From contig NZ_CANLGX010000005.1 of NCBI RefSeq assembly GCF_947490415.1, forward strand, positions 62,001 through 126,000: 64,000 nucleotides of DNA. Direction: 5' to 3'. Position numbers and translations under genes: made by a program. Below the pieces are notes generated by a model. That model searched no databases and had not been told where the DNA came from. It was given only the letters and a program-made list of their open reading frames with translations. This DNA is from an uncultured Eudoraea sp. Lineage in GTDB: Bacteria > Bacteroidota > Bacteroidia > Flavobacteriales > Flavobacteriaceae. This document shows, one piece after another, positions 1 to 64,000 of this stretch (within the stretch, counting starts at the first letter, position 1; each line of letters starts with the position of its first letter).

Positions 1-58
1 TTTGAAAAGCTTAGTTCAAGAAATCGAAAGTCTGGAAAATAACCTGGCAATCCAATAG
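1..58 (+). CDS. 3' end of an unknown protein (partial)
   Basis: The second plus-strand frame is open from the window edge to a TAG at 56-58. It encodes about 18 residues rich in Leu, Glu, Asn and Gln, which looks like the end of a coiled-coil protein. Other frames here also stay open for short distances, so this is only a plausible gene tail. The following 200 bp up to the solute-binding protein gene contain no gene or clear hairpin that I can see. Confidence 0.35.
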   Translation, partial: LKSLVQEIESLENNLAIQ

Positions 59-258
59 CTGGTCATTTATATTTGACAACATAATCTAAAATATCAAGGC
101 TCATTATTTTCTTATGGCCTGCTATAATGTAATAGAAGACATTAAGAGATAAAGACATTTGAAACGTTACAGTGCATCTGCCGTATTATAACAATTTTAA
201 CAAATCTCTGAACAGACTATAAAATGGCTAAAGATGCTACTGTTTCAGTTTGCATCAC

Positions 259-1056
259 CTATTCCATACTAAACAACCAGCTGCCATCCTTTAACCATTT
301 GTCGTCAATTACTTTTAGCGCTCCCGCTAAATCGAAGGCCTTTAGGTAATTTTCCACCAGGTTATGAAAATGGAGATCATCTGCCGGAAGTGCCATCCCT
401 ATCGGTTCTATATTCATAGGGCCATCAAGCGTTACTAAATCTTTCCCCTGGTTACGCATGATGGTAATTACACAAATCGGGTAATCTGCTACCATGGCAT
501 CTGCCTGATCATTAAGTATCATGGCAATTCCTTCATCATAATTGCTAACTGGAATAGCCTGTGCCCTGGGCATATATTTTTTAACAAAAGCCTCACTGGT
601 AGATCCCTTTAAACAGCTTATTTTGTAGGCTTCATTATTGGCTTCTTCGGTCCCCTTCAATTTGGATAAGACTGACGTTTTTGCAAGAATTGATTTGCCG
701 GATATCGTATAAGGACCAGCAAACAAGGCTTTTAAACTGCGTTCGGAAGTAACTGTCATTCCTGACATAACCGCATCAATTTTGCCAGCCTCAAGTGCCG
801 GTAAAAGCTCTGAAAATGGCATTACTACAGTCGTCAATTTTACACCAATACCATTAGCCAATACATTAGCAAGGTCCACTTCAAAGCCCATTAATTCTCC
901 AGACTTTGATTTCATATTAAAAGGTGGTTGATTCCCTGTCAGACCAATCCTGATCTCTCCGTTTTTAAGAATTTTAGCAAGTGTCTTTTGTCCATGGACC
1001 GGAAGGGCCAAAGCGATAAAAAACAGCAAAACAACAGTTGTGTATTTTATTTTCAT
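259..1056 (-). CDS. Periplasmic amino-acid-type solute-binding protein
   Basis: A 265-residue family-3 extracellular solute-binding protein (PBPb fold, as in glutamine/histidine ABC transporters and bacterial receptor domains). Residues 1-22 form a signal peptide ending VHG-Q. The mature start has the family pattern IRIGLTGNQPPFN, then GELMGFEVDLANVLA, and a second-lobe Asp in QADAMVADYP. The protein would bind a small polar ligand in the periplasm. No ABC permease or ATPase gene lies nearby, so it is an orphan: it may serve a distant transporter or act in sensing. The ligand cannot be read from the sequence. The ATG at 1056 directly precedes the signal peptide and is the natural start. Confidence 0.88.
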   Translation of the reverse strand: MKIKYTTVVLLFFIALALPVHGQKTLAKILKNGEIRIGLTGNQPPFNMKSKSGELMGFEVDLANVLANGIGVKLTTVVMPFSELLPALEAGKIDAVMSGMTVTSERSLKALFAGPYTISGKSILAKTSVLSKLKGTEEANNEAYKISCLKGSTSEAFVKKYMPRAQAIPVSNYDEGIAMILNDQADAMVADYPICVITIMRNQGKDLVTLDGPMNIEPIGMALPADDLHFHNLVENYLKAFDLAGALKVIDDKWLKDGSWLFSME

Positions 1057-1203
1057 ACTTTCTTGTTTTTTAGTTGGTTACTTAAAATATTAAGTCATTG
1101 AAGATAGTACTTATTCTTTTACAAGCAAAGATGCTCGTAATTGAAGTGTAAAATGAAAATTTCATGCCACTGTTTTGGATTTATTTTGTTCAGGATGGAT
1201 ACA

Positions 1204-1535
1204 GGATTAACTAACGTTCTTCCCTACAAGGCTCCGCCTTGAAAGTAACCGGGATTAACTAACGTTCTTCCCTAAAAGGCTCCGCCTTGAAAGTAACCGG
1301 GATTAACTAACGTTCTTCCCTAAAAGGCTCCGCCTTGAAAGTGACCGGGATTAACTAACGTTCTTCCCTAAAAGGCTCCGCCTTGAAAGTAACCGGGATT
1401 AACTAACGTTCTTCCCTACAAGGCTCCGCCTTGAAAGTAACCGGGATTAACTAACGTTCTTCCCTACAAGGCTCCGCCTTGAAAGTAACCTGGATTAACT
1501 AACGTTCTTCCCTACAAGGCTCCGCCTTGAAAGTA
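1204..1535. repeat. Seven tandem 48-bp repeats, palindrome-bearing
   Basis: Seven back-to-back units begin at 1204, 1252, 1300, 1348, 1396, 1444 and 1492, an exact 48-bp period. Units differ at a few sites only: units 2-4 have CTAAAAGG where units 1, 5, 6 and 7 have CTACAAGG, unit 3 has GTGACC for GTAACC, and the junction before unit 7 has CCTGG for CCGGG. Each unit carries a hairpin-forming AAGGC-TCC-GCCTT and the palindrome AACGTT. The unit has stop codons in all six frames, so it is not coding. The last unit runs straight into the tRNA terminator. The function is unknown; it may be a REP-like or structured-RNA array. Confidence 0.95.
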
Positions 1536-1588
1536 AAAATCCCAAACATACAAATTCAAGCAAGCTTGATTTGCCGTTTGGGATTTTT
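1535..1588 (-). terminator. Terminator downstream of tRNA-Arg
   Basis: A perfect 13-bp inverted repeat, AAAAATCCCAAAC at 1535-1547 and its complement at 1576-1588, encloses a second imperfect palindrome around CAAGCTTG. Read on the minus strand it starts 10 nt after the tRNA 3' end and finishes in a T tract, so it should stop tRNA transcription. The symmetry means it could also act on the other strand. Confidence 0.85.
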
Positions 1589-1597
1589 ACTTATTCG

Positions 1598-1671
1598 TGA
1601 CCCCGGAGGGATTCAAACCCCCAACCCTCAGAGCCGAAATCTGATGCGCTATTCAGTTGCGCCACGGGGCC
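1598..1671 (-). tRNA. tRNA-Arg, anticodon TCG
   Basis: A 74-nt cloverleaf on the minus strand. The acceptor stem is GGCCCCG:CGGGGTC with discriminator A73, the D stem is GCGC:GCGC, and the anticodon stem is TCAGA:TCTGA around loop TTTCGGC. Anticodon TCG reads CGN arginine codons. A20 in the D loop and C35 are the known arginine identity positions. CCA is not encoded. The D loop has A19 in place of the near-universal G19 and the T loop has T56 in place of C56, so the tertiary 19-56 pair is A-U instead of G-C. Position 15-48 is A-U. The terminator follows at once. Confidence 0.96.
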
Positions 1672-1678
1672 ATTTGCT

Positions 1679-2002
1679 TTAGCGAGCGCAATTTACGCAA
1701 AAAGAGCTATTTGGAGCTAATAAAATACGCTCAATTGGTATTTTCTTTTTACATTTTGGACAGACACCAAAATCATTCGTTCCTAATTTGTCCAGGTTAC
1801 GCTTTAGACCTTCAAGACGTTCTTTAGCTTTAATAAGGGCTGCATTCATAACCCCTTTATTGTTTATAGCATCCATCCGCGATACCCGCCCGATAGCATT
1901 GTCGGGAGCAATGGGTTGGGATAGTTCTGCATATTGCTTTATCTTCTTTTCAGTACTGGCAATATCAGATTCAAAGAGCTCACGAATTTCTTGAACATTC
2001 AT
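1679..2002 (-). CDS. DksA/TraR-type C4 zinc-finger protein
   Basis: A 107-residue protein with an N-terminal helical, coiled-coil-like segment (about residues 1-75) and a C-terminal four-cysteine zinc finger: C81-x2-C84 and C102-x2-C105. This is the DksA/TraR zinc-finger layout, in proteins that can bind the RNA polymerase secondary channel. The DksA coiled-coil tip motif is not obvious, so a polymerase role is inferred. The ATG at 2002 is preferred. An in-frame start at 2032 exists, but it would add ten residues that overlap the end of the upstream yqeY-like gene. The gap to that gene is then 7 nt, so they are probably co-transcribed. The tRNA gene begins 7 nt downstream. Confidence 0.82.
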   Translation of the reverse strand: MNVQEIRELFESDIASTEKKIKQYAELSQPIAPDNAIGRVSRMDAINNKGVMNAALIKAKERLEGLKRNLDKLGTNDFGVCPKCKKKIPIERILLAPNSSFCVNCAR

Positions 2003-2009
2003 TTTATAA

Positions 2010-2459
2010 TTAAGTAAGTTTAGTACGAACAATACCGGAAATTGTTTTTCCGTCGGCTTGCCCTGCCAATTGTTTGGATACCATCCCCATAACTTTTCCC
2101 ATATCTTTCATGCCACTGGCACCAGTAGTTTCAATAATCTGGACAACAATCTTTTCTACCTCATCCACACTTAGCTGAGCTGGTAAAAATTTTTCAATTA
2201 CGGCTACCTGTGCCAATTCAGGTTCTGCAAGATCTTCTCTTCCCTGTTCCTTAAAAATCGCTGCACTGTCTTTTCGTTGTTTTACCAGCTTTTGTATTAA
2301 TTTTATTTCATCAGCATCAGACATTTCGTCTCCGGCGCCCTTTTCAGTTTGCGCCAGTAGTAAAGCAGATTTTATTGCCCTCAAAGACTCCAGAGCTATG
2401 GTGTCTTTTGCTTTCATTGCTGCTTTTATTTCTTCCATAACTTGATTCTGTAAGCTCAT
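2010..2459 (-). CDS. yqeY: GatB/YqeY-domain protein
   Basis: A 149-residue protein of the YqeY family, which shares a fold with the tail domain of the amidotransferase subunit GatB. Family features are the N-terminal MEEIKAAMKAKD segment, the LVKQRKDSA helix, the QLSVDEVEKIV segment and the closing DGKTISGIVRTKLT. The length is the usual one for stand-alone YqeY. The fold is linked to tRNA binding in GatB, but a role for YqeY itself is not established. It lies just after the ftsZ terminator and is followed by the zinc-finger gene on the same strand. In Flavobacteriia a yqeY gene commonly follows ftsZ. Confidence 0.93.
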   Translation of the reverse strand: MSLQNQVMEEIKAAMKAKDTIALESLRAIKSALLLAQTEKGAGDEMSDADEIKLIQKLVKQRKDSAAIFKEQGREDLAEPELAQVAVIEKFLPAQLSVDEVEKIVVQIIETTGASGMKDMGKVMGMVSKQLAGQADGKTISGIVRTKLT

Positions 2460-2483
2460 ATTTTGTGAATTTTAGGAGCGCAC

Positions 2484-2526
2484 AAGATAAAAAAAATAAA
2501 CCCGAAAATGTAATGTATTTTCGGGT
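2484..2526 (-). terminator. Terminator of the dcw operon after ftsZ
   Basis: A 10-bp perfect stem, ACCCGAAAAT at 2500-2509 with its complement at 2517-2526, has a 7-nt loop. On the minus strand it is followed by a U-rich tract ending near 2484. It lies 37 nt past the ftsZ stop codon and 25 nt before the yqeY-like start, and so closes the division operon. Confidence 0.85.
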
Positions 2527-2562
2527 CTATTCTAAGCTTGGGCATATCATCCCGCATTCTGA

Positions 2563-4467
2563 CTAGTCTACATTATCATGTAAAAAGGAGTTGTTAGAAC
2601 GTAACTGAATTTCATCATTACTGTCTTCACTTAAAGTAGTTCTGGACACTTTACCCTCTTTGGGTCTTTCATTTAAATCGATGCCCTGACGCTTATAAGC
2701 CGGTTCCTTTTCTATTTCATCAATATTATTAACACTATTCTGAAACTTGTAATTGAAATCTTTTAGTTTTCTCCTGCGCTCATCCGCCCTTTCCCTTAGT
2801 ATTTCTTCAATTGGAGTATTCATGGGGTCCCCGTCGTTTGTTTTAACTTCTTCTTTCCCTGCCACAGTCTTTCTCTCGAAAACCAACTCATCCTCAATAA
2901 GTTTAGGATCAAACTCTTCCGCTTTGGATTTTGCGCCTGTTAACTTATTTTCCAGTTCCATATAATCATCAAGGCTATAGCGGGTTTCTCCTTCTTTGTT
3001 GTATTCCAAAACAGGTATTACCTCTATATGCTCACTAACATCAAGATCGTTTATGTCTTCATCCAGACTAAATGTGATAACATTTTCATTCTCTTCTTCA
3101 ACCTCATCCGTCAAAGGCATATCAAAACGAAGTGCAATCTGTTCCTTTTCATCTATTTTGCCGGCTAATTCTTCTGGGTCAATTACCTCAATGTCCTTCA
3201 GGGACTTTTTAGAATCAATTATTATAAAATCCTCTTCAGCAATTTCTTCTGCTATAACCTCTTCATAGAAAACATTAAAATTTCTTATATAATTGGTTGT
3301 TGGAATAAGATCTATTGTTTCTTCAACCTCTAAAGAATGTTTTATTATCGGTTCAAAAACCTCTTCTTCCTCTTCCAGTTGGTAAACGACATTTTCTTCA
3401 CTCAAATCTTGTTCGGCCTTTTGCTCATCTTCAAGAGTGTGTATAATTTTTTTGGTTTCAGTATTAACAATTTCATCCTGCTGGTCAATGTTAAAACCTG
3501 TGGCAATTACAGTTACAGCTATAGCTTCGCCCAGGCTTTCGTCTTCGCCCACACCCATAATAATGTTAGCCCCATGACCTGCCTCTATTTGAATATGATC
3601 ATTAATTTCTCCTATTTCATCAATAGTAATCTCCTGGGATCCCGAAACAATAAGTAATAACACGTTTTTGGCCCCCGTAATTTTATTATCATTCAATAAT
3701 GGAGAATCCAGCGCTTTCATAATAGCCTCCTGAGCTCTTGCTGACCCTGATGACATTGAGGAACCCATAATTGCAGTTCCACTATTTGAAAGAACTGTTT
3801 TAGCATCACGTAGGTCAATATTCTGAGTATAATGATGGGTAATTACTTCGGCAATGCCTCTGGCCGCAGTTGCAAGTACTTCATCTGCCTTTGAAAAACC
3901 CGCTTTAAAACCTAAATTCCCGTAAACTTCCCTTAGTTTATTGTTATTGATTACAATTAAGGAGTCTACATTAGAACGCAATTTTTCAATCCCTATTTGA
4001 GCCTGTTGACATCTCATCTTACCTTCAAACAGAAAAGGCATAGTTACAATCCCTACAGTAAGGACATTCATTTCTTTTGCTTGCTTAGCTATAACAGGGG
4101 CTGCTCCGGTGCCTGTTCCTCCGCCCATACCTGCGGTTATGAAAATCATTTTGGTAGTGTTATCAAGCATATTCTTAATTTCTTCCATACTCTCCAGGGC
4201 AGCTTGTTCACCTACTTCAGGATTGGCACCAGCTCCGAGTCCTTCTGTAAGAGTAACACCTAATTGGATTTTATTGGGAACAGGGCTATTTTGCAAAGCC
4301 TGTGAATCTGTATTGCAAATCACAAAATCCACTCCGTTAATTCCGGCCTGGAACATATGATTAATTGCATTACTTCCACCCCCTCCAACGCCAATTACTT
4401 TAATTACATTACTTTGATTTTTCGGTAAATCAAAGGCTATATTTTCAAATTCGGTGTTCTTGCTCAT
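2563..4467 (-). CDS. ftsZ: Cell division GTPase FtsZ, long acidic C-terminus
   Basis: A tubulin-like GTPase that forms the division ring. The GTPase core spans about residues 20-330, with the nucleotide motif GVGGGGSNA near residue 26 and the tubulin signature GGGTGTG at 115-121. The FtsZ sensor-loop segment RGIAEVITHHYTQN follows later. The protein is 634 residues against about 380 in E. coli. The extra length is a Glu/Asp-rich, low-complexity linker from about 330 to 600, ending in the tail FLHDNVD. Long tails of this kind are known in Flavobacteriia. ftsZ is the last gene of the dcw operon, 40 bp after ftsA, and is followed by a strong terminator. Confidence 0.98.
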   Translation of the reverse strand: MSKNTEFENIAFDLPKNQSNVIKVIGVGGGGSNAINHMFQAGINGVDFVICNTDSQALQNSPVPNKIQLGVTLTEGLGAGANPEVGEQAALESMEEIKNMLDNTTKMIFITAGMGGGTGTGAAPVIAKQAKEMNVLTVGIVTMPFLFEGKMRCQQAQIGIEKLRSNVDSLIVINNNKLREVYGNLGFKAGFSKADEVLATAARGIAEVITHHYTQNIDLRDAKTVLSNSGTAIMGSSMSSGSARAQEAIMKALDSPLLNDNKITGAKNVLLLIVSGSQEITIDEIGEINDHIQIEAGHGANIIMGVGEDESLGEAIAVTVIATGFNIDQQDEIVNTETKKIIHTLEDEQKAEQDLSEENVVYQLEEEEEVFEPIIKHSLEVEETIDLIPTTNYIRNFNVFYEEVIAEEIAEEDFIIIDSKKSLKDIEVIDPEELAGKIDEKEQIALRFDMPLTDEVEEENENVITFSLDEDINDLDVSEHIEVIPVLEYNKEGETRYSLDDYMELENKLTGAKSKAEEFDPKLIEDELVFERKTVAGKEEVKTNDGDPMNTPIEEILRERADERRRKLKDFNYKFQNSVNNIDEIEKEPAYKRQGIDLNERPKEGKVSRTTLSEDSNDEIQLRSNNSFLHDNVD

Positions 4468-4507
4468 GTTTTTTGTGTTACTGGTTAATATGTGCTACGA
4501 TTTAGGT

Positions 4508-5830
4508 TTACTCTGCGTTATCTAAAAAATCTTTAAGTTTTTCTGACCAGAGATCAAATACAGATTTTCTCTCTCCTCTTGACTTTTCGGTTGTTCTACC
4601 TTCAGGATGACCTTCTAAAACCAATTCTTCTTCATTACTGGTTTCCTCTTGATAAATAGGATTTCTTCCTTTATTTTCAATTGCGTTCATCAGCAATCCT
4701 ACGGCGGTGGCATATAAAGGACTGGCAATTTCCTGATCGGAATCTCCTGCCAAATGCTCATTAGGGTATCCTATTCTGGTATCCATACCTGTAATATATT
4801 CTACCAACTGCTTCAGATGCTTCAACTGGCTTCCTCCACCTGTTAATACAATCCCCGCAATTAGTTTTTTCTTTTGCTCCTCATGTCCGTAATTTTTGAT
4901 TTCGACATAAACCTGCTCAACAATCTCAACGACTCTTGCATGTATGATCTTGGAAAGATTTTTTAGTGTAATTTCCTTTGGTTCTCTTCCACGTAATCCG
5001 GGGATAGAAACTATTTCATTGTCCTTGTTTTCGCCTGGCCATGCAGAACCAAATTTCATTTTGAGAAGCTCCGCCTGTTTCTCGATAATTGAACAACCTT
5101 CTTTAATATCTTCGGTAATAACATTCCCGCCAAACGGAATTACAGCTGTATGCCTTATGATGCCATCTTTAAAAATAGCGAGGTCGGTTGTACCACCACC
5201 TATATCTATTAAGGCAACTCCTGCTTCCTTTTCTTCCTGGCTAAGAACCGCATCTGAAGATGCGAGGGGTTCAAGGGTAATATTACCCAGGTCAAGGCCG
5301 GCACTTTTGATGCATCTGCCAATGTTTTTAATAGATGAAACCTGGCCGACAACCACGTGGAAATTAGCTTCAAGCCTTCCACCGTACATTCCTATAGGTT
5401 GCTTAATTTCAGCCTGTCCGTCTACCTTATATTCCTGAGGCAAAACATGGATGATTTCTTCTCCCGGTAGCATGACCAATTTATATACCTGATTACAAAG
5501 TTTATCCAGATCGTCCTCATTGATTACTTCTTCAGAATTAGCTCTTGTAATATAATCGCTATGCTGGAGGCTTCTGATATGTTGTCCGGCAATCCCAACA
5601 ACAACAGACCCAATCTTTAAACCTGAATCGGCTTCCGCTTGTTCAACAGCCTGTTGAATAGATTTTATGGTTTGTGTTATGTTATTTACCACACCCCGAT
5701 GCACACCAAGGCTTTTTGACCTGCCAATGCCCAAAACCTCAATTTTGCCATACTCGTTTTCCTTTCCGATAATGGCAACAATTTTTGTAGTACCTATATC
5801 TAATCCAACTGAATAATTACTTTGTTCCAT
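4508..5830 (-). CDS. ftsA: Cell division protein FtsA
   Basis: An actin-like ATPase of 440 residues that tethers FtsZ filaments to the inner membrane. The N-terminal phosphate-1 motif GLDIGTTKIVAIIG is at residues 9-22, and the phosphate-2 motif ALIDIGGGTTDLAIF lies a little past residue 200. The adenosine motif GIVLTGGGSQLKHL follows near residue 325. The C-terminal segment VFDLWSEKLKDFLDN is amphipathic and fits the membrane-targeting helix of the family. The length is slightly above the E. coli 420. It sits between ftsQ (6 bp upstream) and ftsZ, the canonical order. Confidence 0.97.
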   Translation of the reverse strand: MEQSNYSVGLDIGTTKIVAIIGKENEYGKIEVLGIGRSKSLGVHRGVVNNITQTIKSIQQAVEQAEADSGLKIGSVVVGIAGQHIRSLQHSDYITRANSEEVINEDDLDKLCNQVYKLVMLPGEEIIHVLPQEYKVDGQAEIKQPIGMYGGRLEANFHVVVGQVSSIKNIGRCIKSAGLDLGNITLEPLASSDAVLSQEEKEAGVALIDIGGGTTDLAIFKDGIIRHTAVIPFGGNVITEDIKEGCSIIEKQAELLKMKFGSAWPGENKDNEIVSIPGLRGREPKEITLKNLSKIIHARVVEIVEQVYVEIKNYGHEEQKKKLIAGIVLTGGGSQLKHLKQLVEYITGMDTRIGYPNEHLAGDSDQEIASPLYATAVGLLMNAIENKGRNPIYQEETSNEEELVLEGHPEGRTTEKSRGERKSVFDLWSEKLKDFLDNAE

Positions 5831-5836
5831 ATTATT

Positions 5837-6556
5837 TTAAATTTTGGTGCACACTACTTGATTATTAAATTCTAAGCTTACTATATTATAATTTTCTAAT
5901 GTTTTATCCTTGGCAGCTTTGGTATAAAAAGCTTTGAAATTATTGAACTTCTGTTCTAAATCATCCACATTACCTAAATTCACAACAAAGTTTTCCAGTC
6001 GGAATTTCAATTGATAATTTTCTTCATCCTCAATGTGAATTCCAATTACATTTTTCCTTAAAAAGTTGTCCCTGTTTATATAATTTAATATCACATAAAC
6101 ATCTTCTAAACTTTTACCGGTAATATTGCCAGTAATGATTGGCACTCGTGCAGAGTGATTACTGGATAACGGCATGTTTTTACCCTCCTCATCCAGGTAG
6201 AATTTTGTTATTCCCTCCACACGTCCTATTGGCTGCCTTTGTACAATGTTTGATGTAAGCTCACCACTTATAGTAAGATAAACTTGGGCACTTTTTACCA
6301 TTTCATTGGCCTCTATGACCTTTTCTATAGTATCCAAATCTAATTTTTCTTTAGGCATGTTTTTAATGATACCATAATTTTGTATTAACAATTTATTAAC
6401 CATAGACTGGGTAATGTAGAGATTGTTCTCTCCTGTGAATTTTAGCGTAATGCCTTCTACAGTTCTTGAATCACTTCTATGACCTGAAAATGCATAAAGC
6501 CCTGTAATACAAATTATTAAACCAACAAATTTGATGTAATTCCAATTAATTTTCAT
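5837..6556 (-). CDS. ftsQ: Cell division protein FtsQ
   Basis: A bitopic membrane protein of 239 residues in the divisome. A single transmembrane helix spans about residues 9-24, followed by a periplasmic POTRA-like segment that begins at VEGITLKFTGENNLYIT and contains a RQPIGRV strand typical of FtsQ/DivIB. Overall similarity in this family is low, so the call rests on topology and on position between murC and ftsA. Its start overlaps the end of murC by 11 nt, which suggests coupled translation. Confidence 0.93.
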   Translation of the reverse strand: MKINWNYIKFVGLIICITGLYAFSGHRSDSRTVEGITLKFTGENNLYITQSMVNKLLIQNYGIIKNMPKEKLDLDTIEKVIEANEMVKSAQVYLTISGELTSNIVQRQPIGRVEGITKFYLDEEGKNMPLSSNHSARVPIITGNITGKSLEDVYVILNYINRDNFLRKNVIGIHIEDEENYQLKFRLENFVVNLGNVDDLEQKFNNFKAFYTKAAKDKTLENYNIVSLEFNNQVVCTKI

Positions 6557-7898
6557 GCTCTAGTTCTTTTTCTATTTTTGATATTTCCAATCCAATATCA
6601 CCGGCACCCATGGTAACCAATACTTCCGGTTCTTGTCTTTTTATTTCCTCAATCAGATCCGCTTTTTGGATTAATTTCTTATTCTGAATCTTTATTTTTC
6701 CCATTAGCCATGCCGAAGTCACCCCAGCAATCGGTTTTTCTCTTGCCGGATAGATATCCAATAATAAAACACTATCAAATTGCGCAAGACTGAGTGCGAA
6801 ATCATCGACGAAGTCTCTTGTTCTCGAAAATAAATGGGGTTGAAAAACGGCGAGTATTTTTTTACTCTTATGCATCTCGGAGATGGCATCATATACGGCA
6901 TTTATTTCCGTCGGATGGTGCGCATAATCATCTATAAAGACAAAGTCGACATTCTTTATTCGATATGAAAATCTCCGTTGCACACCCTTAAAGGTTTCCA
7001 ATGCTTTAGCAAGTCGATTAGGTGGGGATCCAACCTGTATTGCCATCGCAAAAGCCACCAGACCATTAAGCAAGTTATGCTTTCCTGGTTTGTTAAACTT
7101 AACCCCTTTAAGGGTAGTGTCTGGAGTTTCCAAATCAAAAACGTAGGCGCCATGTATTATTTTTAAATTTCTTATACAATAATCCGAGTCATCTTCTATT
7201 CCATATGTTATCCCTTCTAAAGGCAAACCATTTCTTATAAACAGTTTCCCGCCGGGCTTTAGTTTATCAACAAATTCCCTAAAAGATTTTCTTAGTTCTG
7301 TACTATCACCATAAATATCCAAATGATCTGCATCTATCGAAGTAATACAGGCAACATCAGGCGATAACTGTAAAAATGAACGATCATATTCATCGGCTTC
7401 CACAACAGAATATTCACTGCCCCCGAACCAAAAATTACTATTAAAATCTTCCGAAATACCACCAAGAAACGCGGTGACCGGTGTCCCTGTTTCTTTTAAC
7501 AAATGCGCTAGAATGCTACTTGTTGTTGTTTTACCATGGGTTCCTGCCACTGCCAAACAAAAAGTATCCCTGGTGATAATTCCTAATACCTCCGATCGTT
7601 TTTTTATTTCAAAACCTCCTGAGGCAAAAAAATGGAATTCTTTATGGTCATCAGGAATTGCCGGGGTGTAGACAACAAGGGTATTCCCAACATTTTTAAA
7701 GTCTGCTGGAATTTCAGAGATATTATCTGTATAATGTATCTCAATTCCTAAATCAGAAATCTCGCGAGTCAAAGGCGTCTCCGTTTTGTCATAACCGGCT
7801 ACATTCTTTTTTAATAGCTTAAAATATCGCGCAAGAGCAGACATACCAATTCCTCCAATCCCAATAAAATAAATGTTATGTATGTCTCTTAGCCTCAT
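6546..7898 (-). CDS. murC: UDP-N-acetylmuramate--L-alanine ligase MurC
   Basis: A cytoplasmic Mur ligase of 450 residues that adds the first residue, L-alanine, to UDP-MurNAc. The N-terminal Rossmann motif FIGIGGIGMS is at residues 11-20 and the ATP-binding GTHGKTT at 119-125. The ligase-domain sequence DDYAHHP and a C-terminal DIYPAREKP segment are both typical of MurC. One base separates it from murG upstream. Confidence 0.98.
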   Translation of the reverse strand: MRLRDIHNIYFIGIGGIGMSALARYFKLLKKNVAGYDKTETPLTREISDLGIEIHYTDNISEIPADFKNVGNTLVVYTPAIPDDHKEFHFFASGGFEIKKRSEVLGIITRDTFCLAVAGTHGKTTTSSILAHLLKETGTPVTAFLGGISEDFNSNFWFGGSEYSVVEADEYDRSFLQLSPDVACITSIDADHLDIYGDSTELRKSFREFVDKLKPGGKLFIRNGLPLEGITYGIEDDSDYCIRNLKIIHGAYVFDLETPDTTLKGVKFNKPGKHNLLNGLVAFAMAIQVGSPPNRLAKALETFKGVQRRFSYRIKNVDFVFIDDYAHHPTEINAVYDAISEMHKSKKILAVFQPHLFSRTRDFVDDFALSLAQFDSVLLLDIYPAREKPIAGVTSAWLMGKIKIQNKKLIQKADLIEEIKRQEPEVLVTMGAGDIGLEISKIEKELEHEN

Positions 7899-7899
7899 A

Positions 7900-8991
7900 T
7901 TAAATTTTCAGCAGATGTTCTATTTCATCTACAATGTTTTTAGTGGCATCAGGCTGTGCCAGTGCTTTTATATTTTCGCCCAACAATTTCTTACTATCCC
8001 CGGAATTATTCAGATCTGAAAAAACGCTTTCAAATTTGTCAGCCAGATCTTTTTCCTCCACCATTAATGCCGCTTGTTTTAAAACAAGACTTCTCGCATT
8101 TTTGGATTGATGGTCTTCTGCTACATTTGGCGAGGGAATAAATATCACCGGTTTTCCAACTATGCATAATTCAGAAACTGAGCTGGCTCCAGCCCTTGAA
8201 ATGATTATGTCCGCAGCGGAATAAGCAAAATTCATTTTATTCAAAAAATCGTGGACTTTCACATCTGTAGCATGAAATTTTTTATATTCTTCATAGTATC
8301 CACGGCCACATTGCCAAATAAGTTGAATACCTAATTTTGAAAAGAAATCCAATTCCTTTTCTATAAGCTGATTTATTCTCCGCGCACCCAGACTTCCTCC
8401 CAGGACAAGCAGCGTTATTTTTTCCGGGTTCAAACCAAAGAATTCATACGCTTTGTCATTATGCTGCAAAGGAGCTATCAAATCTGCTCTGACAGGATTC
8501 CCTGTTTTTACAATTTTATCTGCTGGGAAAAACCTTTCCATATCATCGTAGGCAACACATATTTTTGCTGCGTGTTTAGCCAGTAATTTATTCGTGATCC
8601 CTGCATATGAATTCTGCTCCTGTAACACACAAGGGATTCCTTTTCTGGAAGCCATTTTTAATACAGGGCCACTGGCAAACCCACCTGTACCTATAACGAC
8701 ATGGGGTTTAAACTTCTTCACTATTTTTCCTGCGCTAATCAAACTACTAATTAGTTTAAATGGGAATATTAAATTTTTTAATGTCAACTTTCTTTGTATT
8801 CCACTAATCCACAAACCTTTTATCTTGTAACCTGCCCCCGGCACTTTTTCCATTTCCATCCTGTCTTTTGCACCAACAAATAAAAACGCTGCATTCGGAT
8901 GTCTTAATTTTAATTCATCGGCTATAGCTATTGCCGGATAAATATGCCCTCCTGTTCCACCACCAGATAATATAAACCTATAATTGTCCAC
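7900..8991 (-). CDS. murG: Lipid II synthase MurG
   Basis: A GT-B glycosyltransferase of 363 residues that adds GlcNAc to lipid I on the cytoplasmic face of the membrane, giving lipid II. The glycine-rich motif [11 protein letters not shown] at residues 10-20, the GSLGARRIN motif and the UDP-GlcNAc-binding [12 protein letters not shown] segment are all present. The start overlaps the end of ftsW by 14 nt. Confidence 0.98.
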
Positions 8992-10177
8992 TTAGCACTT
9001 CTAAGGGGTTAGTATCATCAACATCAGATTTTTTAACATCAACCGATTTAAATTTTCTGCTCGCACTTAACACAATTCCAATAGCCAGACAAGTCATCCA
9101 AATAGATGTTCCTCCGCTACTAATTAGTGGCAAAGTTTGCCCGGTCACCGGAAATAACTCTACTGCCACCGCCATATTTATAAGGGCCTGAAAAACTATA
9201 GGCAACCCAACACCAACTACTAATAATTTGCCAAATACAGTCTCATTTGAATTTGCTACTACTACAATTCGGAATAACAAAAGCATATAAAAGAACATTA
9301 GCACAAACCCTCCCACCAAGCCGTACTCTTCAATTATAATTGCATAAATAAAATCTGATGAACTCTGAGGTAGAAAATTTTTCATTACACTTTTGCCTGC
9401 TCCATTTCCAACTATTCCACCACTTGCAATGGCTATTTTTGCTTTTTCTATCTGATAGTCCGACTCTGTATCTGCCGGATCCCAAAAACTTTCTACTCTA
9501 TTTATCCAGGTGTCCACCCTGTTTGGAAAAAGATCCGGATAAGCTTTTGCCGTAAGAATAAAAATGGTAAGTATTAACAAACCCGTACCTACTATCCCTG
9601 AAAGATATTTTAGTGGATAACCTCCTAAAAAGCATAGCATCAGTACCATAAAAAAAAGTATCGCCGCTGTAGAGAAATTGGCGGGTAAAATTAAAATGGT
9701 GACCATAAAAACAGGCAGCCACAAGGGTACCAGGCTTTCATTAAAAGTGATTGTTTTATCTTTAATTCTGGTCAGGTATCTCGCTACATAGATCATTAAA
9801 ACCACCGCTGCCAGATTTGAAGTTTGAAAAGTTATTCCTACCAAAGGAAGGCGTATCCATCTACTGGCATTTGCACCGTCTATTGTAGTGCCCTGAGCCA
9901 GAGTATATGCCAACAGGACCAACACTATGGGCAGAGCAATAATAGATAACCCCTTAAAAAAATGGGTAGGAATTTTATGAACACCATAAATTATTCCAAA
10001 TCCCAAAAGCAGCAACATCCCGTGTTTAACCAAATGACCAATTGTTGTGCCATTTCCAACTACATAAACCAGATTACTGCTGGCACTGTAAACAGGTAAA
10101 AAGGAAAAAAGAGCTAGCAGAGCAACTACGCCCCAAATGGCTTTATCCCCTTTTATATTTCCCACAAACCCAGACAT
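8978..10177 (-). CDS. ftsW: SEDS peptidoglycan glycosyltransferase FtsW
   Basis: A polytopic inner-membrane protein of 399 residues with about ten hydrophobic segments. FtsW polymerises lipid II at the septum together with FtsI. The large-loop signature [19 protein letters not shown] and the following EEYGLVGG match the SEDS family, as does [10 protein letters not shown] near the C-terminus. Position between murD and murG favours FtsW over RodA. Only 2 bp separate it from murD upstream. Confidence 0.97.
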
Positions 10178-10179
10178 TT

Positions 10180-11514
10180 TTACAAGTTTTTTATTGCTTC
10201 TTTAAATTGATTTCCCCTGTCTTCATAATTTTTAAAAAGATCAAAACTAGCGCATGCCGGAGATAGCAAAACGGTATCTCCTCTTTCAGCAATTTTATAG
10301 GCAACTTTTGCAGCTTCGCTCATAGCGTAAGTCTCAACGATTAAATCTACCACGTTACCAAAAGCATATTTAATTTTTGAATTATCCATCCCCAGGCAAA
10401 TGATTGCTTTTACTTTTTCCCTTACTAAGGGCATCAGAACTTTATAGTCATTGCCTTTATCCACGCCGCCAACAATCCAGACAATAGGTGTTTTTATACT
10501 TTCCAAAGCATAATAGGTGGCATTTACATTGGTGGCCTTTGAATCATTTATATATTGTACATGATGAATTTTTAAAACCTTTTCCAAACGATGTGCAGCT
10601 CCTTGAAAATTCTGAATACTTTCACGGATAGTATCCTTGCGAATACCAACCAATTTTGCGACCGTTGATGCCGCCATTGTATTTTTAAGGTTATGTAAAC
10701 CTTCTAGTGCCAAAGAATCTGCTTCCATTTCAATTGTTTTATTTTCTGTCCTAATTAATATTTTGTCATTCTCTAACCATGCCCCTTCTTTGAGTTTATC
10801 ATTAATTGTAAAAGGCAATAATTTTGATCTAATTGGGTTCTTCTCCAGCCAACTTACAATTACATCATCATCACAATCATAAATCAAACTATCTTCGGTG
10901 TCCTGGTTTTGTACAATTCTGAATTTTGAAGACACATAGTTTTCAAAAGAATGATCATACCTATCTAAATGGTCCGGGGTAATATTTGTTATTACCGCTA
11001 TATTTGGTTTAAAATCTACAATTCCATCTAACTGAAAACTGCTTATTTCAAGTACATAGAAGTCATAATCGCGTTCCGCTACCATTTTGGCAAAACTGTC
11101 GCCAATATTTCCTGCCATTCCCACGTTTAAACCTCCATTTTTTAAAATGTGATAGGTAAGCATCGTAGTAGTGGTTTTACCGTTACTTCCCGTAATCCCA
11201 ATTATTCTGGCATTTGTGTGTTTAGCAGCAAACTCAATCTCCGAAATAACCGGAATACCTTTTTTGACAAGTTTTTTTACAAGAGGTACCGTATCCGGAA
11301 TACCGGGGCTTTTCATTACCAGATCAGCATTTAGAATTTTGTCTTCCGAATGCTGTTCTTCCTCCCAATCAATATCAAAATGTTCAAGAACGTTTTTATA
11401 TTTTTCTTTAATCTTACCCTTATCTGAGACAAAAACCTGGTAATCCTTTTTTTTTGCCAGAATGGCCGTTCCAACTCCACTTTCACCAGCGCCGAGTACA
11501 ACCATTAATTTCAT
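10180..11514 (-). CDS. murD: UDP-N-acetylmuramoylalanine--D-glutamate ligase MurD
   Basis: A cytoplasmic Mur ligase of 444 residues that adds D-glutamate. The N-terminal motif VVLGAGESGVG is followed by the ATP loop GSNGKTT at 109-115 and the MurD C-terminal segment LLSPACASFDLFKNYEDRG. The ATG at 11514 is chosen because it sits directly before the Rossmann motif and overlaps the mraY stop by one base (TAATG). A start 57 nt further upstream would add 19 residues inside mraY with no family match. Confidence 0.98.
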   Translation of the reverse strand: MKLMVVLGAGESGVGTAILAKKKDYQVFVSDKGKIKEKYKNVLEHFDIDWEEEQHSEDKILNADLVMKSPGIPDTVPLVKKLVKKGIPVISEIEFAAKHTNARIIGITGSNGKTTTTMLTYHILKNGGLNVGMAGNIGDSFAKMVAERDYDFYVLEISSFQLDGIVDFKPNIAVITNITPDHLDRYDHSFENYVSSKFRIVQNQDTEDSLIYDCDDDVIVSWLEKNPIRSKLLPFTINDKLKEGAWLENDKILIRTENKTIEMEADSLALEGLHNLKNTMAASTVAKLVGIRKDTIRESIQNFQGAAHRLEKVLKIHHVQYINDSKATNVNATYYALESIKTPIVWIVGGVDKGNDYKVLMPLVREKVKAIICLGMDNSKIKYAFGNVVDLIVETYAMSEAAKVAYKIAERGDTVLLSPACASFDLFKNYEDRGNQFKEAIKNL

Positions 11515-12734
11515 TATCTCACTTTGAGTGTCACAATTGTAATTATGGCTAATAGTATTCCTATAATCCAAAATCTTGTGACTATTTTACTTTCGTGATA
11601 TCCCTTTTTTTGATAATGGTGATGTAAGGGTGCCATTAAAAAAATTCGCTTCCCTTCACCTGATCTGTTTTTCGTGTATTTGAAATAACCCACCTGCAAC
11701 ATCACTGAAATGGACTCCGCGAAGAATATTCCACACAGTATGGGAATCAACAATTCTTTTCTTACAATTAATGCAATTACTGCTATAACTCCTCCTATGG
11801 TAAGACTTCCGGTGTCACCCATAAATACCTGGGCAGGAAATGCATTGTACCATAAAAAACCTACCAATGCCCCTACAAAAGCGGCAATGAAGACCAAAAG
11901 TTCACCAGCCTTGGGAATGTACATGATATCGAGGTACTCGGAAAAAATTATATTACCGGAGACCCATGCAAAAATGCCCAGAGTAAGAACAATTATCGCA
12001 GATGAGCCAGCCGCTAAACCATCAATACCATCTGTAAGATTGGCTCCATTAGAAACCGCAGTGACTATTAAGATGACAATTGGAATAAAAATTAGCCATG
12101 CATACGAAACTGCCTTCTCACCGGCCCAGGAGATCAGATTACTGTAATCCAGTTCGTTATTCTTAAAAAACGGTACGGTAGTCATTGTAGATTTAATATC
12201 TTCCCCTTTAACGTTTTCAACCTTATATTGCTCCGTAATTATAGTGTTGGTCCTTTCCCGCATGGTGACTTCCGGATGGAAGTATAGTGTTGCACCCACG
12301 ATAAGTCCAAGTACCACCTGACCTATCACTTTAAACCTGCCTTTGAGCCCTTTTTTATTATTTCTGAATATTTTAATGTAGTCATCTACAAATCCGATGA
12401 TACCCATCCATATTGTGGTAACTATCAATAAAATGACATAAATATTCATTATATCGGCAAACAATAAAACCGGAATCAAAGTGGACATTATTATTATCAA
12501 GCCACCCATTGTTGGAGTACCTGTCTTTTGCTTTTGTCCTTCAAGCCCCAAATCCCTGATGGTCTCCCCTATTTGTTTGTGCTTCAGAAAAAGAATAATG
12601 CGCTTACCATAAACTGTTGCCAATAATAAAGAAAGTAGCACTGCCATAGCTGCCCTGAATGTCTGAAACTGAAACAGACTTGCTCCCGGCAGTTGATATT
12701 GCTTTTCTAAATACTCGAACAGATAATACAGCAT
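11514..12734 (-). CDS. mraY: Phospho-MurNAc-pentapeptide translocase MraY
   Basis: An integral membrane transferase of 406 residues that moves phospho-MurNAc-pentapeptide to undecaprenyl phosphate, giving lipid I. Recognisable motifs are KTGTPTMGG at 70-78, FVDDYIK at 115-121, [10 protein letters not shown] at 232-241, MGDTGSL and the His-rich LHHHYQKKG. The segment from about 155 to 200 between membrane helices is longer than in E. coli MraY and hydrophilic, which accounts for most of the extra length. Confidence 0.98.
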
Positions 12735-12754
12735 ATTATGTTATCTATTTCTTA

Positions 12755-14218
12755 TTACTTATTTAAACTTGTCAGCACTTCCTTTATAATTTTAAAATCA
12801 TCAAAATCCATGCGCTCACCGTTGGTTTCCTGATAGGTCTCATGACCTTTACCCGCAACCAGGATTATATCATTGGGTACTGCTAACTGACAGGCCGTCT
12901 TTATTGCCTGATTTCGATTTTCAATTGATAAAACTTTCCTGAGATTCTGTGGTTCTACGCCGGCTTCCATCTCTTCAATGATTATAAGAGGTGGTTCGGA
13001 TCGTGGATTGTCTGATGTAAAAATGGCTTTACTACTCATCGCTGAAGCGATATGACCCATTACCGGACGCTTAGACTTGTCACGATCACCACCACACCCC
13101 ACTACGGTGATGACGTTTTCATTTCCAGTCCTCAATGTATTGATTGTCTCAAGTACATTTTTTAAGGCGTCCGGCGTATGGGCATAATCAACAATAGCCG
13201 TTATTCTTTCTTTAGATATATAGTATTGAAACCTTCCGTCTACATTTTCCAATTCGCTCAGTAATCTCAGGGTCTCAAGTTTTTCTAATCCCAATAGGTC
13301 AGCTGTAGCATATATAGCCAATATATTATAAGCATTAAAATGACCAATTAACCGGGTCCAAAGGTCATTATCATCAATTTTTAATAACTGTCCGTTAAAT
13401 TGATTTTCCAAAACCTGGGCCCTGTAGTCGGCATAACTTTTTAGAGCATAGGTGTATTTTTTAGCTGCAGTATTTTGCAACATTACAAGCCCGTTTTTAT
13501 CGTCAATATTTGTTAAGGCAAATGCTCTTTTAGGCAAATCATCAAATAATTTCTTTTTAGTATCCCTGTATTCAGCAAATGTTTTGTGATAATCCAGGTG
13601 GTCATGTGATAAATTGGTGAATATAGCGCCCTCAAAGACCAATCCTTCTGTTCTTTTTTGGTGAATCCCGTGGGAACTTACTTCCATAAAACAAAATTCA
13701 ACACCTGCCTCATTCATTAGAGAGAGATATTGATTAATGGTCATGGCATCCGGGGTCGTATGGCTCGTAGGAAATTCTTCGTTATCCACCATTATTCTAA
13801 TAGTAGATAGCAGGCCAACTTTATACCCCGCTTTTTTAAACAATTGATACAACAAACTGCTAACCGTAGTCTTGCCGTTCGTACCTGTGACACCTACAAG
13901 CTTTAAATTTTTGGATGGATTATCATAGAAATTTGACGCCATTATAGCCAGAGCCTGGTTGGCATCAAGAACTTCCACATAGGTTATATCGTTGATCAAA
14001 TCTCCCGGAAGATTTTCACACACTATCGAATTGGCTCCTGCAGCTATTGCTTTATCAATATATTTATGCCCATCCGTTAAAGTACCTTTGATAGCCACAA
14101 AAACACTACCCTCAGCTACTTTTCTGGAATCAAAACATATGGTATTCACCATAACCCCGGTAGATCCGCTCACAGCGGTAAGGCTTACTCCAAATAGTAT
14201 ATCTTTTAGGGGCTTCAT
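12755..14218 (-). CDS. murE: UDP-MurNAc-tripeptide synthetase MurE (meso-DAP type)
   Basis: A Mur ligase of 487 residues that adds the third stem-peptide residue. The ATP loop GTNGKTT is at 112-118. The substrate-selecting motif DNPR, in SDNPRSEPP near residue 405, is the signature of meso-diaminopimelate-adding enzymes; lysine-adding enzymes have a different sequence there. The cell wall is therefore inferred to be of the mDAP type. The start overlaps the ftsI stop by four bases. Confidence 0.98.
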   Translation of the reverse strand: MKPLKDILFGVSLTAVSGSTGVMVNTICFDSRKVAEGSVFVAIKGTLTDGHKYIDKAIAAGANSIVCENLPGDLINDITYVEVLDANQALAIMASNFYDNPSKNLKLVGVTGTNGKTTVSSLLYQLFKKAGYKVGLLSTIRIMVDNEEFPTSHTTPDAMTINQYLSLMNEAGVEFCFMEVSSHGIHQKRTEGLVFEGAIFTNLSHDHLDYHKTFAEYRDTKKKLFDDLPKRAFALTNIDDKNGLVMLQNTAAKKYTYALKSYADYRAQVLENQFNGQLLKIDDNDLWTRLIGHFNAYNILAIYATADLLGLEKLETLRLLSELENVDGRFQYYISKERITAIVDYAHTPDALKNVLETINTLRTGNENVITVVGCGGDRDKSKRPVMGHIASAMSSKAIFTSDNPRSEPPLIIIEEMEAGVEPQNLRKVLSIENRNQAIKTACQLAVPNDIILVAGKGHETYQETNGERMDFDDFKIIKEVLTSLNK

Positions 14219-16221
14219 GAAAGTTCTAAAATTATTTTCTTTACTTTTTCTAAATCTGTTCCCTTAGAAATTGATTGCTTTTTTACTTTGCCATTTCCTT
14301 TGACCTCTACCTCCAGACCCATGTTTTCGAGAATAGAAATTGCATCCATTCCACTCATTCCCTTTACATCTGGCATCTGATTATGATTCTTTTGTGATTC
14401 TGCATAGTAGCTTTGAAAACTTGCGTCTAAATCTTCATTCAAAGGTTCTAAGGTTTCTATTTCGTCTATTAATGGGTTGTTGGCATAAATCTTTCTGGCT
14501 ATGGATTTAAATACCGGCCCTGACACGTCGGCACCATAGTAGCCAACACTTTTATCTGGTTCATGGATCACCACTATACAGGAGTACTTTGGGTTATCTG
14601 CAGGGAAATACCCGGCAAAAGTTGATATGTACCTCAGTTTGTCCGGGTCTCGGGTTACATAGTTTTTTTGTGCTGTTCCGGTTTTACCGGCCATAGAAAA
14701 GTTTGGAGAATAAAGACGATGACCTGTTCCGTGTTCTTTTTCCACTACATTTTTCAATAAGTAACGCACCTGTTTAGCGGTTTCCTTAGAGCAAATAGCC
14801 TCATTAATAATTTCTTTATCGAAGGTATAAATGGTTTTGTTCCATTCCTTAACCTCTTTTATAAGTCTGGGGCGCAATAATTGACCATCATTAGCAATAG
14901 CGTTGTAAAAAGCAAGCGTCTGTAAAGGGGTTAAGGATACTTCATAGCCATGAGACATCCATGCCAATGAAATACCGGACCATCCCTTATCTCCGGGGTA
15001 TCTAATTACAGGCTTACCTTCACCCTTTATTGGCATTCCCAGTTCCTGATGTAGCCCCATAGACATAAGCCGATCTACAAAAACTGATGGTTCTTCTTTA
15101 TAACTGTTATGAATCATTTTGGCGAAAGCTGTATTTGAAGAAACTTCAAAAGCCTTTGCCATTGAAATTTTGCCATAACCTCCGTGCTTAGAATCCCTTA
15201 CTATCCTATCGTATATTCTCCAATGTCCTTTTTCAGTATCAATAACCGTACTGGTGTCAATTTTATGATCTTCCAGGGCAGCAACCAGCGACATTAATTT
15301 AAAGGTAGATCCGGGTTCATGAGATTCGCCTATCGCATAATTTAATCTTTCATAATACTTGCCATCCTCAGTCCTTCCAAGATTAGAAATTGCCTTTATT
15401 TCGCCAGTTTTGGTTTCCATTACAATTACACATCCATGATCGGCTTTATACTTTTCTAATTGTGTTAAGAGCCCATGATGCGCAATATCCTGAATATTGA
15501 TATCGATGGTCGACACTACATCATACCCGTCTTTTGGTTCAACAATATTGTCTAAGCCAATAGGTTTCCACTGACCTTTAGCAATTTTCTGCTTTAGTCT
15601 TTTTCCTTCTACTCCTCTTAAATAATTACCAAAGGCGCCTTCAAGTCCTACCCTGGTTGCATAGCCATTTTCGTCAAATCGTTCATACCCTACGCTTCTT
15701 TCTGCTATTTTGCCCAAAGGATGTTCCCTTACAGTTTTTTGCTCTACTATAAAGCCTCCCCTATTTGGTCCTTTATTAAAAAGTGGAAAATTTTTAACCT
15801 CTATATAGTCAGAATAATCAAGATTCCTGGCTACCAAGGCGTATCTGTTTTTATTTGCTTTAGCTTTTCTTAAAATTTGTTCATAATAAGCGGATGGTTT
15901 TCCAAATAGCTTTGAAAGAGCATCACACAGAGGCTGCACTTCTTCTTCAAAATCTGAGCTTTTCACAGTGACCGCATCAAAACGTATCGTATACCTTGAG
16001 ACCGATGTAGCTAACAAACTTCCGTCATCTGAATAGAGATTTCCCCTGTTGGGAGCAATGGTAAAAAGCCTTTCCGTACGTTGAAGCGCCATCTCCTTGT
16101 ACTTATTACCATGAACCATCTGAATACTCACAAGTTTTACGACCACTGCAACCGCAAACAGGAACAGACATGCTGATACTATATAAAGTCTGGTTAATAT
16201 TTTTTTATCAGTGATGGCCAC
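14215..16221 (-). CDS. ftsI: Division-specific transpeptidase FtsI (PBP3) with PASTA domain
   Basis: A class B penicillin-binding protein of 668 residues that cross-links septal peptidoglycan. It has one N-terminal membrane anchor (about residues 10-34), a dimerisation domain, and a transpeptidase domain with the active-site motifs STFK at 305-308 (catalytic Ser305), SSN at 361-363 and KTG at 513-515. A single C-terminal PASTA domain occupies about 612-668. PASTA domains bind peptidoglycan or beta-lactams and are absent from E. coli FtsI. One base separates its ATG from the stop of the ftsL-like gene. Confidence 0.97.
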   Translation of the reverse strand: MAITDKKILTRLYIVSACLFLFAVAVVVKLVSIQMVHGNKYKEMALQRTERLFTIAPNRGNLYSDDGSLLATSVSRYTIRFDAVTVKSSDFEEEVQPLCDALSKLFGKPSAYYEQILRKAKANKNRYALVARNLDYSDYIEVKNFPLFNKGPNRGGFIVEQKTVREHPLGKIAERSVGYERFDENGYATRVGLEGAFGNYLRGVEGKRLKQKIAKGQWKPIGLDNIVEPKDGYDVVSTIDINIQDIAHHGLLTQLEKYKADHGCVIVMETKTGEIKAISNLGRTEDGKYYERLNYAIGESHEPGSTFKLMSLVAALEDHKIDTSTVIDTEKGHWRIYDRIVRDSKHGGYGKISMAKAFEVSSNTAFAKMIHNSYKEEPSVFVDRLMSMGLHQELGMPIKGEGKPVIRYPGDKGWSGISLAWMSHGYEVSLTPLQTLAFYNAIANDGQLLRPRLIKEVKEWNKTIYTFDKEIINEAICSKETAKQVRYLLKNVVEKEHGTGHRLYSPNFSMAGKTGTAQKNYVTRDPDKLRYISTFAGYFPADNPKYSCIVVIHEPDKSVGYYGADVSGPVFKSIARKIYANNPLIDEIETLEPLNEDLDASFQSYYAESQKNHNQMPDVKGMSGMDAISILENMGLEVEVKGNGKVKKQSISKGTDLEKVKKIILELS

Positions 16222-16542
16222 TTATTTTTTATTGGTTTTTACTTTTATTTTTCTTGGTGGTACTTCAGATGGAAAAAGACCTTCAACCATTACATTTGCC
16301 GTGATGGTTGATTCTAATTTCAATCGTTGTACGTCTGAGCGCATATCTACGAATTCGTTTTTTAATTCTTTGACCTGTTCATTCAGTGCAGCAACCTGGT
16401 GTACTTTTTTATCCGCACTGTGAGAACTTGCAATCATTATGGTTGCCAAAACGGAGGCAAAAATTATAAAGAGCCAATTTTTTGGTGCATCTCCACTCAC
16501 CAAGAACTTGCCTTTTAAAATATCGATGATCCCTTTTCTCAT
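16222..16542 (-). CDS. ftsL: FtsL-like divisome protein
   Basis: A small bitopic protein of 106 residues. It has a short basic N-terminus, one transmembrane helix at about residues 22-42 (NWLFIIFASVLATIMIA) and a heptad-rich coiled coil at about 48-75. FtsL proteins share topology more than sequence, and this one sits between rsmH and ftsI, the conserved ftsL slot. The call rests on topology and position. Confidence 0.85.
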   Translation of the reverse strand: MRKGIIDILKGKFLVSGDAPKNWLFIIFASVLATIMIASSHSADKKVHQVAALNEQVKELKNEFVDMRSDVQRLKLESTITANVMVEGLFPSEVPPRKIKVKTNKK

Positions 16543-16579
16543 GAGTTTTATATTGTTTTAAATTATCCAAATCCACAAA

Positions 16580-17488
16580 TTATATCCGTTCTGCTATCCG
16601 CAGTCTTGCACTGCGTGCTCTGCTATTCTTCGAAATTTCACTGGCAGAGGGAACAATTAATCCGCCTACCTTTTTAAACGGAACATTAATATTTCCGTAA
16701 AAGTCCTTTTCCGGTTCACTCGAAAAACTACCTGCTCTAATGAATCTTTTAACCAATCTATCTTCCAATGAGTGGTAACTAATTAAACTCAGCCGGCCAC
16801 CTTTATCCATTAACTCAGGAGTTTGCAATAAAAATTCTTCTATCGCCACTAATTCCTGATTTACTTCAATGCGTATTGCCTGATATACCTGTGCCAAAAT
16901 CTTGTTCTCTCTAAACTTTGGCAGATATTCCTTCAATACCATTTTTAGGTCTGCTGTTGTTTTAACAGGCTCTTTTATCCGATGTTCTATAATAGTTTTC
17001 GCCATTGCATCTGCGCGTCGCAAATCGCCATAACGAAACAATATATTTCTAAGATCATCATAGGTATAAGAATTAATCACTTCATAAGCACTCTTCTTAT
17101 TTCTAGAACTCATCCTCATATCCAAATCGGCGTCAAAACGGGTAGAAAAGCCCCGCTCAGCCTTATCAAACTGATGGGAAGAAACTCCAAAATCTGCTAA
17201 GATTCCGTCTACTTTCCGAATGCCATAGAACTTTAAAAACTGCTTTATATACCTAAAATTTTCGTTGATCAGAGTAAACCTATCATCTGCTATTACATTT
17301 TTCAAAGCTTCTTCATCCTGATCAAAAGCAAACAATTCACCCCCACTGCCCAATCTTCTTAAAATCTCTTTGGAATGTCCACCCCCGCCAAAAGTCACAT
17401 CTACATAAATTCCATTTTCCAATATGTTGAGACCGTCAACAGACTCCTTTAATAAAACCGGGTTATGATAGTTCGTCTCCATCATCAC
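16580..17488 (-). CDS. rsmH: 16S rRNA m4C1402 methyltransferase RsmH
   Basis: A SAM-dependent methyltransferase of about 302 residues (also called MraW) that N4-methylates C1402 of 16S rRNA. The opening HNPVLLKESVDGL and the SAM motif VDVTFGGGGHSK near residues 28-39 are diagnostic. So are DFGVSSHQFD and the C-terminal NSRARSARLR. Three consecutive Met codons (17488, 17485, 17482) are possible starts. All overlap the end of mraZ by 20-26 nt, so translation is probably coupled. Confidence 0.97.
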   Translation of the reverse strand: MMMETNYHNPVLLKESVDGLNILENGIYVDVTFGGGGHSKEILRRLGSGGELFAFDQDEEALKNVIADDRFTLINENFRYIKQFLKFYGIRKVDGILADFGVSSHQFDKAERGFSTRFDADLDMRMSSRNKKSAYEVINSYTYDDLRNILFRYGDLRRADAMAKTIIEHRIKEPVKTTADLKMVLKEYLPKFRENKILAQVYQAIRIEVNQELVAIEEFLLQTPELMDKGGRLSLISYHSLEDRLVKRFIRAGSFSSEPEKDFYGNINVPFKKVGGLIVPSASEISKNSRARSARLRIAERI

Positions 17489-17927
17489 CCATTACCTCTT
17501 CCGCTAATTCTGCAAAATTTTCAGCAGTTTCATCAATTACTTTTTCATAGCTATCCTTATCCCAAATCTCAATAATATTTATAGCCGAACTCAAAACAAC
17601 TTCCTTGCCAATCCCAGCAATGGAAACTAGGTTTTTAGGTATAAGCAATCTGCCTGTCCCATCTATTTCTATGGGTTTCACACCCGCTGAAAACCGCCTG
17701 ATGAAATCATTGTTCTTCTTCTTGAATCTGTTCTTCTTATTCATTTTTTCCATCAACAGATTCCATTCATCCATTGGATACAGTTCCAGGCAAGGCTGAA
17801 ACACGGAGCGTTTTATGACAAAGCCCTTGTTGAGAACAGGGGCCATCTGGTTTTTGAGGGTGACGGGTATCATTATCCGCCCTTTAACATCAGCTTTGCA
17901 ATCATATGTCCCTATAAAACTTATCAC
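17463..17927 (-). CDS. mraZ: Transcriptional regulator MraZ (GTG start)
   Basis: A 154-residue DNA-binding protein with two SpoVT/AbrB-like MraZ repeats, each with the DxxxR signature: DVKGR at 13-17 and DGTGR at 89-93. MraZ forms ring oligomers and represses its own dcw operon in E. coli. The start codon is GTG, with an in-frame TAA immediately upstream. The next in-frame ATG would remove the first DxxxR motif, so GTG is required. Immediately upstream are three 10-bp operator repeats and a -7 box, so autoregulation is likely. It is the first gene of the 15-kb division operon. Confidence 0.97.
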   Translation of the reverse strand: MISFIGTYDCKADVKGRIMIPVTLKNQMAPVLNKGFVIKRSVFQPCLELYPMDEWNLLMEKMNKKNRFKKKNNDFIRRFSAGVKPIEIDGTGRLLIPKNLVSIAGIGKEVVLSSAINIIEIWDKDSYEKVIDETAENFAELAEEVMGDDGDELS

Positions 17928-17956
17928 TTAAATCGGCTGGTTTTCTAATATAAACT

Positions 17957-17964
17957 CAAATATA
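17957..17964 (-). promoter_or_regulatory. -7 box of the mraZ/dcw promoter
   Basis: The minus strand reads TATATTTG, an exact match to the Bacteroidetes -7 consensus TAnnTTTG, 29 nt upstream of the mraZ GTG. TTG triplets that could serve as the -33 element are embedded in the MraZ repeats, at spacings of 15 or 25 nt, neither of which is ideal. Confidence 0.65.
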
Positions 17965-17973
17965 TAGAAATTA

Positions 17974-18003
17974 TTACCACAATTTACCACAATTTACCAC
18001 TTT
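17974..18003 (-). promoter_or_regulatory. Three-copy MraZ operator
   Basis: On the minus strand AAAGTGGTAA, ATTGTGGTAA and ATTGTGGTAA follow one another, i.e. GTGGTAA repeated three times at exactly 10-bp spacing. Known MraZ sites are three or more G-rich direct repeats one helical turn apart: TGGGN with 5-nt spacers in E. coli and AAAGTGG-type boxes in mycoplasmas, from memory. The array abuts the mraZ -7 box and covers the -33 region, as expected for autorepression. Confidence 0.8.
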
Positions 18004-18141
18004 GTTGAAAAAAAATCCATGCACGTAGAGAAATATAGTGCCAAGACCGGCCATTTTAGAAGCTGCTGCTAATAGCGGGATGTCTTTATTTTTGAAAAAA
18101 AATATGGTATTGTAAAGGTACCTTCTTTTTTGCATAAGTAA

Positions 18142-18169
18142 TTGTATTATTAGGAAATGTCTATATTTG
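18142..18169 (+). promoter_or_regulatory. Promoter of the alpha/beta hydrolase-engB unit
   Basis: TTG at 18142-18144, a 17-nt spacer, then TATATTTG at 18162-18169 match the Bacteroidetes -33/-7 consensus. The predicted start of transcription is about 20 nt before the ATG at 18196. It is divergent from the mraZ promoter, about 200 bp away. Confidence 0.72.
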
Positions 18170-18195
18170 CCCACTGAAGCCAGAAGCAGTATTTA

Positions 18196-18960
18196 ATGGA
18201 AGAACACATTAAAAAAGAAGGAAAATATAAGTTTATTGAGGTAGGAGAAGGAACTCCTATGATTATTCTTCATGGTCTTATGGGAGGACTCAGTAATTTT
18301 CACGGGGTAACCAATTATTTTCCAGACAAAGGCTATAAAGTTTTAATACCTGAATTGCCAATCTACTCTTTGCCATTGTTAAAAACCAATGTAAAAAACT
18401 TTGCCAGATTCCTTGAAAAATTTATTGAATTCAAAGGACTTAAAGATGTGATTTTATTAGGTAATTCTCTTGGAGGTCATGTAGGTTTATTACATACAAA
18501 ACTTTATCCTAAAATGGTAAAAGCTCTTGTAATTACAGGAAGTTCGGGTCTTTACGAAAGCGCCATGGGAGATGGCTATCCCAAAAGAGGGGATTATGAA
18601 TTTATTAAAAAGAAGGCGCAGGATGTTTTTTATGACCCTGCAGTAGCTACTAAAGAAATTGTGGATGAAGTATTTGCCACTGTAAATGACAGAAGGAAAT
18701 TGGTGAAGACACTGGCCATCGCCAAAAGTGCCATAAGACACAATATGTCTAAGGATTTACCGAATATGAAGACTCCAACCTGTATAATTTGGGGAGAAAA
18801 TGATTCCGTAACCCCACCAAATGTTGCTCGGGAATTTCATGAATTACTGCCGGATTCAGAACTATTCTGGATAAAGGAGTGTGGTCATGCGCCTATGATG
18901 GAACATCCCAATGAATTCAATGTCATTCTGGACGAATGGTTACAGAAGCGTAAATTCTAA
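18196..18960 (+). CDS. Alpha/beta hydrolase, function unassigned
   Basis: A 254-residue single-domain alpha/beta hydrolase with no signal peptide. The oxyanion segment is ILHGLMGG, the nucleophile elbow GNSLGG at 89-94 (Ser91), an acid candidate lies in WGENDSVTP, and the catalytic His in [11 protein letters not shown] near the C-terminus. The triad looks complete, so it should be an active esterase or hydrolase, but the substrate cannot be read. It lies 13 bp upstream of engB on the same strand and shares its promoter. Confidence 0.9.
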
Positions 18961-18973
18961 CTTACATATTGTC

Positions 18974-19585
18974 ATGAAGATAAAGTCTGCCGACTTTTTG
19001 ATGAGCAACTCCAGTGTAGAGAAGTGCCCCAAGCAGGCTTTACCCGAATATGCCTTTATAGGAAGATCAAATGTTGGAAAATCTTCACTGATAAATATGC
19101 TTACTTCTCGCAAGAGTTTGGCAAAAACATCAGGGAGACCGGGAAAAACGCAACTTATCAATCATTTTAAAATAAATAATCAATGGTTCCTGGTTGATCT
19201 TCCCGGATATGGATACGCTCGCGTATCTAAGAAGGACAAGAAAACTTTTCAGAAATATATTACTGATTATTTCCTTAAAAGAGAGCAATTAGTAAGTGCT
19301 TTTCTATTAATTGATATACGACACGAAGCCCAGAAAATAGATCTTGAGTTTATGCAATGGATGGGTGAGAACGGCATTCCCTTTTCAATAATATTTACCA
19401 AAGCAGACAAGCTTAAACCCAAAGCAATTGAAAGAAATGTAAAGAATTACTTAGATCAACTACTTTTAGGCGCATGGGAAGAAGTTCCAAATCATTTTGT
19501 CACTTCTTCTTCAAATGGCTTGGGCAAGGAAGAGGTTTTAAATTATATAGAAGAAATAAATAAAGGGTTCTTTGAGGGAAAATAA
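18974..19585 (+). CDS. engB: Ribosome-biogenesis GTPase EngB (YihA)
   Basis: A GTPase of 203 residues needed for assembly of the large ribosomal subunit. The G1 motif GRSNVGKSS is at 30-38, the G3 region [10 protein letters not shown] near 77-86 and the G4 motif TKAD later. The ATG at 18974 is chosen because MKIKSADFL is the usual N-terminus; an upstream in-frame start would run through the end of the hydrolase gene. It is convergent with the next gene, with 11 bp between stop codons. Confidence 0.97.
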
Positions 19586-19596
19586 AACTCACTGCC

Positions 19597-19986
19597 CTAT
19601 GCTGTAATTTCCTTGCCTCTTTTTTTGACTAAATCAATTAAGGCTTCCATTTCTTCCAATTCATTGAGTTCTTTCGCAGAAATAAATACCTGTAATTCAT
19701 CATTTAAGGCTATCAGAACAATCGGGAACTCAAACTTATGCCCGAATTTAGATGCGTATTGTTTTTTAAATTCATCCTTATGCAGAAACTCCATGATCCA
19801 GTGCTCTTCTTCCCGAAATTTCTTCCAGGCTTTTTTTTCATTAAATACGCCAAAGGTTAAATCACATAGATTACACTGATATGTATTCGGACTTAATGCT
19901 TTATGAGCACCATCCAAAAGGGCATTTCTCAATCCTGAATTGGCATTATAAATAAAAATTAACCGGGCTTCGTGGTGGTTTTCCAT
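19597..19986 (-). CDS. Conserved hypothetical protein with a CxxC pair
   Basis: A 129-residue soluble protein that I recognise only as a flavobacterial conserved hypothetical, although some databases label it GTPase. No P-loop or other GTPase motif is visible. It has one CNLC pair (about residues 43-46), a strand-rich N-terminus RLIFIYNANSG and an acidic C-terminal helix. The ATG at 19986 is preferred over 20040, because the 18 extra residues of the longer form are Lys/Ile-rich and lack a signal-peptide pattern. It is monocistronic and convergent with engB. A possible -7 box TATTTTTG lies at 20038-20045. Confidence 0.75.
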   Translation of the reverse strand: MENHHEARLIFIYNANSGLRNALLDGAHKALSPNTYQCNLCDLTFGVFNEKKAWKKFREEEHWIMEFLHKDEFKKQYASKFGHKFEFPIVLIALNDELQVFISAKELNELEEMEALIDLVKKRGKEITA

Positions 19987-20083
19987 AAATAAATTTATAC
20001 ATTTAATTAAGTACTTTACAGCATACTTTTTAGTCAACAAAAATACTCAATTCTTACACCTTATATCTTTAATCAGTTCTTCT

Positions 20084-21700
20084 ATGCGTAAACTTATAAA
20101 CTGTTGCCTGCTATTGTTTGCCATACAATGGCAGATAAGCTTTGCTCAGCAGCAATCTACGCCATTACCCTCCCCTTTTAAAAATATAGATACTCTTGCC
20201 ACCAACGACTGGTGGAACAGAGCTCCTAATGAAATTATCAATCTCAAAGTAAACAGAGATAGTGTTGTGGCTTTCGGTCTTTATACCGTACATGCCCATG
20301 TCCTTAAATTAACTGCTCAGCTTTTTCCGCTTTATCCCAACGAATCAAGGACAATTAGTTTAGCTCTTTACCAGGATGGCAAATGGAAAGTAGTCCAAAG
20401 ACAAAATGTAAACGAATTAGGCTGGTCTGCACTTTTCAGGATAGAAGATTGGGACCATTCAAAAGATACAAAATATAGAATTACTCATGGGGAACGCGCT
20501 TATTTTGAAGGAACAATTCGAAAAAATCCTGATTATAAAAATGAAATTGTAATGGCAGCACTTTCCTGCAATTCTAACAGGGACAGGGGTTTGAGGGAAT
20601 ATTATGTAAGGAATATTAATTACCAGGACCCAGATCTCATCTTTTTTGCTGGTGATCAGTCTTATGATCATACGGAGCATACGGCTGCTTGGCTTAAATT
20701 CGGGCTTCAATTCAGGGAAACTTTCAGGAACAGGCCCTGTATTACTATTCCTGATGACCACGATATTGGCCAGGGTAATCTTTGGGGAGAAAATGGTAAA
20801 ATATCTACCGCAAAAGGAGGCAGTGATGGTGGGTATACCTATCATCCCGAATATGTAAAAATGGTTGAAAGGTGCCAAACCGCACATCTTCCCGACCCTT
20901 ATGATCCAAAACCTGTTGAACAGGGCATCGGAGTATACTACACAAATCTTACTTTGGGAGGTATTGACTTTGCGATATTAGAAGACAGAAAATTTAAATC
21001 GGGACCTGAAGGCAAGATTCCACAGCAAGGTCCGCGCCCTGACCATATAAGGAATCCTGAGTACGATCCTAACTCTATTGATTTGCAAGGTTTGAGTTTA
21101 TTAGGTGAAAGACAACTAATCTTTTTAAAGGACTGGGGCAGTAAAAATACTGAGTCCATGAAAGTGGTGTTGTCTCAAACAGGATTTTGTGGAGGTGCCC
21201 ATATCCATGGGTCATTGGACAACAGATTGCATGCAGACTTGGATTCCAATGGCTGGCCACAAAGTGGCAGAAATAAAGCATTGCGCCTAATTAAAAACGC
21301 AAATGCGGTACATATAGCAGGAGACCAACACCTGGCTACCGTTATACAACATGGCATCAATGACTTTAGGGAAGGACCATGGGCCTTTATTGTACCTGCA
21401 ATTGTAAATGACTATTATAGCCGGTGGTGGTGGCCTGAAGATGAACAAGCCGGCGGTAATCCTAACACGAACACTTCACTACCATGGACTGGCGATTATT
21501 TGGATGGGTTTGGCAATAAAATAAGTATGATGGCCTATGTAAATCCTGAAAGTCCTTCCAGTGGAGGAGGTTATGGCCTAATCAGATTTAACAAAAATAA
21601 GAAGAATGTAACCTTTGAATGCTGGCCCAGGAATACTGATGTTACATCAGGTAAAGCAACTCAATTTGAGGGGTGGCCAATTACAATAACCTTGGACTAA
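20084..21700 (+). CDS. PhoD-like metallophosphatase, secreted
   Basis: A 538-residue protein with a signal peptide (residues 1-21, ending SFAQ). The catalytic region has the PhoD/alkaline phosphatase D metallophosphatase layout: SCNSNRDRG, FAGDQSYDH, IPDDHDIGQG and HIAGDQHLAT supply the Asp, Asn and His metal ligands. It would hydrolyse phosphate esters or diesters in the periplasm or outside the cell. The substrate is unknown. No pho-type operator is obvious. It is convergent with gldC; the two stop codons overlap within four bases, so there is no room for a separate terminator. Confidence 0.88.
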   Translation: MRKLINCCLLLFAIQWQISFAQQQSTPLPSPFKNIDTLATNDWWNRAPNEIINLKVNRDSVVAFGLYTVHAHVLKLTAQLFPLYPNESRTISLALYQDGKWKVVQRQNVNELGWSALFRIEDWDHSKDTKYRITHGERAYFEGTIRKNPDYKNEIVMAALSCNSNRDRGLREYYVRNINYQDPDLIFFAGDQSYDHTEHTAAWLKFGLQFRETFRNRPCITIPDDHDIGQGNLWGENGKISTAKGGSDGGYTYHPEYVKMVERCQTAHLPDPYDPKPVEQGIGVYYTNLTLGGIDFAILEDRKFKSGPEGKIPQQGPRPDHIRNPEYDPNSIDLQGLSLLGERQLIFLKDWGSKNTESMKVVLSQTGFCGGAHIHGSLDNRLHADLDSNGWPQSGRNKALRLIKNANAVHIAGDQHLATVIQHGINDFREGPWAFIVPAIVNDYYSRWWWPEDEQAGGNPNTNTSLPWTGDYLDGFGNKISMMAYVNPESPSSGGGYGLIRFNKNKKNVTFECWPRNTDVTSGKATQFEGWPITITLD

Positions 21701-22035
21701 TCCTTTTTCAAATCGAGCTTTTCCGCAAAATAGGCGCAAAAATCCTTCATGGTTGTCGTCATTTTTTCGTCCTGCGTGGCCTTCATAAAAGTATCGGACA
21801 TTGCCAGCAAGGTTTGATGAAAGAAAATTTTCATTTCATCTACAGGCATATCTTTAGTCCATAGATCTATTTTTAAGGATTCCTGGTTCTTACTGTCCCA
21901 CACCGACAATAACATGGCTTTTGCCTCCTCGTTTACAATGCCGCCATCTTCTGCGGACCAGGTAAGCTCTTCCGGAACGCGATTTTCATCCAGGCCTACT
22001 TTAAGCGTTATTTGAGAAGTATGTAATTTTCCCAT
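21697..22035 (-). CDS. gldC: Gliding motility protein GldC
   Basis: A small cytoplasmic protein of 112 residues whose sequence matches GldC of gliding Flavobacteriia: SQITLKVGLDENRVPEELTW near the N-terminus and DMPVDEMKIFFHQTLLAM in the middle. In Flavobacterium johnsoniae gldC mutants still glide but poorly. Its exact biochemical role is not known. It follows gldB with only 3 bp between them, the canonical pair. Confidence 0.95.
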   Translation of the reverse strand: MGKLHTSQITLKVGLDENRVPEELTWSAEDGGIVNEEAKAMLLSVWDSKNQESLKIDLWTKDMPVDEMKIFFHQTLLAMSDTFMKATQDEKMTTTMKDFCAYFAEKLDLKKD

Positions 22036-22038
22036 GAT

Positions 22039-23001
22039 TTATTTTTTCGGTTTATAATTTGATTTTTTAAAAATTTCATCGGCGGACAGGGCCAGTAATT
22101 GATTAAGTTTAACATCATTGTTATTCATGAATGCCCTTACTATTTGCCATCCCATATAGCGGCCCAGCCTACCCGGAGATTCATTATCCAGCTCTAACCT
22201 GAATTTTGAAAACGGAGCCGGATCTAAAAAACGGGGAGCCAACATATTGTCTGTACTGTAAAGTATTTCCCGTTCAATAAAATAACGCCAAATCTGTTCC
22301 TCATTGGCCTGGGCCCATTCCATTTCCTCAGGCGTATATACAATTTTTTGTGCATCAGTAGCAAGAGGCATTAACTTGTCTTTAAGATATAGCTCTTTCC
22401 CATAGTATATCATCTGTGCTAAAAAAGTACGGTCAGAAGGGAAGCGGAGCTTGGTTTTGCCAAAAGCACTTGCAACGTCGCTTATTAAAAAGGTTTTGTC
22501 AAGTCCGGCAGCAATATACTGTTCTATTCCTCCATAGAACTTATGGCCTTTACCAAGATAATTGTCCAAACCGATAAGCAGAAGTGTGTCCGCCAGAATT
22601 ACACGATTCGAATAATCTACATCTGAAATAACTGTAATTACCTCTGGCGTCCGGTATTTTGGAAAGTAGTACACAACATGCTTAAAGAAAAGCTCGAGAT
22701 CTTCTGTTTCCTTATCAAAATTGGGAAAAGTCTTATTTACTTCGCTGAATATTTCATTCTGCAAGGTATCTTTCAATTTTGCAATCCAAACACTATCTGA
22801 ATACTGCTTTGGGAACAGGTAAGGGAATTTTTGTTTTAGTTTGGGTATGTCTCCGGGTTTAGCCTCCGCAAATTCCCGGTCAAAACGCTGTACAGTCAGA
22901 TTTAATTGAATCTTTGAAACATCTTCGGAAACCCTTGTTTCATTTTTACAAGAATGGAGACTAATAAGAATAACTAAAACCGCAATAAATCTTGTTTTCA
23001 T
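22039..23001 (-). CDS. gldB: Gliding motility lipoprotein GldB
   Basis: A 320-residue lipoprotein with a type II signal peptide ending in the lipobox LHSC (Cys17). It matches GldB, an essential gliding protein tied to the SprA/type IX secretion-motility machinery in Flavobacteriia. Features include QRFDREFA near the N-terminus and the C-terminal GRLGRYMGWQIVRAFM segment. It is transcribed divergently from nadE. TAACTTTG at 23060-23067 on the minus strand is an exact -7 match, but I see no well-spaced -33 element. Confidence 0.95.
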   Translation of the reverse strand: MKTRFIAVLVILISLHSCKNETRVSEDVSKIQLNLTVQRFDREFAEAKPGDIPKLKQKFPYLFPKQYSDSVWIAKLKDTLQNEIFSEVNKTFPNFDKETEDLELFFKHVVYYFPKYRTPEVITVISDVDYSNRVILADTLLLIGLDNYLGKGHKFYGGIEQYIAAGLDKTFLISDVASAFGKTKLRFPSDRTFLAQMIYYGKELYLKDKLMPLATDAQKIVYTPEEMEWAQANEEQIWRYFIEREILYSTDNMLAPRFLDPAPFSKFRLELDNESPGRLGRYMGWQIVRAFMNNNDVKLNQLLALSADEIFKKSNYKPKK

Positions 23002-23083
23002 ATAAAGTAATTACTCTTCAGTTTTATTATTAAAGGTATAGGCTTTATTTTTATCGCAGCAAAGTTAGTATTTCCCTATAATA

Positions 23084-23881
23084 ATGTACCCTATGCAAAC
23101 AGAAAAGGTAGTAGCTCATATTGTAAATTGGTTAAAGACATATGCCACCGAGGCAAAAATCAAAGGATTTGTTATTGGTGTATCGGGTGGGATAGACTCT
23201 GCGGTTACTTCAACTTTATGTGCAAAAACAGGTTTAGACCTGTTATGCATAGAGATGCCAATCCATCAAAGTGCAAAACAAGTGACCAGGGCGTCCAATC
23301 ATATTGCATGGTTACAGCAGAACTTTGACAATGTATCCAGACAAGCTGTGAATCTCACTTCGGTATTTGATAATCTTGTAGAATCATTGCCATCGGTTGA
23401 CAATGAAGAAGACAGGTTTATGTCTTTAGCGAACACCCGAGCGAGACTTCGCATGACAACGCTCTACTATTTTGCCGCTTTAGAGAATTATCTGGTTGCA
23501 GGTACAGGAAATAAGGTGGAGGATTTTGGAATTGGTTTCTACACTAAGTATGGCGATGGTGGAGTTGATCTTAGTCCAATTGCAGATCTTCTCAAAACTG
23601 AGGTTTATGAAATTGCTAAGTATTTGGGTATTAATGAAGAAATTATTATTGCTCCCCCTACGGATGGCTTGTGGGGTGACTCACGAACGGATGAGGATCA
23701 GATTGGGGCTTCCTATCCGGAATTAGAATGGGCCATGGAAATGAATAATGCCGGGAAGAAGGCCGATGATTTCAACGGAAGAGAAAAAGAAGTATTTCTC
23801 ATCTTTAAAAGGTACAACACGATGAATCAACATAAGATGCTCCCTATACCGGTTTGCAGAATTCCCGTAAGCCTAAAATAA
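23084..23881 (+). CDS. nadE: NH3-dependent NAD+ synthetase NadE
   Basis: A 265-residue adenine nucleotide alpha hydrolase that converts nicotinate adenine dinucleotide to NAD+. The PP-loop SGGIDS is at 34-39, and NKVEDFGIGFYTKYGDGG with its acidic substrate contacts follows. The protein lacks the N-terminal glutaminase domain, so it should use ammonia. The start may be at 23084 (MYPMQT) or 23093 (MQTEK). NadE next to the gldBC pair is a common flavobacterial arrangement. Confidence 0.96.
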   Translation: MYPMQTEKVVAHIVNWLKTYATEAKIKGFVIGVSGGIDSAVTSTLCAKTGLDLLCIEMPIHQSAKQVTRASNHIAWLQQNFDNVSRQAVNLTSVFDNLVESLPSVDNEEDRFMSLANTRARLRMTTLYYFAALENYLVAGTGNKVEDFGIGFYTKYGDGGVDLSPIADLLKTEVYEIAKYLGINEEIIIAPPTDGLWGDSRTDEDQIGASYPELEWAMEMNNAGKKADDFNGREKEVFLIFKRYNTMNQHKMLPIPVCRIPVSLK

Positions 23882-24047
23882 CATCTTGACTAAGAATCAG
23901 TTAATTAAGACGAATAATGGCCCTGTTATTCCCAATAATCGAGAAAAAAAGTACACTTTTGTTTAAGAAATTAGATAATTTAACCTTACATTGCATGTCA
24001 GTATTTTTAGACGTTTGTTAGCGTTAAAATCTAGAAAACCAATCAAA

Positions 24048-24674
24048 ATGATCAAAGTTTTAATCGCAGACAATCATCCAATAGTCAGAATGGGAATTAA
24101 GAATGTACTTAATTCGTCTTCCGGTTTTGAAGTTATTGATGATGCTGCCACTACTACTGAACTTTTTACAAAATTAGAGACCTTGAATCCGGATGTTGTT
24201 ATACTTGAAATGGACATTCCGGAAATTAATGGAATAGCTAGCTTGAGAAAGCTTAAACAGGAATACCCGGACATAAAGGTATTGATCTATAGTGGTCAAT
24301 CTGAAGACGTATATGCACTTAGCACAATAAGGGCAGGTGCATTTGGTTATCTTTCAAAAACTGCAGATTTGGATTACATAATTACTGCGGTTAGAAAAGT
24401 AAGTGAGGGTAATATGTTTATCACTAATGAATTGGCTCAGCGACTGGCCTTCGATGAAGGAACTCAAAAACCCCGTAGGTTTTTCAGAAAGTTGTCTACC
24501 CGAGAAGTTGAGGTTCTTAAGCTTCTGGCCAGCGGAAAGCGAAACAAAGACGTTGCCCTAGGCTTGAATCTAAATGAAAAAACTGTTAGCACGTACAAAG
24601 CTCGTTTAATGAAAAAATTAAATGTTGATAATCTTGTGGATTTGCTTCAACAAGCAAAGGCCTTGGAGTTGTAC
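24048..24674 (+). CDS. Orphan LuxR/NarL-type response regulator with Glu at the phosphosite
   Basis: A 209-residue regulator (the stop codon follows at 24675-24677) with an N-terminal receiver domain (residues 1-120) and a C-terminal LuxR helix-turn-helix (about 145-205: LSTREVEVLKLLASGKRNKD). In the receiver the segment VVILEMDIPEING places Glu54 where NarL-family proteins have the phosphorylated Asp, and the first acidic pair is Asp8-Asn9. The conserved Ser/Thr and Lys105 remain. Glu can mimic aspartyl phosphate, so phosphorylation-independent activity is likely; Asp56 is a less likely acceptor. No histidine kinase is nearby. The ATG at 24048 gives the family N-terminus MIKVLIADNHP. Confidence 0.92.
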
Positions 24675-24700
24675 TAAGTTCAGATTTGTAAATTATTGTA

Positions 24701-24727
24701 ACCCTGGCCAAAGTGTCGGGGTTTTTT
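24701..24727 (+). terminator. Terminator after the response regulator
   Basis: ACCCTG at 24701-24706 can pair with CGGGGT at 24717-24722 across a 10-nt loop, and is followed by a run of T. The stem is short and contains one G-T pair. It lies 24 nt past the stop codon, in the convergent gap with dnaG. Confidence 0.55.
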
Positions 24728-24770
24728 ATACCCCTGAGACTCAATTTAAAGAGCTACCCGGGCAAATGTA

Positions 24771-26750
24771 TTATGAGAGCACCCTATTTAACTTCTTATT
24801 TAAGAGTTTGTTTAATTGAAGGTAGTTCATTATCTCTTCCAAGGTTTCCTTATGATCACCATTTAAATCTTCCGTGTTTTCCTGCAGGGATGTAATCCTC
24901 TTTTGAATTAGAAAGCATCTTAAAGTTAAAATTGTTTCACTTACTAATTGGGAAATACTTTTTTCTTTGTCTTTTGGATAGATGTCCTTTCGCTCCCAGT
25001 GATGCAACTCATACTTTTCCTCTTCCATTAATATCGAAGAAATTTGGGCTACCATTTCCTGATCTAGTTCAGTCATAAACGTAGAGATGGAAAAATCTTC
25101 TTTTTCATTTAGCCCTTCTATTAATTTGTAATAGATATTTCTGAACTTATCATGGGTAAGTTCTATTTCATCTTCCTGAAGGTCCAGGTATACCTTTTCA
25201 TATACTCTTGCTTCCATATTTTCAGGTTCCAGAACAAGATCGCCCTCCTCATTCTCTTTTAGAATAAGGTCCTCAAATTCCTGAAGTTCATTCCCGTAAA
25301 GCAGGAGCATTTCAATTATCTTTTTTTCCAACTCATATTGCACATCCAGCTTTTCCTCTTTCTGGCTATGCTTAACAACCTCGAATGCTTTATTCTCCTG
25401 TCTGGCTGTTGTGGCCGCATCCTTGCGTTCTTTCCTTCCAATCTGCGCCAGAGTATTAAATAAAACATCTTCTGAAATATTCATTATATGTGCACACTCC
25501 TGAATATAGATCTCACGTTTTATCCTATCCGGGATTTTAGAGATGCTGTTTACAATTTCGCGAATAGTATCGGCCCTTTTTATTGGATCATTTGCCGCAT
25601 CTTTGGCCAGCAAGGAAGTTTTAAACTGTATAAAATCCTTAGAGTTCTCCCGCAGGTAAAGTACAATCTCCTCTACTTCATTGTTCTTTGCAAAACTATC
25701 GGGGTCTTCTCCTTCGGGAAAAGTGCAGACTTTTACATTCATTCCTTGCTCAAGAATAAGATCAATACCCCTCAAGGATGCCCGTAAACCTGCTGCATCA
25801 CCGTCAAATAAAACTGTAATATTTTTAGTAAGCCTGTTTATTAATCGAATTTGCTCTGGCGTAAGTGCTGTACCACTGGAGGCTACTACATTGTGTATTC
25901 CCCTTTGATACAGTTGTATAACATCTGTATAGCCTTCAACCAAATAGCAGTTATCCTCCTTAGCGATCGCTTGTTTGGCAAAATATATACCGTATAGCAC
26001 TTTGCTCTTATGGTATATTTCACTTTCAGGGGAATTCAGATATTTGGCCGCTTTTTTTTCATTTGAAAGTATCCTGCCCCCAAATCCAAGAACACGGCCG
26101 CTCATGGAATGGATAGGAAACATTACTCTGCCCTTAAATCTGTCAAATTTTTTGGAGACTCCGGGCATGTTTACATCTTCTTTCACTATTGTCAGCCCGG
26201 TTTTTTGTAAAAATTCCTGCTGATATCCTTCTTCAAGGGCCGAATTGGTAAAAGCATCCCAAAGGTCCAGGCAATAGCCAAGTCCAAATTTTTTAATGAT
26301 GTCATCTGTAAAACCTCTTTCCCTGAAATAGCTAAGTCCAATAGCCTTACCCATTTCCTTCTCCCAAAGGGTCTTCTCAAAATATTGCTGGGCATATTCA
26401 GAAACCAGATACATACTTTCACGTTCATCGGCCTGTACCTTTTGCTCATCGGTGCGCTCTGTTTCTTCAATTTCAATATTGTATTTCCTTGCCAGATATT
26501 TAATAGCCTCGGGATAGGTAAAATGTTCGTGTTCCATTAGGAAAGCCACAACGTTTCCGCCCTTACCACTACTAAAGTCCTTCCAGATTTGTTTTACGGG
26601 TGATACCATAAAACTTGGGGTGCGTTCATCTGTAAAGGGACTCAAACCTTTAAAATTGGAACCAGATTTTTTTAATTGTACAAAATCCCCAATAACCTCC
26701 TCCAGGCGGGCGGTTTCATAAACTTGATCTATGCTGAATTTTGAAATCAA
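24771..26750 (-). CDS. dnaG: DNA primase DnaG lacking the CHC2 zinc ligands
   Basis: A 659-residue primase that makes RNA primers at the replication fork. The N-terminal CHC2-type domain is recognisable by VIGDFVQLKKSGSNFKGLSPF, but the four expected zinc ligands are replaced: Ser37, Thr40, Asp58 and Ser61 stand where Cys, His, Cys and Cys are usual. The Toprim catalytic core is intact (VEGYTD, VLFDGDAAG, GEDPDSF). A C-terminal region of about 200 residues is divergent and presumably binds the helicase. I recall the same loss in other Flavobacteriia, so it is likely lineage-wide and not decay. The gene is monocistronic and convergent with the response regulator. Confidence 0.96.
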   Translation of the reverse strand: MISKFSIDQVYETARLEEVIGDFVQLKKSGSNFKGLSPFTDERTPSFMVSPVKQIWKDFSSGKGGNVVAFLMEHEHFTYPEAIKYLARKYNIEIEETERTDEQKVQADERESMYLVSEYAQQYFEKTLWEKEMGKAIGLSYFRERGFTDDIIKKFGLGYCLDLWDAFTNSALEEGYQQEFLQKTGLTIVKEDVNMPGVSKKFDRFKGRVMFPIHSMSGRVLGFGGRILSNEKKAAKYLNSPESEIYHKSKVLYGIYFAKQAIAKEDNCYLVEGYTDVIQLYQRGIHNVVASSGTALTPEQIRLINRLTKNITVLFDGDAAGLRASLRGIDLILEQGMNVKVCTFPEGEDPDSFAKNNEVEEIVLYLRENSKDFIQFKTSLLAKDAANDPIKRADTIREIVNSISKIPDRIKREIYIQECAHIMNISEDVLFNTLAQIGRKERKDAATTARQENKAFEVVKHSQKEEKLDVQYELEKKIIEMLLLYGNELQEFEDLILKENEEGDLVLEPENMEARVYEKVYLDLQEDEIELTHDKFRNIYYKLIEGLNEKEDFSISTFMTELDQEMVAQISSILMEEEKYELHHWERKDIYPKDKEKSISQLVSETILTLRCFLIQKRITSLQENTEDLNGDHKETLEEIMNYLQLNKLLNKKLNRVLS

Positions 26751-26869
26751 TGTGGTTAAATATTTTCCCTATAAAAATAAGAAAATTGAATGCTTTAAAA
26801 TAAAGTATTTTTAGAATACCAACTGAATGTGATTCATTAATTTACTTTAGTAACATAAAAAAATTTAAT

Positions 26870-27112
26870 ATGATCTTATTTTTTGGAATTCGGCCGGGAA
26901 ATACAACAACCATAAATATGAGACATATAAAATGTACTCATTGTAATCAGAACGATACGCTTTCAGGTGAAAGTACACCCAATTTTTTTCATTTATTCTG
27001 GATTCCGATATTTCGGGTGTCAACAACGCAGATAATACGTTGTAATCATTGTAAAAAAGGTTATTACAAGGAGGATTTTACAAAAGAAATGCAAGCTGCC
27101 TTTGAAAATTAA
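26870..27112 (+). CDS. Small zinc-ribbon protein
   Basis: An 80-residue protein with two cysteine pairs: CTHC at about residues 22-25 and CNHC at about 57-60. These form a zinc ribbon around a short hydrophobic stretch FFHLFWIPIFR that may touch the membrane. It belongs to a common flavobacterial zinc-ribbon family whose members begin MILFFG-R-G. Its function is unknown. It stands alone, divergent from dnaG and convergent with the beta-barrel gene. An imperfect hairpin (27138-27182) follows its stop. Confidence 0.8.
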   Translation: MILFFGIRPGNTTTINMRHIKCTHCNQNDTLSGESTPNFFHLFWIPIFRVSTTQIIRCNHCKKGYYKEDFTKEMQAAFEN

Positions 27113-27137
27113 TTCATAGTTTTAAAAAACAGAATAG

Positions 27138-27182
27138 CTGTCTCAGGCATAATCAAACATAGAGGAAATATGCATGAGACAG
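27138..27182. terminator. Bidirectional hairpin between convergent genes
   Basis: CTGTCTCA at 27138-27145 and TGAGACAG at 27175-27182 form an 8-bp perfect stem, extended by CATA/TATG after a two-base bulge. There is no long T run, so terminator activity is a reasonable guess from its place between two convergent genes. Confidence 0.45.
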
Positions 27183-27201
27183 AATTCCGGCTTTTCTAAT
27201 T

Positions 27202-28269
27202 TTAAATATCAAAACGTAGTCCCATTGAAATATTCCTTTGCTCAACTGATGGGCTCTTGAAAATAGGATTTAGGTCGTACTTAACATAAAGCAGAAAACA
27301 ATCCACTCCCATGTATGCACTTAGGCCATAGATGAAAGGATTACTGTTTAAACCGCCTTTTATTTTTAACTTTTGGTTCGATCCGTTTTCATTGTATTTA
27401 AGTTTCTGGCGAGTCCCCAAATTAAAACCTCCGTATCCCCCTAAACCAATTCTAAATTGATGTCTTAAGGAGTATTTTACGTGATTTCCGGATACCCTTG
27501 TTCTGGAAGGGCCAAATTCAAAATGAATAGGGAATACCAGGTTTTCCAATTTTAATTTAGACTTGCTGAGATTAAACGGGAACTCTTCCTGTACTGTTTC
27601 TCCCTGCTCATTAACAACATAATAGAGGTTATCCTTCGATTTTAATCCATTGAATTGAAATGAAAATCCATAATGAAACCTCACTGCATTCGTTTTATTA
27701 AATACCCTTGTTCTCCATCCCCAACCCATTTCAAAAAATCTGCTTCCCCATACCTTATAGGGTGTATCATTGAGAGATTGTCCTTCTATAATTGCATTGT
27801 TTAAACCAAAGGCAATAATAAGGTCTGAATATGTTCGACGGCCATATTTTGGCCAACCATACTTATTATCTGTTATTTCCCATTCATCCCCGTCTATTCT
27901 TATAGTAAGACCATCGTCGTCATCCCGGGATTTATCATCTTTTTGATCATTCAATACCTCGTCTTTATTGCGCTCCAATAAAGCAATTTCATTATCTATT
28001 ATTGCCAGTCTGTTCTCAATATTTAAGGCTCGTTTCCTGGCAGCGTCTTCTTTGAGCTTATTTGCTTCATCAGCGCTAATTTCGCCCTTATCCGCACGTT
28101 TATTAATAGCATCCACTTCATCTTTTAAGGCTTCTTTTTCCTCAAGTGTAATCTTTTCTTTCTGTTCTTTAAGTGTTTCGATCTTGTCTTTATAATTGTC
28201 TTGTGCCTCCATCGTATTGGCTATAAAAGAAATTAAAAGAAGTACTAAATAGGTGCTGATTGTTTTCAT
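27202..28269 (-). CDS. Exported coiled-coil plus beta-barrel-like protein, unassigned
   Basis: A 355-residue protein. Residues 1-22 form a signal peptide ending MEAQ. Residues 25-115 are Lys/Glu-rich and strongly coiled-coil. From about 140 the sequence has alternating aromatic and polar residues typical of outer-membrane beta strands and ends in SMGLRFDI, where the terminal aromatic-X pattern resembles an outer-membrane insertion signal. I cannot assign a function. It is downstream of an ECF sigma factor and a membrane protein on the same strand, and the three may form an envelope-stress-type unit. Confidence 0.75.
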   Translation of the reverse strand: MKTISTYLVLLLISFIANTMEAQDNYKDKIETLKEQKEKITLEEKEALKDEVDAINKRADKGEISADEANKLKEDAARKRALNIENRLAIIDNEIALLERNKDEVLNDQKDDKSRDDDDGLTIRIDGDEWEITDNKYGWPKYGRRTYSDLIIAFGLNNAIIEGQSLNDTPYKVWGSRFFEMGWGWRTRVFNKTNAVRFHYGFSFQFNGLKSKDNLYYVVNEQGETVQEEFPFNLSKSKLKLENLVFPIHFEFGPSRTRVSGNHVKYSLRHQFRIGLGGYGGFNLGTRQKLKYNENGSNQKLKIKGGLNSNPFIYGLSAYMGVDCFLLYVKYDLNPIFKSPSVEQRNISMGLRFDI

Positions 28270-28358
28270 TTTGATTTTTGATTAATTATTGATGAATAAA
28301 CTCCTTACTGCTTCCTCAAACTCAATTGAAGAAATTATATATAAATATGTACTAAAGG

Positions 28359-29102
28359 TTAATCATTACGAACCGCAACAGCAGTTCTAACTTTATTATA
28401 ACCAGACTTAAGTTTCCCAAAAATCTGATCCCGGAATGACTGATCCAACTCTTCCTCTACTTGTGAAAGCAATGTCGATGGATTAACTGTGTTGTCAGCA
28501 TTTAAAAGGTTTTGTGTCAAAAGTTCTTTTTGCGCCTGTCTTAGGAGGGAATCTACTTCCAAATCTGTCAGCTCTTTGTTGTTTTCTTCCAATGCATTTA
28601 CTCTGGCCAATACCTCCGCTATTTTAGTATCAAATAGTTCATTTGAATCTTCCGATGTTTTATTTTGGAGTTCTTCAGTATCTGCCAGTTTAGCATCTTC
28701 TGATATAACCAATTCTTCTTTAGATTCCTTTTTTGGCACTGTCGTTGACTTTTCTTTGTCCGCTTCATTGGAATCCTCAACCGCAGTCATTAAGCTTTCT
28801 TCCTCCGGAACGGGTGCTTTCAAAAGTTCTTCTTTTTCTATGTCAACAAAAGGCGTTGATGGTTTAGCAGCAACCTGAATCTCTTGATTTAAAGTCACAT
28901 CATCAGTTGTAAAGTAGAACACAGATAATATCAATATTCCAATAAAACCTGCTGCAATCCCATACCAGAAATATCCGGTTCTCTTCGGCTTGTATTCAAT
29001 ATTGATCTGTCCTTTAATTTTATGCCAGGCAGCCTCTGAAGGTTTAATTTCACTTCCCTTTAAGGTTTCCTTAATATGATTTTCAAATTTAGTGGGTTCC
29101 AT
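28359..29102 (-). CDS. Single-pass membrane protein downstream of ECF sigma factor
   Basis: A 247-residue protein with a cytoplasmic N-terminal segment of about 40 residues, one transmembrane helix near 42-65 (YFWYGIAAGFIGILILSVFYF) and a long acidic, low-complexity periplasmic part rich in Glu, Ser and Lys. No zinc-type anti-sigma motif (HxxxCxxC) is visible. Its start overlaps the sigma-factor gene by 14 nt and the topology fits an anti-sigma factor, so that role is inferred from context. Similar membrane proteins with this gene order are widespread in Bacteroidetes. Confidence 0.72.
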   Translation of the reverse strand: MEPTKFENHIKETLKGSEIKPSEAAWHKIKGQINIEYKPKRTGYFWYGIAAGFIGILILSVFYFTTDDVTLNQEIQVAAKPSTPFVDIEKEELLKAPVPEEESLMTAVEDSNEADKEKSTTVPKKESKEELVISEDAKLADTEELQNKTSEDSNELFDTKIAEVLARVNALEENNKELTDLEVDSLLRQAQKELLTQNLLNADNTVNPSTLLSQVEEELDQSFRDQIFGKLKSGYNKVRTAVAVRND

Positions 29103-29661
29103 AACCGAGTATACTTTGTTCTTTTAATTTATCCTGCAATAATCTCCTGGCCTTAAACAACTGGGATTTGGATGTGCTTTCTGTTATATCCAACATTTCA
29201 GCTATTTCTGAATGCTTATACCCTTCTATCGCATAAAGCACAAAAACCATTTTATAACCTTCGGGCAAATTGTCAATCAACCGCTGAATATATTCAATAT
29301 CCATTGAAGAAGAGAAGGTAATTTGGTTTGGAATATTATACTCATAAACCTCATCATCAAAGACCACAAATTGTTTTTTCCTGAGATAAGAGATAGCTTC
29401 TCTAACCATGATTTGCCTGATCCAACCTTCAAAGCTTCCTTCATGCCGAAATGAATTCAAACTTTTAAATACTTTCACAAAACCATTGATCATTACATCT
29501 TCGGCATAATGCAGGTCCTTAATGTACTGTCTGCATACTCCCAGCATCTTAGGTGCAAATTTCTCATAAATAGCCTGTTGTGCATTAGGATGACCTGCAA
29601 TTGCTTTCCTGATCAGCACTTTTTCATTATTGTAAAAAGAAATAATTTTCAAGCGTTTCAT
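29089..29661 (-). CDS. ECF-type RNA polymerase sigma factor
   Basis: A 190-residue sigma-70-family factor with region 2 (about residues 20-90: DVMINGFVKVFKSLNSFRHE and WIRQIMVREAISYLRKK) and region 4 (about 130-185: LPEGYKMVFVLYAIEGYKHSEIAEML). Regions 1 and 3 are missing, as is normal for extracytoplasmic-function factors. It would direct polymerase to promoters of an envelope-linked regulon. The following membrane protein overlaps its stop codon and is the candidate regulator. I see no standard -7 box upstream, which would suit autoregulation by this factor. Confidence 0.93.
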   Translation of the reverse strand: MKRLKIISFYNNEKVLIRKAIAGHPNAQQAIYEKFAPKMLGVCRQYIKDLHYAEDVMINGFVKVFKSLNSFRHEGSFEGWIRQIMVREAISYLRKKQFVVFDDEVYEYNIPNQITFSSSMDIEYIQRLIDNLPEGYKMVFVLYAIEGYKHSEIAEMLDITESTSKSQLFKARRLLQDKLKEQSILGYGTH

Positions 29662-29767
29662 TTTAGCCTTCTATAGATAAAGACGTTCTGGAAATCAAAA
29701 ACGTTGCCCGAGATCTGAAATATTTTAGAATTAATTAATAACTCTTTGTAAATGTTATGGTTAGGAG

Positions 29768-30763
29768 TTACTTTTTTCTATCAACCACATAACTTACCAT
29801 AAGCTTAAGAGCATCTTTATACTCAGAATCCGGGTAGGTATTTAAAAGTTCCAAGGCCTTATTTTTAAACTCGTTCATTTTAGTTTCTGCGTAAGAAAGA
29901 CCTCCCTTTTCTTTTACAAGGGCGATTACTTCTTTAACGCGCGACTTATCCTTGTTATAATTTTTTACTGAGTTTATAAGCCATTTTTTCTCTTTGGGGG
30001 TACTGTTATTGAGCGCATAAATTAAAGGCAGGGTCATTTTTTGCTCCTTAATATCTATTCCTGTGGGTTTACCAATTTTTTCCTCTCCATAATCAAAAAG
30101 GTCATCCTTAATCTGAAATGCCATCCCACAAAGCTCTCCAAACTTTCGAAAGGTTTCAACATCTGTGCTATCGGGCTTTACGGAACATGCTCCAAGGCTG
30201 CAACAGGCAGCAATAAGGGTTGCCGTTTTTTGTCTGATAATTTCGTAATATACCTCTTCGGTTATATCTAATCTTCTGGCTTTTTCTATCTGAAGTAATT
30301 CTCCCTCACTAATTTCACGGATAGCAACGGAAATAATTTTAAGCAAATCAAAATCTTCATACTCCACAGAAAGCAGCATTCCTTTTGAAAGCAGATAGTC
30401 TCCAACCAAGACAGCGATTTTATTTTTCCACAGTGCATTTATGGAGAAGAAACCCCTGCGTTTGTAACTATCATCAACTACATCATCATGCACCAAAGAA
30501 GCTGTGTGTATTAATTCTATCACCGATGCCCCACGATATGTCCTTTCATTAACTTCCCCATTATTAACAAGCTTGGCCGTCAGAAACACAAACATTGGCC
30601 GCATTTGTTTTCCTTTTCGGTTTACGATATAATAGGTGATTCTATTAAGAAGTGCCACTTTGGTGGACATGGAATCACGGAACTTTTTTTCAAAGAGCTC
30701 CATTTCTTCATTGATCGGTTCCGTTATTTGCGCGACAATTTTCAATAGTATTGATTTTATCAA
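29768..30763 (-). CDS. All-trans polyprenyl diphosphate synthase
   Basis: A 331-residue isoprenyl synthase that elongates isopentenyl units to a long-chain prenyl diphosphate, probably for the menaquinone side chain. The two Asp-rich motifs are present: LVHDDVVDDSYKRRG (first, near residue 92) and IKDDLFDYGEEKIGKPTG (second, near 217). The residues before the first motif (ASVIELIHTAS) are small, consistent with a long-chain product of octaprenyl type. Product length cannot be fixed from sequence. Confidence 0.93.
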   Translation of the reverse strand: MIKSILLKIVAQITEPINEEMELFEKKFRDSMSTKVALLNRITYYIVNRKGKQMRPMFVFLTAKLVNNGEVNERTYRGASVIELIHTASLVHDDVVDDSYKRRGFFSINALWKNKIAVLVGDYLLSKGMLLSVEYEDFDLLKIISVAIREISEGELLQIEKARRLDITEEVYYEIIRQKTATLIAACCSLGACSVKPDSTDVETFRKFGELCGMAFQIKDDLFDYGEEKIGKPTGIDIKEQKMTLPLIYALNNSTPKEKKWLINSVKNYNKDKSRVKEVIALVKEKGGLSYAETKMNEFKNKALELLNTYPDSEYKDALKLMVSYVVDRKK

Positions 30764-30905
30764 TGATGAACGATAAATTTAGGGAAAATAACAAGGGGAA
30801 TGAAGTGAGAATAAAGAAATAAGAAACTCATTCTGATCCCTGGTCCGACTCAGTTTTATTATACCTGAACTGACGGCAAAGTGCAATACTAAATTACGCC
30901 CCTAA

Positions 30906-31949
30906 TTATATAGATTTGTTTGCCAATTGTCCGCAAGCTGCATCAATATCTTTGCCTCTTGACCGGCGAACTGTGACGGTTATTCCATTTTGTTCCAGAG
31001 CCTCCACATATTTATTAATCGCATCATTAGATGCCTGCTTAAAGTAGGAATCATCTATCGGATTATACTCTATCAGATTTACCTTTGAAGGTGCAAATCT
31101 GCAAAACGCTATTAAAGCCTTAATATCCTTATCCTTATCATTAATACCTTCCCAAACGACATACTCGTACGTAATCCTGCTTTTTGTTTTGGAATACCAA
31201 TAGATCAAAGAATCTCGCAGCTCCTTAAGATTAAAGGTGGCATTGAAGGGCATAATAGACGTACGTACTTCCTCGATTGCTGAATGAAGAGAAACGGCAA
31301 GTTTAAATTTGACTTCCTCATCGGCAAGTTTCCTGATCATTTTTGGGACCCCCGAGGTGGAAACTGTAATTCTTTTTGGAGACATCCCAAGGCCTTCAGG
31401 GGAAGTTATCTTCTCTATAGCCTTCAAAACATTATTATAATTCATCAGGGGTTCACCCATTCCCATAAAGACAATATTACTCAAAGGCCTATTAAAATAT
31501 AGCTCGCTTTCATTATTGATGACAACCACCTGATCATAAATCTCGTCCGGATTAAGATTGCGCATCTTTTTTAATCTTGCTGTGGCGCAAAATTTACAAT
31601 CCAAACTGCAGCCCACTTGACTGGAGACACAGGCTGTGGTTCTTTCTTTTGTAGGGATTAGAACTGATTCTACTACTAATCCATCGTGCAATCGAACGGC
31701 ATTCTTTATTGTACCATCAGAACTTTTCTGTAATTGATCTACTTTAATGTGATTAATTACAAAACAACCTTCCAGTTTTTGACGGGTTTCTTTGGATAGA
31801 TTAGTCATTGCGTCAAATGAATGTGCAGATTTATGCCACAACCATTCATACACCTGATTTCCGCGGAATGGCTGCTCCCCTTGATTTTTAAAAAACTCAC
31901 GAAGTTGCTCCTTAGTGAGCGCCCGAATATCCTTCTTATTTGAAACCAT
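30906..31949 (-). CDS. rlmN: rRNA/tRNA adenine-C2 methyltransferase RlmN
   Basis: A radical-SAM enzyme of 347 residues that methylates C2 of A2503 in 23S rRNA and A37 in some tRNAs. The radical-SAM cluster motif is C114-x3-C118-x2-C121 (CSLDCKFC) and the catalytic methyl-carrier Cys is Cys339 in AACGQL. GMGEPLMNYNNV is the family signature. It starts 10 nt after the T run of the hairpin terminator that follows queA, an unusually tight arrangement. Either a promoter hides in that hairpin or expression depends on read-through. Confidence 0.97.
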   Translation of the reverse strand: MVSNKKDIRALTKEQLREFFKNQGEQPFRGNQVYEWLWHKSAHSFDAMTNLSKETRQKLEGCFVINHIKVDQLQKSSDGTIKNAVRLHDGLVVESVLIPTKERTTACVSSQVGCSLDCKFCATARLKKMRNLNPDEIYDQVVVINNESELYFNRPLSNIVFMGMGEPLMNYNNVLKAIEKITSPEGLGMSPKRITVSTSGVPKMIRKLADEEVKFKLAVSLHSAIEEVRTSIMPFNATFNLKELRDSLIYWYSKTKSRITYEYVVWEGINDKDKDIKALIAFCRFAPSKVNLIEYNPIDDSYFKQASNDAINKYVEALEQNGITVTVRRSRGKDIDAACGQLANKSI

Positions 31950-31958
31950 TTCTTAAGT

Positions 31959-32005
31959 AAAAAAAATCCTGCCGCACCTATCAGAAAACAGGTAATGGCA
32001 GGATT
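31959..32005 (-). terminator. Hairpin terminator between queA and rlmN
   Basis: AATCCTGCC at 31965-31973 and GGCAGGATT at 31997-32005 form a 9-bp stem with an inner ACCT/AGGT pairing. On the minus strand a run of T follows directly. A perfect AT-rich palindrome (32013-32030) overlaps the queA stop codon just upstream. The rlmN ATG lies 10 nt beyond the T run. Confidence 0.82.
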
Positions 32006-32027
32006 CTTTATTTAAATAATACATTAT

Positions 32028-33077
32028 TTATATGATGAGCATGGCGTCACCGTATGAGTAAAATTTATATCCTTCAATTATTGCTTCTTTGTAGGCCCTT
32101 TTCATAAGATCATGACCCATAAATGCCGAAACCATCATTAAAAGAGTAGATTTTGGCAGATGAAAATTAGTTACCATTGCATTGGCAATACTAAAGTCAT
32201 AGGGTGGAAATACAAATTTATTGGTCCAGCCATCATAGGTATTCAGAGTATGTTCAGATGAAACGGCACTTTCCAGGCCTCTCATAGCCGTTGTTCCAAC
32301 GGCACAAATTCTTTTCTTTTTAATTTGAGCTGAATTTACAATCTCTGTGGCTTTTTCATCAATCACCAATTCTTCACTATCCATTTTATGCTTGGAAAGG
32401 TCTTCTACTTCTACGGGATTAAAAGTACCCAGACCTACATGAAGTGTGAGCTCTGCAAATTTAATCCCTTTAATTTCCAATCGTTTTAACAAATGCTTGG
32501 AAAAATGCAGGCCGGCTGTAGGTGCCGCTACTGCACCTTCGTGCTTTGCATATATCGTTTGATATCGCGATTCATCTTCAGGTTCCACTTCTCTTTTAAT
32601 ATATTTTGGAAGAGGTGTCTCACCGAGTTCTCTTAATTTCCTTCTAAAGTCGGTATAAGACCCATCATAAAGAAAGCGAAGTGTTCTTCCCCTTGAAGTA
32701 GTATTATCAATAACTTCGGCCACTAAATTCTCATCATCTCCAAAGTAAAGTTTATTGCCAATTCTGATCTTTCTGGCAGGATCGACTAAAACATCCCATA
32801 ACCTTTGTTCTTCATTCAACTCACGAAGTAAAAAAACTTCTATTCTGGCACCAGTTTTTTCTTTATTACCATATAACCTGGCTGGAAATACTTTGGTATT
32901 ATTAAGAACCATTACATCTCCTTCATCAAAATAATCAATAAGATCCTTGAACATTTTATGTTCAATTTTGCCGGTATCTTTATGAACGACCATTAATTTG
33001 GATTCGTCCCTGTGCTCTGCCGGATACTCTGCCATCAATTCTTTTGGCAATTCAAAACTAAAGTGTGATAATTTCAT
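32028..33077 (-). CDS. queA: S-adenosylmethionine:tRNA ribosyltransferase-isomerase QueA
   Basis: A 349-residue enzyme of queuosine synthesis that transfers the ribosyl part of SAM to 7-aminomethyl-7-deazaguanine in tRNA, giving epoxyqueuosine. It has family sequences such as [26 protein letters not shown] and [10 protein letters not shown]. The gene has its own promoter and terminator, so it is probably monocistronic. I looked for a preQ1 riboswitch in its leader and saw none. Confidence 0.97.
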
Positions 33078-33109
33078 ATATGAATTTTAGTTCGTCTTTT
33101 TGACGGCTG

Positions 33110-33141
33110 CAAATATACAATCCTGAAGTAGGCCTTGTCAA
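33110..33141 (-). promoter_or_regulatory. queA promoter
   Basis: On the minus strand TTG (33141-33139), a 21-nt spacer and TATATTTG (33117-33110) match the Bacteroidetes -33/-7 consensus. The predicted transcript starts about 25-30 nt before the queA ATG. Confidence 0.72.
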
Positions 33142-33163
33142 GTAAAAGTGGTATTAAATACCT

Positions 33164-34393
33164 TTATAGGTCTTTAATCTTAAATCCAAGCTGTTCCAGG
33201 TCTTTCCAAAAATCCGGGTATGATTTGGAAACCACCTCTGCATCGTTGATCACGATTGCTGTTTTCAAAGCCAGTGGAGCAAATGCCATAGCCATTCTGT
33301 GATCGTTATAAGTATCAATTGCCACCCCGGAATTTATTTTATTGGAAGATTCCAGGGTAAGTGAGTTGTTGCTTACTGAAACCTTAGCTCCGAGTTTTGT
33401 GAGTTCATTTTTTAATGCAACCAACCTATCTGTCTCCTTTATTTTTAAGGTGTGTAAACCGGTAAGGTGACAACCAATTCCTAATCCAAAACAAGTAACA
33501 GCGACAGTCTGTGCCAAATCAGGTGCATTTGCCAGATTGTAGTAAACTTCTGATTTTTGATGGATTTTAGTTTTAGACAGAATAACACTATCCTTTTTAA
33601 ATTCAGTCTTAACCCCAAAATCTTTATATATTTCCTTAAGGATGCTATCTCCCTGCAAACTATCTTTTCTATAGGACGCCAAACCAATTTTGGTCCCTAC
33701 TGCACAGAGAGCTGTAATACTGTAAAAATAGGAAGCCGAACTCCAATCAGATTCTACTGTTATGGTTATTTCACCTATTTGTTTTTTTGGAAGGACACTT
33801 ACCGTATTCCCTTCAAATGAACTGGCTATCCCTATTTGGTCCAACAAGCCCAGCGTCATTTTAATATAGGGAACAGATGTAACAGTACCTACCAGTTGCA
33901 ATTCCAGCCCATGCTCCAAACTTGGAGCAATAAGCAATAAAGCAGAAATGTACTGACTACTAATATCTGCGGGAAGGCTCACCTTAGATGCATTGAGGGA
34001 TTTTCCTTTTATCCTCAAGGGGGGATAATCCTTATTTTTCAAATAATCGATATCAGCGCCTAAATTTTTCAATGCATCAACCAATATTTTTATAGGTCGT
34101 TCCTGCATTCTCTGTGATCCAGTAAGGGTAACATTCGCTCCTTCCTGGGAAGCAAAAAAGGCTGTTAAAAAACGCATGGCCGTACCCGCATGATGAATAT
34201 CCACCTTTCCTTCTTTTACCTGAATGCCTTTCTGCATTACAGCAGCATCATCGGAATTGGATAGATTTTTAATTGTAATTCCGGGATAAAGAGCATTTAG
34301 CAACAAAAGTCTGTTAGATTCACTCTTGGAACCTGTGACCTTTATATGAGAGTTCAGGAGATTACTTGACGGGCCTAAGAGGTGTAATTTCAA
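33164..34393 (-). CDS. aroA: 3-phosphoshikimate 1-carboxyvinyltransferase AroA
   Basis: A 409-residue EPSP synthase, the sixth step of the shikimate pathway. The substrate-binding segment IKVTGSKSESNRLLLLNAL is at residues 16-34, and HAGTAMRFLTAFFA, LPADISSQYISALLL and the C-terminal DTYNDHRMAMAFAP are present. The NAGTAMR motif of most enzymes reads HAGTAMR here. It is the last gene of the unit rsgA-dtd-mazG-aroA; in related genomes this unit follows the DAHP synthase/chorismate mutase gene. Confidence 0.97.
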   Translation of the reverse strand: MKLHLLGPSSNLLNSHIKVTGSKSESNRLLLLNALYPGITIKNLSNSDDAAVMQKGIQVKEGKVDIHHAGTAMRFLTAFFASQEGANVTLTGSQRMQERPIKILVDALKNLGADIDYLKNKDYPPLRIKGKSLNASKVSLPADISSQYISALLLIAPSLEHGLELQLVGTVTSVPYIKMTLGLLDQIGIASSFEGNTVSVLPKKQIGEITITVESDWSSASYFYSITALCAVGTKIGLASYRKDSLQGDSILKEIYKDFGVKTEFKKDSVILSKTKIHQKSEVYYNLANAPDLAQTVAVTCFGLGIGCHLTGLHTLKIKETDRLVALKNELTKLGAKVSVSNNSLTLESSNKINSGVAIDTYNDHRMAMAFAPLALKTAIVINDAEVVSKSYPDFWKDLEQLGFKIKDL

Positions 34394-34429
34394 ATTGGTG
34401 CTGTTTTAAAACCGAATGCAAAGATACTA

Positions 34430-34756
34430 CTATTTCAGTTTTTTATTGTTTTGGTGCCTGTCATGATCGCGTTTTGCTTTCATATCCAGTTTGCGATCAA
34501 AAGCCTGCTGCAGATCAATTCCGGTCTGGTTTGCCAGGCATAGAACAACAAAAAGAACATCGGCTAATTCTTCTCCCAAATCCTTTTCTTTGTCCGATTC
34601 CTTCTCACTTTGTTCTCCATACCGTCTGGCAATAATACGAGCAACTTCCCCTACCTCTTCTGTGAGCTGGGCCATGTTTGTCAATTCATTAAAATAGCGA
34701 ACGCCATGATCTTTTATCCAATTGTCAACAGCTAATTGTGCATTTTCAATTTTCAT
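34430..34756 (-). CDS. MazG-like nucleotide pyrophosphohydrolase
   Basis: A 108-residue all-alpha NTP pyrophosphatase of the MazG/iMazG type. The metal-binding ExxE and ExxD motifs are seen in LTEEVGEVARIIARR and DLGEELADVLFVVLCLAN. It would hydrolyse nucleoside triphosphates, possibly non-canonical ones, to monophosphates. Its start overlaps the dtd stop by four bases. Its role in this operon is probably nucleotide housekeeping. Confidence 0.9.
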   Translation of the reverse strand: MKIENAQLAVDNWIKDHGVRYFNELTNMAQLTEEVGEVARIIARRYGEQSEKESDKEKDLGEELADVLFVVLCLANQTGIDLQQAFDRKLDMKAKRDHDRHQNNKKLK

Positions 34757-35208
34757 AAGTCTTTATTTTTTGTGTCAATTATTATAGTAACCGGACCATC
34801 ATTTACCAAGGCGACTTTCATGTCGGCACCAAAAACACCTGTGCCTATCTGTTTTCCCAATTCTGTTTCCATCTGATTCACGAAAGATTCATAAAGAGGA
34901 ATGGCGATATCGGGTTTTGCTGCCCTGATGTAGGATGGTCTGTTCCCTTTTTTGGTTGCTGCATGTAAGGTAAACTGACTCACCACAATAGCATCTCCCC
35001 CGGTTTCCAATAATGATTGGTTCATCACACCATATGCGTCATTAAAAATTCTCAGGTTTACTATTTTCTTTGATAACCATGCAATATCATCTGAGGTATC
35101 AGAATCCTCAATTCCTAACAATACCAAAAAACCCCATCCAATTTGAGAAATTGTTTCGTTATTTACAACAACGCTCGCAGAGGATACTCTTTGTATTACC
35201 GCCCTCAT
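34753..35208 (-). CDS. dtd: D-aminoacyl-tRNA deacylase Dtd
   Basis: A 151-residue proofreading enzyme that removes D-amino acids (and glycine) mischarged on tRNA. The catalytic motif SQFTLHA and the chiral-selection Gly-Pro motif NDGPVT near residue 138 are intact, and the N-terminus MRAVIQRVSSASV is typical. It overlaps rsgA upstream and mazG downstream by four bases each, so the three are translated from one message. Confidence 0.97.
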   Translation of the reverse strand: MRAVIQRVSSASVVVNNETISQIGWGFLVLLGIEDSDTSDDIAWLSKKIVNLRIFNDAYGVMNQSLLETGGDAIVVSQFTLHAATKKGNRPSYIRAAKPDIAIPLYESFVNQMETELGKQIGTGVFGADMKVALVNDGPVTIIIDTKNKDL

Positions 35209-36155
35209 AATTCTTCGTAATTGTCTATTCTATAGGTATCTTCCTCCCCGGTTACAATCTGAACATAACTCCGATACCTGCTCCATGACACTTCATCTTT
35301 ATCCAATGCGGCTTTAACTGCACATTTGGGTTCGTCTAAGTGAAGGCAGTTATTAAACTTACAATTGATTTTAAGTCTAAAAAATTCGGGAAAATAATCG
35401 CCAATTTCATATTTATCCATATCAACTACCCCAAAACCCTTAATCCCGGGAGTATCTATAATCCGGGCTCCAAAATTCAGGTCATACATTTCTGCAAAAG
35501 TAGTAGTGTGTTGTCCCTGAAAGTGTTGATCGGAAATTTCAGTAGTCTTTAAATTCAACTCGGGTGCTATAAAATTAATAAGTGTGGATTTTCCCACTCC
35601 GGAATGCCCGGCAAACATACTCGTATGATCTTTCATCCTGTCTTTTACCTTATCAACATTTTTTCCCGATTTTGCAGAAATCCCAATGCAGGTATAACCA
35701 ATTTCCCTGTATAAGGCAGCCAAATACTTTACTTCTGCCAACTCATCCTCATTATACATATCTACTTTATTGAAAAGAAGTACTGTTTTTATATCATAAG
35801 CTTCGGAGGTAGCCAGAAACCGATCTATAAAAATAGTAGACGTTTTTGGATTCTTAAGCGTAATCAATAAAAAAACCTGATCAATATTAGCAGCTATAAT
35901 ATGTGTTTGTTTGGAAAGTTTAACCGATTTTCGAATTATATAATTCTTACGATCTTCTATTTTAGAGATAACACCTAAAGTCTCATCCCCAATTTTTTCA
36001 ATTTCAAATACCACCACGTCGCCCACGGCAATTGGATTTGTACTTTTAATTCCCTTAATTCGGAACTTTCCCTTTATACGGCATTCATAAATATCTCCCT
36101 CGTTAGTTTTTACGGTGTACCAACTACCGGTAGACTTATAAACAATTCCAAGCAT
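35205..36155 (-). CDS. rsgA: Ribosome small-subunit-dependent GTPase RsgA
   Basis: A circularly permuted GTPase of 316 residues that acts late in 30S subunit maturation. An N-terminal OB-fold (1-70) is followed by G4 (LFNKVD), G1 (GHSGVGKSTLIN) and G3 (DTPGIKGFG) in the permuted order. A C-terminal zinc knuckle is formed by Cys/His residues in CKFNNCLHLDEPKC. It is the first gene of the rsgA-dtd-mazG-aroA run. Confidence 0.97.
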   Translation of the reverse strand: MLGIVYKSTGSWYTVKTNEGDIYECRIKGKFRIKGIKSTNPIAVGDVVVFEIEKIGDETLGVISKIEDRKNYIIRKSVKLSKQTHIIAANIDQVFLLITLKNPKTSTIFIDRFLATSEAYDIKTVLLFNKVDMYNEDELAEVKYLAALYREIGYTCIGISAKSGKNVDKVKDRMKDHTSMFAGHSGVGKSTLINFIAPELNLKTTEISDQHFQGQHTTTFAEMYDLNFGARIIDTPGIKGFGVVDMDKYEIGDYFPEFFRLKINCKFNNCLHLDEPKCAVKAALDKDEVSWSRYRSYVQIVTGEEDTYRIDNYEEL

Positions 36156-36255
36156 AAATGTTTGTATTTCAATACAAAGAAACGATAATACTTTAATTTC
36201 GAAGAGTATAATTGGTTAGGAAAGACCCAAAAAATAGTTATCTAAGCAACATTTT

Positions 36256-36691
36256 ATGAAAATATCACTCTTATTGCCTTGCTTATTCTAACTGAGGCCA
36301 TGGAAGTAAACGCTCAACAATTTAAGGCAATTGCCAATGTAGAATCTATTTTGCCTAATGGTATGGGCAGATCTCCTATTGTGAATACTATGGAAGAAAA
36401 AGACTATAAAGCATATACCTCTGTTCAAGCAGATAAGGATAAGACCAGAAATAAATCTGAGCGTGATGAAATTCGAATAAGAAATTACCAGGAATCAAAA
36501 CTCCTTAACCTTTATAATATTGCGGGTATCCGGCTCCGGAATATTGCTGTAACGACAGCATGATTACCTCCATGCTTTAAAATATTATAATAGATGACAA
36601 GGAATTATCATTTATGAGCGGTGCTGTTTAAAGTACCGGTAAAGTTGACAATAATGGATACTTTATAACACACAATATTTTCAAAAAATAA
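36256..36691 (+). pseudogene. Decayed gene for a secreted protein, about 145 residues
   Basis: An ATG at 36256 opens a signal peptide that breaks at once. One missing base in the A-run around 36259-36263 separates the ATG frame from the frame that encodes LLILTEAMEVNAQQ and about 80 further residues. That frame ends near 36560. The next frame continues with a plausible tail (NDSMITSML, IDDKELSFMSGAV, NNGYFITHNIFKK) after another one-base loss, and is interrupted by TAA codons at 36578-36580 and 36629-36631, each explicable as CAA to TAA. The intact ancestor resembles a flavobacterial secreted family of unknown function that I recall but cannot check. A bidirectional terminator follows. Confidence 0.7.
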
Positions 36692-36702
36692 TTTACAGCA
36701 AT

Positions 36703-36734
36703 AAAAAGCCCGGCAAAATACCGGGCTTTTTTTT
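36703..36734. terminator. Bidirectional intrinsic terminator
   Basis: AAAAAGCCCGG (36703-36713) and CCGGGCTTTTT form an 11-bp stem across a 7-nt loop, flanked by A and T runs, so it can act on both strands. It lies between the pseudogene and the convergent GIN-domain gene. Confidence 0.9.
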
Positions 36735-36748
36735 ATTGGGTTAACTTA

Positions 36749-37423
36749 TTAGTTTTTAAAAACTATTCTGCCACCGGCTAAAGTTGTTTTATTTACATCT
36801 TTTGGATTCCCATAAACATAAACATCACCCCCTGCCTTAACATTGATATCTACTTTTTCTGAAACATAAAGCTCTGCCTCTCCACCTGCGGAGATTTTTA
36901 CACTTGCTACTTCTGTCAACAACTCCCTGCCTTCAAAAACTCCGCCTGTATTCAAAACAATTATTTGATTTTTTGCTAATCCCGATGCCTCAATTATACC
37001 TCCCGTCACCGCCTTCATTTCCACATCTTTTACATCCATTCCAATTTTGATATGCGATCCTTCCTGAGCCCTTATCTCAATCTTCTCCTTCTCAATAAGT
37101 TCATTACAAACAATTTTAGCTCCTTCATTGCCGTCAATAATCCGAAGATCTGTATAATAAACTTCTACAAAAGTATCTTCTCCCTGGAACTTTTTATCTA
37201 GCTCCATGCGTAATTTTAAAACACCATTCTTATTTACGAATTTGATATCGTAAACGTTATGACCTTTTATCATTATCCGATTATCATCAGACTTAATCAG
37301 GTTCACTTCAATTAAGTCATATACCTTTATTTCCTGAAAGTCACCAACCTCCTTCTCCAGCATGCTTTGTGAAAAGGAATTAAGGGAAATAAGCACGAGG
37401 CAAAGCGACATTATTGTTTTCAT
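36749..37423 (-). CDS. Exported GIN-domain protein (DUF2807)
   Basis: A 224-residue exported protein with a signal peptide (1-20, ending SFSQ) and a repetitive beta-rich body typical of the putative auto-transporter adhesin head GIN domain (DUF2807): short strands such as NGVLKLRMELD, EGSHIKIGMDVKDVEMKAVTGG and KISAGGEAELYVSEKVDINVKAGGDVYV. Such proteins are common in Bacteroidetes; their function is unknown. The ATG at 37423 is chosen because it opens a proper signal peptide, while the longer form adds a basic stretch in front. Two tandem 11-bp repeats lie about 55 bp upstream. Confidence 0.85.
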   Translation of the reverse strand: MKTIMSLCLVLISLNSFSQSMLEKEVGDFQEIKVYDLIEVNLIKSDDNRIMIKGHNVYDIKFVNKNGVLKLRMELDKKFQGEDTFVEVYYTDLRIIDGNEGAKIVCNELIEKEKIEIRAQEGSHIKIGMDVKDVEMKAVTGGIIEASGLAKNQIIVLNTGGVFEGRELLTEVASVKISAGGEAELYVSEKVDINVKAGGDVYVYGNPKDVNKTTLAGGRIVFKN

Positions 37424-37479
37424 ATTTATTTGTGTTACACGTTTTTTTAAAGACAACATTATTCTTTTTTTGTTACACT

Positions 37480-37501
37480 TTACATACCAGTTACATACCA
37501 G
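37480..37501 (-). repeat. Two tandem 11-bp repeats upstream of the GIN-domain gene
   Basis: On the minus strand ACTGGTATGTA occurs twice in direct succession, followed by AAGTGTAAC. The repeats lie about 55-80 bp before the ATG at 37423, where an operator or promoter element would sit. No standard -7 box is visible here. Confidence 0.6.
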
Positions 37502-37535
37502 TTTTAAAAATAAAGTTTGTTAAAAAATCCAACCT

Positions 37536-38633
37536 CTATTTCTTTAAGACCTCGGCATTAATTATTTTCTCCTGATGATTTATTGATTCCTGGTGTATAG
37601 CTTTAAACATGCGAAGAACAAATTCTTCACTCAATCCTTTAGATTCCCCCTCAAGGATCATTTTACCCAATATTGCATTCCAACGGTTCGTTTGAAGAAC
37701 GGCCACATTGCGCTGCCTTTTTAATTCACCAATCCCATCAGAAACTTTCATTCTTTTGCTAAGAATGTCAATTAGCTGATTATCAATAATATCAATCTGG
37801 GTGCGGAGATTATTAATTTTTTGGTTGTATTCTGCTTCCTCATCAGTTTCCTTTCTAATTTTTAGGTCTTCCATGATTTGCACCAATCTTTTAGGAGTTA
37901 CTTGTTGCGCAGCATCGCTCCAGGCATTATCAGGATCATGATGTGTTTCAATCATTAATCCATCAAAATTCAGATCTAGAGCAGTTTGTGAAATATCAAA
38001 GATCAATTCCCTATTGCCACTAATATGTGAAGGATCATTAATCAAAGGCAGGTCTGGAAATTTAGTTTGCAATTCAATAGCCATTTGCCATTCCGGGATA
38101 TTCCGATATTTGGTTTTCTCATAGGTAGAAAAACCCCGATGTATTACCCCTAACTTTTTAATATTGGCCTTTGATAATCGCTCCACGGCACCCATCCATA
38201 AGGATAGGTCTGGGTTTACCGGGTTTTTAACAAGAATAATTTTATCTGTACCTTCCAAAGCGTCTGCAATTTCCTGAACTATAAATGGGCTAACTGTAGA
38301 ACGTGCGCCTATCCAAAGCAAATCCACATCATGTTCCAATGCAAGATCAACATGAGCCCTGTTGGCCACTTCTGTAGCTGTCTTAAGACCGGTTTCTTCT
38401 TTTACTTTTTGTAACCATTTGAGACCAATAGCTCCAACTCCTTCAAAGTTTCCGGGCCTGGTTCTCGGTTTCCAAATACCAGCGCGATAATAGTTTACAT
38501 CTGTATCTTTAAGCTCATGGGCTATTCCCAATACCTGATCTTCAGTTTCTGCGCTGCATGGTCCTGCAATTACCAGAGGATGTGATAAATTCATATTATC
38601 TAACCATGATCTTAAATTTTTTGAATTCTCCAT
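37536..38633 (-). CDS. Bifunctional DAHP synthase / chorismate mutase
   Basis: A 365-residue fusion. Residues 1-260 form a type I-beta (KDO8PS-like) DAHP synthase, which condenses phosphoenolpyruvate and erythrose 4-phosphate: AGPCSAE at 23-29, YRAGIWKPRTRPGNFEG, and DPSHISGNRELI. Residues 270-365 form an AroQ-type chorismate mutase helix bundle (NNLRTQIDIIDNQLIDILSKRMKVSDGIG). It joins the first step of the shikimate pathway to the branch toward Phe and Tyr, and the mutase domain can provide feedback sensing. It ends the operon pheA-aminotransferase-tyrA-this gene, 15 bp after tyrA. Confidence 0.96.
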   Translation of the reverse strand: MENSKNLRSWLDNMNLSHPLVIAGPCSAETEDQVLGIAHELKDTDVNYYRAGIWKPRTRPGNFEGVGAIGLKWLQKVKEETGLKTATEVANRAHVDLALEHDVDLLWIGARSTVSPFIVQEIADALEGTDKIILVKNPVNPDLSLWMGAVERLSKANIKKLGVIHRGFSTYEKTKYRNIPEWQMAIELQTKFPDLPLINDPSHISGNRELIFDISQTALDLNFDGLMIETHHDPDNAWSDAAQQVTPKRLVQIMEDLKIRKETDEEAEYNQKINNLRTQIDIIDNQLIDILSKRMKVSDGIGELKRQRNVAVLQTNRWNAILGKMILEGESKGLSEEFVLRMFKAIHQESINHQEKIINAEVLKK

Positions 38634-38648
38634 TATTATCTGTCTTTA

Positions 38649-39500
38649 TTATTTTGGTATTCCTTTTAATATTGCTTTTATCTTATTTGTATTGTCCATT
38701 TCTTTATAGATGCCTTGAAAATTATTATCAATTAGTTTTTGTTTAAAGGTTGCCAGATTCTGAATATATTCATCCAATGTCTCTATGACATTTTCTTTAT
38801 TTTGTTCGAAAATAGGGGTCCACATGGCTGGTGAACTTTTTGCTAATCTAACCGTACTTTCAAAACCACTGCCCGCCATGTCAAAAATATCCCGCTCATT
38901 TTTCTCCTTTTCAATTACCGTTTTACCAAGCATAAACGAACTTATATGTGACAGGTGGGAGACATAGGCAATATGCTTGTCATGTGCTTCTGGATTCATG
39001 TATCTTATTCGCATGCCCAGGCTGCTAAAAATACTCAAAGCCCTTTCCTGGAGTTTAAAAGCTGTTTTTTCTACTTCACAAATTATATTTGTTTTACCTG
39101 CAAACAGTTCTGAAACAGCAGCAGAGGGACCGGAAAATTCGGTTCCTGAAATAGGGTGACAAGCCAGAAAATTTCGTCTTCTCGGATGATCTGCTACTAT
39201 CCTGCAAATTTCAGACTTTGTAGACCCTGCATCTATGACCAATGAATCGTCACCAATGACATCCAATATTTTAGGAAGTTCCTCTACAATAGCATCCACA
39301 GGGATACTAACTATAACCACATCTGCCTCAGATAATTCTTTTGAGCTCGCTATACCGTCTATAATTTGCAGCCTAACAGCTTCTTCAAGATGGGCTGCAC
39401 TTGCATCCATCCCATAGATTGACACCTCCGGATACTTGCATCTCAGATCCCTGGCCATTGAACCCCCAATTAATCCGATACCTACTATTATTACATTCAT
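38649..39500 (-). CDS. tyrA: Prephenate dehydrogenase TyrA
   Basis: A 283-residue NAD(P)-dependent enzyme that oxidises prephenate to 4-hydroxyphenylpyruvate. The Rossmann motif VGIGLIGGSMA is at residues 5-15. DAGSTKSEIC and CHPISGTEFSGPSAA, holding the catalytic His, follow. There is no fused mutase domain, since the mutase is on the next gene. A 187-bp gap separates it from the aminotransferase upstream; I found no leader peptide or hairpin in that gap. Confidence 0.95.
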   Translation of the reverse strand: MNVIIVGIGLIGGSMARDLRCKYPEVSIYGMDASAAHLEEAVRLQIIDGIASSKELSEADVVIVSIPVDAIVEELPKILDVIGDDSLVIDAGSTKSEICRIVADHPRRRNFLACHPISGTEFSGPSAAVSELFAGKTNIICEVEKTAFKLQERALSIFSSLGMRIRYMNPEAHDKHIAYVSHLSHISSFMLGKTVIEKEKNERDIFDMAGSGFESTVRLAKSSPAMWTPIFEQNKENVIETLDEYIQNLATFKQKLIDNNFQGIYKEMDNTNKIKAILKGIPK

Positions 39501-39687
39501 CCTTTTAACTTAATCAAAACAAATATCCGGGTTAAGTTGGATTGCATTGTAATATTTCGGATAAAATCCCTTAAACCATCGTCAATGAGCCGATTGTTCT
39601 TTTAACTTATAACCCTTTACGCTATTCACAATTCTTAAGATATGCCTTTACTAAATTCCAGTTCTTGTTTTTATTCTGTTTAACAGC

Positions 39688-40833
39688 TTAAAACCTTTCG
39701 ATAGCCTCTTTTATCTTTGATTTTCCCACACAAAGTGAAAATCTGATATAACCCTCTCCATTGCTTCCAAAAATAGTCCCAGGTGCAATAAAAATGTTTT
39801 TATCATGTAATATTCGATCTATAAAATCTTCTGAATTCGGTGATCCATCCGGCAGTTTAGCCCACACAAACATCCCTACAGCATTAGTGTCATAGGTGCA
39901 TTGCAATTTATCTGCCAATTGAAACATCAACTTTCTGCGAGCTTTATATGTGGTATCTAATTGATCAAACCATTCCTTTCCACTTTTTAATGCCTCAATA
40001 GCACCTTTCTGAATACCATAGAACATTCCGGAATCCATATTGCTTTTAACTTTTAAAATCGCATTTATATTCTCTTTATTTCCCAAAACCATTCCAACTC
40101 TCCAACCTGCCATATTGAAAGTTTTGCTCAAAGAATTGAGTTCTAAAGCTGTATCCTTGGCTCCCTTTATACTTAAAATGCTCAATGGACTCTTACTTAA
40201 AACAAAACTGTAAGGGTTGTCATTTACCAATAAGATGTTATGCTCTTTCGCAAAGGCAACCAGTTTTTCCAATTGAGAAGAATTTGCCATAGCCCCAGTG
40301 GGCATATGCGGATAACTTACCCACATTAACTTTACACCAGACAAATCTTCCTGCATTAATCTTTCTAAATCTGGGAACCATCCGTTATCAGCAACAAGGT
40401 CATATTGCCTTGGAACTGCTCCGACCAATTTTGTAACTGACGTATAGGTGGGGTAACCCGGATTGGGAATTAATACCTCATCACCCTGATTTAAAAAAGC
40501 CATACTAATGTGCATTATCCCTTCTTTGGAACCCATAAGGGGTAATATTTCTTTAGAAGGATCTGCATCTACATTAAATTTTTCCTTGTAAAACTGCGCT
40601 ATTGTTTCTCTTAGTTCAGGAAGCCCCTGATAACTCTGGTACTGATGGGCGCCCGCATGTCTTACAGATTCCTGGAAAGAAGTAATAACAGCTTCAGATG
40701 GTGGAAGATCCGGACTACCTATACCAATATTTATTATTGGTTTTCCCGCAGCTGCCATTTCTCTGACTTCACGTAATTTTTTTGAGAAATAATACTCCTC
40801 TATGGTCTGTAAACGATCAGCGGTTTGTATCAT
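39688..40833 (-). CDS. Class I/II aminotransferase of the aromatic operon
   Basis: A 381-residue PLP-dependent fold-type I aminotransferase. The PLP lysine is Lys237 in SLSKTFNMAGWRVG, with NPGYPTY and VNDNPYSFV as flanking cofactor contacts. Given its place between pheA and tyrA, it most likely aminates phenylpyruvate and 4-hydroxyphenylpyruvate, or prephenate. The fold is also close to LL-diaminopimelate and aspartate aminotransferases, so specificity is inferred from context. Its start overlaps the pheA stop by four bases. Confidence 0.9.
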   Translation of the reverse strand: MIQTADRLQTIEEYYFSKKLREVREMAAAGKPIINIGIGSPDLPPSEAVITSFQESVRHAGAHQYQSYQGLPELRETIAQFYKEKFNVDADPSKEILPLMGSKEGIMHISMAFLNQGDEVLIPNPGYPTYTSVTKLVGAVPRQYDLVADNGWFPDLERLMQEDLSGVKLMWVSYPHMPTGAMANSSQLEKLVAFAKEHNILLVNDNPYSFVLSKSPLSILSIKGAKDTALELNSLSKTFNMAGWRVGMVLGNKENINAILKVKSNMDSGMFYGIQKGAIEALKSGKEWFDQLDTTYKARRKLMFQLADKLQCTYDTNAVGMFVWAKLPDGSPNSEDFIDRILHDKNIFIAPGTIFGSNGEGYIRFSLCVGKSKIKEAIERF

Positions 40834-41657
40834 AAACGAGCATTTTTATATTCACCTAAAACCTTGAAATCTTCGGACATGATATCCATTAATGATTTCG
40901 CTTTGGCAAAATGATTGTAATCATCAAAAGTTATATCCACAAAAAATGCATATTTCCATGGTGTTTCAATAATTGGTAACGACTGTATTTTGGTCAAATT
41001 CAAATTGCAATCACTCATAACATTTAGAACCGCAGCTAAACTTCCTCTCTTATGATCCGTAATAAAACGTATGGAGGCTTTGTTGATCTCTTCTTTTGGC
41101 ATTTCCTTATTCTGTGTCTTTACAATGATAAATCTTGTGGAATTATTCTTTATGGTCTGTATTTCGGGTTCAATAATTTTTAAATCGTACAGATCTGCAG
41201 CCACTGCCGGAGCAATGGCAGCTATCCCTTTCAACTGGTTTTCTTGAATTTGTTTTGCTGTTTCGGCAGTATCAACATCTTCAACCATTTTTATATGGGG
41301 TTGAGACTTTAAATACTCTCTACATTGTAATAGCGCCATTGGATGCGATCGAACTTCCTTAATGTCTGACAATTGCTGCCCATCTAAAACCATCAAATTG
41401 TGATGGATATTCAGATAATATTCCCCAATTATGTGCAAATTATTATGATACACAAGGGCATAATTAGGTATTATTGATCCTGCAATTGAATTTTCAATAG
41501 CCATTACACCCTTATCCGCTTGCCTATTAAGCAATTGGTCTACTAACGTATGAAATGACATGCATTCCACTAAATCTATATCATCCCCAAAATAATTCAA
41601 AGCCACCTGATGGTGATTAGAACCTTTAATTCCCTGTATGGCTATTTTTAAACCCAT
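40830..41657 (-). CDS. pheA: Prephenate dehydratase with ACT domain PheA
   Basis: A 275-residue enzyme that converts prephenate to phenylpyruvate. The periplasmic-binding-like catalytic domain (1-185) has AIENSIAGSI and the STRFIIV motif with the catalytic Thr. A C-terminal ACT domain (195-275: DHKRGSLAAVLNVMSDCNLNLTKIQSLPI in part) should bind Phe for feedback inhibition. It is the first structural gene of the aromatic operon and follows a leader-peptide attenuator whose terminator ends 18 nt before the ATG. Confidence 0.96.
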   Translation of the reverse strand: MGLKIAIQGIKGSNHHQVALNYFGDDIDLVECMSFHTLVDQLLNRQADKGVMAIENSIAGSIIPNYALVYHNNLHIIGEYYLNIHHNLMVLDGQQLSDIKEVRSHPMALLQCREYLKSQPHIKMVEDVDTAETAKQIQENQLKGIAAIAPAVAADLYDLKIIEPEIQTIKNNSTRFIIVKTQNKEMPKEEINKASIRFITDHKRGSLAAVLNVMSDCNLNLTKIQSLPIIETPWKYAFFVDITFDDYNHFAKAKSLMDIMSEDFKVLGEYKNARL

Positions 41658-41674
41658 ATAGTTAAGTTTCTTTC

Positions 41675-41743
41675 AAAAAAAAATCCCGTATTTCACGGGA
41701 CCTTATCTGATATATTGTTCACAATATTCTAAAACAGTCCCGT
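41675..41743 (-). promoter_or_regulatory. Transcription attenuator of the aromatic operon
   Basis: Three mutually exclusive segments lie on the minus strand. Segment A, ACGGGAC (41743-41737), is inside leader-peptide codons 20-22. Segment B, GTCCCGT, is at 41701-41695. Segment C, ACGGGA, is at 41689-41684 and is followed by nine U (41683-41675). B:C makes a 6-bp terminator stem with a 5-nt loop and U tract. A:B makes a 7-bp antiterminator flanked by G-U pairs. A ribosome stalled at the Phe codons (14-16) leaves A free to pair with B and transcription goes on. A ribosome reaching the stop codon covers A, and the terminator forms. This is the textbook pheL/trpL logic. Confidence 0.88.
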
Positions 41744-41800
41744 ACTTCTTTTAAAAAAGAAATAAAAATAGAAACCATTCCAAAAATAATTACGAGTCAT
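41729..41800 (-). CDS. Phe/Tyr-rich attenuator leader peptide, 23 residues
   Basis: A small gene from ATG at 41800 to TAG at 41729, with a weak AGGAAA ribosome site just upstream. The peptide has seven Phe, three Tyr and one Trp in 23 residues. Its central part is GFYFYFFFKR (codons 9-18), including three Phe codons in a row at 14-16. Such a composition is a hallmark of attenuator leader peptides. Its last codons encode the antiterminator half-site, and the terminator is 28 nt past its stop, directly before pheA. I recall no description of this leader in Flavobacteriia. Confidence 0.88.
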   Translation of the reverse strand: MTRNYFWNGFYFYFFFKRSTGLF

Positions 41801-42056
41801 TTTCCTATAAATCTGTGGCTAAGGTAAATATTAAATTTAAAAATCGATGTTTATAAATATATTTTTTTGAATATTCACAATATCTCCGATTTCTTTGCGG
41901 ATAATTACTTGAATGTAAATTTTTTTTGAGAATTTATCATTACTTTAAGCCAGGTCATACTTCAAATTCCAGAATTTTTTAATGGATTGATTAAAATTAC
42001 ATAAATGAAATTCCAGCTTAAACCTGCAATGTTTATTTTTACCAAAAATTTAGCAC
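41801..42056. other. AT-rich divergent intergenic region, leader peptide to gldA
   Basis: This 256-bp AT-rich stretch must hold the promoter of the aromatic operon (minus) and that of gldA (plus). I find no exact TAnnTTTG box on either strand. The closest minus-strand candidate is TAAATTTA at 41832-41839, and the closest plus-strand candidate is TATTTTTA near 42033. No gene or hairpin is visible. Confidence 0.5.
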
Positions 42057-42953
42057 ATGTCTTTAAAGGTCATAAATATCTCTAAGAGTTTTGGTTCGCA
42101 AAAAGCACTGAATAATGTGTCGTTTGAGATAAAAAAAGGGGAGATTGTAGGTTTCTTAGGTCCAAACGGAGCAGGGAAATCTACCATGATGAAGATTCTG
42201 ACCACTTACAGTAAAGCCGACAAAGGCGAAGCTTTGGTAAATCAATATGACGTTCTCCTGAAGCCGAGAGAGGTACAAAAATGTATAGGTTATTTACCGG
42301 AACATAACCCGCTCTATAAGGACATGTATGTAAAGGAATATCTTGCTTTTAATGCCGAGGTTTATAAAATATCCAAAAAAAGAATAAACACAGTAATAGA
42401 ACAAACCGGTTTGAGCCCGGAAGCCCACAAAAAAATTGGCGCATTATCTAAAGGATATCAACAGCGAGTGGGCCTTGCCTCTGCTCTTCTTCATGATCCG
42501 GAAGTACTTATTTTAGATGAACCCACGACAGGCTTAGATCCTAATCAACTTATTGAAATTAGAAAACTTATTAAGCAGATAAGCAAAGAAAAGACCATCC
42601 TGTTATCAACTCATATTATGAAAGAAGTAGAAGCTGTTTGTGACAGGGTACTTATTATTAACGAGGGAATTTTAGTGGCAGATAAAAAACTTGCCGATCT
42701 AAGGGAAGAGAATGAACAGATAATAGAAGTTGAATTTGATTATCGTGTGGAAGAGGCATTCCTGAAAAGACTACCGAACGTTACCAGCGTGGTTAATACC
42801 GGCGGGTTTATATACGAAATTACCTTTGACACTTCTAAAGATATGAGGTCAGTTGTTTTTGATTTTGCCCATGACAATAAACTAAAAACGCTGCAACTCA
42901 GTCGAAAGAATAAAAATCTGGAAGGTTTGTTTACTGAATTAACCGGCAAATGA
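42057..42953 (+). CDS. gldA: Gliding-motility ABC transporter ATPase GldA
   Basis: A 298-residue ABC-type ATPase. Walker A is GPNGAGKST at 35-43, the signature LSKGYQQRVGLASALLHDP (LSxGQ variant) comes before Walker B ILILDEPTTGLDP, and the switch His is in LLSTHIM. The sequence is close to GldA, the cytoplasmic subunit that works with the membrane proteins GldF and GldG in gliding. The partner genes are not in this window, as is usual. The N-terminal MSLKVINISKSFG start is clear. It is convergent with the GIN-domain lipoprotein gene, 5 bp apart. Confidence 0.93.
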   Translation: MSLKVINISKSFGSQKALNNVSFEIKKGEIVGFLGPNGAGKSTMMKILTTYSKADKGEALVNQYDVLLKPREVQKCIGYLPEHNPLYKDMYVKEYLAFNAEVYKISKKRINTVIEQTGLSPEAHKKIGALSKGYQQRVGLASALLHDPEVLILDEPTTGLDPNQLIEIRKLIKQISKEKTILLSTHIMKEVEAVCDRVLIINEGILVADKKLADLREENEQIIEVEFDYRVEEAFLKRLPNVTSVVNTGGFIYEITFDTSKDMRSVVFDFAHDNKLKTLQLSRKNKNLEGLFTELTGK

Positions 42954-42958
42954 ATCAG

Positions 42959-43732
42959 TTAGTCATCAAAAATTAACCTCCCTTTATAGAGTTCCTGCAC
43001 TTCTACAATATCCGGACGATTATAACTCCGAACATCCCCGGTCCCCCTAATTGTTCCTCTTAATGACTCCAGTGGATTAATTAGTATATCATTGCTTCCT
43101 CTATGATTTACAATAACATTTGGAACTACTAGTGCTGCCGCTTCAACTCTGGAATCCCCGGCTGCAACAACCACACTAAAATTTTCAGAACTACCGCGTA
43201 ATTTAAAATATGCGATACCGTTAACTACTACATTTACACTCTGTGATGCCAATTCCAAGTTAAACGCACCATCTGTCGTCAGGTTTTCAGGGTCATTAAA
43301 GCTCTCAGAAATAAGAGTAATCTGAGGATAAGCCAACACCCCATCACTAACTGTAGAAAAGCCTGTATTACTTCTGATTTCTGTGATATTTGGCGCTGTT
43401 ACATAAAAAGTAGTAAGGCCGTAAGGCCTGAAAAAATTACAATTATTAGTGTCGGTTAGTAAAAGCCTCCCGTCCTTAACTTCAGCATTTACCTGGTTAC
43501 GCAAAAATTCCCCGGTTTCAACTTCTACTGATATGGTACTTCCCTCTTTAAGGACCAATTTGGTATTTTCATTAACTGTTATTTTTGTAAAGTTTTCTAC
43601 CGGAATCGCATCACGTATGATGTCCCCTGCGTTTTGGAAGCAATCTGGCACACTATCTCCATTGCAACTTATCAAAAAAATGAATCCAATGGCCATCATC
43701 GCTTTCATATATATACTTTTTAAATACTTCAT
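42959..43732 (-). CDS. GIN-domain (DUF2807) lipoprotein
   Basis: A 257-residue exported lipoprotein; the lipobox is FLISC near residue 23. The body is the beta-solenoid-like GIN domain, with segments such as VENFTKITVNENTKLVLKEG, FYVTAPNITEIRSNTG and VVVAAGDSRVEAAALVVPNV, and the C-terminal GTIRGTGDVRSYNRP loop. Function is unknown; the family is often on the cell surface in Bacteroidetes. An internal Met at 43708 could also be the start, and either gives a valid signal peptide. It is a distant paralogue of the GIN-domain gene at 36749-37423. Confidence 0.85.
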   Translation of the reverse strand: MKYLKSIYMKAMMAIGFIFLISCNGDSVPDCFQNAGDIIRDAIPVENFTKITVNENTKLVLKEGSTISVEVETGEFLRNQVNAEVKDGRLLLTDTNNCNFFRPYGLTTFYVTAPNITEIRSNTGFSTVSDGVLAYPQITLISESFNDPENLTTDGAFNLELASQSVNVVVNGIAYFKLRGSSENFSVVVAAGDSRVEAAALVVPNVIVNHRGSNDILINPLESLRGTIRGTGDVRSYNRPDIVEVQELYKGRLIFDD

Positions 43733-43761
43733 GCCTTAAACAAATTTATTGCCTGTAACTT

Positions 43762-44862
43762 CTATAAACGTATGCCAAGTCCAAATTCTACCGCTTCGGC
43801 TGCAGCACCATGGGATTTTAAAGTAACTGCTCCAAATAATTTTTTTCCAAAATAATATTTTAAACCAATTCTGTTATACACTTTACCTTCAAAATCAAAA
43901 GGATAATAAACATAATAACCCAGCTGAGCAATTGCACTTAATTTAGAAATATAGAGTTCATATCCCAGGAACATCCCCACTCGTTTATAATCTGTATCAG
44001 GGTCAACATCCAACTCAGGAAAAGCAATGGATTGGTAACGAATAAGTTCTTTTAAAAAATTTGAAAAAAACGTATCCGCTCCCAGCTGTATTCCACTTTT
44101 TCGGGATAAGCGCTTGTCTGCATAAACCGAGAAAATATAAAATGGAAACTGGCCCGAGTTAAGTACATCACTCTCATTGATTCCTGATCTAAAAACCAGA
44201 TTAGCCTTAATGGGTTGTGTGACCTTCGTCTTTTCGGGGTTTTTTATATAAACCATTTCCTCATTCCCATCTAAATCATAGATAAGTCCTGCATTAAAAG
44301 CAAACGTATTCGTAGATGTGTTAGGCGCTTTTACATTTGCATTGGAATAATGAATAAGAGATATTCCTGCTTTAAAGCCCAAACCTTTAAATATTTGTTC
44401 TTTATGATAATTGAGCATTATATACGTAGCACTCATGATATGTGAACCATAAGCATTACCCCTGAAATTTTCATTCTTATCGTACGGATTAGTGTTATAG
44501 GCTAAGCCCTGACCAATTCTGAATTGCATATTTCGCTTAAAGAAATAAAAATTATAATGTGCGTACAAACTATAATTTTTGCCTAAGGTTTCATCCCTCA
44601 TATCCTGATAAATAAATGAAATTCCGGTATCAGGATAGTTATATTCCTGATGCCATTCCTTAGATCCAAAATTTTTCTTATTAAACCCAAGAATAACCCC
44701 TGCAGGATGTGCATTTATTAAATGAGAAATATCCGGGTTGTGAAGAAGTACAGAACCATAAAAGGGATTGACATCTATTGTAAACCTTTTATGTGTTTCT
44801 TCTTTTTGGGAAAAACACCACACACAGGAAAGTAGGCATGCGTAAAAAAATCTGCTGTCCAT
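43762..44862 (-). CDS. PagL-like acyloxyacyl hydrolase (lipid A deacylase)
   Basis: A 366-residue outer-membrane protein with a signal peptide (ending CVWCFSQ). The central motif SLIHYSNANVKAPN holds the His-x-Ser pair that forms the PagL active site. Flanking aromatic-rich beta strands fit an eight-stranded barrel, and the protein ends ...FGLGIRL. PagL enzymes remove the 3-O-acyl chain of lipid A. At 366 residues it is longer than Pseudomonas PagL (about 170), as is usual for the Bacteroidetes family. The ATG at 44862 opens the signal peptide; the longer form from 44910 adds 16 residues with no clear function. Confidence 0.82.
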   Translation of the reverse strand: MDSRFFYACLLSCVWCFSQKEETHKRFTIDVNPFYGSVLLHNPDISHLINAHPAGVILGFNKKNFGSKEWHQEYNYPDTGISFIYQDMRDETLGKNYSLYAHYNFYFFKRNMQFRIGQGLAYNTNPYDKNENFRGNAYGSHIMSATYIMLNYHKEQIFKGLGFKAGISLIHYSNANVKAPNTSTNTFAFNAGLIYDLDGNEEMVYIKNPEKTKVTQPIKANLVFRSGINESDVLNSGQFPFYIFSVYADKRLSRKSGIQLGADTFFSNFLKELIRYQSIAFPELDVDPDTDYKRVGMFLGYELYISKLSAIAQLGYYVYYPFDFEGKVYNRIGLKYYFGKKLFGAVTLKSHGAAAEAVEFGLGIRL

Positions 44863-45027
44863 TGGGTGTAAAAATAGCAAATAATACGAGTAATTAATTC
44901 TGAATTTCAAGGGATAACTTTAGAGAATTGAAGAAAGGCGCTTATTACAAATATTGATATTTATTCTCGCGGTATCTCGTTGCAGTTACGTTGCTTTTAA
45001 AGGAATCTATATTGAGTCAATATACAA

Positions 45028-45981
45028 TTAAAACACTGCTTGGGCAATGGCTTTAATATTATCCGACTTACCCATGGAATAATAATGCAACACCGGAACT
45101 CCTGCCGCTTTTAATTCTTTAGATTGCTCAATTGCCCATTCAATCCCAATTTGTCTTACTTCCTTATTATTCTTACAAGTTTCTACTGCATCAATCAAAT
45201 CCTGTGGGAGATCAATTCTAAATACCTGAGGTAACAATTGCAAATGCCTTTTGACTGCAATCGGCTTTATTCCGGGAATTATCGGTACGGTAATACCCAT
45301 ATCTCTAGCCGCTTTAACAAAATCAAAAAACTTTTTATTATCAAAAAACATTTGTGTTACCACGTAATGGGCTCCAAGCTCCACTTTTTTCTTTAGCCAT
45401 TTTAAATCTGTTAGTAAAGAAGGAGCTTCCATGTGTTTTTCGGGATAACCGGCTATACCAATACAAAAATCTGCACAATAATCGGTTTCCACAACCTCAT
45501 GTAAATACTGTCCACAGTTTAGGTTATGTATTTGTTCTACGAGTTCTGATGCGTATACGTGCCCCCCCTTAGAAGGTTCAAAATACTTTTCTTCTTTCAG
45601 CGCATCTCCCCTAAGAGCCATGATGTTGTCTATCCCCAAATAATGACAGTCTACCAATAAATATTCCGTTTCTTCTTTTGTAAATCCACCACAGAGTACA
45701 TGTGGAATGGTATCTACATCATATTTGTGCTTTATTGAAGCACAAATCCCGACAGTACCGGGCCTCATTCGTGTAAGTTTTTTATCTAAAAGGCCATTTT
45801 TATCTATATAAATATACTCTTCCCTGGAAGTAGTTACATCTATAAAGGGTGGGTTGAAGTCCATTAAAGGATCTATATTATCGTATAGCTCCTGTATGTT
45901 TCTACCCTTAATTGGAGGAATAATTTCAAAAGAGAATAGCGTATTCCCCTTAGCCCTTTCTATATGTTCGGTAACTTTCAT
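45028..45981 (-). CDS. metF: Methylenetetrahydrofolate reductase MetF
   Basis: A 317-residue TIM-barrel flavoprotein that reduces 5,10-methylene-THF to 5-methyl-THF, the methyl donor for MetH. FSFEIIPPIKGRN at the N-terminus, the ALRGDA segment and VTQMFFDNKKFFDFV near the middle are typical. It is the last gene of the metH operon. The 105-bp gap to metH holds no obvious terminator. An AT-rich 8-bp palindrome without a U tract sits just past its stop (45010-45026). Confidence 0.96.
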   Translation of the reverse strand: MKVTEHIERAKGNTLFSFEIIPPIKGRNIQELYDNIDPLMDFNPPFIDVTTSREEYIYIDKNGLLDKKLTRMRPGTVGICASIKHKYDVDTIPHVLCGGFTKEETEYLLVDCHYLGIDNIMALRGDALKEEKYFEPSKGGHVYASELVEQIHNLNCGQYLHEVVETDYCADFCIGIAGYPEKHMEAPSLLTDLKWLKKKVELGAHYVVTQMFFDNKKFFDFVKAARDMGITVPIIPGIKPIAVKRHLQLLPQVFRIDLPQDLIDAVETCKNNKEVRQIGIEWAIEQSKELKAAGVPVLHYYSMGKSDNIKAIAQAVF

Positions 45982-46086
45982 TTATGCTTACTACTTTTCA
46001 ATATTTTTAATTCAATTATTTTTGAATATCTATTTTGTAATTCCGGAAAACTGTTGATTTAGCTCACATCCAACAGGATATTTCAC

Positions 46087-48855
46087 TTAATCATCTGCTA
46101 TATTTGGAGCAAGCCATTTCCTGGCTTTATCCAACTTAATTTCTTTTCTCCCTGCATAATCTACAAGCTGGTCTTCTGTTATCTTACCCAATCCAAAATA
46201 TCGAGCATCCGGCTGTGCAAAATAATATCCACTTACACTGGCCGCAGGGAACATAGCCAGGTTATCTGTCAATATAACTCCAATCTCCTTATCCACATCC
46301 AGTAATTCCCAAATGGTCAATTTTTCAGTATGATCGGGACAAGCCGGGTAGCCCGGTGCCGGCCTTATTCCCTTGTACTCCTCTTTTATTAAATTTTCAT
46401 TGGAGAGTTGTTCTTTGGCTGAATATCCCCAATATGTTGTTCTTACTTCTTTATGTAAATACTCAGCAAAGGCCTCGGCAAGTCTGTCGGCCAATGCTTT
46501 GATCATAATAGCATTGTAATCATCAAGATTTTTCTCGTATTCTTCAGCAAGTTCCTTCGTGCCAAAACCGGCAGAAACGCAAAAACAGCCTATATAATCC
46601 TGTAATCCTGATTCTTTGGGCGCAATAAAATCTGCCAGGGCTATATTTGGAATACCTTGTCTTTTTTTGGATTGCTGGCGCAGAGTCCTAAAAACAAAAA
46701 GCCTATTTTCCTCTTTTTTGCCAGCAGTTTCGGTATTTAAAGGGTGAGCAATTACTTCAATATCATCATCATTAATGGTATTAGCGCAAAAAAGTCCGAA
46801 AACCGCTTTTGCAGTCAGTAATTTTTCCTTGAAGATCTTTTTCAGCATTGACCGCGCATCTTCATATAACTCCGTAGCCTGGTCACCGACAATTTTATCG
46901 CTTAATATTGCGGGATATTTTCCATGCAAGTCCCAACTTCGGAAAAATGGGGTCCAATCTATAAATTCTTCTAAAAGTTGAAGGTCCATATCCTTTATGA
47001 CCTCTATCCCTAAATTATTGGGTTTTATAATATCAGAGGAATCCCAGTCTATATGAAACTTATTCCTTCTTGCTTCTTCCAGACTTAGGTATTCCTTTTG
47101 TTTCCCTCTACTTAGAAATTTCTCCCTAAACGAAGAATAGTCAGTTTTAACCAGTGCCTTATACTCATCTGCAGAATCTTTCTGTAAGAGGTTGCCTAGC
47201 ACTGTTACGGCCCTAGAGGCATCATTTACATGCACTACGGAGGCACTGTAATGTGGGTCAATCTTTACTGCAGTATGTGCCTTACTTGTTGTTGCCCCGC
47301 CTATTAATAAGGGTATGTTAAACCCCTGGCGTTCCATTTCACGAGCCAGATGAACCATTTCATCCAGAGAAGGGGTTATAAGGCCACTTAACCCTATTAC
47401 ATCTACCTGTTCTTCTTTAGCTTTTTGAATTATTTTTTCAGGTGGAACCATTACGCCCAAATCAATAATTTCATAATTATTACAAGCCAGTACCACACTA
47501 ACAATATTCTTGCCTATATCATGTACATCACCCTTAACCGTAGCCATTAAGATTTTACCTGCAGACTGTGATACACTGTCTTTGTCCTCTTCAATATAAG
47601 GCAATAAATAGGCAACTGCTTTTTTCATTACCCTTGCAGACTTAACTACCTGTGGTAGAAACATTTTTCCACTTCCAAAGAGATCCCCAACAACATTCAT
47701 CCCTTTCATTAAATGACCTTCAATTACCTCAATAGGCTTTGTGACGGCCAATCTTGCCTCTTCCATATCGGCTACAATATATTGGTCTATTCCTTTAACC
47801 AAAGCCCGGGTAATTCTTTCCTGAAGCAGATCTTTTCGCCATGAATCATCCACTTTGCTATCCTTTGCTTTACCCACCACAGTTTCAGCAAAATCGAGCA
47901 GACGTTCTGTGGCGTCATCCCTTCGGTTTAATATGACATCTTCAACCCTATCCAATAAATCTTTTGGAATATCGTCATAGACTTCAAGTATGGCAGGGTT
48001 AACAATTCCCATATTCATACCGGCTTGAATAGCATGGTACAAGAAAACCGAATGCATAGCCTCACGAACTGGTGTATTGCCTCTAAATGAGAAAGATACA
48101 TTACTCACCCCACCGCTAACACTGCAATAAGGAAGGTTTTTCCGTACCCAGGCAGTAGCTTTAAAAAAATCTACAGAATTCTGTTTGTGCTCCTCCATTC
48201 CGGTTGCAACAGGAAAAATATTAAGATCAAAAATGATATCTTCAGGTGGGAAATTTACCCTATTTACCAATATATCATATGATCGTTTGGCTATTTCAAT
48301 CCGTCTCTCAAAATTATCTGCCTGGCCTTTTTCGTCAAACGCCATGATTATTACTGCGGCCCCATAAAGACGAATTAATTTTGCCTGGCGTATAAATTCT
48401 TCTTCTCCTTCCTTTAAACTAATAGAATTGACAATACATTTTCCCTGAACAAGTTGTAATCCGGCCTCAATAATCTCCCATTTTGAGCTATCTATCATTA
48501 TAGGAACCCGTGCTATGTCTGGCTCGGCCATTACCAAGTTCAAAAACCTGATCATGGCTTGCTTTCCATCTATCAGGCCATCGTCCATATTTATATCAAT
48601 AATCTGGGCTCCACCTTCCACCTGGTGCCTGGCTATGTCCAGGGCTTCCTCATATTTTTCTTCTTTAATTAATCGAAGAAACCTTCTTGAACCAGCAACG
48701 TTAGTTCTTTCCCCAATATTTATAAAATTGCTTTCCGGAGTAACAACCAGTGGTTCCAGACCAGCCAACTTAAGAAATCTTGGTTTTGAAATGGAACCGA
48801 TACCAGCCACCAGTTCATTCTCTGAATTCAATTCTATGTTAGTTTTATTACTCAT
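46087..48855 (-). CDS. metH: Cobalamin-dependent methionine synthase MetH, folate/B12/activation part
   Basis: A 922-residue polypeptide carrying the second part of MetH: the pterin (methyl-THF) domain (about 35-300, [12 protein letters not shown]), the helical cap (about 345-420), the cobalamin domain with the axial-ligand motif DVHDIGK at 443-449 (His445), and the C-terminal SAM-dependent activation domain ([12 protein letters not shown] near 835). The homocysteine-binding domain is missing and is encoded by the gene directly upstream, 3 bp away. Methionine synthase is therefore split into two chains, a normal state in Flavobacteriia. Confidence 0.97.
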
Positions 48856-48858
48856 TTT

Positions 48859-49878
48859 TTACAATTGAACTCCTTCTGTATCAGAAAAAATAAATTTTCT
48901 AGGTTTATAGTCCTTTGACAATTCAGCAATTGCTGTAATATGTGCGGGTGTAGATCCACAGCATCCTCCAATTATATTTACCAGGCCTTTATCAAGGTAT
49001 TCCTTGATTTCTTCAGCCATCTGATCAGGCGTTTGATCATAAGTTCCAAAAGCATTAGGTAAACCTGCATTAGGATGTGCTGAAATAGCAGCTTCTGTGC
49101 GAAACGCAATAGCGTCTAAATGGGGTACTAACTGCTTTGCTCCCAGAGCGCAATTAAATCCAACAGACAATAAAGGAATATGAGCTATAGATATTAAAAA
49201 TGCTTCTGCGGTCTGCCCGGATAAAGTTCGCCCCGAGGCATCTGTAATTGTGCCGCTAACCATGACCGGCGTTTGAATATTACATGCCTGTTTTACCTCT
49301 TCAATGGCAAAAAGTGCGGCTTTTGCATTAAGTGTATCAAAAATTGTTTCTACCATCAGGATATCTACTCCTCCATCCAGCAGGGCTTCCACCTGTTGTT
49401 TGTAAGCTAATCGCAGTGTATCAAATGAAACTGCCCTAAAACCAGGATCATTTACATCTGGAGACATACTTGCAGTTTTATTGGTTGGACCTATACTTCC
49501 GGCTACAAACCTTTGTTTATCTGGCTCCCTTTTGGTAAACTCTTCGGCTACCTGCTTTGCTATTTTGGCGGACTCATAATTAAGTTCATAAACCAAATCT
49601 TCCATATGATAATCAGCCATGGCAATAGAAGTGCCAGAGAATGTATTCGTTTCCACAATATCTGCACCTGCTTCAAAATATTTTCCATGAATTTCAGCGA
49701 TAGCTTCTGGCTGGGTTAGCGTCAATAGGTCGTTATTACCCTGTAGTGGAAAAGGCCAGTCTTTAAAACGGTTTCCCCTAAAGTCTTCCTCCGTAAATTT
49801 ATAACGTTGCAGCATGGTACCCATAGCACCATCCAGTATCATAATCCGTTCCTTTAGTATATCCTGTATTTTCTTCAT
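48859..49878 (-). CDS. Homocysteine S-methyltransferase domain of MetH
   Basis: A 339-residue stand-alone homocysteine-binding TIM barrel, the first module of MetH. The zinc ligands are in GFNCALG and [11 protein letters not shown] near the C-terminus, and the N-terminal [11 protein letters not shown] is diagnostic. It would activate homocysteine and take the methyl group from the cobalamin on the partner chain. It heads the metH-metF operon behind a SAM-I riboswitch, so it is repressed when SAM is plentiful. Confidence 0.96.
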
Positions 49879-50011
49879 ATGTTTCCTTTTTTTTAGGAAT
49901 TACATCGCTTCAATTGGCATGTTCGCCACACCTAACCATTAACATTTAGAAAAGGCATAATCAACATCTTATTCTTAAATGTGATTGTCGGACTATTCTA
50001 TAAATATTATC

Positions 50012-50043
50012 AAGAAAAAATAGGTAAAGACTATAGCCTTTAC
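50012..50043 (-). terminator. Expression-platform terminator of the metH SAM-I riboswitch
   Basis: On the minus strand GTAAAGGC-TATA-GTCTTTAC forms an 8-bp stem (50043-50024) followed by TATTTTTTC. It begins four bases after the 3' strand of aptamer stem P1, the position expected for a SAM-controlled terminator. Confidence 0.8.
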
Positions 50044-50047
50044 TTTG

Positions 50048-50167
50048 TGTTATCTAGCCTTAATTGCCGTAAACAAGCAACATAGTGGTAGAATGTAGCA
50101 CCTTCTTTATAGTTAAAGGGTTGCTAAGGTTTCAACGGGTCTAGTCCCTCCACCTTTCTTGATAACA
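50048..50167 (-). ncRNA. SAM-I (S-box) riboswitch upstream of metH operon
   Basis: Read on the minus strand the region carries the S-box core: P1 5' strand TGTTATC (50167-50161), then GGTGGAGGGACTAGACCC, TGAAACC, GCAACC and AAGGTGCTA, and P1 3' strand GATAACA (50054-50048). These are the conserved SAM-binding and kink-turn blocks of SAM-I. Binding of SAM should favour the terminator just downstream and switch off the homocysteine methyltransferase, metH and metF genes. Confidence 0.93.
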
Positions 50168-50192
50168 ATGTCAATGTTGTAATGAACTTGTG

Positions 50193-50223
50193 CAAAGAAA
50201 CGCCACGTGTCATTTAAAAACAA
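50193..50223 (-). promoter_or_regulatory. Promoter of the metH operon
   Basis: TTG (50223-50221), a 20-nt spacer and TTTCTTTG (50200-50193) on the minus strand match the -33/-7 consensus with one mismatch in the -7 box. Transcription would begin about 20 nt before the SAM-I aptamer. Confidence 0.6.
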
Positions 50224-50428
50224 GGAAAATTTACTTTTTTTGGCTTGAATTCATATTTATCGAGAGGTCTATTGAGATCTTTCTCTTTACTTTCAAGCAT
50301 AAATATGGTCATTACTAAACCTCACCATCAGACTACTATAAAATACTTATTTATTTCTTTTTGCCGTAAACCAGTACTTCTAATTATGCCTGCTAAAGAC
50401 TGCCTGCAAATCAAAAATGGAAACAGAG
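50224..50428. other. Intergenic DNA between the siroheme gene and the metH promoter
   Basis: About 205 bp of AT-rich DNA. I see no credible gene, conserved RNA or terminator with a U tract. A short plus-strand open frame crosses into the siroheme gene on the other strand and has no family features, so I do not call it. Confidence 0.5.
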
Positions 50429-51013
50429 TTATTTTTCAATATTTGAAACCAAAGTCTGTGTTACTTCATTCATTTTATCAACCTTCTGTTCAAAATTTCC
50501 TTTAATTGTTTTTCGATATATATTTAGATTCTGAACCATCCTGCTAATATCTTCCGGTATAACCTCTTCAAAAAATTGTCTCAACCTCTTTGCGGTTGTG
50601 GGAGATTTACCGTTAGTAGATATAGCTATCTTAACATTCCCCTTGGTAACAATCCCACCCATATAAAAATCACAGTAAGGAGGATTGTCCGCAACGTTTA
50701 CCAGTTTATCCATACTTCTGCAATCATTATAAACCTGTATGTTAATATCAGGTTTATCTGTGGTAGCAATAACCAAATGCTTCCCATTAAGAAATTCAGT
50801 ATTGTAAGTGGTTCTGATAAGTTCCACATTATAATTTGCAGCTAACTTTAAAGTGTTTTCTCGAAACAAAGGGGATACCATAGTGATTTTAGCATCCGGA
50901 CTGGACTTAGTTAAAAAGGACAGTTTTTCTTCCGCCACATTACCCCCTCCTACTATCAAAATATGGAGAGATCCTGTCTTCAAAAAAATGGGATATAAAT
51001 TATTCCTTTCCAT
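50429..51013 (-). CDS. Precorrin-2 dehydrogenase (siroheme synthase N-terminal type)
   Basis: A 194-residue protein equal to the N-terminal part of CysG or Met8. The NAD-binding motif ILIVGGGNVAEEKLSFL is at residues 18-34, and NVADNPPYCDFYMGGIV is a typical central segment. It oxidises precorrin-2 to sirohydrochlorin and may also insert iron. Its ATG overlaps the stop of the methyltransferase gene by one base (TAATG), so the two steps are translationally linked and supply siroheme to the adjacent sulfite reductase. Confidence 0.93.
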   Translation of the reverse strand: MERNNLYPIFLKTGSLHILIVGGGNVAEEKLSFLTKSSPDAKITMVSPLFRENTLKLAANYNVELIRTTYNTEFLNGKHLVIATTDKPDINIQVYNDCRSMDKLVNVADNPPYCDFYMGGIVTKGNVKIAISTNGKSPTTAKRLRQFFEEVIPEDISRMVQNLNIYRKTIKGNFEQKVDKMNEVTQTLVSNIEK

Positions 51014-51789
51014 TATTTTGTGATTTGAAATTGATGTTGGTGGCTTATCTGAATTATTTGGGCTCTTTGGTTAACTACTTCGCCTATGACAATGATCGAC
51101 GGGTTGGTTAATTTCTGTTTTTGAACTATACTTTCTATAGAATTAATTGTTCCAATGCCAATCTGTTCTTCTTCTTTTGTTCCATTTTGAATAATTGCAA
51201 CGGGAGTATCTGATTTGTTCTCTTTAATAAATAATTCTACAATAGCTGAGAGTTTTGACATGCCCATTAATATGATCACTGTAGCATTTGATTTAGCAGC
51301 GAGGTAAATATCTGCTGAGAGTTTATGTTCTTTTGTAGTTCCTGTAATTACCCAGAAACTCTCTGCAGACCCACGTTTGGTAACAGGGATATTCTGAATT
51401 GCTGGAACTGCAATACATGAAGATATCCCGGGTACTATAGCTACTTCCAGACCATATTTAGCTGCATAAGTCATTTCCTCTGCCCCACGTCCAAAAACAA
51501 ATGGATCACCACCTTTTAATCGCACAACATGTCCCTGGCTTTGTGCTCTTTGCACTATTAATTCATTAATCTGATCTTGCTGAAAGGCATAACAACCTTT
51601 TCGCTTGCCTACAAAAATGCACTCTGCTTTGAAGGCATATTCTAATAAGGCGCAATCTACAAGTGCATCATAAAGAACCACGTCAGCATCCTGTAATGCT
51701 TTAATTGCCTTCAAAGTTATGAGTTCCAAATCTCCCGGACCTGCACCTACGACCGTTAACCTGGCTCTTTTATGCATTTGTAAGTTCAA
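51013..51789 (-). CDS. cobA: Uroporphyrinogen-III C-methyltransferase
   Basis: A 258-residue SAM-dependent methyltransferase that makes precorrin-2 from uroporphyrinogen III. VGAGPGDLELITLKA is at the N-terminus, VRLKGGDPFVFGRGAEE in the middle, and the VPGISS segment follows. The start could be 51789 or the Met at 51777; both overlap the sulfite reductase stop (by 20 or 8 nt). It corresponds to the C-terminal module of fused CysG and here feeds siroheme synthesis. Confidence 0.95.
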   Translation of the reverse strand: MNLQMHKRARLTVVGAGPGDLELITLKAIKALQDADVVLYDALVDCALLEYAFKAECIFVGKRKGCYAFQQDQINELIVQRAQSQGHVVRLKGGDPFVFGRGAEEMTYAAKYGLEVAIVPGISSCIAVPAIQNIPVTKRGSAESFWVITGTTKEHKLSADIYLAAKSNATVIILMGMSKLSAIVELFIKENKSDTPVAIIQNGTKEEEQIGIGTINSIESIVQKQKLTNPSIIVIGEVVNQRAQIIQISHQHQFQITK

Positions 51790-53860
51790 GTTTTCTGTAG
51801 GATTCTACTTTATTTAAAAAATTCTCAGCATTGGTCAGATAACTTATAGCGAAGGCCTCACTTGGTTCATTTTTATTTAATTGCAATACCAAATCTTCGA
51901 ATGAGGAATTCAGTGCTATTCTACCATTTTCTATAAAATGCATGTTAAAATCCTTTATAATACTGGTATGGGTATTTGTTTTGGTTTTTTCGGCAGTTAA
52001 AAGTGCTTTCGCCGTATTTACCATAGAAGAGTATGAATAATAAATACTTGCAGACCACTTTTGCATGTTAATAGCTTCTTTCGCATTTTTTATCTTTTCA
52101 TCACTTTCAAATAATAATGTAGCTATTAAATCTATTACCACTCCTGCGCACTCACCTATTCCTATCGCTTTTTGATAGCGCTTATTACTTCCCCAATCCA
52201 AATAATCCGCAGGAGATAAATTTTCTATATCTGCAAGTGGCTTAAGAAGTTCATAAAAATAATATTCACCTTTTTCTGCATAATAAGCCTCATAAGACGC
52301 TCCTTTGCCATTGACCTCAAAATCATTGAGTATTTGTCTGAGTGCTTCGGGCCCTCGTTTACTGGGAATCTTAATAACCTTATCTGCAAATAAACCCCGG
52401 CCATTTCCTAAATTACCTCCCCCAAGTAATACCTGCAAAGCTGGAGCCACCAGCTTCTCCTTAGTGCGTATAGACATCCCCTGAAAACCAATATTGGCCA
52501 TTGAATGCTGACCACAGGCGTTCATGCATCCACTAATTTTTATGACCACATCGGCATTGTTTACATATTGGGGGTACTCTTCCCTGATAATGCGCTCTAA
52601 TTCCGAAGCTATCCCCGTACTGCTTGCAATTCCAAGGTTACAGGTATCGGTACCCGGACAAGCTGTAATGTCTAATGCCTTATTATAGCCGGCATCTGCA
52701 AATCCCATTTTCTTAAGCTCGGTATAGAAAAATGGAATCAGGGATTCCCTTACATGAGGGATTAATATATTCTGTCTTAATGTTAAGCGAATTTCACCCG
52801 CCGCATATTTTTCAACCAAATCCGCTAACAATCTGGCCTTATCCGTATAAAAATCCCCTAACATTACCTTTATACCAACAGCTACATATCCGGATTGTTT
52901 TTGTAAAACCAGGTTAGTTGTTTTCCATTGTTCAAAAGCTTTGTTATCAACTATAATTGCATCATGAGCCTGCTTATTTGAAATTAGCACCTTGGGATAA
53001 GTACTACTATCAATAGGGTATTTTTTAAAAGGGACCGCTTTCTTCTCCGCAATTAATAAGTCTTTAAAGGCTTCAAGCCCAAAATCCTTTAAAAGAAACT
53101 TTAATCTTGCTTTAGCCCTGCTCTTTCTTTCACCATATCGGTCAAAAACTCGAACTACAGTTTCCATCATGGGAATAATTTCATTGGCAGGAAGAAAGGA
53201 AAACAGCTCATCTGCATGACGAGGTTGAGATCCCAGGCCACCTCCCAGCATTACCTTAAAACCTTTAACACCTTCCCGAATTTTGGCGATAAAACCAAGG
53301 TCGTGCATATACGAAAGTCCCGTATCTGCATCACTTGAAGAAAAGGAAACCTTAAACTTACGGCCCATTTCCTGACCTATTGGGTTTCTTAAAAAATATT
53401 CAAAAACGGCCTGAGCATAAGGTGAAACATCAAATGGTTCATCCCTGTCAATTCCGGCTGTTTCACTAGCCGTAACATTCCGGACAGTATTACCACATGC
53501 TTCCCTAAGTGTTACGGAATCCTTTTCCAGTTGTGCCCAAAGTTCCGGGGTGCGTTCCAGGTCTACATAATGAATTTGAAGGTCCTGCCGGGTTGTAATG
53601 TGCAGTCTTCCTGTAGAATACTCATCTGCAACATCTGAAATCCTGCGTAATTGCCTGGAGCTTACCTTACCATAGGGTAATTTGATACGTATCATCTGAA
53701 CTCCCGGTTGTCTTTGTCCATATACACCACGGGCCAGGCGCAGACTTCGGAATTTTTCCTCATCAATAGAACCTCCTTTGAACTCCCTTATTTTTTTCTC
53801 GAGTTCAATGATGTCCTTCTCTACAACGGGATTTTCTATTTCGGTTCTAAAACTTTGCAT
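51770..53860 (-). CDS. Siroheme sulfite reductase fused to a C-terminal HEPN domain
   Basis: A 696-residue protein. Residues 1-550 form a nitrite/sulfite reductase hemoprotein with two half-repeats. The [4Fe-4S]/siroheme ligands are Cys401, Cys407, Cys445 and Cys449 (ACPGTDTC and GCMNAC). Residues about 575-690 resemble a HEPN domain: a helix with WSASIYYSYSSMVNTAKALL, then THTSIIKDFNMHFIENG. The ribonuclease motif R-x4-6-H of toxin HEPNs is not visible, so it may be a nucleotide-binding or interaction module. Neighbours (cysH, siroheme genes) indicate sulfite reduction to sulfide. The electron donor is not evident. Confidence 0.92.
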   Translation of the reverse strand: MQSFRTEIENPVVEKDIIELEKKIREFKGGSIDEEKFRSLRLARGVYGQRQPGVQMIRIKLPYGKVSSRQLRRISDVADEYSTGRLHITTRQDLQIHYVDLERTPELWAQLEKDSVTLREACGNTVRNVTASETAGIDRDEPFDVSPYAQAVFEYFLRNPIGQEMGRKFKVSFSSSDADTGLSYMHDLGFIAKIREGVKGFKVMLGGGLGSQPRHADELFSFLPANEIIPMMETVVRVFDRYGERKSRAKARLKFLLKDFGLEAFKDLLIAEKKAVPFKKYPIDSSTYPKVLISNKQAHDAIIVDNKAFEQWKTTNLVLQKQSGYVAVGIKVMLGDFYTDKARLLADLVEKYAAGEIRLTLRQNILIPHVRESLIPFFYTELKKMGFADAGYNKALDITACPGTDTCNLGIASSTGIASELERIIREEYPQYVNNADVVIKISGCMNACGQHSMANIGFQGMSIRTKEKLVAPALQVLLGGGNLGNGRGLFADKVIKIPSKRGPEALRQILNDFEVNGKGASYEAYYAEKGEYYFYELLKPLADIENLSPADYLDWGSNKRYQKAIGIGECAGVVIDLIATLLFESDEKIKNAKEAINMQKWSASIYYSYSSMVNTAKALLTAEKTKTNTHTSIIKDFNMHFIENGRIALNSSFEDLVLQLNKNEPSEAFAISYLTNAENFLNKVESYRKLELTNA

Positions 53861-53973
53861 AATATTATTACCTATATTTCCTATATATTTTATAGATTAA
53901 ACTAAACCAAATGGTCTTAATAATATGTTCCAATTACTCTGTAGACCGGTAGTAAGCTTTTCTTTTTAGTGTT

Positions 53974-54597
53974 CTAGGTGTGTAAACCGCACTCCCTGTT
54001 TTCTAAAACTTTTGTCGGATCAAAGTAGTTGTGTTCGTTTGGCAGCCCTCGTTCATTTAAATAGGCATCCAGGCGTGTGTCATTCCAATGATAAAACGGA
54101 CTTACCTTAAGGACTCCTTCCTTACTTAAGCTTAAAATATTTAATGTATCTCTTAAAGCTGTCTGGCCTTTTCTAAGGTTCGTAAACCACACATCTGGTT
54201 TGTGTTCTGCCATTGCTCTTCGGAAAGGTTCCAGTTTCACCTGTGCTGTAAATTCTTTATGCTTCGGGTCATCAATATCCGGTATCCCCATTACCGCATC
54301 TCTATGTGCAGTGGTCTGCCTGGGAACAAACAATTTAATATTTAAATTCAAACCAGAGATCAATTCTTCTGCGTGTTTGTATGTATTGGGTGTATTATAT
54401 CCGGTATCGCACCATATAACCGGAATATCCGATTTAACCTCAGTAACCGCGTTTAATATGGCCACTTCATACGGTCTGAAGTTGGTAGTAACTACAGATT
54501 TGGAACCATAAAGAATCGCCCAAGAAATAATCTCTTCAGGAGGTATTCCTCTAAAATGATTATTTAAATGTTCTATATCCTGCGTAGACAAACCCAT
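53974..54597 (-). CDS. cysH: Phosphoadenosine phosphosulfate reductase CysH
   Basis: A 207-residue adenine nucleotide alpha hydrolase-fold enzyme. The catalytic C-terminal Cys is in RECGLHT. LYGSKSVVTTNFRP, IPVIWCDTGYNTPNTY and DVWFTNLRKGQTALR are typical of the family. The Cys pairs that bind the iron-sulfur cluster of APS reductases are absent, so PAPS is the more likely substrate. The C-terminal region is about 25 residues shorter than in E. coli. A 113-bp gap without genes separates it from the sulfite reductase, where cysD and cysN often sit in relatives. Confidence 0.92.
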   Translation of the reverse strand: MGLSTQDIEHLNNHFRGIPPEEIISWAILYGSKSVVTTNFRPYEVAILNAVTEVKSDIPVIWCDTGYNTPNTYKHAEELISGLNLNIKLFVPRQTTAHRDAVMGIPDIDDPKHKEFTAQVKLEPFRRAMAEHKPDVWFTNLRKGQTALRDTLNILSLSKEGVLKVSPFYHWNDTRLDAYLNERGLPNEHNYFDPTKVLENRECGLHT

Positions 54598-54619
54598 ATC
54601 TTATTTTTTAAAGTTAAAA

Positions 54620-54882
54620 TTACCTCCCCCATTTAATAGTGTTCCACAAGCGTTCATGTAAAAAATACAGGACCATCTTTGTGACCAATTCTACTAATCC
54701 AATAGAAAATGCAGAGAAAGTTTACCTGTAATAATCCATGATATTATTCTGAAATCTAATGTTCCGATAACACGCCAGCTAATAGACTTTGCAATGCTTC
54801 GTTTTGGTTGTTCAGAAGCGCTATCTGTTTTATAGCTGCTGCTGGCCGCTTCATTATTAATTAAAAATTGGTCTGCAATCAT
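54620..54882 (-). pseudogene. DUF2061 membrane protein gene with one frameshift
   Basis: The ATG at 54882 opens a 62-codon frame ending at 54694 with KSISWRVIGTLDFRIISWIITGKLSL, the first half of a DUF2061 protein. A one-base loss near 54711-54720 then moves the coding to another frame, in which the rest of the family sequence is intact: AFSIGLVELVTKMVLYFLHE, RLWNTIKWGR and a TAA at 54620. The undisturbed second half points to a very recent mutation or a sequencing error. DUF2061 genes often accompany cysteine/sulfate-assimilation genes; the protein is a two-helix membrane protein of unknown role. Confidence 0.82.
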
Positions 54883-54918
54883 TTAATTTCTATTATCCTA
54901 TCGATTTAATAGAGTAAT

Positions 54919-54926
54919 CAAAAATA
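54919..54926 (-). promoter_or_regulatory. -7 box upstream of the DUF2061-cysH unit
   Basis: TATTTTTG on the minus strand matches TAnnTTTG and lies 36 nt before the DUF2061 ATG. No clear -33 TTG is seen; the inverted repeat described next covers that position, consistent with regulator-dependent use. Confidence 0.5.
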
Positions 54927-54939
54927 GAATAATATTTCT

Positions 54940-54972
54940 AAGTAATATGTTAATTATTTTCAAATATTACTT
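54940..54972. promoter_or_regulatory. Candidate Rrf2-family operator
   Basis: AAGTAATAT (54940-54948) and ATATTACTT (54964-54972) form a perfect 9-bp inverted repeat with a 15-nt spacer, in the -33 region of the DUF2061-cysH promoter and 86 bp downstream of the Rrf2 regulator gene. A dimeric winged-helix regulator could bind here. The link is by position only. Confidence 0.5.
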
Positions 54973-55058
54973 TAAGTCTATAGTTTTAGTAGATTTGTTA
55001 AAAAACCAGATAATTATTGCGAATGATTCAGTAGTATATCAAAGATTTTGAAAAATTT

Positions 55059-55472
55059 TTATTCCGATATAAGATCAGCGAGGGTATTATTTCTATATAC
55101 TTCCAGAACACTGTCACGTACCTGAAGCATTAATTTGTGGACAGCGCATTTATTTTCATCCGGGCAGTCGTCACACTTTTCATAAAAGTTAAGGCTTACA
55201 CAAGGGACCATGGCAATTGGTCCTTCCAACACACGAATAACAGTCGTCATATGAATTTCACTGGGGTCCTTTAGCAAATAATAACCGCCTCCTTTTCCCT
55301 TTTTTGATCCTAAAAAGCCTGTGTTACGCAAAGTCAGCAAAATACTTTCTAAAAATTTTTGAGAAATGTTCTCATGTTCCGCAATTTCGGAAATCTGAAC
55401 TGGCTCTCTTTTACTTTGTAATGCCAAATAAGTAAGGGCCTTTAATCCGTATTTTGTCTTTTTAGAAAGCAT
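55059..55472 (-). CDS. Rrf2-family transcriptional regulator
   Basis: A 137-residue winged-helix regulator of the Rrf2 family (CymR/IscR relatives). The N-terminus MLSKKTKYGLKALTYLA and the recognition region ISEIAEHENISQKFLESILLTLR are typical. A Cys-rich segment VPCVSLNFYEKCDDCPDENKC (in part) has four Cys in the place where IscR and NsrR bind an iron-sulfur cluster, so redox or cluster sensing is possible. It lies between the methionine genes and the cysH group, and probably controls sulfur assimilation in line with known Rrf2/CymR roles. Confidence 0.92.
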   Translation of the reverse strand: MLSKKTKYGLKALTYLALQSKREPVQISEIAEHENISQKFLESILLTLRNTGFLGSKKGKGGGYYLLKDPSEIHMTTVIRVLEGPIAMVPCVSLNFYEKCDDCPDENKCAVHKLMLQVRDSVLEVYRNNTLADLISE

Positions 55473-55509
55473 GATGCGAAGATAGCTAAAATAGGAATAT
55501 TCCCATTTC

Positions 55510-56682
55510 TCATATCTTATCCAACGCTTGTTCTATATCACCAATGATATCATCAACGTGTTCCAGGCCAACAGAGACTCGCACCATACCATCAGTTATT
55601 CCACATTCCAATCTTTCTTCCACAGATAACTTGCTGTGGGTGGTAGATGCGGGATGCGTAACTATACTTCGAGTATCGCCCAAATTGGCTGATAGAGATA
55701 ATAGGCCAATAGAATCAAAAAATTTCTTTCCTGCATCAATTCCTCCTTTTATCTCGAATGCGACCACACATCCTCCGGCCTTCATCTGTTTTTTGGCAAG
55801 CTTGAATTGAGGGTGGGATTTTAAGAAAGGATATTTGACCCAATTAACACTTTTATTGCCTTCCAAAAATTCGGCAACCTTTAGTGCATTTTCACAATGC
55901 CTGTCTACTCTTACCCCCAAAGTTTCAAGACTTTTAGACAGAACCCATGCATTAAAGGGAGATAATGCAGGGCCTGTTATTCTTGAATACCGGTAAATCT
56001 GATCTATTAGATCTCTTTTACCAACCGTAATACCAGCCAATACCCTACCCTGTCCATCCATGAGTTTTGTGCCCGAATGAATTACCAGATCTGCCCCAAA
56101 TTTTATGGGTTTTTGCAAATAAGGAGTAGCAAAGCAATTATCCACAATCATTATTAGTTTATGTTTTTTTGCAAACCTTCCCAGTGCTTCAAGGTCCAAA
56201 ATATCAACACCCGGATTTGTTGGGGACTCAGCAAAGAGTATTTTGGTTTTTGGTGTAATTAGTTTTTCCAAATTTTCTAATTCCCCAATTTTAAAATAGC
56301 TATGGCTAATATTCCATTTTGGAAAGACCTGAGTGAAAAGGCTGTGGGTTGAACCAAAAATACTTCGTGCTGAAATAATATGATCACCGCTGTTTAACAA
56401 AGCGGCAAAGGTTGAAAAAACAGCCGACATCCCCGAGGAGAATGCAAATCCATCCTCTGCGCCTTCCATTTTACATACTTTTTCTATAAACTCTGATGAA
56501 TTAGGGTTAGAATATCTCGAATAGATATTTCGCTCTTTTTCTTCAGCAAAGGAAGCCCTCATATCTTCACTATCCTCAAAAACAAAACTGGATGTAAGGT
56601 ATATTGGACTTGAATGTTCTAAAAATTTTGAACGTTCTATTTGGGTCCGTATCGCTTCAGTTTCAAACTTTTTTTTATTCAT
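55510..56682 (-). CDS. Trans-sulfuration PLP enzyme, O-succinylhomoserine sulfhydrylase type
   Basis: A 390-residue Cys/Met-metabolism PLP enzyme (fold type I). The PLP lysine is in VIHSGTKLMDGQGRV near residue 205, with the phosphate-binding FAFSSGMSAVFSTFAALL and the C-terminal THPASTTHSKL. It resembles MetZ (sulfhydrylase that makes homocysteine directly from an acylated homoserine and sulfide), but cystathionine gamma-synthase is not excluded. A second family member, MetY, is two genes upstream. The gap to the MetX-AK-HSDH fusion is 33 bp. Confidence 0.9.
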   Translation of the reverse strand: MNKKKFETEAIRTQIERSKFLEHSSPIYLTSSFVFEDSEDMRASFAEEKERNIYSRYSNPNSSEFIEKVCKMEGAEDGFAFSSGMSAVFSTFAALLNSGDHIISARSIFGSTHSLFTQVFPKWNISHSYFKIGELENLEKLITPKTKILFAESPTNPGVDILDLEALGRFAKKHKLIMIVDNCFATPYLQKPIKFGADLVIHSGTKLMDGQGRVLAGITVGKRDLIDQIYRYSRITGPALSPFNAWVLSKSLETLGVRVDRHCENALKVAEFLEGNKSVNWVKYPFLKSHPQFKLAKKQMKAGGCVVAFEIKGGIDAGKKFFDSIGLLSLSANLGDTRSIVTHPASTTHSKLSVEERLECGITDGMVRVSVGLEHVDDIIGDIEQALDKI

Positions 56683-56715
56683 CTTTTTCTATTAGCAGGA
56701 TTATTCAAAAGATTA

Positions 56716-59700
56716 TCATATTTTTTCTGCTATACGTAAAATATCCCCAAAAACCCCTCGAGCAGTTACGGCTGCACCAGCTCCTGCACCTTGAATTACC
56801 AATGGATGTTCGCCATATGACTCCGTATAAATCTCAATAATGGAGTCCGAGCCTTTAACCTGTCCCAAGGCACTTTCCTTAGGCACTGAAACCAGTTTTA
56901 CTTCAAGTTCTCCTTTCTCTTTCTGTAAATCGCCATACAAATCGCCAACATAACGGAGTACATGATTCGGCTCCTGGCTGTCCTTTATTTTACTAAAATA
57001 ATCATCAAGGACTTCAAGTTCATTCAAGAATTCCTGCACATTTCCATTTCGGAGAGATACCGGTATAAGATTTTGGATTGAAATATCATCAAATTCATTT
57101 TCGAGTTCCAGTTCGCGAGCTAATATCAGCAATTTTCTGCCCACATCGTTACCAGATAAATCCTCTCTTGGATCGGGTTCTGTATATCCATTTGAAATAG
57201 CGGTTTTTAAAACCGCAGAAAAAGAAATGTCTTTTTCGGAAAAAGTATTAAAAATATAACTCAAAGACCCAGAAAAAACACCTTTAATCCGTGTAATATT
57301 TTCGCCGGATAAATGCAAAAGCTTTATAGTATCTATTAATGGTAAGCCGGCACCTACATTAGTTTCATATAGGTATTGTTTCTGTTTTTTTGCCAACTCA
57401 TCCCTAATCAATCTGTAGTAGTCAAATCCCAGGGTATTAGCTATCTTATTTGAGGACACCAGATCAAAGCCATTTTCAATAAAATCAAAATAATTGGCCA
57501 CAAAATCCTGACTTGCAGTATTATCTATGGCAATTAGGTTTTCAAGATGATGTATTTTGGCATACTCAAAAATATGTTCAACAGTATAAGGAATGCCCTT
57601 TTCATTAATATCTTCCTCCCATTTTTTAGAAATACCGTCTTTGTTTAAGAGTAATTTTTTCGAATTAGCTAAGGCAAATACATTAAGATTAATGCCTTTT
57701 CTTTCCTCAATCCCCTTCCTCGAAGCTAAAATCTGATCTACCAAAGTGCCCCCTACATTCCCATGTCCAAATATAGCCAGATTCACTTTTTTGCTAATTC
57801 CAAAAATTTGTCCATGCATTACGTTCAGCGCTTTGTGAAGGTCTGTTTTTTTAACCACCAAGCTTACATTCTTACCTGAAATCGTATTATTAAACAATAA
57901 AGGAACTATTTGATTCTTGATTAGGGCATTATAAGGTTTATGAAAAGTGCTAAGGTCCTGCCCCACTATAGAGATGACTGATACTTCGCTTACAATAGTT
58001 ATTGTATTAATATCACGTGATTGAAAATCGCTCTCAAACTCCATTTCCAAAGCCCTTTTTGCCAAATGTGCCTTTTCCGAATTAACTACCAATCCAATTC
58101 CTCTCTCAGAAGAACCCTGGGAGATGATACTTACGCTTATATTATTTTGGCTTAGGGTCCTGAAAATACGGGCATCAATTCCCACTTTCCCTAACAATCC
58201 TCTCCCCTCGAGGTTAATTAAAGCTTCATTTTCAATAACAGATAATGATTTTATTCCTTCTTTACTAGATTTAGCACTGATAAGTGTACCTTCATTTTCA
58301 TTATTAAAAGTATTGAGTACCCTAAGTGGGATATTCTTTTCGATTAGGGGAATAATAGTCTTTGCGTGTAAAATGGTTGCCCCAAAATTTGCAAGTTCAT
58401 TCGCCTCACTATATGACAATTGATCTATTCTTTGTGCTTCAGAAACAAATTCCGGGTTTGCTGTGAAAATACCATCTACATGAGTATAATTTTCCAATTC
58501 TTCCGCGTCCAAAAAGTTTGCAATAAGAGAAGCCGTATAATTACTGCCATTACGCCCAAGAGTTGTTGTTTCATCTGTCTCAGTAGAAGCTATAAAACCT
58601 GTTATCAATGGTACCTCATCTGGTTTTAAATTCGAAAATTCATGAATTACATTTTCCCTGGATACATCTTCCAGCAATTTGGCATCTCCGTAAGAATCAT
58701 CTGTTTTTATGAGTCGGCGACTATCAAGTAATTTTGCTTTGATTCCTTCTCCAATAAGCAATTTTGTGATCAACTTACCCGATATTAGCTCACCATAAGC
58801 CAAAACCTGGTCTTTTATTTTAGCACTATAATCTCCAAGCAAAGTAACTCCTTCAAATAATTTCACCAATTCCTGAAATTCCTCTGAAAGATTTATATTT
58901 TTAAAAGTATGTTTCTGATATCTTTCAAAATTTTCAAAATCTTCCCGATAATCTAATCCCTTTGCGGCTTTATTTAATATAGCTTCCAATTGATCTGTGG
59001 CCTTTTCACGAGCTGATAAAACCACTGCAATATTTTCTCCATTTTTGACTTTATTGGTTATAATTTCCAATACCCTTCCCAAGCCTTCTCCATTGGAAAG
59101 TGACTTCCCGCCAAACTTCAAAATTTTTATTCTCGCAGATTTTCCATTAGCATCAAAAACTCCTTTGAGCAATTGCTGCATTTGTTCAAATTCAATCAAA
59201 AATGCATCATGACCATGCAACGATTGAATTTCACCATAAGTTACATTACTTTTAGCCTGAGCCAACTGTTTAAAGGTATCCTTATTCTCATTTGCTGTAA
59301 AAAAAAGATCAGAATCTACCCCTATAATATGAATATTGGTTTTACTGTTTTGAAGATTGATAAATGCATCTTCTCCTTCTCTTGTGATATCAATCGTTTT
59401 TAATAATTGATTGGCTAATTTGTAAGCTGAAAGTTGAAACCTTTCATTCAATTTTTTTCCATGATGCGTTAGCCAGCTTTCCACATTAAAAACCTGTAAT
59501 TCCTCATTCGTGCTTCTTTGAAACCTTGCTTTAAAAGACTGGGGAGTTCTGTAACACAACATAGCATGCATCCTGGCATCATGGACAGGCTGCCTGGAAT
59601 TTACAAGAAATTGTTCCTGAATCTGACAATTCGCAATGAGCCAATCTGTTGACTTCCAATCAGCAGCCACAGGGATCAAATGTTCCGTTAGCAATGGATT

Positions 59701-60120
59701 TAGCGCTGCCATTTCCCAGGCAATTCCGCCTCCTAATGAACCACCAATAAGCGCATAAACACGATCTATATTGAGCTCTTTCAATCCTTGAAGAAATATT
59801 CTGGCAATATCACCAGCCACAAAATCTTTATAATTGTCAACAACAAATCCATCATAACCGTTACCGGGGATGTTGAAGGCCAGCACGGTATATTTGTTTG
59901 TGTCAATACATTTACCATCTCCAATTAATGAAGCCCACCACCCATCTTGCCCTGCAACATTTGAATTTCCCGTAAGGGCATGATTTACTACTACAATGGG
60001 TGCAGAGTGCAACTTTTTGCCAAACAGTTGATAAGACAACTCCATATCTTGCACAACGCCGCTATACGTTTTATACTGAGGGATTTCTATTTTTTTAAGT
60101 GTTGTATTCAGGTCTTTCAT
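56716..60120 (-). CDS. thrA: Triple fusion: homoserine acyltransferase-like, aspartokinase, homoserine dehydrogenase
   Basis: A 1134-residue protein in three parts. Residues 1-325 form an alpha/beta hydrolase of the homoserine O-acetyltransferase (MetX) family, with nucleophile Ser128 in GGSLGG, acid candidate Asp271 and His304 in HGHDAFL, so the triad looks intact. Residues 332-770 form an aspartokinase (KILKFGGKSL at 332-341) with ACT regulatory repeats from about 626. Residues 779-1134 form homoserine dehydrogenase (NAD motif GHGNVGG at 785-791). It covers the first and third steps from aspartate to homoserine plus the methionine-branch acylation on one chain. Databases usually name only the kinase/dehydrogenase part. 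Confidence 0.95.
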   Translation of the reverse strand: MKDLNTTLKKIEIPQYKTYSGVVQDMELSYQLFGKKLHSAPIVVVNHALTGNSNVAGQDGWWASLIGDGKCIDTNKYTVLAFNIPGNGYDGFVVDNYKDFVAGDIARIFLQGLKELNIDRVYALIGGSLGGGIAWEMAALNPLLTEHLIPVAADWKSTDWLIANCQIQEQFLVNSRQPVHDARMHAMLCYRTPQSFKARFQRSTNEELQVFNVESWLTHHGKKLNERFQLSAYKLANQLLKTIDITREGEDAFINLQNSKTNIHIIGVDSDLFFTANENKDTFKQLAQAKSNVTYGEIQSLHGHDAFLIEFEQMQQLLKGVFDANGKSARIKILKFGGKSLSNGEGLGRVLEIITNKVKNGENIAVVLSAREKATDQLEAILNKAAKGLDYREDFENFERYQKHTFKNINLSEEFQELVKLFEGVTLLGDYSAKIKDQVLAYGELISGKLITKLLIGEGIKAKLLDSRRLIKTDDSYGDAKLLEDVSRENVIHEFSNLKPDEVPLITGFIASTETDETTTLGRNGSNYTASLIANFLDAEELENYTHVDGIFTANPEFVSEAQRIDQLSYSEANELANFGATILHAKTIIPLIEKNIPLRVLNTFNNENEGTLISAKSSKEGIKSLSVIENEALINLEGRGLLGKVGIDARIFRTLSQNNISVSIISQGSSERGIGLVVNSEKAHLAKRALEMEFESDFQSRDINTITIVSEVSVISIVGQDLSTFHKPYNALIKNQIVPLLFNNTISGKNVSLVVKKTDLHKALNVMHGQIFGISKKVNLAIFGHGNVGGTLVDQILASRKGIEERKGINLNVFALANSKKLLLNKDGISKKWEEDINEKGIPYTVEHIFEYAKIHHLENLIAIDNTASQDFVANYFDFIENGFDLVSSNKIANTLGFDYYRLIRDELAKKQKQYLYETNVGAGLPLIDTIKLLHLSGENITRIKGVFSGSLSYIFNTFSEKDISFSAVLKTAISNGYTEPDPREDLSGNDVGRKLLILARELELENEFDDISIQNLIPVSLRNGNVQEFLNELEVLDDYFSKIKDSQEPNHVLRYVGDLYGDLQKEKGELEVKLVSVPKESALGQVKGSDSIIEIYTESYGEHPLVIQGAGAGAAVTARGVFGDILRIAEKI

Positions 60121-60207
60121 GCAAGTGATGTCAATTAAAGCTGAGTAGATGTGCTTCTTATTAGAGCTAAATTCTCGACTCAGCTTATATCAGTATTGTT
60201 TTGATAA

Positions 60208-61500
60208 CTATGCCAGAACAGATTTATCAATTGTTGCAAAAGCCTGTTTAAGGTCGGCTTTAAGATCATCCAGATTTTCCAATCCTACAGATAAACGTAT
60301 TAAATCCTTAGTGACTCCCGTTGCTTCCTGTGCAGCATCATCTAATTGTTGATGGGTAGTACTAGCCGGGTGAATTATTAAAGATTTAGTATCTCCTATA
60401 TTAGCCAATAAGGAAAAAATTTGGGTTCCGTCAGCTATTTTCTTTGCAGAATCAAATCCCCCTTTAACACCAAATGTTATTAATCCACTTTTCCCTTTTG
60501 GCAAATATGCCTCTGCCTCAGCAAAATATTTACTGCTTTTTAGGCCTGGATAATTTACCCATGTTACTTCATCCCTACCTTCAAGCCATTCGGCCAATTC
60601 AAGGGCATTTTCACTATGTTTTTTCATACGTATCTCAAGAGTTTCAAGCCCTTGGATTATTTGAAAGGCATTAAATGGACTCAGGCAAGCGCCGTGATCC
60701 CTTAAGCCTTCTATCCGCACCTTGGCAATAAATGCAGCGGGCCCTAAGGCATCGTGATATACTAAACCGTGATATCCTGCCGAAGGTTCTGTAAATTCAG
60801 GAAATTTCCCGTTTGCCCAATCAAAGGTTCCGGCATCTATTACGGCACCACCAAGTGCTGTGCCATTGCCATTAATATATTTGGTAAGAGAATGAATTAC
60901 AATATTCGCTCCATGCTCAATCGGATTTAACAAGGCAGGTGTTGCCACTGTGTTATCAACAATAAAAGGAATTTTGGCAGCCTTTGCTTCTGCTGAAATA
61001 GCTTTTAAGTCGAGAACATCCAGCTTTGGGTTCCCCAGTGACTCTACAAAAATTGCTCGCGTATTCTCCTTTACGGCTTTCCCAAAATTAGAGGGATCTG
61101 AAGGGTCAACAAATGTTGTGGTAATCCCAAACCGGGGAAGGGTAACACTCAGCAAATTATAAGTCCCCCCATATAGGCTATTGGAAGCCACAATATGATC
61201 TCCTGACTTCAACAGAACTAAAAGAGCCGTATTAATAGCTCCTGTTCCCGATGAAGTAACCACTGAAGCAATACCTCCTTCCAGTGCAGCAAGCCTTTGT
61301 TCTAAAATATCATTCGTAGGATTATTAATCCGACTGTAAATATTACCAAACTCCGCTAAAGAAAATAAATTAGCCGCGTGTTCAGAATCGTTAAAAACAT
61401 AGGCAGTACTTTGATAAATTGGCACTGCCCGGGTACCGCTCGTTAAAGTTGTGTCATGTCCTGCATGCAATGCATTGGTAGAAAATTTGTGTTCACTCAT
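60208..61500 (-). CDS. metY: O-acetylhomoserine sulfhydrylase MetY
   Basis: A 430-residue PLP enzyme that makes homocysteine from O-acetylhomoserine and sulfide. The PLP lysine is in IHSLTKYINGNGTALGG near residue 206, with VVTSSGTGAINTALLVLLKSGDHI (in part) binding the phosphate. The length of about 430 and the GYHGLVYHDALGPAAFIAKVR insert are typical of MetY and distinguish it from shorter cystathionine gamma-synthases. It is the first gene behind a SAM-I riboswitch and is followed 87 bp later by the MetX-AK-HSDH fusion, which would supply its substrate. Confidence 0.95.
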   Translation of the reverse strand: MSEHKFSTNALHAGHDTTLTSGTRAVPIYQSTAYVFNDSEHAANLFSLAEFGNIYSRINNPTNDILEQRLAALEGGIASVVTSSGTGAINTALLVLLKSGDHIVASNSLYGGTYNLLSVTLPRFGITTTFVDPSDPSNFGKAVKENTRAIFVESLGNPKLDVLDLKAISAEAKAAKIPFIVDNTVATPALLNPIEHGANIVIHSLTKYINGNGTALGGAVIDAGTFDWANGKFPEFTEPSAGYHGLVYHDALGPAAFIAKVRIEGLRDHGACLSPFNAFQIIQGLETLEIRMKKHSENALELAEWLEGRDEVTWVNYPGLKSSKYFAEAEAYLPKGKSGLITFGVKGGFDSAKKIADGTQIFSLLANIGDTKSLIIHPASTTHQQLDDAAQEATGVTKDLIRLSVGLENLDDLKADLKQAFATIDKSVLA

Positions 61501-61659
61501 GATGTTTGTTTCTATGTATTCAATATGAATACTGGTTCTTAATACAAATTGTTTTCAAAACGATCTTTATATCGTCCTTAAATATAAAATTCAGCACAAT
61601 CCAAGCCTAAGAGCTACACCGAGCAAATGGGAAATATTAAAATGTTATTAAGAAAGAGA

Positions 61660-61676
61660 AATTACCTCAGGTAATT
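61660..61676 (-). terminator. Hairpin in the expression platform of the metY riboswitch
   Basis: AATTACC-TGA-GGTAATT on the minus strand forms a 7-bp stem just after the aptamer P1. The following tract TTCTCTTTCTT is pyrimidine-rich but not a clean U run, so terminator strength is uncertain. The remaining 150 bp to the metY start contain nothing else I recognise. Confidence 0.55.
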
Positions 61677-61683
61677 CTTTTTT

Positions 61684-61791
61684 GTTATCTGTCACAATTT
61701 TTATGTGATAGAATTTAGCACCTTCTTCGCTTTGGACACAAAGGGTTGCTAAGGCTTCAAAGGGTCTATTCCCTCCACCTTTCTTGATAAC
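61684..61791 (-). ncRNA. SAM-I (S-box) riboswitch upstream of metY
   Basis: On the minus strand: P1 5' GTTATC (61791-61786), AAGAAAGGTGGAGGGAATAG, ACCC, TTTGAAGCC, TTAGCAACCC, GAAGGTGCTAAATTC, a P4 hairpin TCACA...TGTGA, and P1 3' GATAAC (61689-61684). These are the conserved S-box blocks in order. It should repress metY and probably the downstream MetX-AK-HSDH fusion and metZ when SAM is abundant. It shares long identical stretches with the metH riboswitch. Confidence 0.95.
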
Positions 61792-61821
61792 TTTTCAACA
61801 AATGATTGAACTTAGTAAAAG

Positions 61822-61829
61822 CAAATATA
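61822..61829 (-). promoter_or_regulatory. -7 box of the metY promoter
   Basis: TATATTTG on the minus strand is an exact TAnnTTTG match. Transcription would start roughly 25 nt before the SAM-I aptamer. No strong -33 TTG is present. Confidence 0.6.
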
Positions 61830-61869
61830 GGTATGGAAAAACTGAAATTCCTATTATTTGTACAAAAAA

Positions 61870-63126
61870 TTACAAATTAAAGGCCAATTTTACCTTATCT
61901 ACCATATTTAATTTTTCCCATGTGAATAACTCTACCGTTTTTTCAACCCTACCGTTATATGGGGATTCAAATACTTTTGACACCATTCTTGGTTCCTTCC
62001 CAAAGTGTCCATAGGCGGCCGTTTCCAGGTAAATGGGATTTCTTAATTTAAGTCGTTCTTCTATTTCAAAAGGCCTCATTTTAAATAGTTCTGCAACTTT
62101 CTGGGCTATTTCACCATCGCTCAAAGCCACTTTTGAGGTTCCGTAAGTATCTACAAAAATCGAAGTCGGCTCGGCCAATCCAATAGCATAACTTACCTGT
62201 ACCAGTATTTCATCGGCAACACCTGCTGCAACCAAATTTTTTGCTGCATGTCTCGCGGCATAAGCGGCGCTGCGGTCTACTTTACTAGGATCCTTTCCGC
62301 TGAAAGCACCTCCCCCGTGAGCTCCTTTACCTCCATAAGTATCAACAATAATTTTTCTTCCGGTCAAACCGGTATCCCCATGAGGCCCACCAATCACAAA
62401 TTTACCGGTAGGATTGATATGGTAGGTAATCTTATCGTTAAACATGCTCTGGGTGTTCGGCGGTAACTTTGCTTTAACTCTTGGTATTAAAACAGTAACA
62501 AGGTCTTGTTTTATTTTTGATAGCATTATCTCATCATCCTTATCAAACTCATCGTGCTGGGTTGATATTACGATTGTATCAATTCTAACAGGGATATTAT
62601 CATCCGAATACTCAATAGTAACCTGCGCTTTTGAATCAGGTCTTAAATAAGTTAGCTCTTTATGTTCTTTTCTTAACAGGGATAATTCCTTAAGTATTCG
62701 ATGTGAAATATCTAATGCCATTGGCATATAATTTTCACTTTCGTTAGTCGCATAACCAAACATCATACCCTGGTCACCGGCACCCTGTTCTTCTTTTTTT
62801 TCGCGATCTACTCCCTGATTTATATCCTTAGACTGTTCGTGTATCAATGAGATGACTCCACATGAATCTCCACTGAACTGATATTCCCCATTGGTATATC
62901 CAATTGTATTAATAACATCTCTTGCAATTTGTTGTAAATCTACATAAGTATGACTCTTTACTTCACCAGCTAATATAACCTGACCCGTAGTTACCAAGGT
63001 TTCACAAGCGACCTTACTTTCTGGATCAAAGGCTAAAAAGTTATCTAATAAAGCATCACTAATCTGATCTGCAATCTTATCCGGATGTCCTTCACTTACA
63101 GATTCCGAAGTAAACAAATAGGCCAT
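61870..63126 (-). CDS. metK: S-adenosylmethionine synthetase MetK
   Basis: A 418-residue enzyme that makes SAM from methionine and ATP. SEGHPDKIADQISDALLD is at residues 12-29, GAGDQGMMFGYAT near 117 and GGGAFSGKDPSKVDRSAAY (the P-loop-like and potassium-site region) near 275. The length is standard for Bacteroidetes (slightly above E. coli 384). Upstream lies a SAM-II-type riboswitch, giving product feedback on expression. It is followed by the metY promoter without a visible terminator. Confidence 0.98.
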   Translation of the reverse strand: MAYLFTSESVSEGHPDKIADQISDALLDNFLAFDPESKVACETLVTTGQVILAGEVKSHTYVDLQQIARDVINTIGYTNGEYQFSGDSCGVISLIHEQSKDINQGVDREKKEEQGAGDQGMMFGYATNESENYMPMALDISHRILKELSLLRKEHKELTYLRPDSKAQVTIEYSDDNIPVRIDTIVISTQHDEFDKDDEIMLSKIKQDLVTVLIPRVKAKLPPNTQSMFNDKITYHINPTGKFVIGGPHGDTGLTGRKIIVDTYGGKGAHGGGAFSGKDPSKVDRSAAYAARHAAKNLVAAGVADEILVQVSYAIGLAEPTSIFVDTYGTSKVALSDGEIAQKVAELFKMRPFEIEERLKLRNPIYLETAAYGHFGKEPRMVSKVFESPYNGRVEKTVELFTWEKLNMVDKVKLAFNL

Positions 63127-63204
63127 AAATTTTACTTTTTAAAAATTAAAACTGATTTGACGGATGCTCGAAAAGAAGTTTACAAGACAACTTGATCTGT
63201 AGAA

Positions 63205-63305
63205 ACTGCTTTAGCATTTTTTCTTTTGCAGAACCTGAATAATAATTTTAAACTAAAATTGGGTTCTGTATAAGAGGTTGCAATCAGTCAAATCCCTCCT
63301 CTTAT
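63205..63305 (-). ncRNA. SAM-II-type pseudoknot riboswitch upstream of metK
   Basis: On the minus strand: P1 ATAAGAGG (63305-63298) with CCTCTTAT (63277-63270), loop AGGGATTTGACTGATTGCAA containing the conserved GATTTG and TTGCA blocks, and a downstream strand AATGCTAAAGCAGT (63205-63218) that pairs back (ACTG with CAGT, GCA with TGC) and carries the conserved GCTAAA. This is the SAM-II H-type pseudoknot. Unlike the compact proteobacterial form, a separate hairpin (CAGAACC...GGTTCTG, 63229-63268) is inserted between P1 and the P2 3' strand. SAM-V shares the same core and is an alternative class name. Confidence 0.85.
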
Positions 63306-63315
63306 TTAATGTTAA

Positions 63316-63323
63316 CAAAAGTA
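63316..63323 (-). promoter_or_regulatory. -7 box of the metK promoter
   Basis: TACTTTTG on the minus strand matches TAnnTTTG, 10 nt upstream of the riboswitch P1. The predicted transcript would begin almost at the aptamer. No clear -33 TTG is visible. Confidence 0.55.
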
Positions 63324-63464
63324 CATAATTTCTGTTGAAATAAAAATTATGATAAAATATAATTATCTCCGGTATTTCAACAACTATTTTTTCTCATCAA
63401 GGTTATACTTTGTATATTGTGTTGCTCTTAAATTTAAGACACCAACCATAAATTCAAATACTAT

Positions 63465-64000
63465 ATGCATATTGCCGTTGCTGGAAATATAGGAGCCGGA
63501 AAAACTACCCTCACCAGGCTTTTAGCAAAACATTACAGATGGGAGGCACATTTTGAAGACGTAGTTGACAATCCTTATTTGGATGATTTTTACAATCAGA
63601 TGGAACGGTGGAGTTTTAACCTGCAGATTTATTTTTTAAATAGCAGATACAGACAAATACTTAAGATCCGGGAAACAGGTAAAAATATAATCCAGGACAG
63701 GACCATTTACGAAGATGCCCACATTTTTGCGCCTAATTTACATGCTATGGGCTTAATGACCAACAGGGATTTTAGCAACTACTCCAGCCTTTTTGAACTT
63801 ATGGAAAGCCTGGTACAACCACCCGATCTATTAATCTACCTTAGAAGTTCTATCCCTAATTTGGTGAACCAGATTCACAAACGAGGCAGGGATTACGAAA
63901 ATTCCATATCTATTGATTACCTAAGTCGGTTGAACGAACGATATGAAGCATGGGCCCACGGTTATGAAAAAGGCAACTTATTGGTAATTGATGTAGACCA
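63465..64000 (+). CDS. Deoxynucleoside kinase (partial, cut by window end)
   Basis: An open frame of 178 codons from ATG at 63465 to the window edge. The N-terminal P-loop AVAGNIGAGKTTLTRLLA (GNIGAGKTT at 7-15) and the DRT motif region IIQDRTIYEDAHIFAPNLH are typical of the deoxyadenosine/deoxyguanosine kinase family. So is the lid segment IHKRGRDYENSISIDYL. Family members are about 200-210 residues, so some 25-30 residues are missing. It salvages deoxynucleosides by 5'-phosphorylation. It is divergent from metK. Confidence 0.93.
   Translation, partial: MHIAVAGNIGAGKTTLTRLLAKHYRWEAHFEDVVDNPYLDDFYNQMERWSFNLQIYFLNSRYRQILKIRETGKNIIQDRTIYEDAHIFAPNLHAMGLMTNRDFSNYSSLFELMESLVQPPDLLIYLRSSIPNLVNQIHKRGRDYENSISIDYLSRLNERYEAWAHGYEKGNLLVIDVD

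Follow-up and report, generated by a model that had tools for sequence, protein, structure and literature searches.

The window (the whole stretch of DNA analysed, 64,000 nucleotides long) holds on its minus strand a cluster of aromatic amino acid genes, in which pheA is followed by an aminotransferase gene, tyrA and a gene for a DAHP synthase fused to chorismate mutase (Table 1). Directly before pheA lies a leader ORF of 23 codons, 10 of which are aromatic in its translation, and an intrinsic terminator (41704-41675) stands between the two. Both the ORF, with its seven Phe and three Tyr codons, and the identities of the four downstream genes had been proposed in a sequence-only reading; the ORF coordinates confirm the former and Pfam agrees with the latter, the ACT domain match of pheA lying under the Pfam cut-off. 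The aminotransferase gene and tyrA are 187 nt apart, a gap in which a search for terminator-like sites found none, and tyrA and the DAHP synthase gene are 15 nt apart; we assume that the four genes form one transcript. Among named relatives, Eudoraea MAGs and Eudoraea adriatica come nearest, with PheA identities of 91-95%. Of the 62 regions in the window that lie upstream of an ORF of 100 aa or longer, one gave a hit in a scan for a Phe/Tyr-rich ORF followed by a terminator, namely the pheA leader; the same scan gave 0/675 in dinucleotide shuffles of homologous upstream regions and 1/136 in antisense strands.

Table 1. Features of the pheA leader and of the genes that follow it (coordinates in the window)
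Feature	Position	Strand	Remarks
-7-like box, TACCTTAG	41819..41826	minus	resembles Bacteroidetes TAnnTTTG
Leader peptide ORF	41800-41729	minus	23 codons, MTRNYFWNGFYFYFFFKRSTGLF
Region 1, outer 5' arm of possible 1:2	41771..41779	minus	codons 8-10 (Asn-Gly-Phe); can pair with 41741-41733
Inner 5' arm of possible 1:2	41755..41763	minus	codons 13-16; helix 2, 94.4% of cells paired
Inner 3' arm of possible 1:2	41744..41752	minus	codons 17-19; helix 2
Region 2	41733..41743	minus	ACGGGACTGTT, codons 20-23; can pair with region 1 or region 3
Region 3	41694..41704	minus	AAGGTCCCGTG; antiterminator partner or terminator 5' arm
Region 4	41680..41690	minus	TACGGGATTTT; terminator 3' arm
U tract of intrinsic terminator, nine T	41675..41683	minus	read from sequence
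pheA, prephenate dehydratase	40830..41657	minus	Pfam match; ATG at 41657
Class I/II aminotransferase	39688..40833	minus	Pfam match; 4-nt overlap with pheA
tyrA, prephenate dehydrogenase	38649..39500	minus	Pfam match
DAHP synthase fused to chorismate mutase	37536..38633	minus	Pfam match

Three heptamers on the minus strand make up the core of the pairing scheme: ACGGGAC (41743-41737, codons 20-22), GTCCCGT (41701-41695) and ACGGGAT (41689-41683). As had been read from the sequence, ACGGGAC can pair with GTCCCGT, which can alternatively pair with the ACGGGA before nine U; these positions hold, as does the placement of the terminator before pheA, the distance from the last T to the pheA ATG being 17 nt and not the 18 nt first given. 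The two alternative pairings, antiterminator 2:3 and terminator 3:4, both stand, and a possible further hairpin, 1:2, was absent from that scheme. The terminator stem has 11 pairs, the most of the five terminator-like sites between 40000 and 44000, and the 149-nt fold reaches -32.8 kcal/mol (z = -2.34), with 5 of 200 shuffles folding equally well.

The small gene is conserved in close relatives: of 110 Flavobacteriaceae upstream regions, that of the window included, 108 have a leader and a terminator before pheA. These regions comprise 36 full upstream regions (of 38 loci, window genome included), all of them with a leader and 35 with an ATG at codon 1 of 23, and 74 further ones, mostly the next in PheA similarity, of which 72 were strict matches, one (L238) matched under a laxer rule only and one (L241) gave none. 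Two loci where pheA is cut by contig ends (L010, L011) and a duplicate of the window (L127) were left out of the counts. PheA is present in 10/10 genomes of the genus and in 270 of 299 of the family, and the family loci examined, mainly those closest to the query in PheA, represent less than half of these 270. Carriers of the leader include members of Maribacter, Muriicola, Cellulophaga, Lutibacter, Polaribacter and Kordia. Among the named loci (L039-L113), which overlap other genomes of the family sets, the laxer rule flagged 71 of 75, with poor picks in L085 and L094; of those unflagged, the sequences of L084 and L086 end at or before the leader, and L103 and L108 are leaderless.

The peptide is nearly fixed around YFWNGFYFYFFFKR in 36 aligned sequences, and elsewhere in the family and the class it is mainly the richness in Phe and Tyr that persists, as in MTTTVYYTYFNNYFFFSKRNEALYV and MKLFNTYYFGYFYYFSKSRG. 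Among single-nucleotide codon differences at codons 3-16 of 35 aligned ORFs (L017 omitted), the synonymous share was 0.78 versus 0.13 expected, and the shifted frames gave 0.10 (0.24 expected) and 0.31 (0.23 expected) by the same measure, these being pairwise counts that are not independent. Counted as distinct variants, synonymous and non-synonymous differences numbered 12 and 11 in frame, compared with 3 and 26 in one shifted frame and 10 and 22 in the other. To judge from these substitutions, the leader reading frame is under selection. The spacer between the stop codon and region 3 is poorly conserved, the conserved sequence being largely that of the ORF and the terminator.

Beyond the family, a PDT domain was found in 57 of 197 genomes of the class, of which 55 were examined, G000 and G138 having been counted already. 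Strict matches were obtained in 36 of the 55, that is, in 5/5 from the family and in 31/50 from other families; the latter leaders are spread over 13 of 22 families, and the other 19 of the 50 genomes are leaderless before pheA. The leaders of the class share little except their Phe/Tyr richness and the terminator. In 20 chosen leader-bearing clusters the DAHP synthase/chorismate mutase was found in all 20, the aminotransferase in 15 and TyrA in 14 (two of these matches at only 21-22% identity), one contig ending early. When ten leaderless loci of the class were read more widely, two from the same family (L341 and L342) proved to have a Phe/Tyr leader directly before the DAHP synthase/chorismate mutase gene, which lies there upstream of the leaderless pheA; in L342 a further partial match to this gene lies upstream of the leader. 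L346 gave a doubtful pick, and in the seven others no leader was found, L345 with its whole pheA-aminotransferase-tyrA-DAHP synthase cluster included. In other classes of the phylum none of 29 loci had a leader, these being the best 29 of 158 matching genomes and 12 of them coming from one family. Within the class, one family (f13) has a leaderless pheA in 7/7 cases, followed by the aminotransferase in the six that were read downstream.

The pairings proposed from the single sequence (its segments A, B and C) are kept in close relatives: in the alignment of 36 family sequences the pairs are standard in 95.5% of cells for 2:3 and in 96.0% for 3:4. For 3:4, seven cells were changed on both sides, and 0/500 shuffles matched either the paired percentage or the both-side changes. 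Slid versions of 2:3 reached at most 60.5%; its covariation is modest within this alignment (49/500 shuffles equalled the paired percentage) because the core hardly varies. Across clades the core does vary widely (ACGGGAC/GTCCCGT, ACGAGAC/GTCTCGA, AGGATTG/AATCCTG), regions 2, 3 and 4 of other clades forming different sets that yet match one another. Swapping region 3 among unlike leaders weakened the 2:3 duplex: its mean was -11.7 kcal/mol in the family and -13.2 kcal/mol in the class set before the swap, and -8.8 and -8.9 kcal/mol, respectively, after it. The leader's own duplex beat the mean swap in 97/108 family and 34/36 class-set cases, or 131 of 144 leaders in total (143 genomes, since G134 is in both sets), and the median share of single swaps as good as the own duplex was 0.13 and 0.03, respectively. 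A mutually exclusive antiterminator 2:3 is conserved in the relatives.

In masked folding, a ribosome footprint was blocked on the leader and its A site was moved codon by codon. In the leader of the window, for A-site positions from codon 7 to codon 15 (nearly evenly at codon 12, 0.56 versus 0.44), 2:3 outweighs 3:4, which prevails from codon 16. When the same transcript was cut before region 4, P(2:3) was 0.85 at codon 16, 0.25 at codon 17 and 0 from codon 18 onwards, in agreement with the earlier proposal that a ribosome at the stop codon covers the antiterminator. The companion proposal, that a stall at Phe codons 14-16 frees it, held for codons 14-15 and was borderline at codon 16, the effective range being 7-15. 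Over the 144 leaders, region 2 starts at a median of 16 nt past the first nucleotide of the last Phe/Tyr codon in the densest ten-codon window (codon 14 in the leader of the window, though its Phe run continues to 16) and ends at a median of 4 nt before the stop.

With homologous transcripts cut before region 4 and the A site on some codon of the Phe/Tyr tract, P(2:3) exceeded 0.5 in 105/108 family and 32/36 class leaders, so that seven leaders (3/108 and 4/36) failed. With the A site at the stop codon it was below 0.1 in 108/108 and 25/36, and at least 0.1 in 11/36 of the class set, a coverage that is partly built into the homologue results because the search for region 2 was confined to the end of each ORF (its final 33 nt and a further 6 nt). 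The mean P(2:3) of cut transcripts was 0.00 at the stop and 0.62 without a ribosome in the family, and 0.24 and 0.64 in the class set. Tyr and Phe codons at the A site gave equally high P(2:3) values (0.91 and 0.91 in the family, 0.82 and 0.83 in the class set), and Tyr as well as Phe codons lie in the effective window of 144/144 leaders, which argues for joint sensing of Phe and Tyr. At equilibrium, the complete terminator yielded to a ribosome on a Phe/Tyr codon in 27/108 family and 10/36 class leaders; because most homologues favour the completed terminator, the model requires that the order of synthesis play a part. Folding with the full terminator at equilibrium was for that dominance abandoned as the sole switching test, and the cut-transcript test was added. 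Pairing of region 3 with anything upstream, which exceeded its stop-state value by over 0.3 in 56/108 and 12/36, was rejected as too loose a measure of switching. The modelled spacing fits a scheme in which a stall at the control codons would free region 2 and a ribosome at the stop would cover it.

In the classical scheme a hairpin 1:2 enforces termination when the leader is untranslated. The outer helix of the possible 1:2 hairpin joins codons 8-10 with GGGACTGTT (codons 20-23), and in the 36 aligned sequences it is paired in 94.8% of cells, no pair being changed on both sides. Taken together, the 1:2 helices are paired in 94.6% of cells versus at most 63.1% when slid, and both-side changes are no commoner than in shuffles (216/500). 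Asn8 and codon 14 (TTC) are identical in all 36 aligned sequences, and the pairing, if real, would explain the invariance of codons such as these, non-aromatic ones among them. It would also explain a substitution in L009, where Lys-Arg-Ser is replaced by Lys-Glu-Val and the complementary stretch is kept. In the leader of the window without a ribosome, P(1:2) was 0.00 and P(2:3) 0.95 when the transcript was cut before region 4, and with the full terminator at equilibrium 1:2, 2:3 and 3:4 reached 0.45, 0.51 and 0.46; at equilibrium a clear 1:2 hairpin required the A site to be at codons 2-4, where its probability ran from 0.97 to 0.74.

The box TACCTTAG upstream of the ORF is probably the promoter of the leader transcript, given its resemblance to the Bacteroidetes -7 consensus TAnnTTTG (PMC9723704). 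In the 60 nt before the leader ATG, TANNTTWG occurs in 102/108 family and 19/36 class leaders, and in 346 of 2880 shuffles (12%). A Shine-Dalgarno-like sequence is found in 1/144 leaders; upstream of the leader start, A occupies position -3 in 74% of leaders and position -6 in 63%. The same genome has two sister leaders, each followed by a terminator: MRTKNTHHHLYTCTQAR, His-rich (HHH), before hisG (L114, contig C3), and MKFRIVNTWWWNNLRITS, Trp-rich (WWW), before trpE (L115/L311, contig C9). His leaders were found at 29/30 family hisG loci scanned (30 loci, taken from the 50 genomes with HisG among 60 searched) and in 1/300 shuffles, and Trp leaders at 9/9 trpE loci of the genus (9 of 12 TrpE-type matches, three weak partial ones being omitted) and in 0/90 shuffles. 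The ilvD loci of the same genome (L117, L118) showed no leader, and its homoserine dehydrogenase loci (L119, L120) were too short upstream.

A pheA leader attenuator (pheL) is known in enteric bacteria. Like it, the system described here has a leader rich in Phe codons and a terminator with an antiterminator immediately before pheA; unlike it, it combines Phe and Tyr codons, lacks a Shine-Dalgarno-like sequence and an Rfam leader match at gathering score, and heads a cluster with an aminotransferase, tyrA and DAHP synthase/chorismate mutase. Overlapping hairpins ahead of a terminator are the layout of Trp_leader (RF00513) and Thr_leader (RF00506). Our leader shares this layout but scores only 14.1 bits with the former (gathering score 41) and 15.2 bits with the latter (gathering score 55). 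Vitreschak and co-workers reportedly published a comparative study of attenuators in 2004. As far as the text consulted goes, a 2010 paper held leader-peptide systems to be known from Proteobacteria and Actinobacteria only and added Firmicutes (PMC2965389), and a pheA leader-peptide motif is given for Shewanella (PMC2659441). The trpB motif (RF04312) of Firmicutes and Fusobacteria has, like our leader, a hairpin with an antiterminator arm and then a terminator, and scores 19.5 bits here against a gathering score of 59; in the portion available its authors do not rule out classical attenuation (PMC11109978). The uORFC-13-1 motif before aroF in Acholeplasma, from another phylum and with 24 representatives, is comparable in that DAHP synthase is preceded by a terminator and by a probable uORF containing Phe codon(s) (PMC8632094). 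At the pheA leader the trpB motif, leader and riboswitch models of Rfam all score below threshold, and none of its families attains the gathering score, which points to an annotation gap.

Rfam models do match elsewhere on the minus strand of the window. A SAM-II riboswitch (63201-63307) precedes metK (61870-63126), a SAM-I riboswitch (61682-61793) lies between metK and an O-acetylhomoserine sulfhydrylase gene (60208-61500), and a second SAM-I riboswitch is at 50047-50168, so that one SAM-II and two SAM-I riboswitches occur within about 13.3 kb. The same strand encodes, at 56716-60120, a 1134-aa fusion of a MetX-like part (about 20-325, under NCBIfam cut-offs) and a bifunctional aspartate kinase/homoserine dehydrogenase (about 332-1132, above them).

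The sequence-only reading knew of no description of such control in Flavobacteriia, a view that does not hold. A 2021 study of F. psychrophilum reports strong clues that leader-peptide attenuation acts ahead of amino acid operons, and names conserved 5' elements without Rfam hits before pheA and hisG, in other Flavobacteriaceae genera too (PMC9723704). This pheA element is very probably the same as the leader described here; section 19 of that paper presents it without a leader sequence, a pairing scheme, Tyr codons or a distribution beyond the family. For B. thetaiotaomicron, sORFs reminiscent of leader peptides are mentioned in general terms in the part of the source at hand (PMC7366714). 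The accessible portions of PMC8305728, PMC2965389 and PMC2659441 hold no description of a Bacteroidia pheA leader, and in the literature on the class, to the extent of the text available, we found no further description beyond PMC9723704. The system is thus of a known kind, already glimpsed in Flavobacteriaceae and widespread in a class where it has hardly been described; what is added here is its anatomy, the dual Phe/Tyr coding, the class-wide distribution and the two cases with a leader before another gene of the cluster.

From the ORF, regions 1-4, their conservation and their spacing we infer, with high confidence, that the pheA-aminotransferase-tyrA-DAHP synthase/chorismate mutase cluster is controlled in vivo by ribosome-mediated transcription attenuation that senses charged tRNA-Phe and tRNA-Tyr. 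Under a shortage of Phe or Tyr, the leading ribosome would stall at about codons 7-15 and cover region 1, leaving region 2 free; 2:3 could then form before region 4 is made, and RNA polymerase would continue into pheA. With both in good supply, the ribosome would go on to the stop codon and cover region 2, so that 3:4 would form and transcription would end before pheA.

Four other explanations were weighed. The foremost of them, itself very unlikely, adds to attenuation a trans action of the released leader RNA or peptide, a role like that reported for peTrpL, a leader peptide of Sinorhizobium (PMC7298713). If it starts near 41815, as we suppose, an attenuated transcript would be a short RNA of about 140 nt, and the 36 aligned sequences show strong conservation of the peptide; yet nothing that we found requires such a role, codons and pairing accounting for the conservation. 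That the hairpin is a plain terminator or polarity element, trimming transcription constantly with an incidental Phe/Tyr ORF, agrees with the dominance of the finished terminator at equilibrium in most homologues whatever the ribosome does. We nevertheless hold it highly improbable in view of the selection on the ORF frame, the recurrence of Phe/Tyr codons in otherwise unlike leaders of 13 other families, the better fit of each ORF's region 2 to its own region 3 than to others, and the His and Trp leaders of the same build before hisG and trpE.

Nascent peptides such as TnaC stall the ribosome in response to a ligand. Were the conserved leader peptide itself an arrest peptide of this sort, its near fixation around YFWNGFYFYFFFKR would be accounted for, but elsewhere mainly Phe/Tyr richness persists, and several of the fixed non-aromatic codons are those able to pair in 1:2 and 2:3; we hold this even less probable. 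Least credible of all is a riboswitch or protein-binding leader that senses phenylalanine directly, the ORF being secondary: a terminator/antiterminator pair is also compatible with an aptamer-controlled switch, but the leader brings no Rfam family to its gathering score, and conservation is concentrated in the ORF and the terminator and is poor in the spacer between the stop codon and region 3.

A broader view seems to us somewhat better than an even bet, namely that leader-peptide attenuation is an old and general control of Phe/Tyr, His and Trp synthesis in the class Bacteroidia, in which one Phe-or-Tyr leader serves as an OR gate for both the common and the terminal aromatic steps, is able to precede whichever gene opens the cluster and starts without a Shine-Dalgarno sequence. 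We know of no test of transcription-translation coupling in Bacteroidia. Attenuation by leaders without a Shine-Dalgarno sequence, if true, would require that the leading ribosome follow close behind RNA polymerase, and these leaders would be natural reporters for the closeness of ribosome and RNA polymerase in Bacteroidia.
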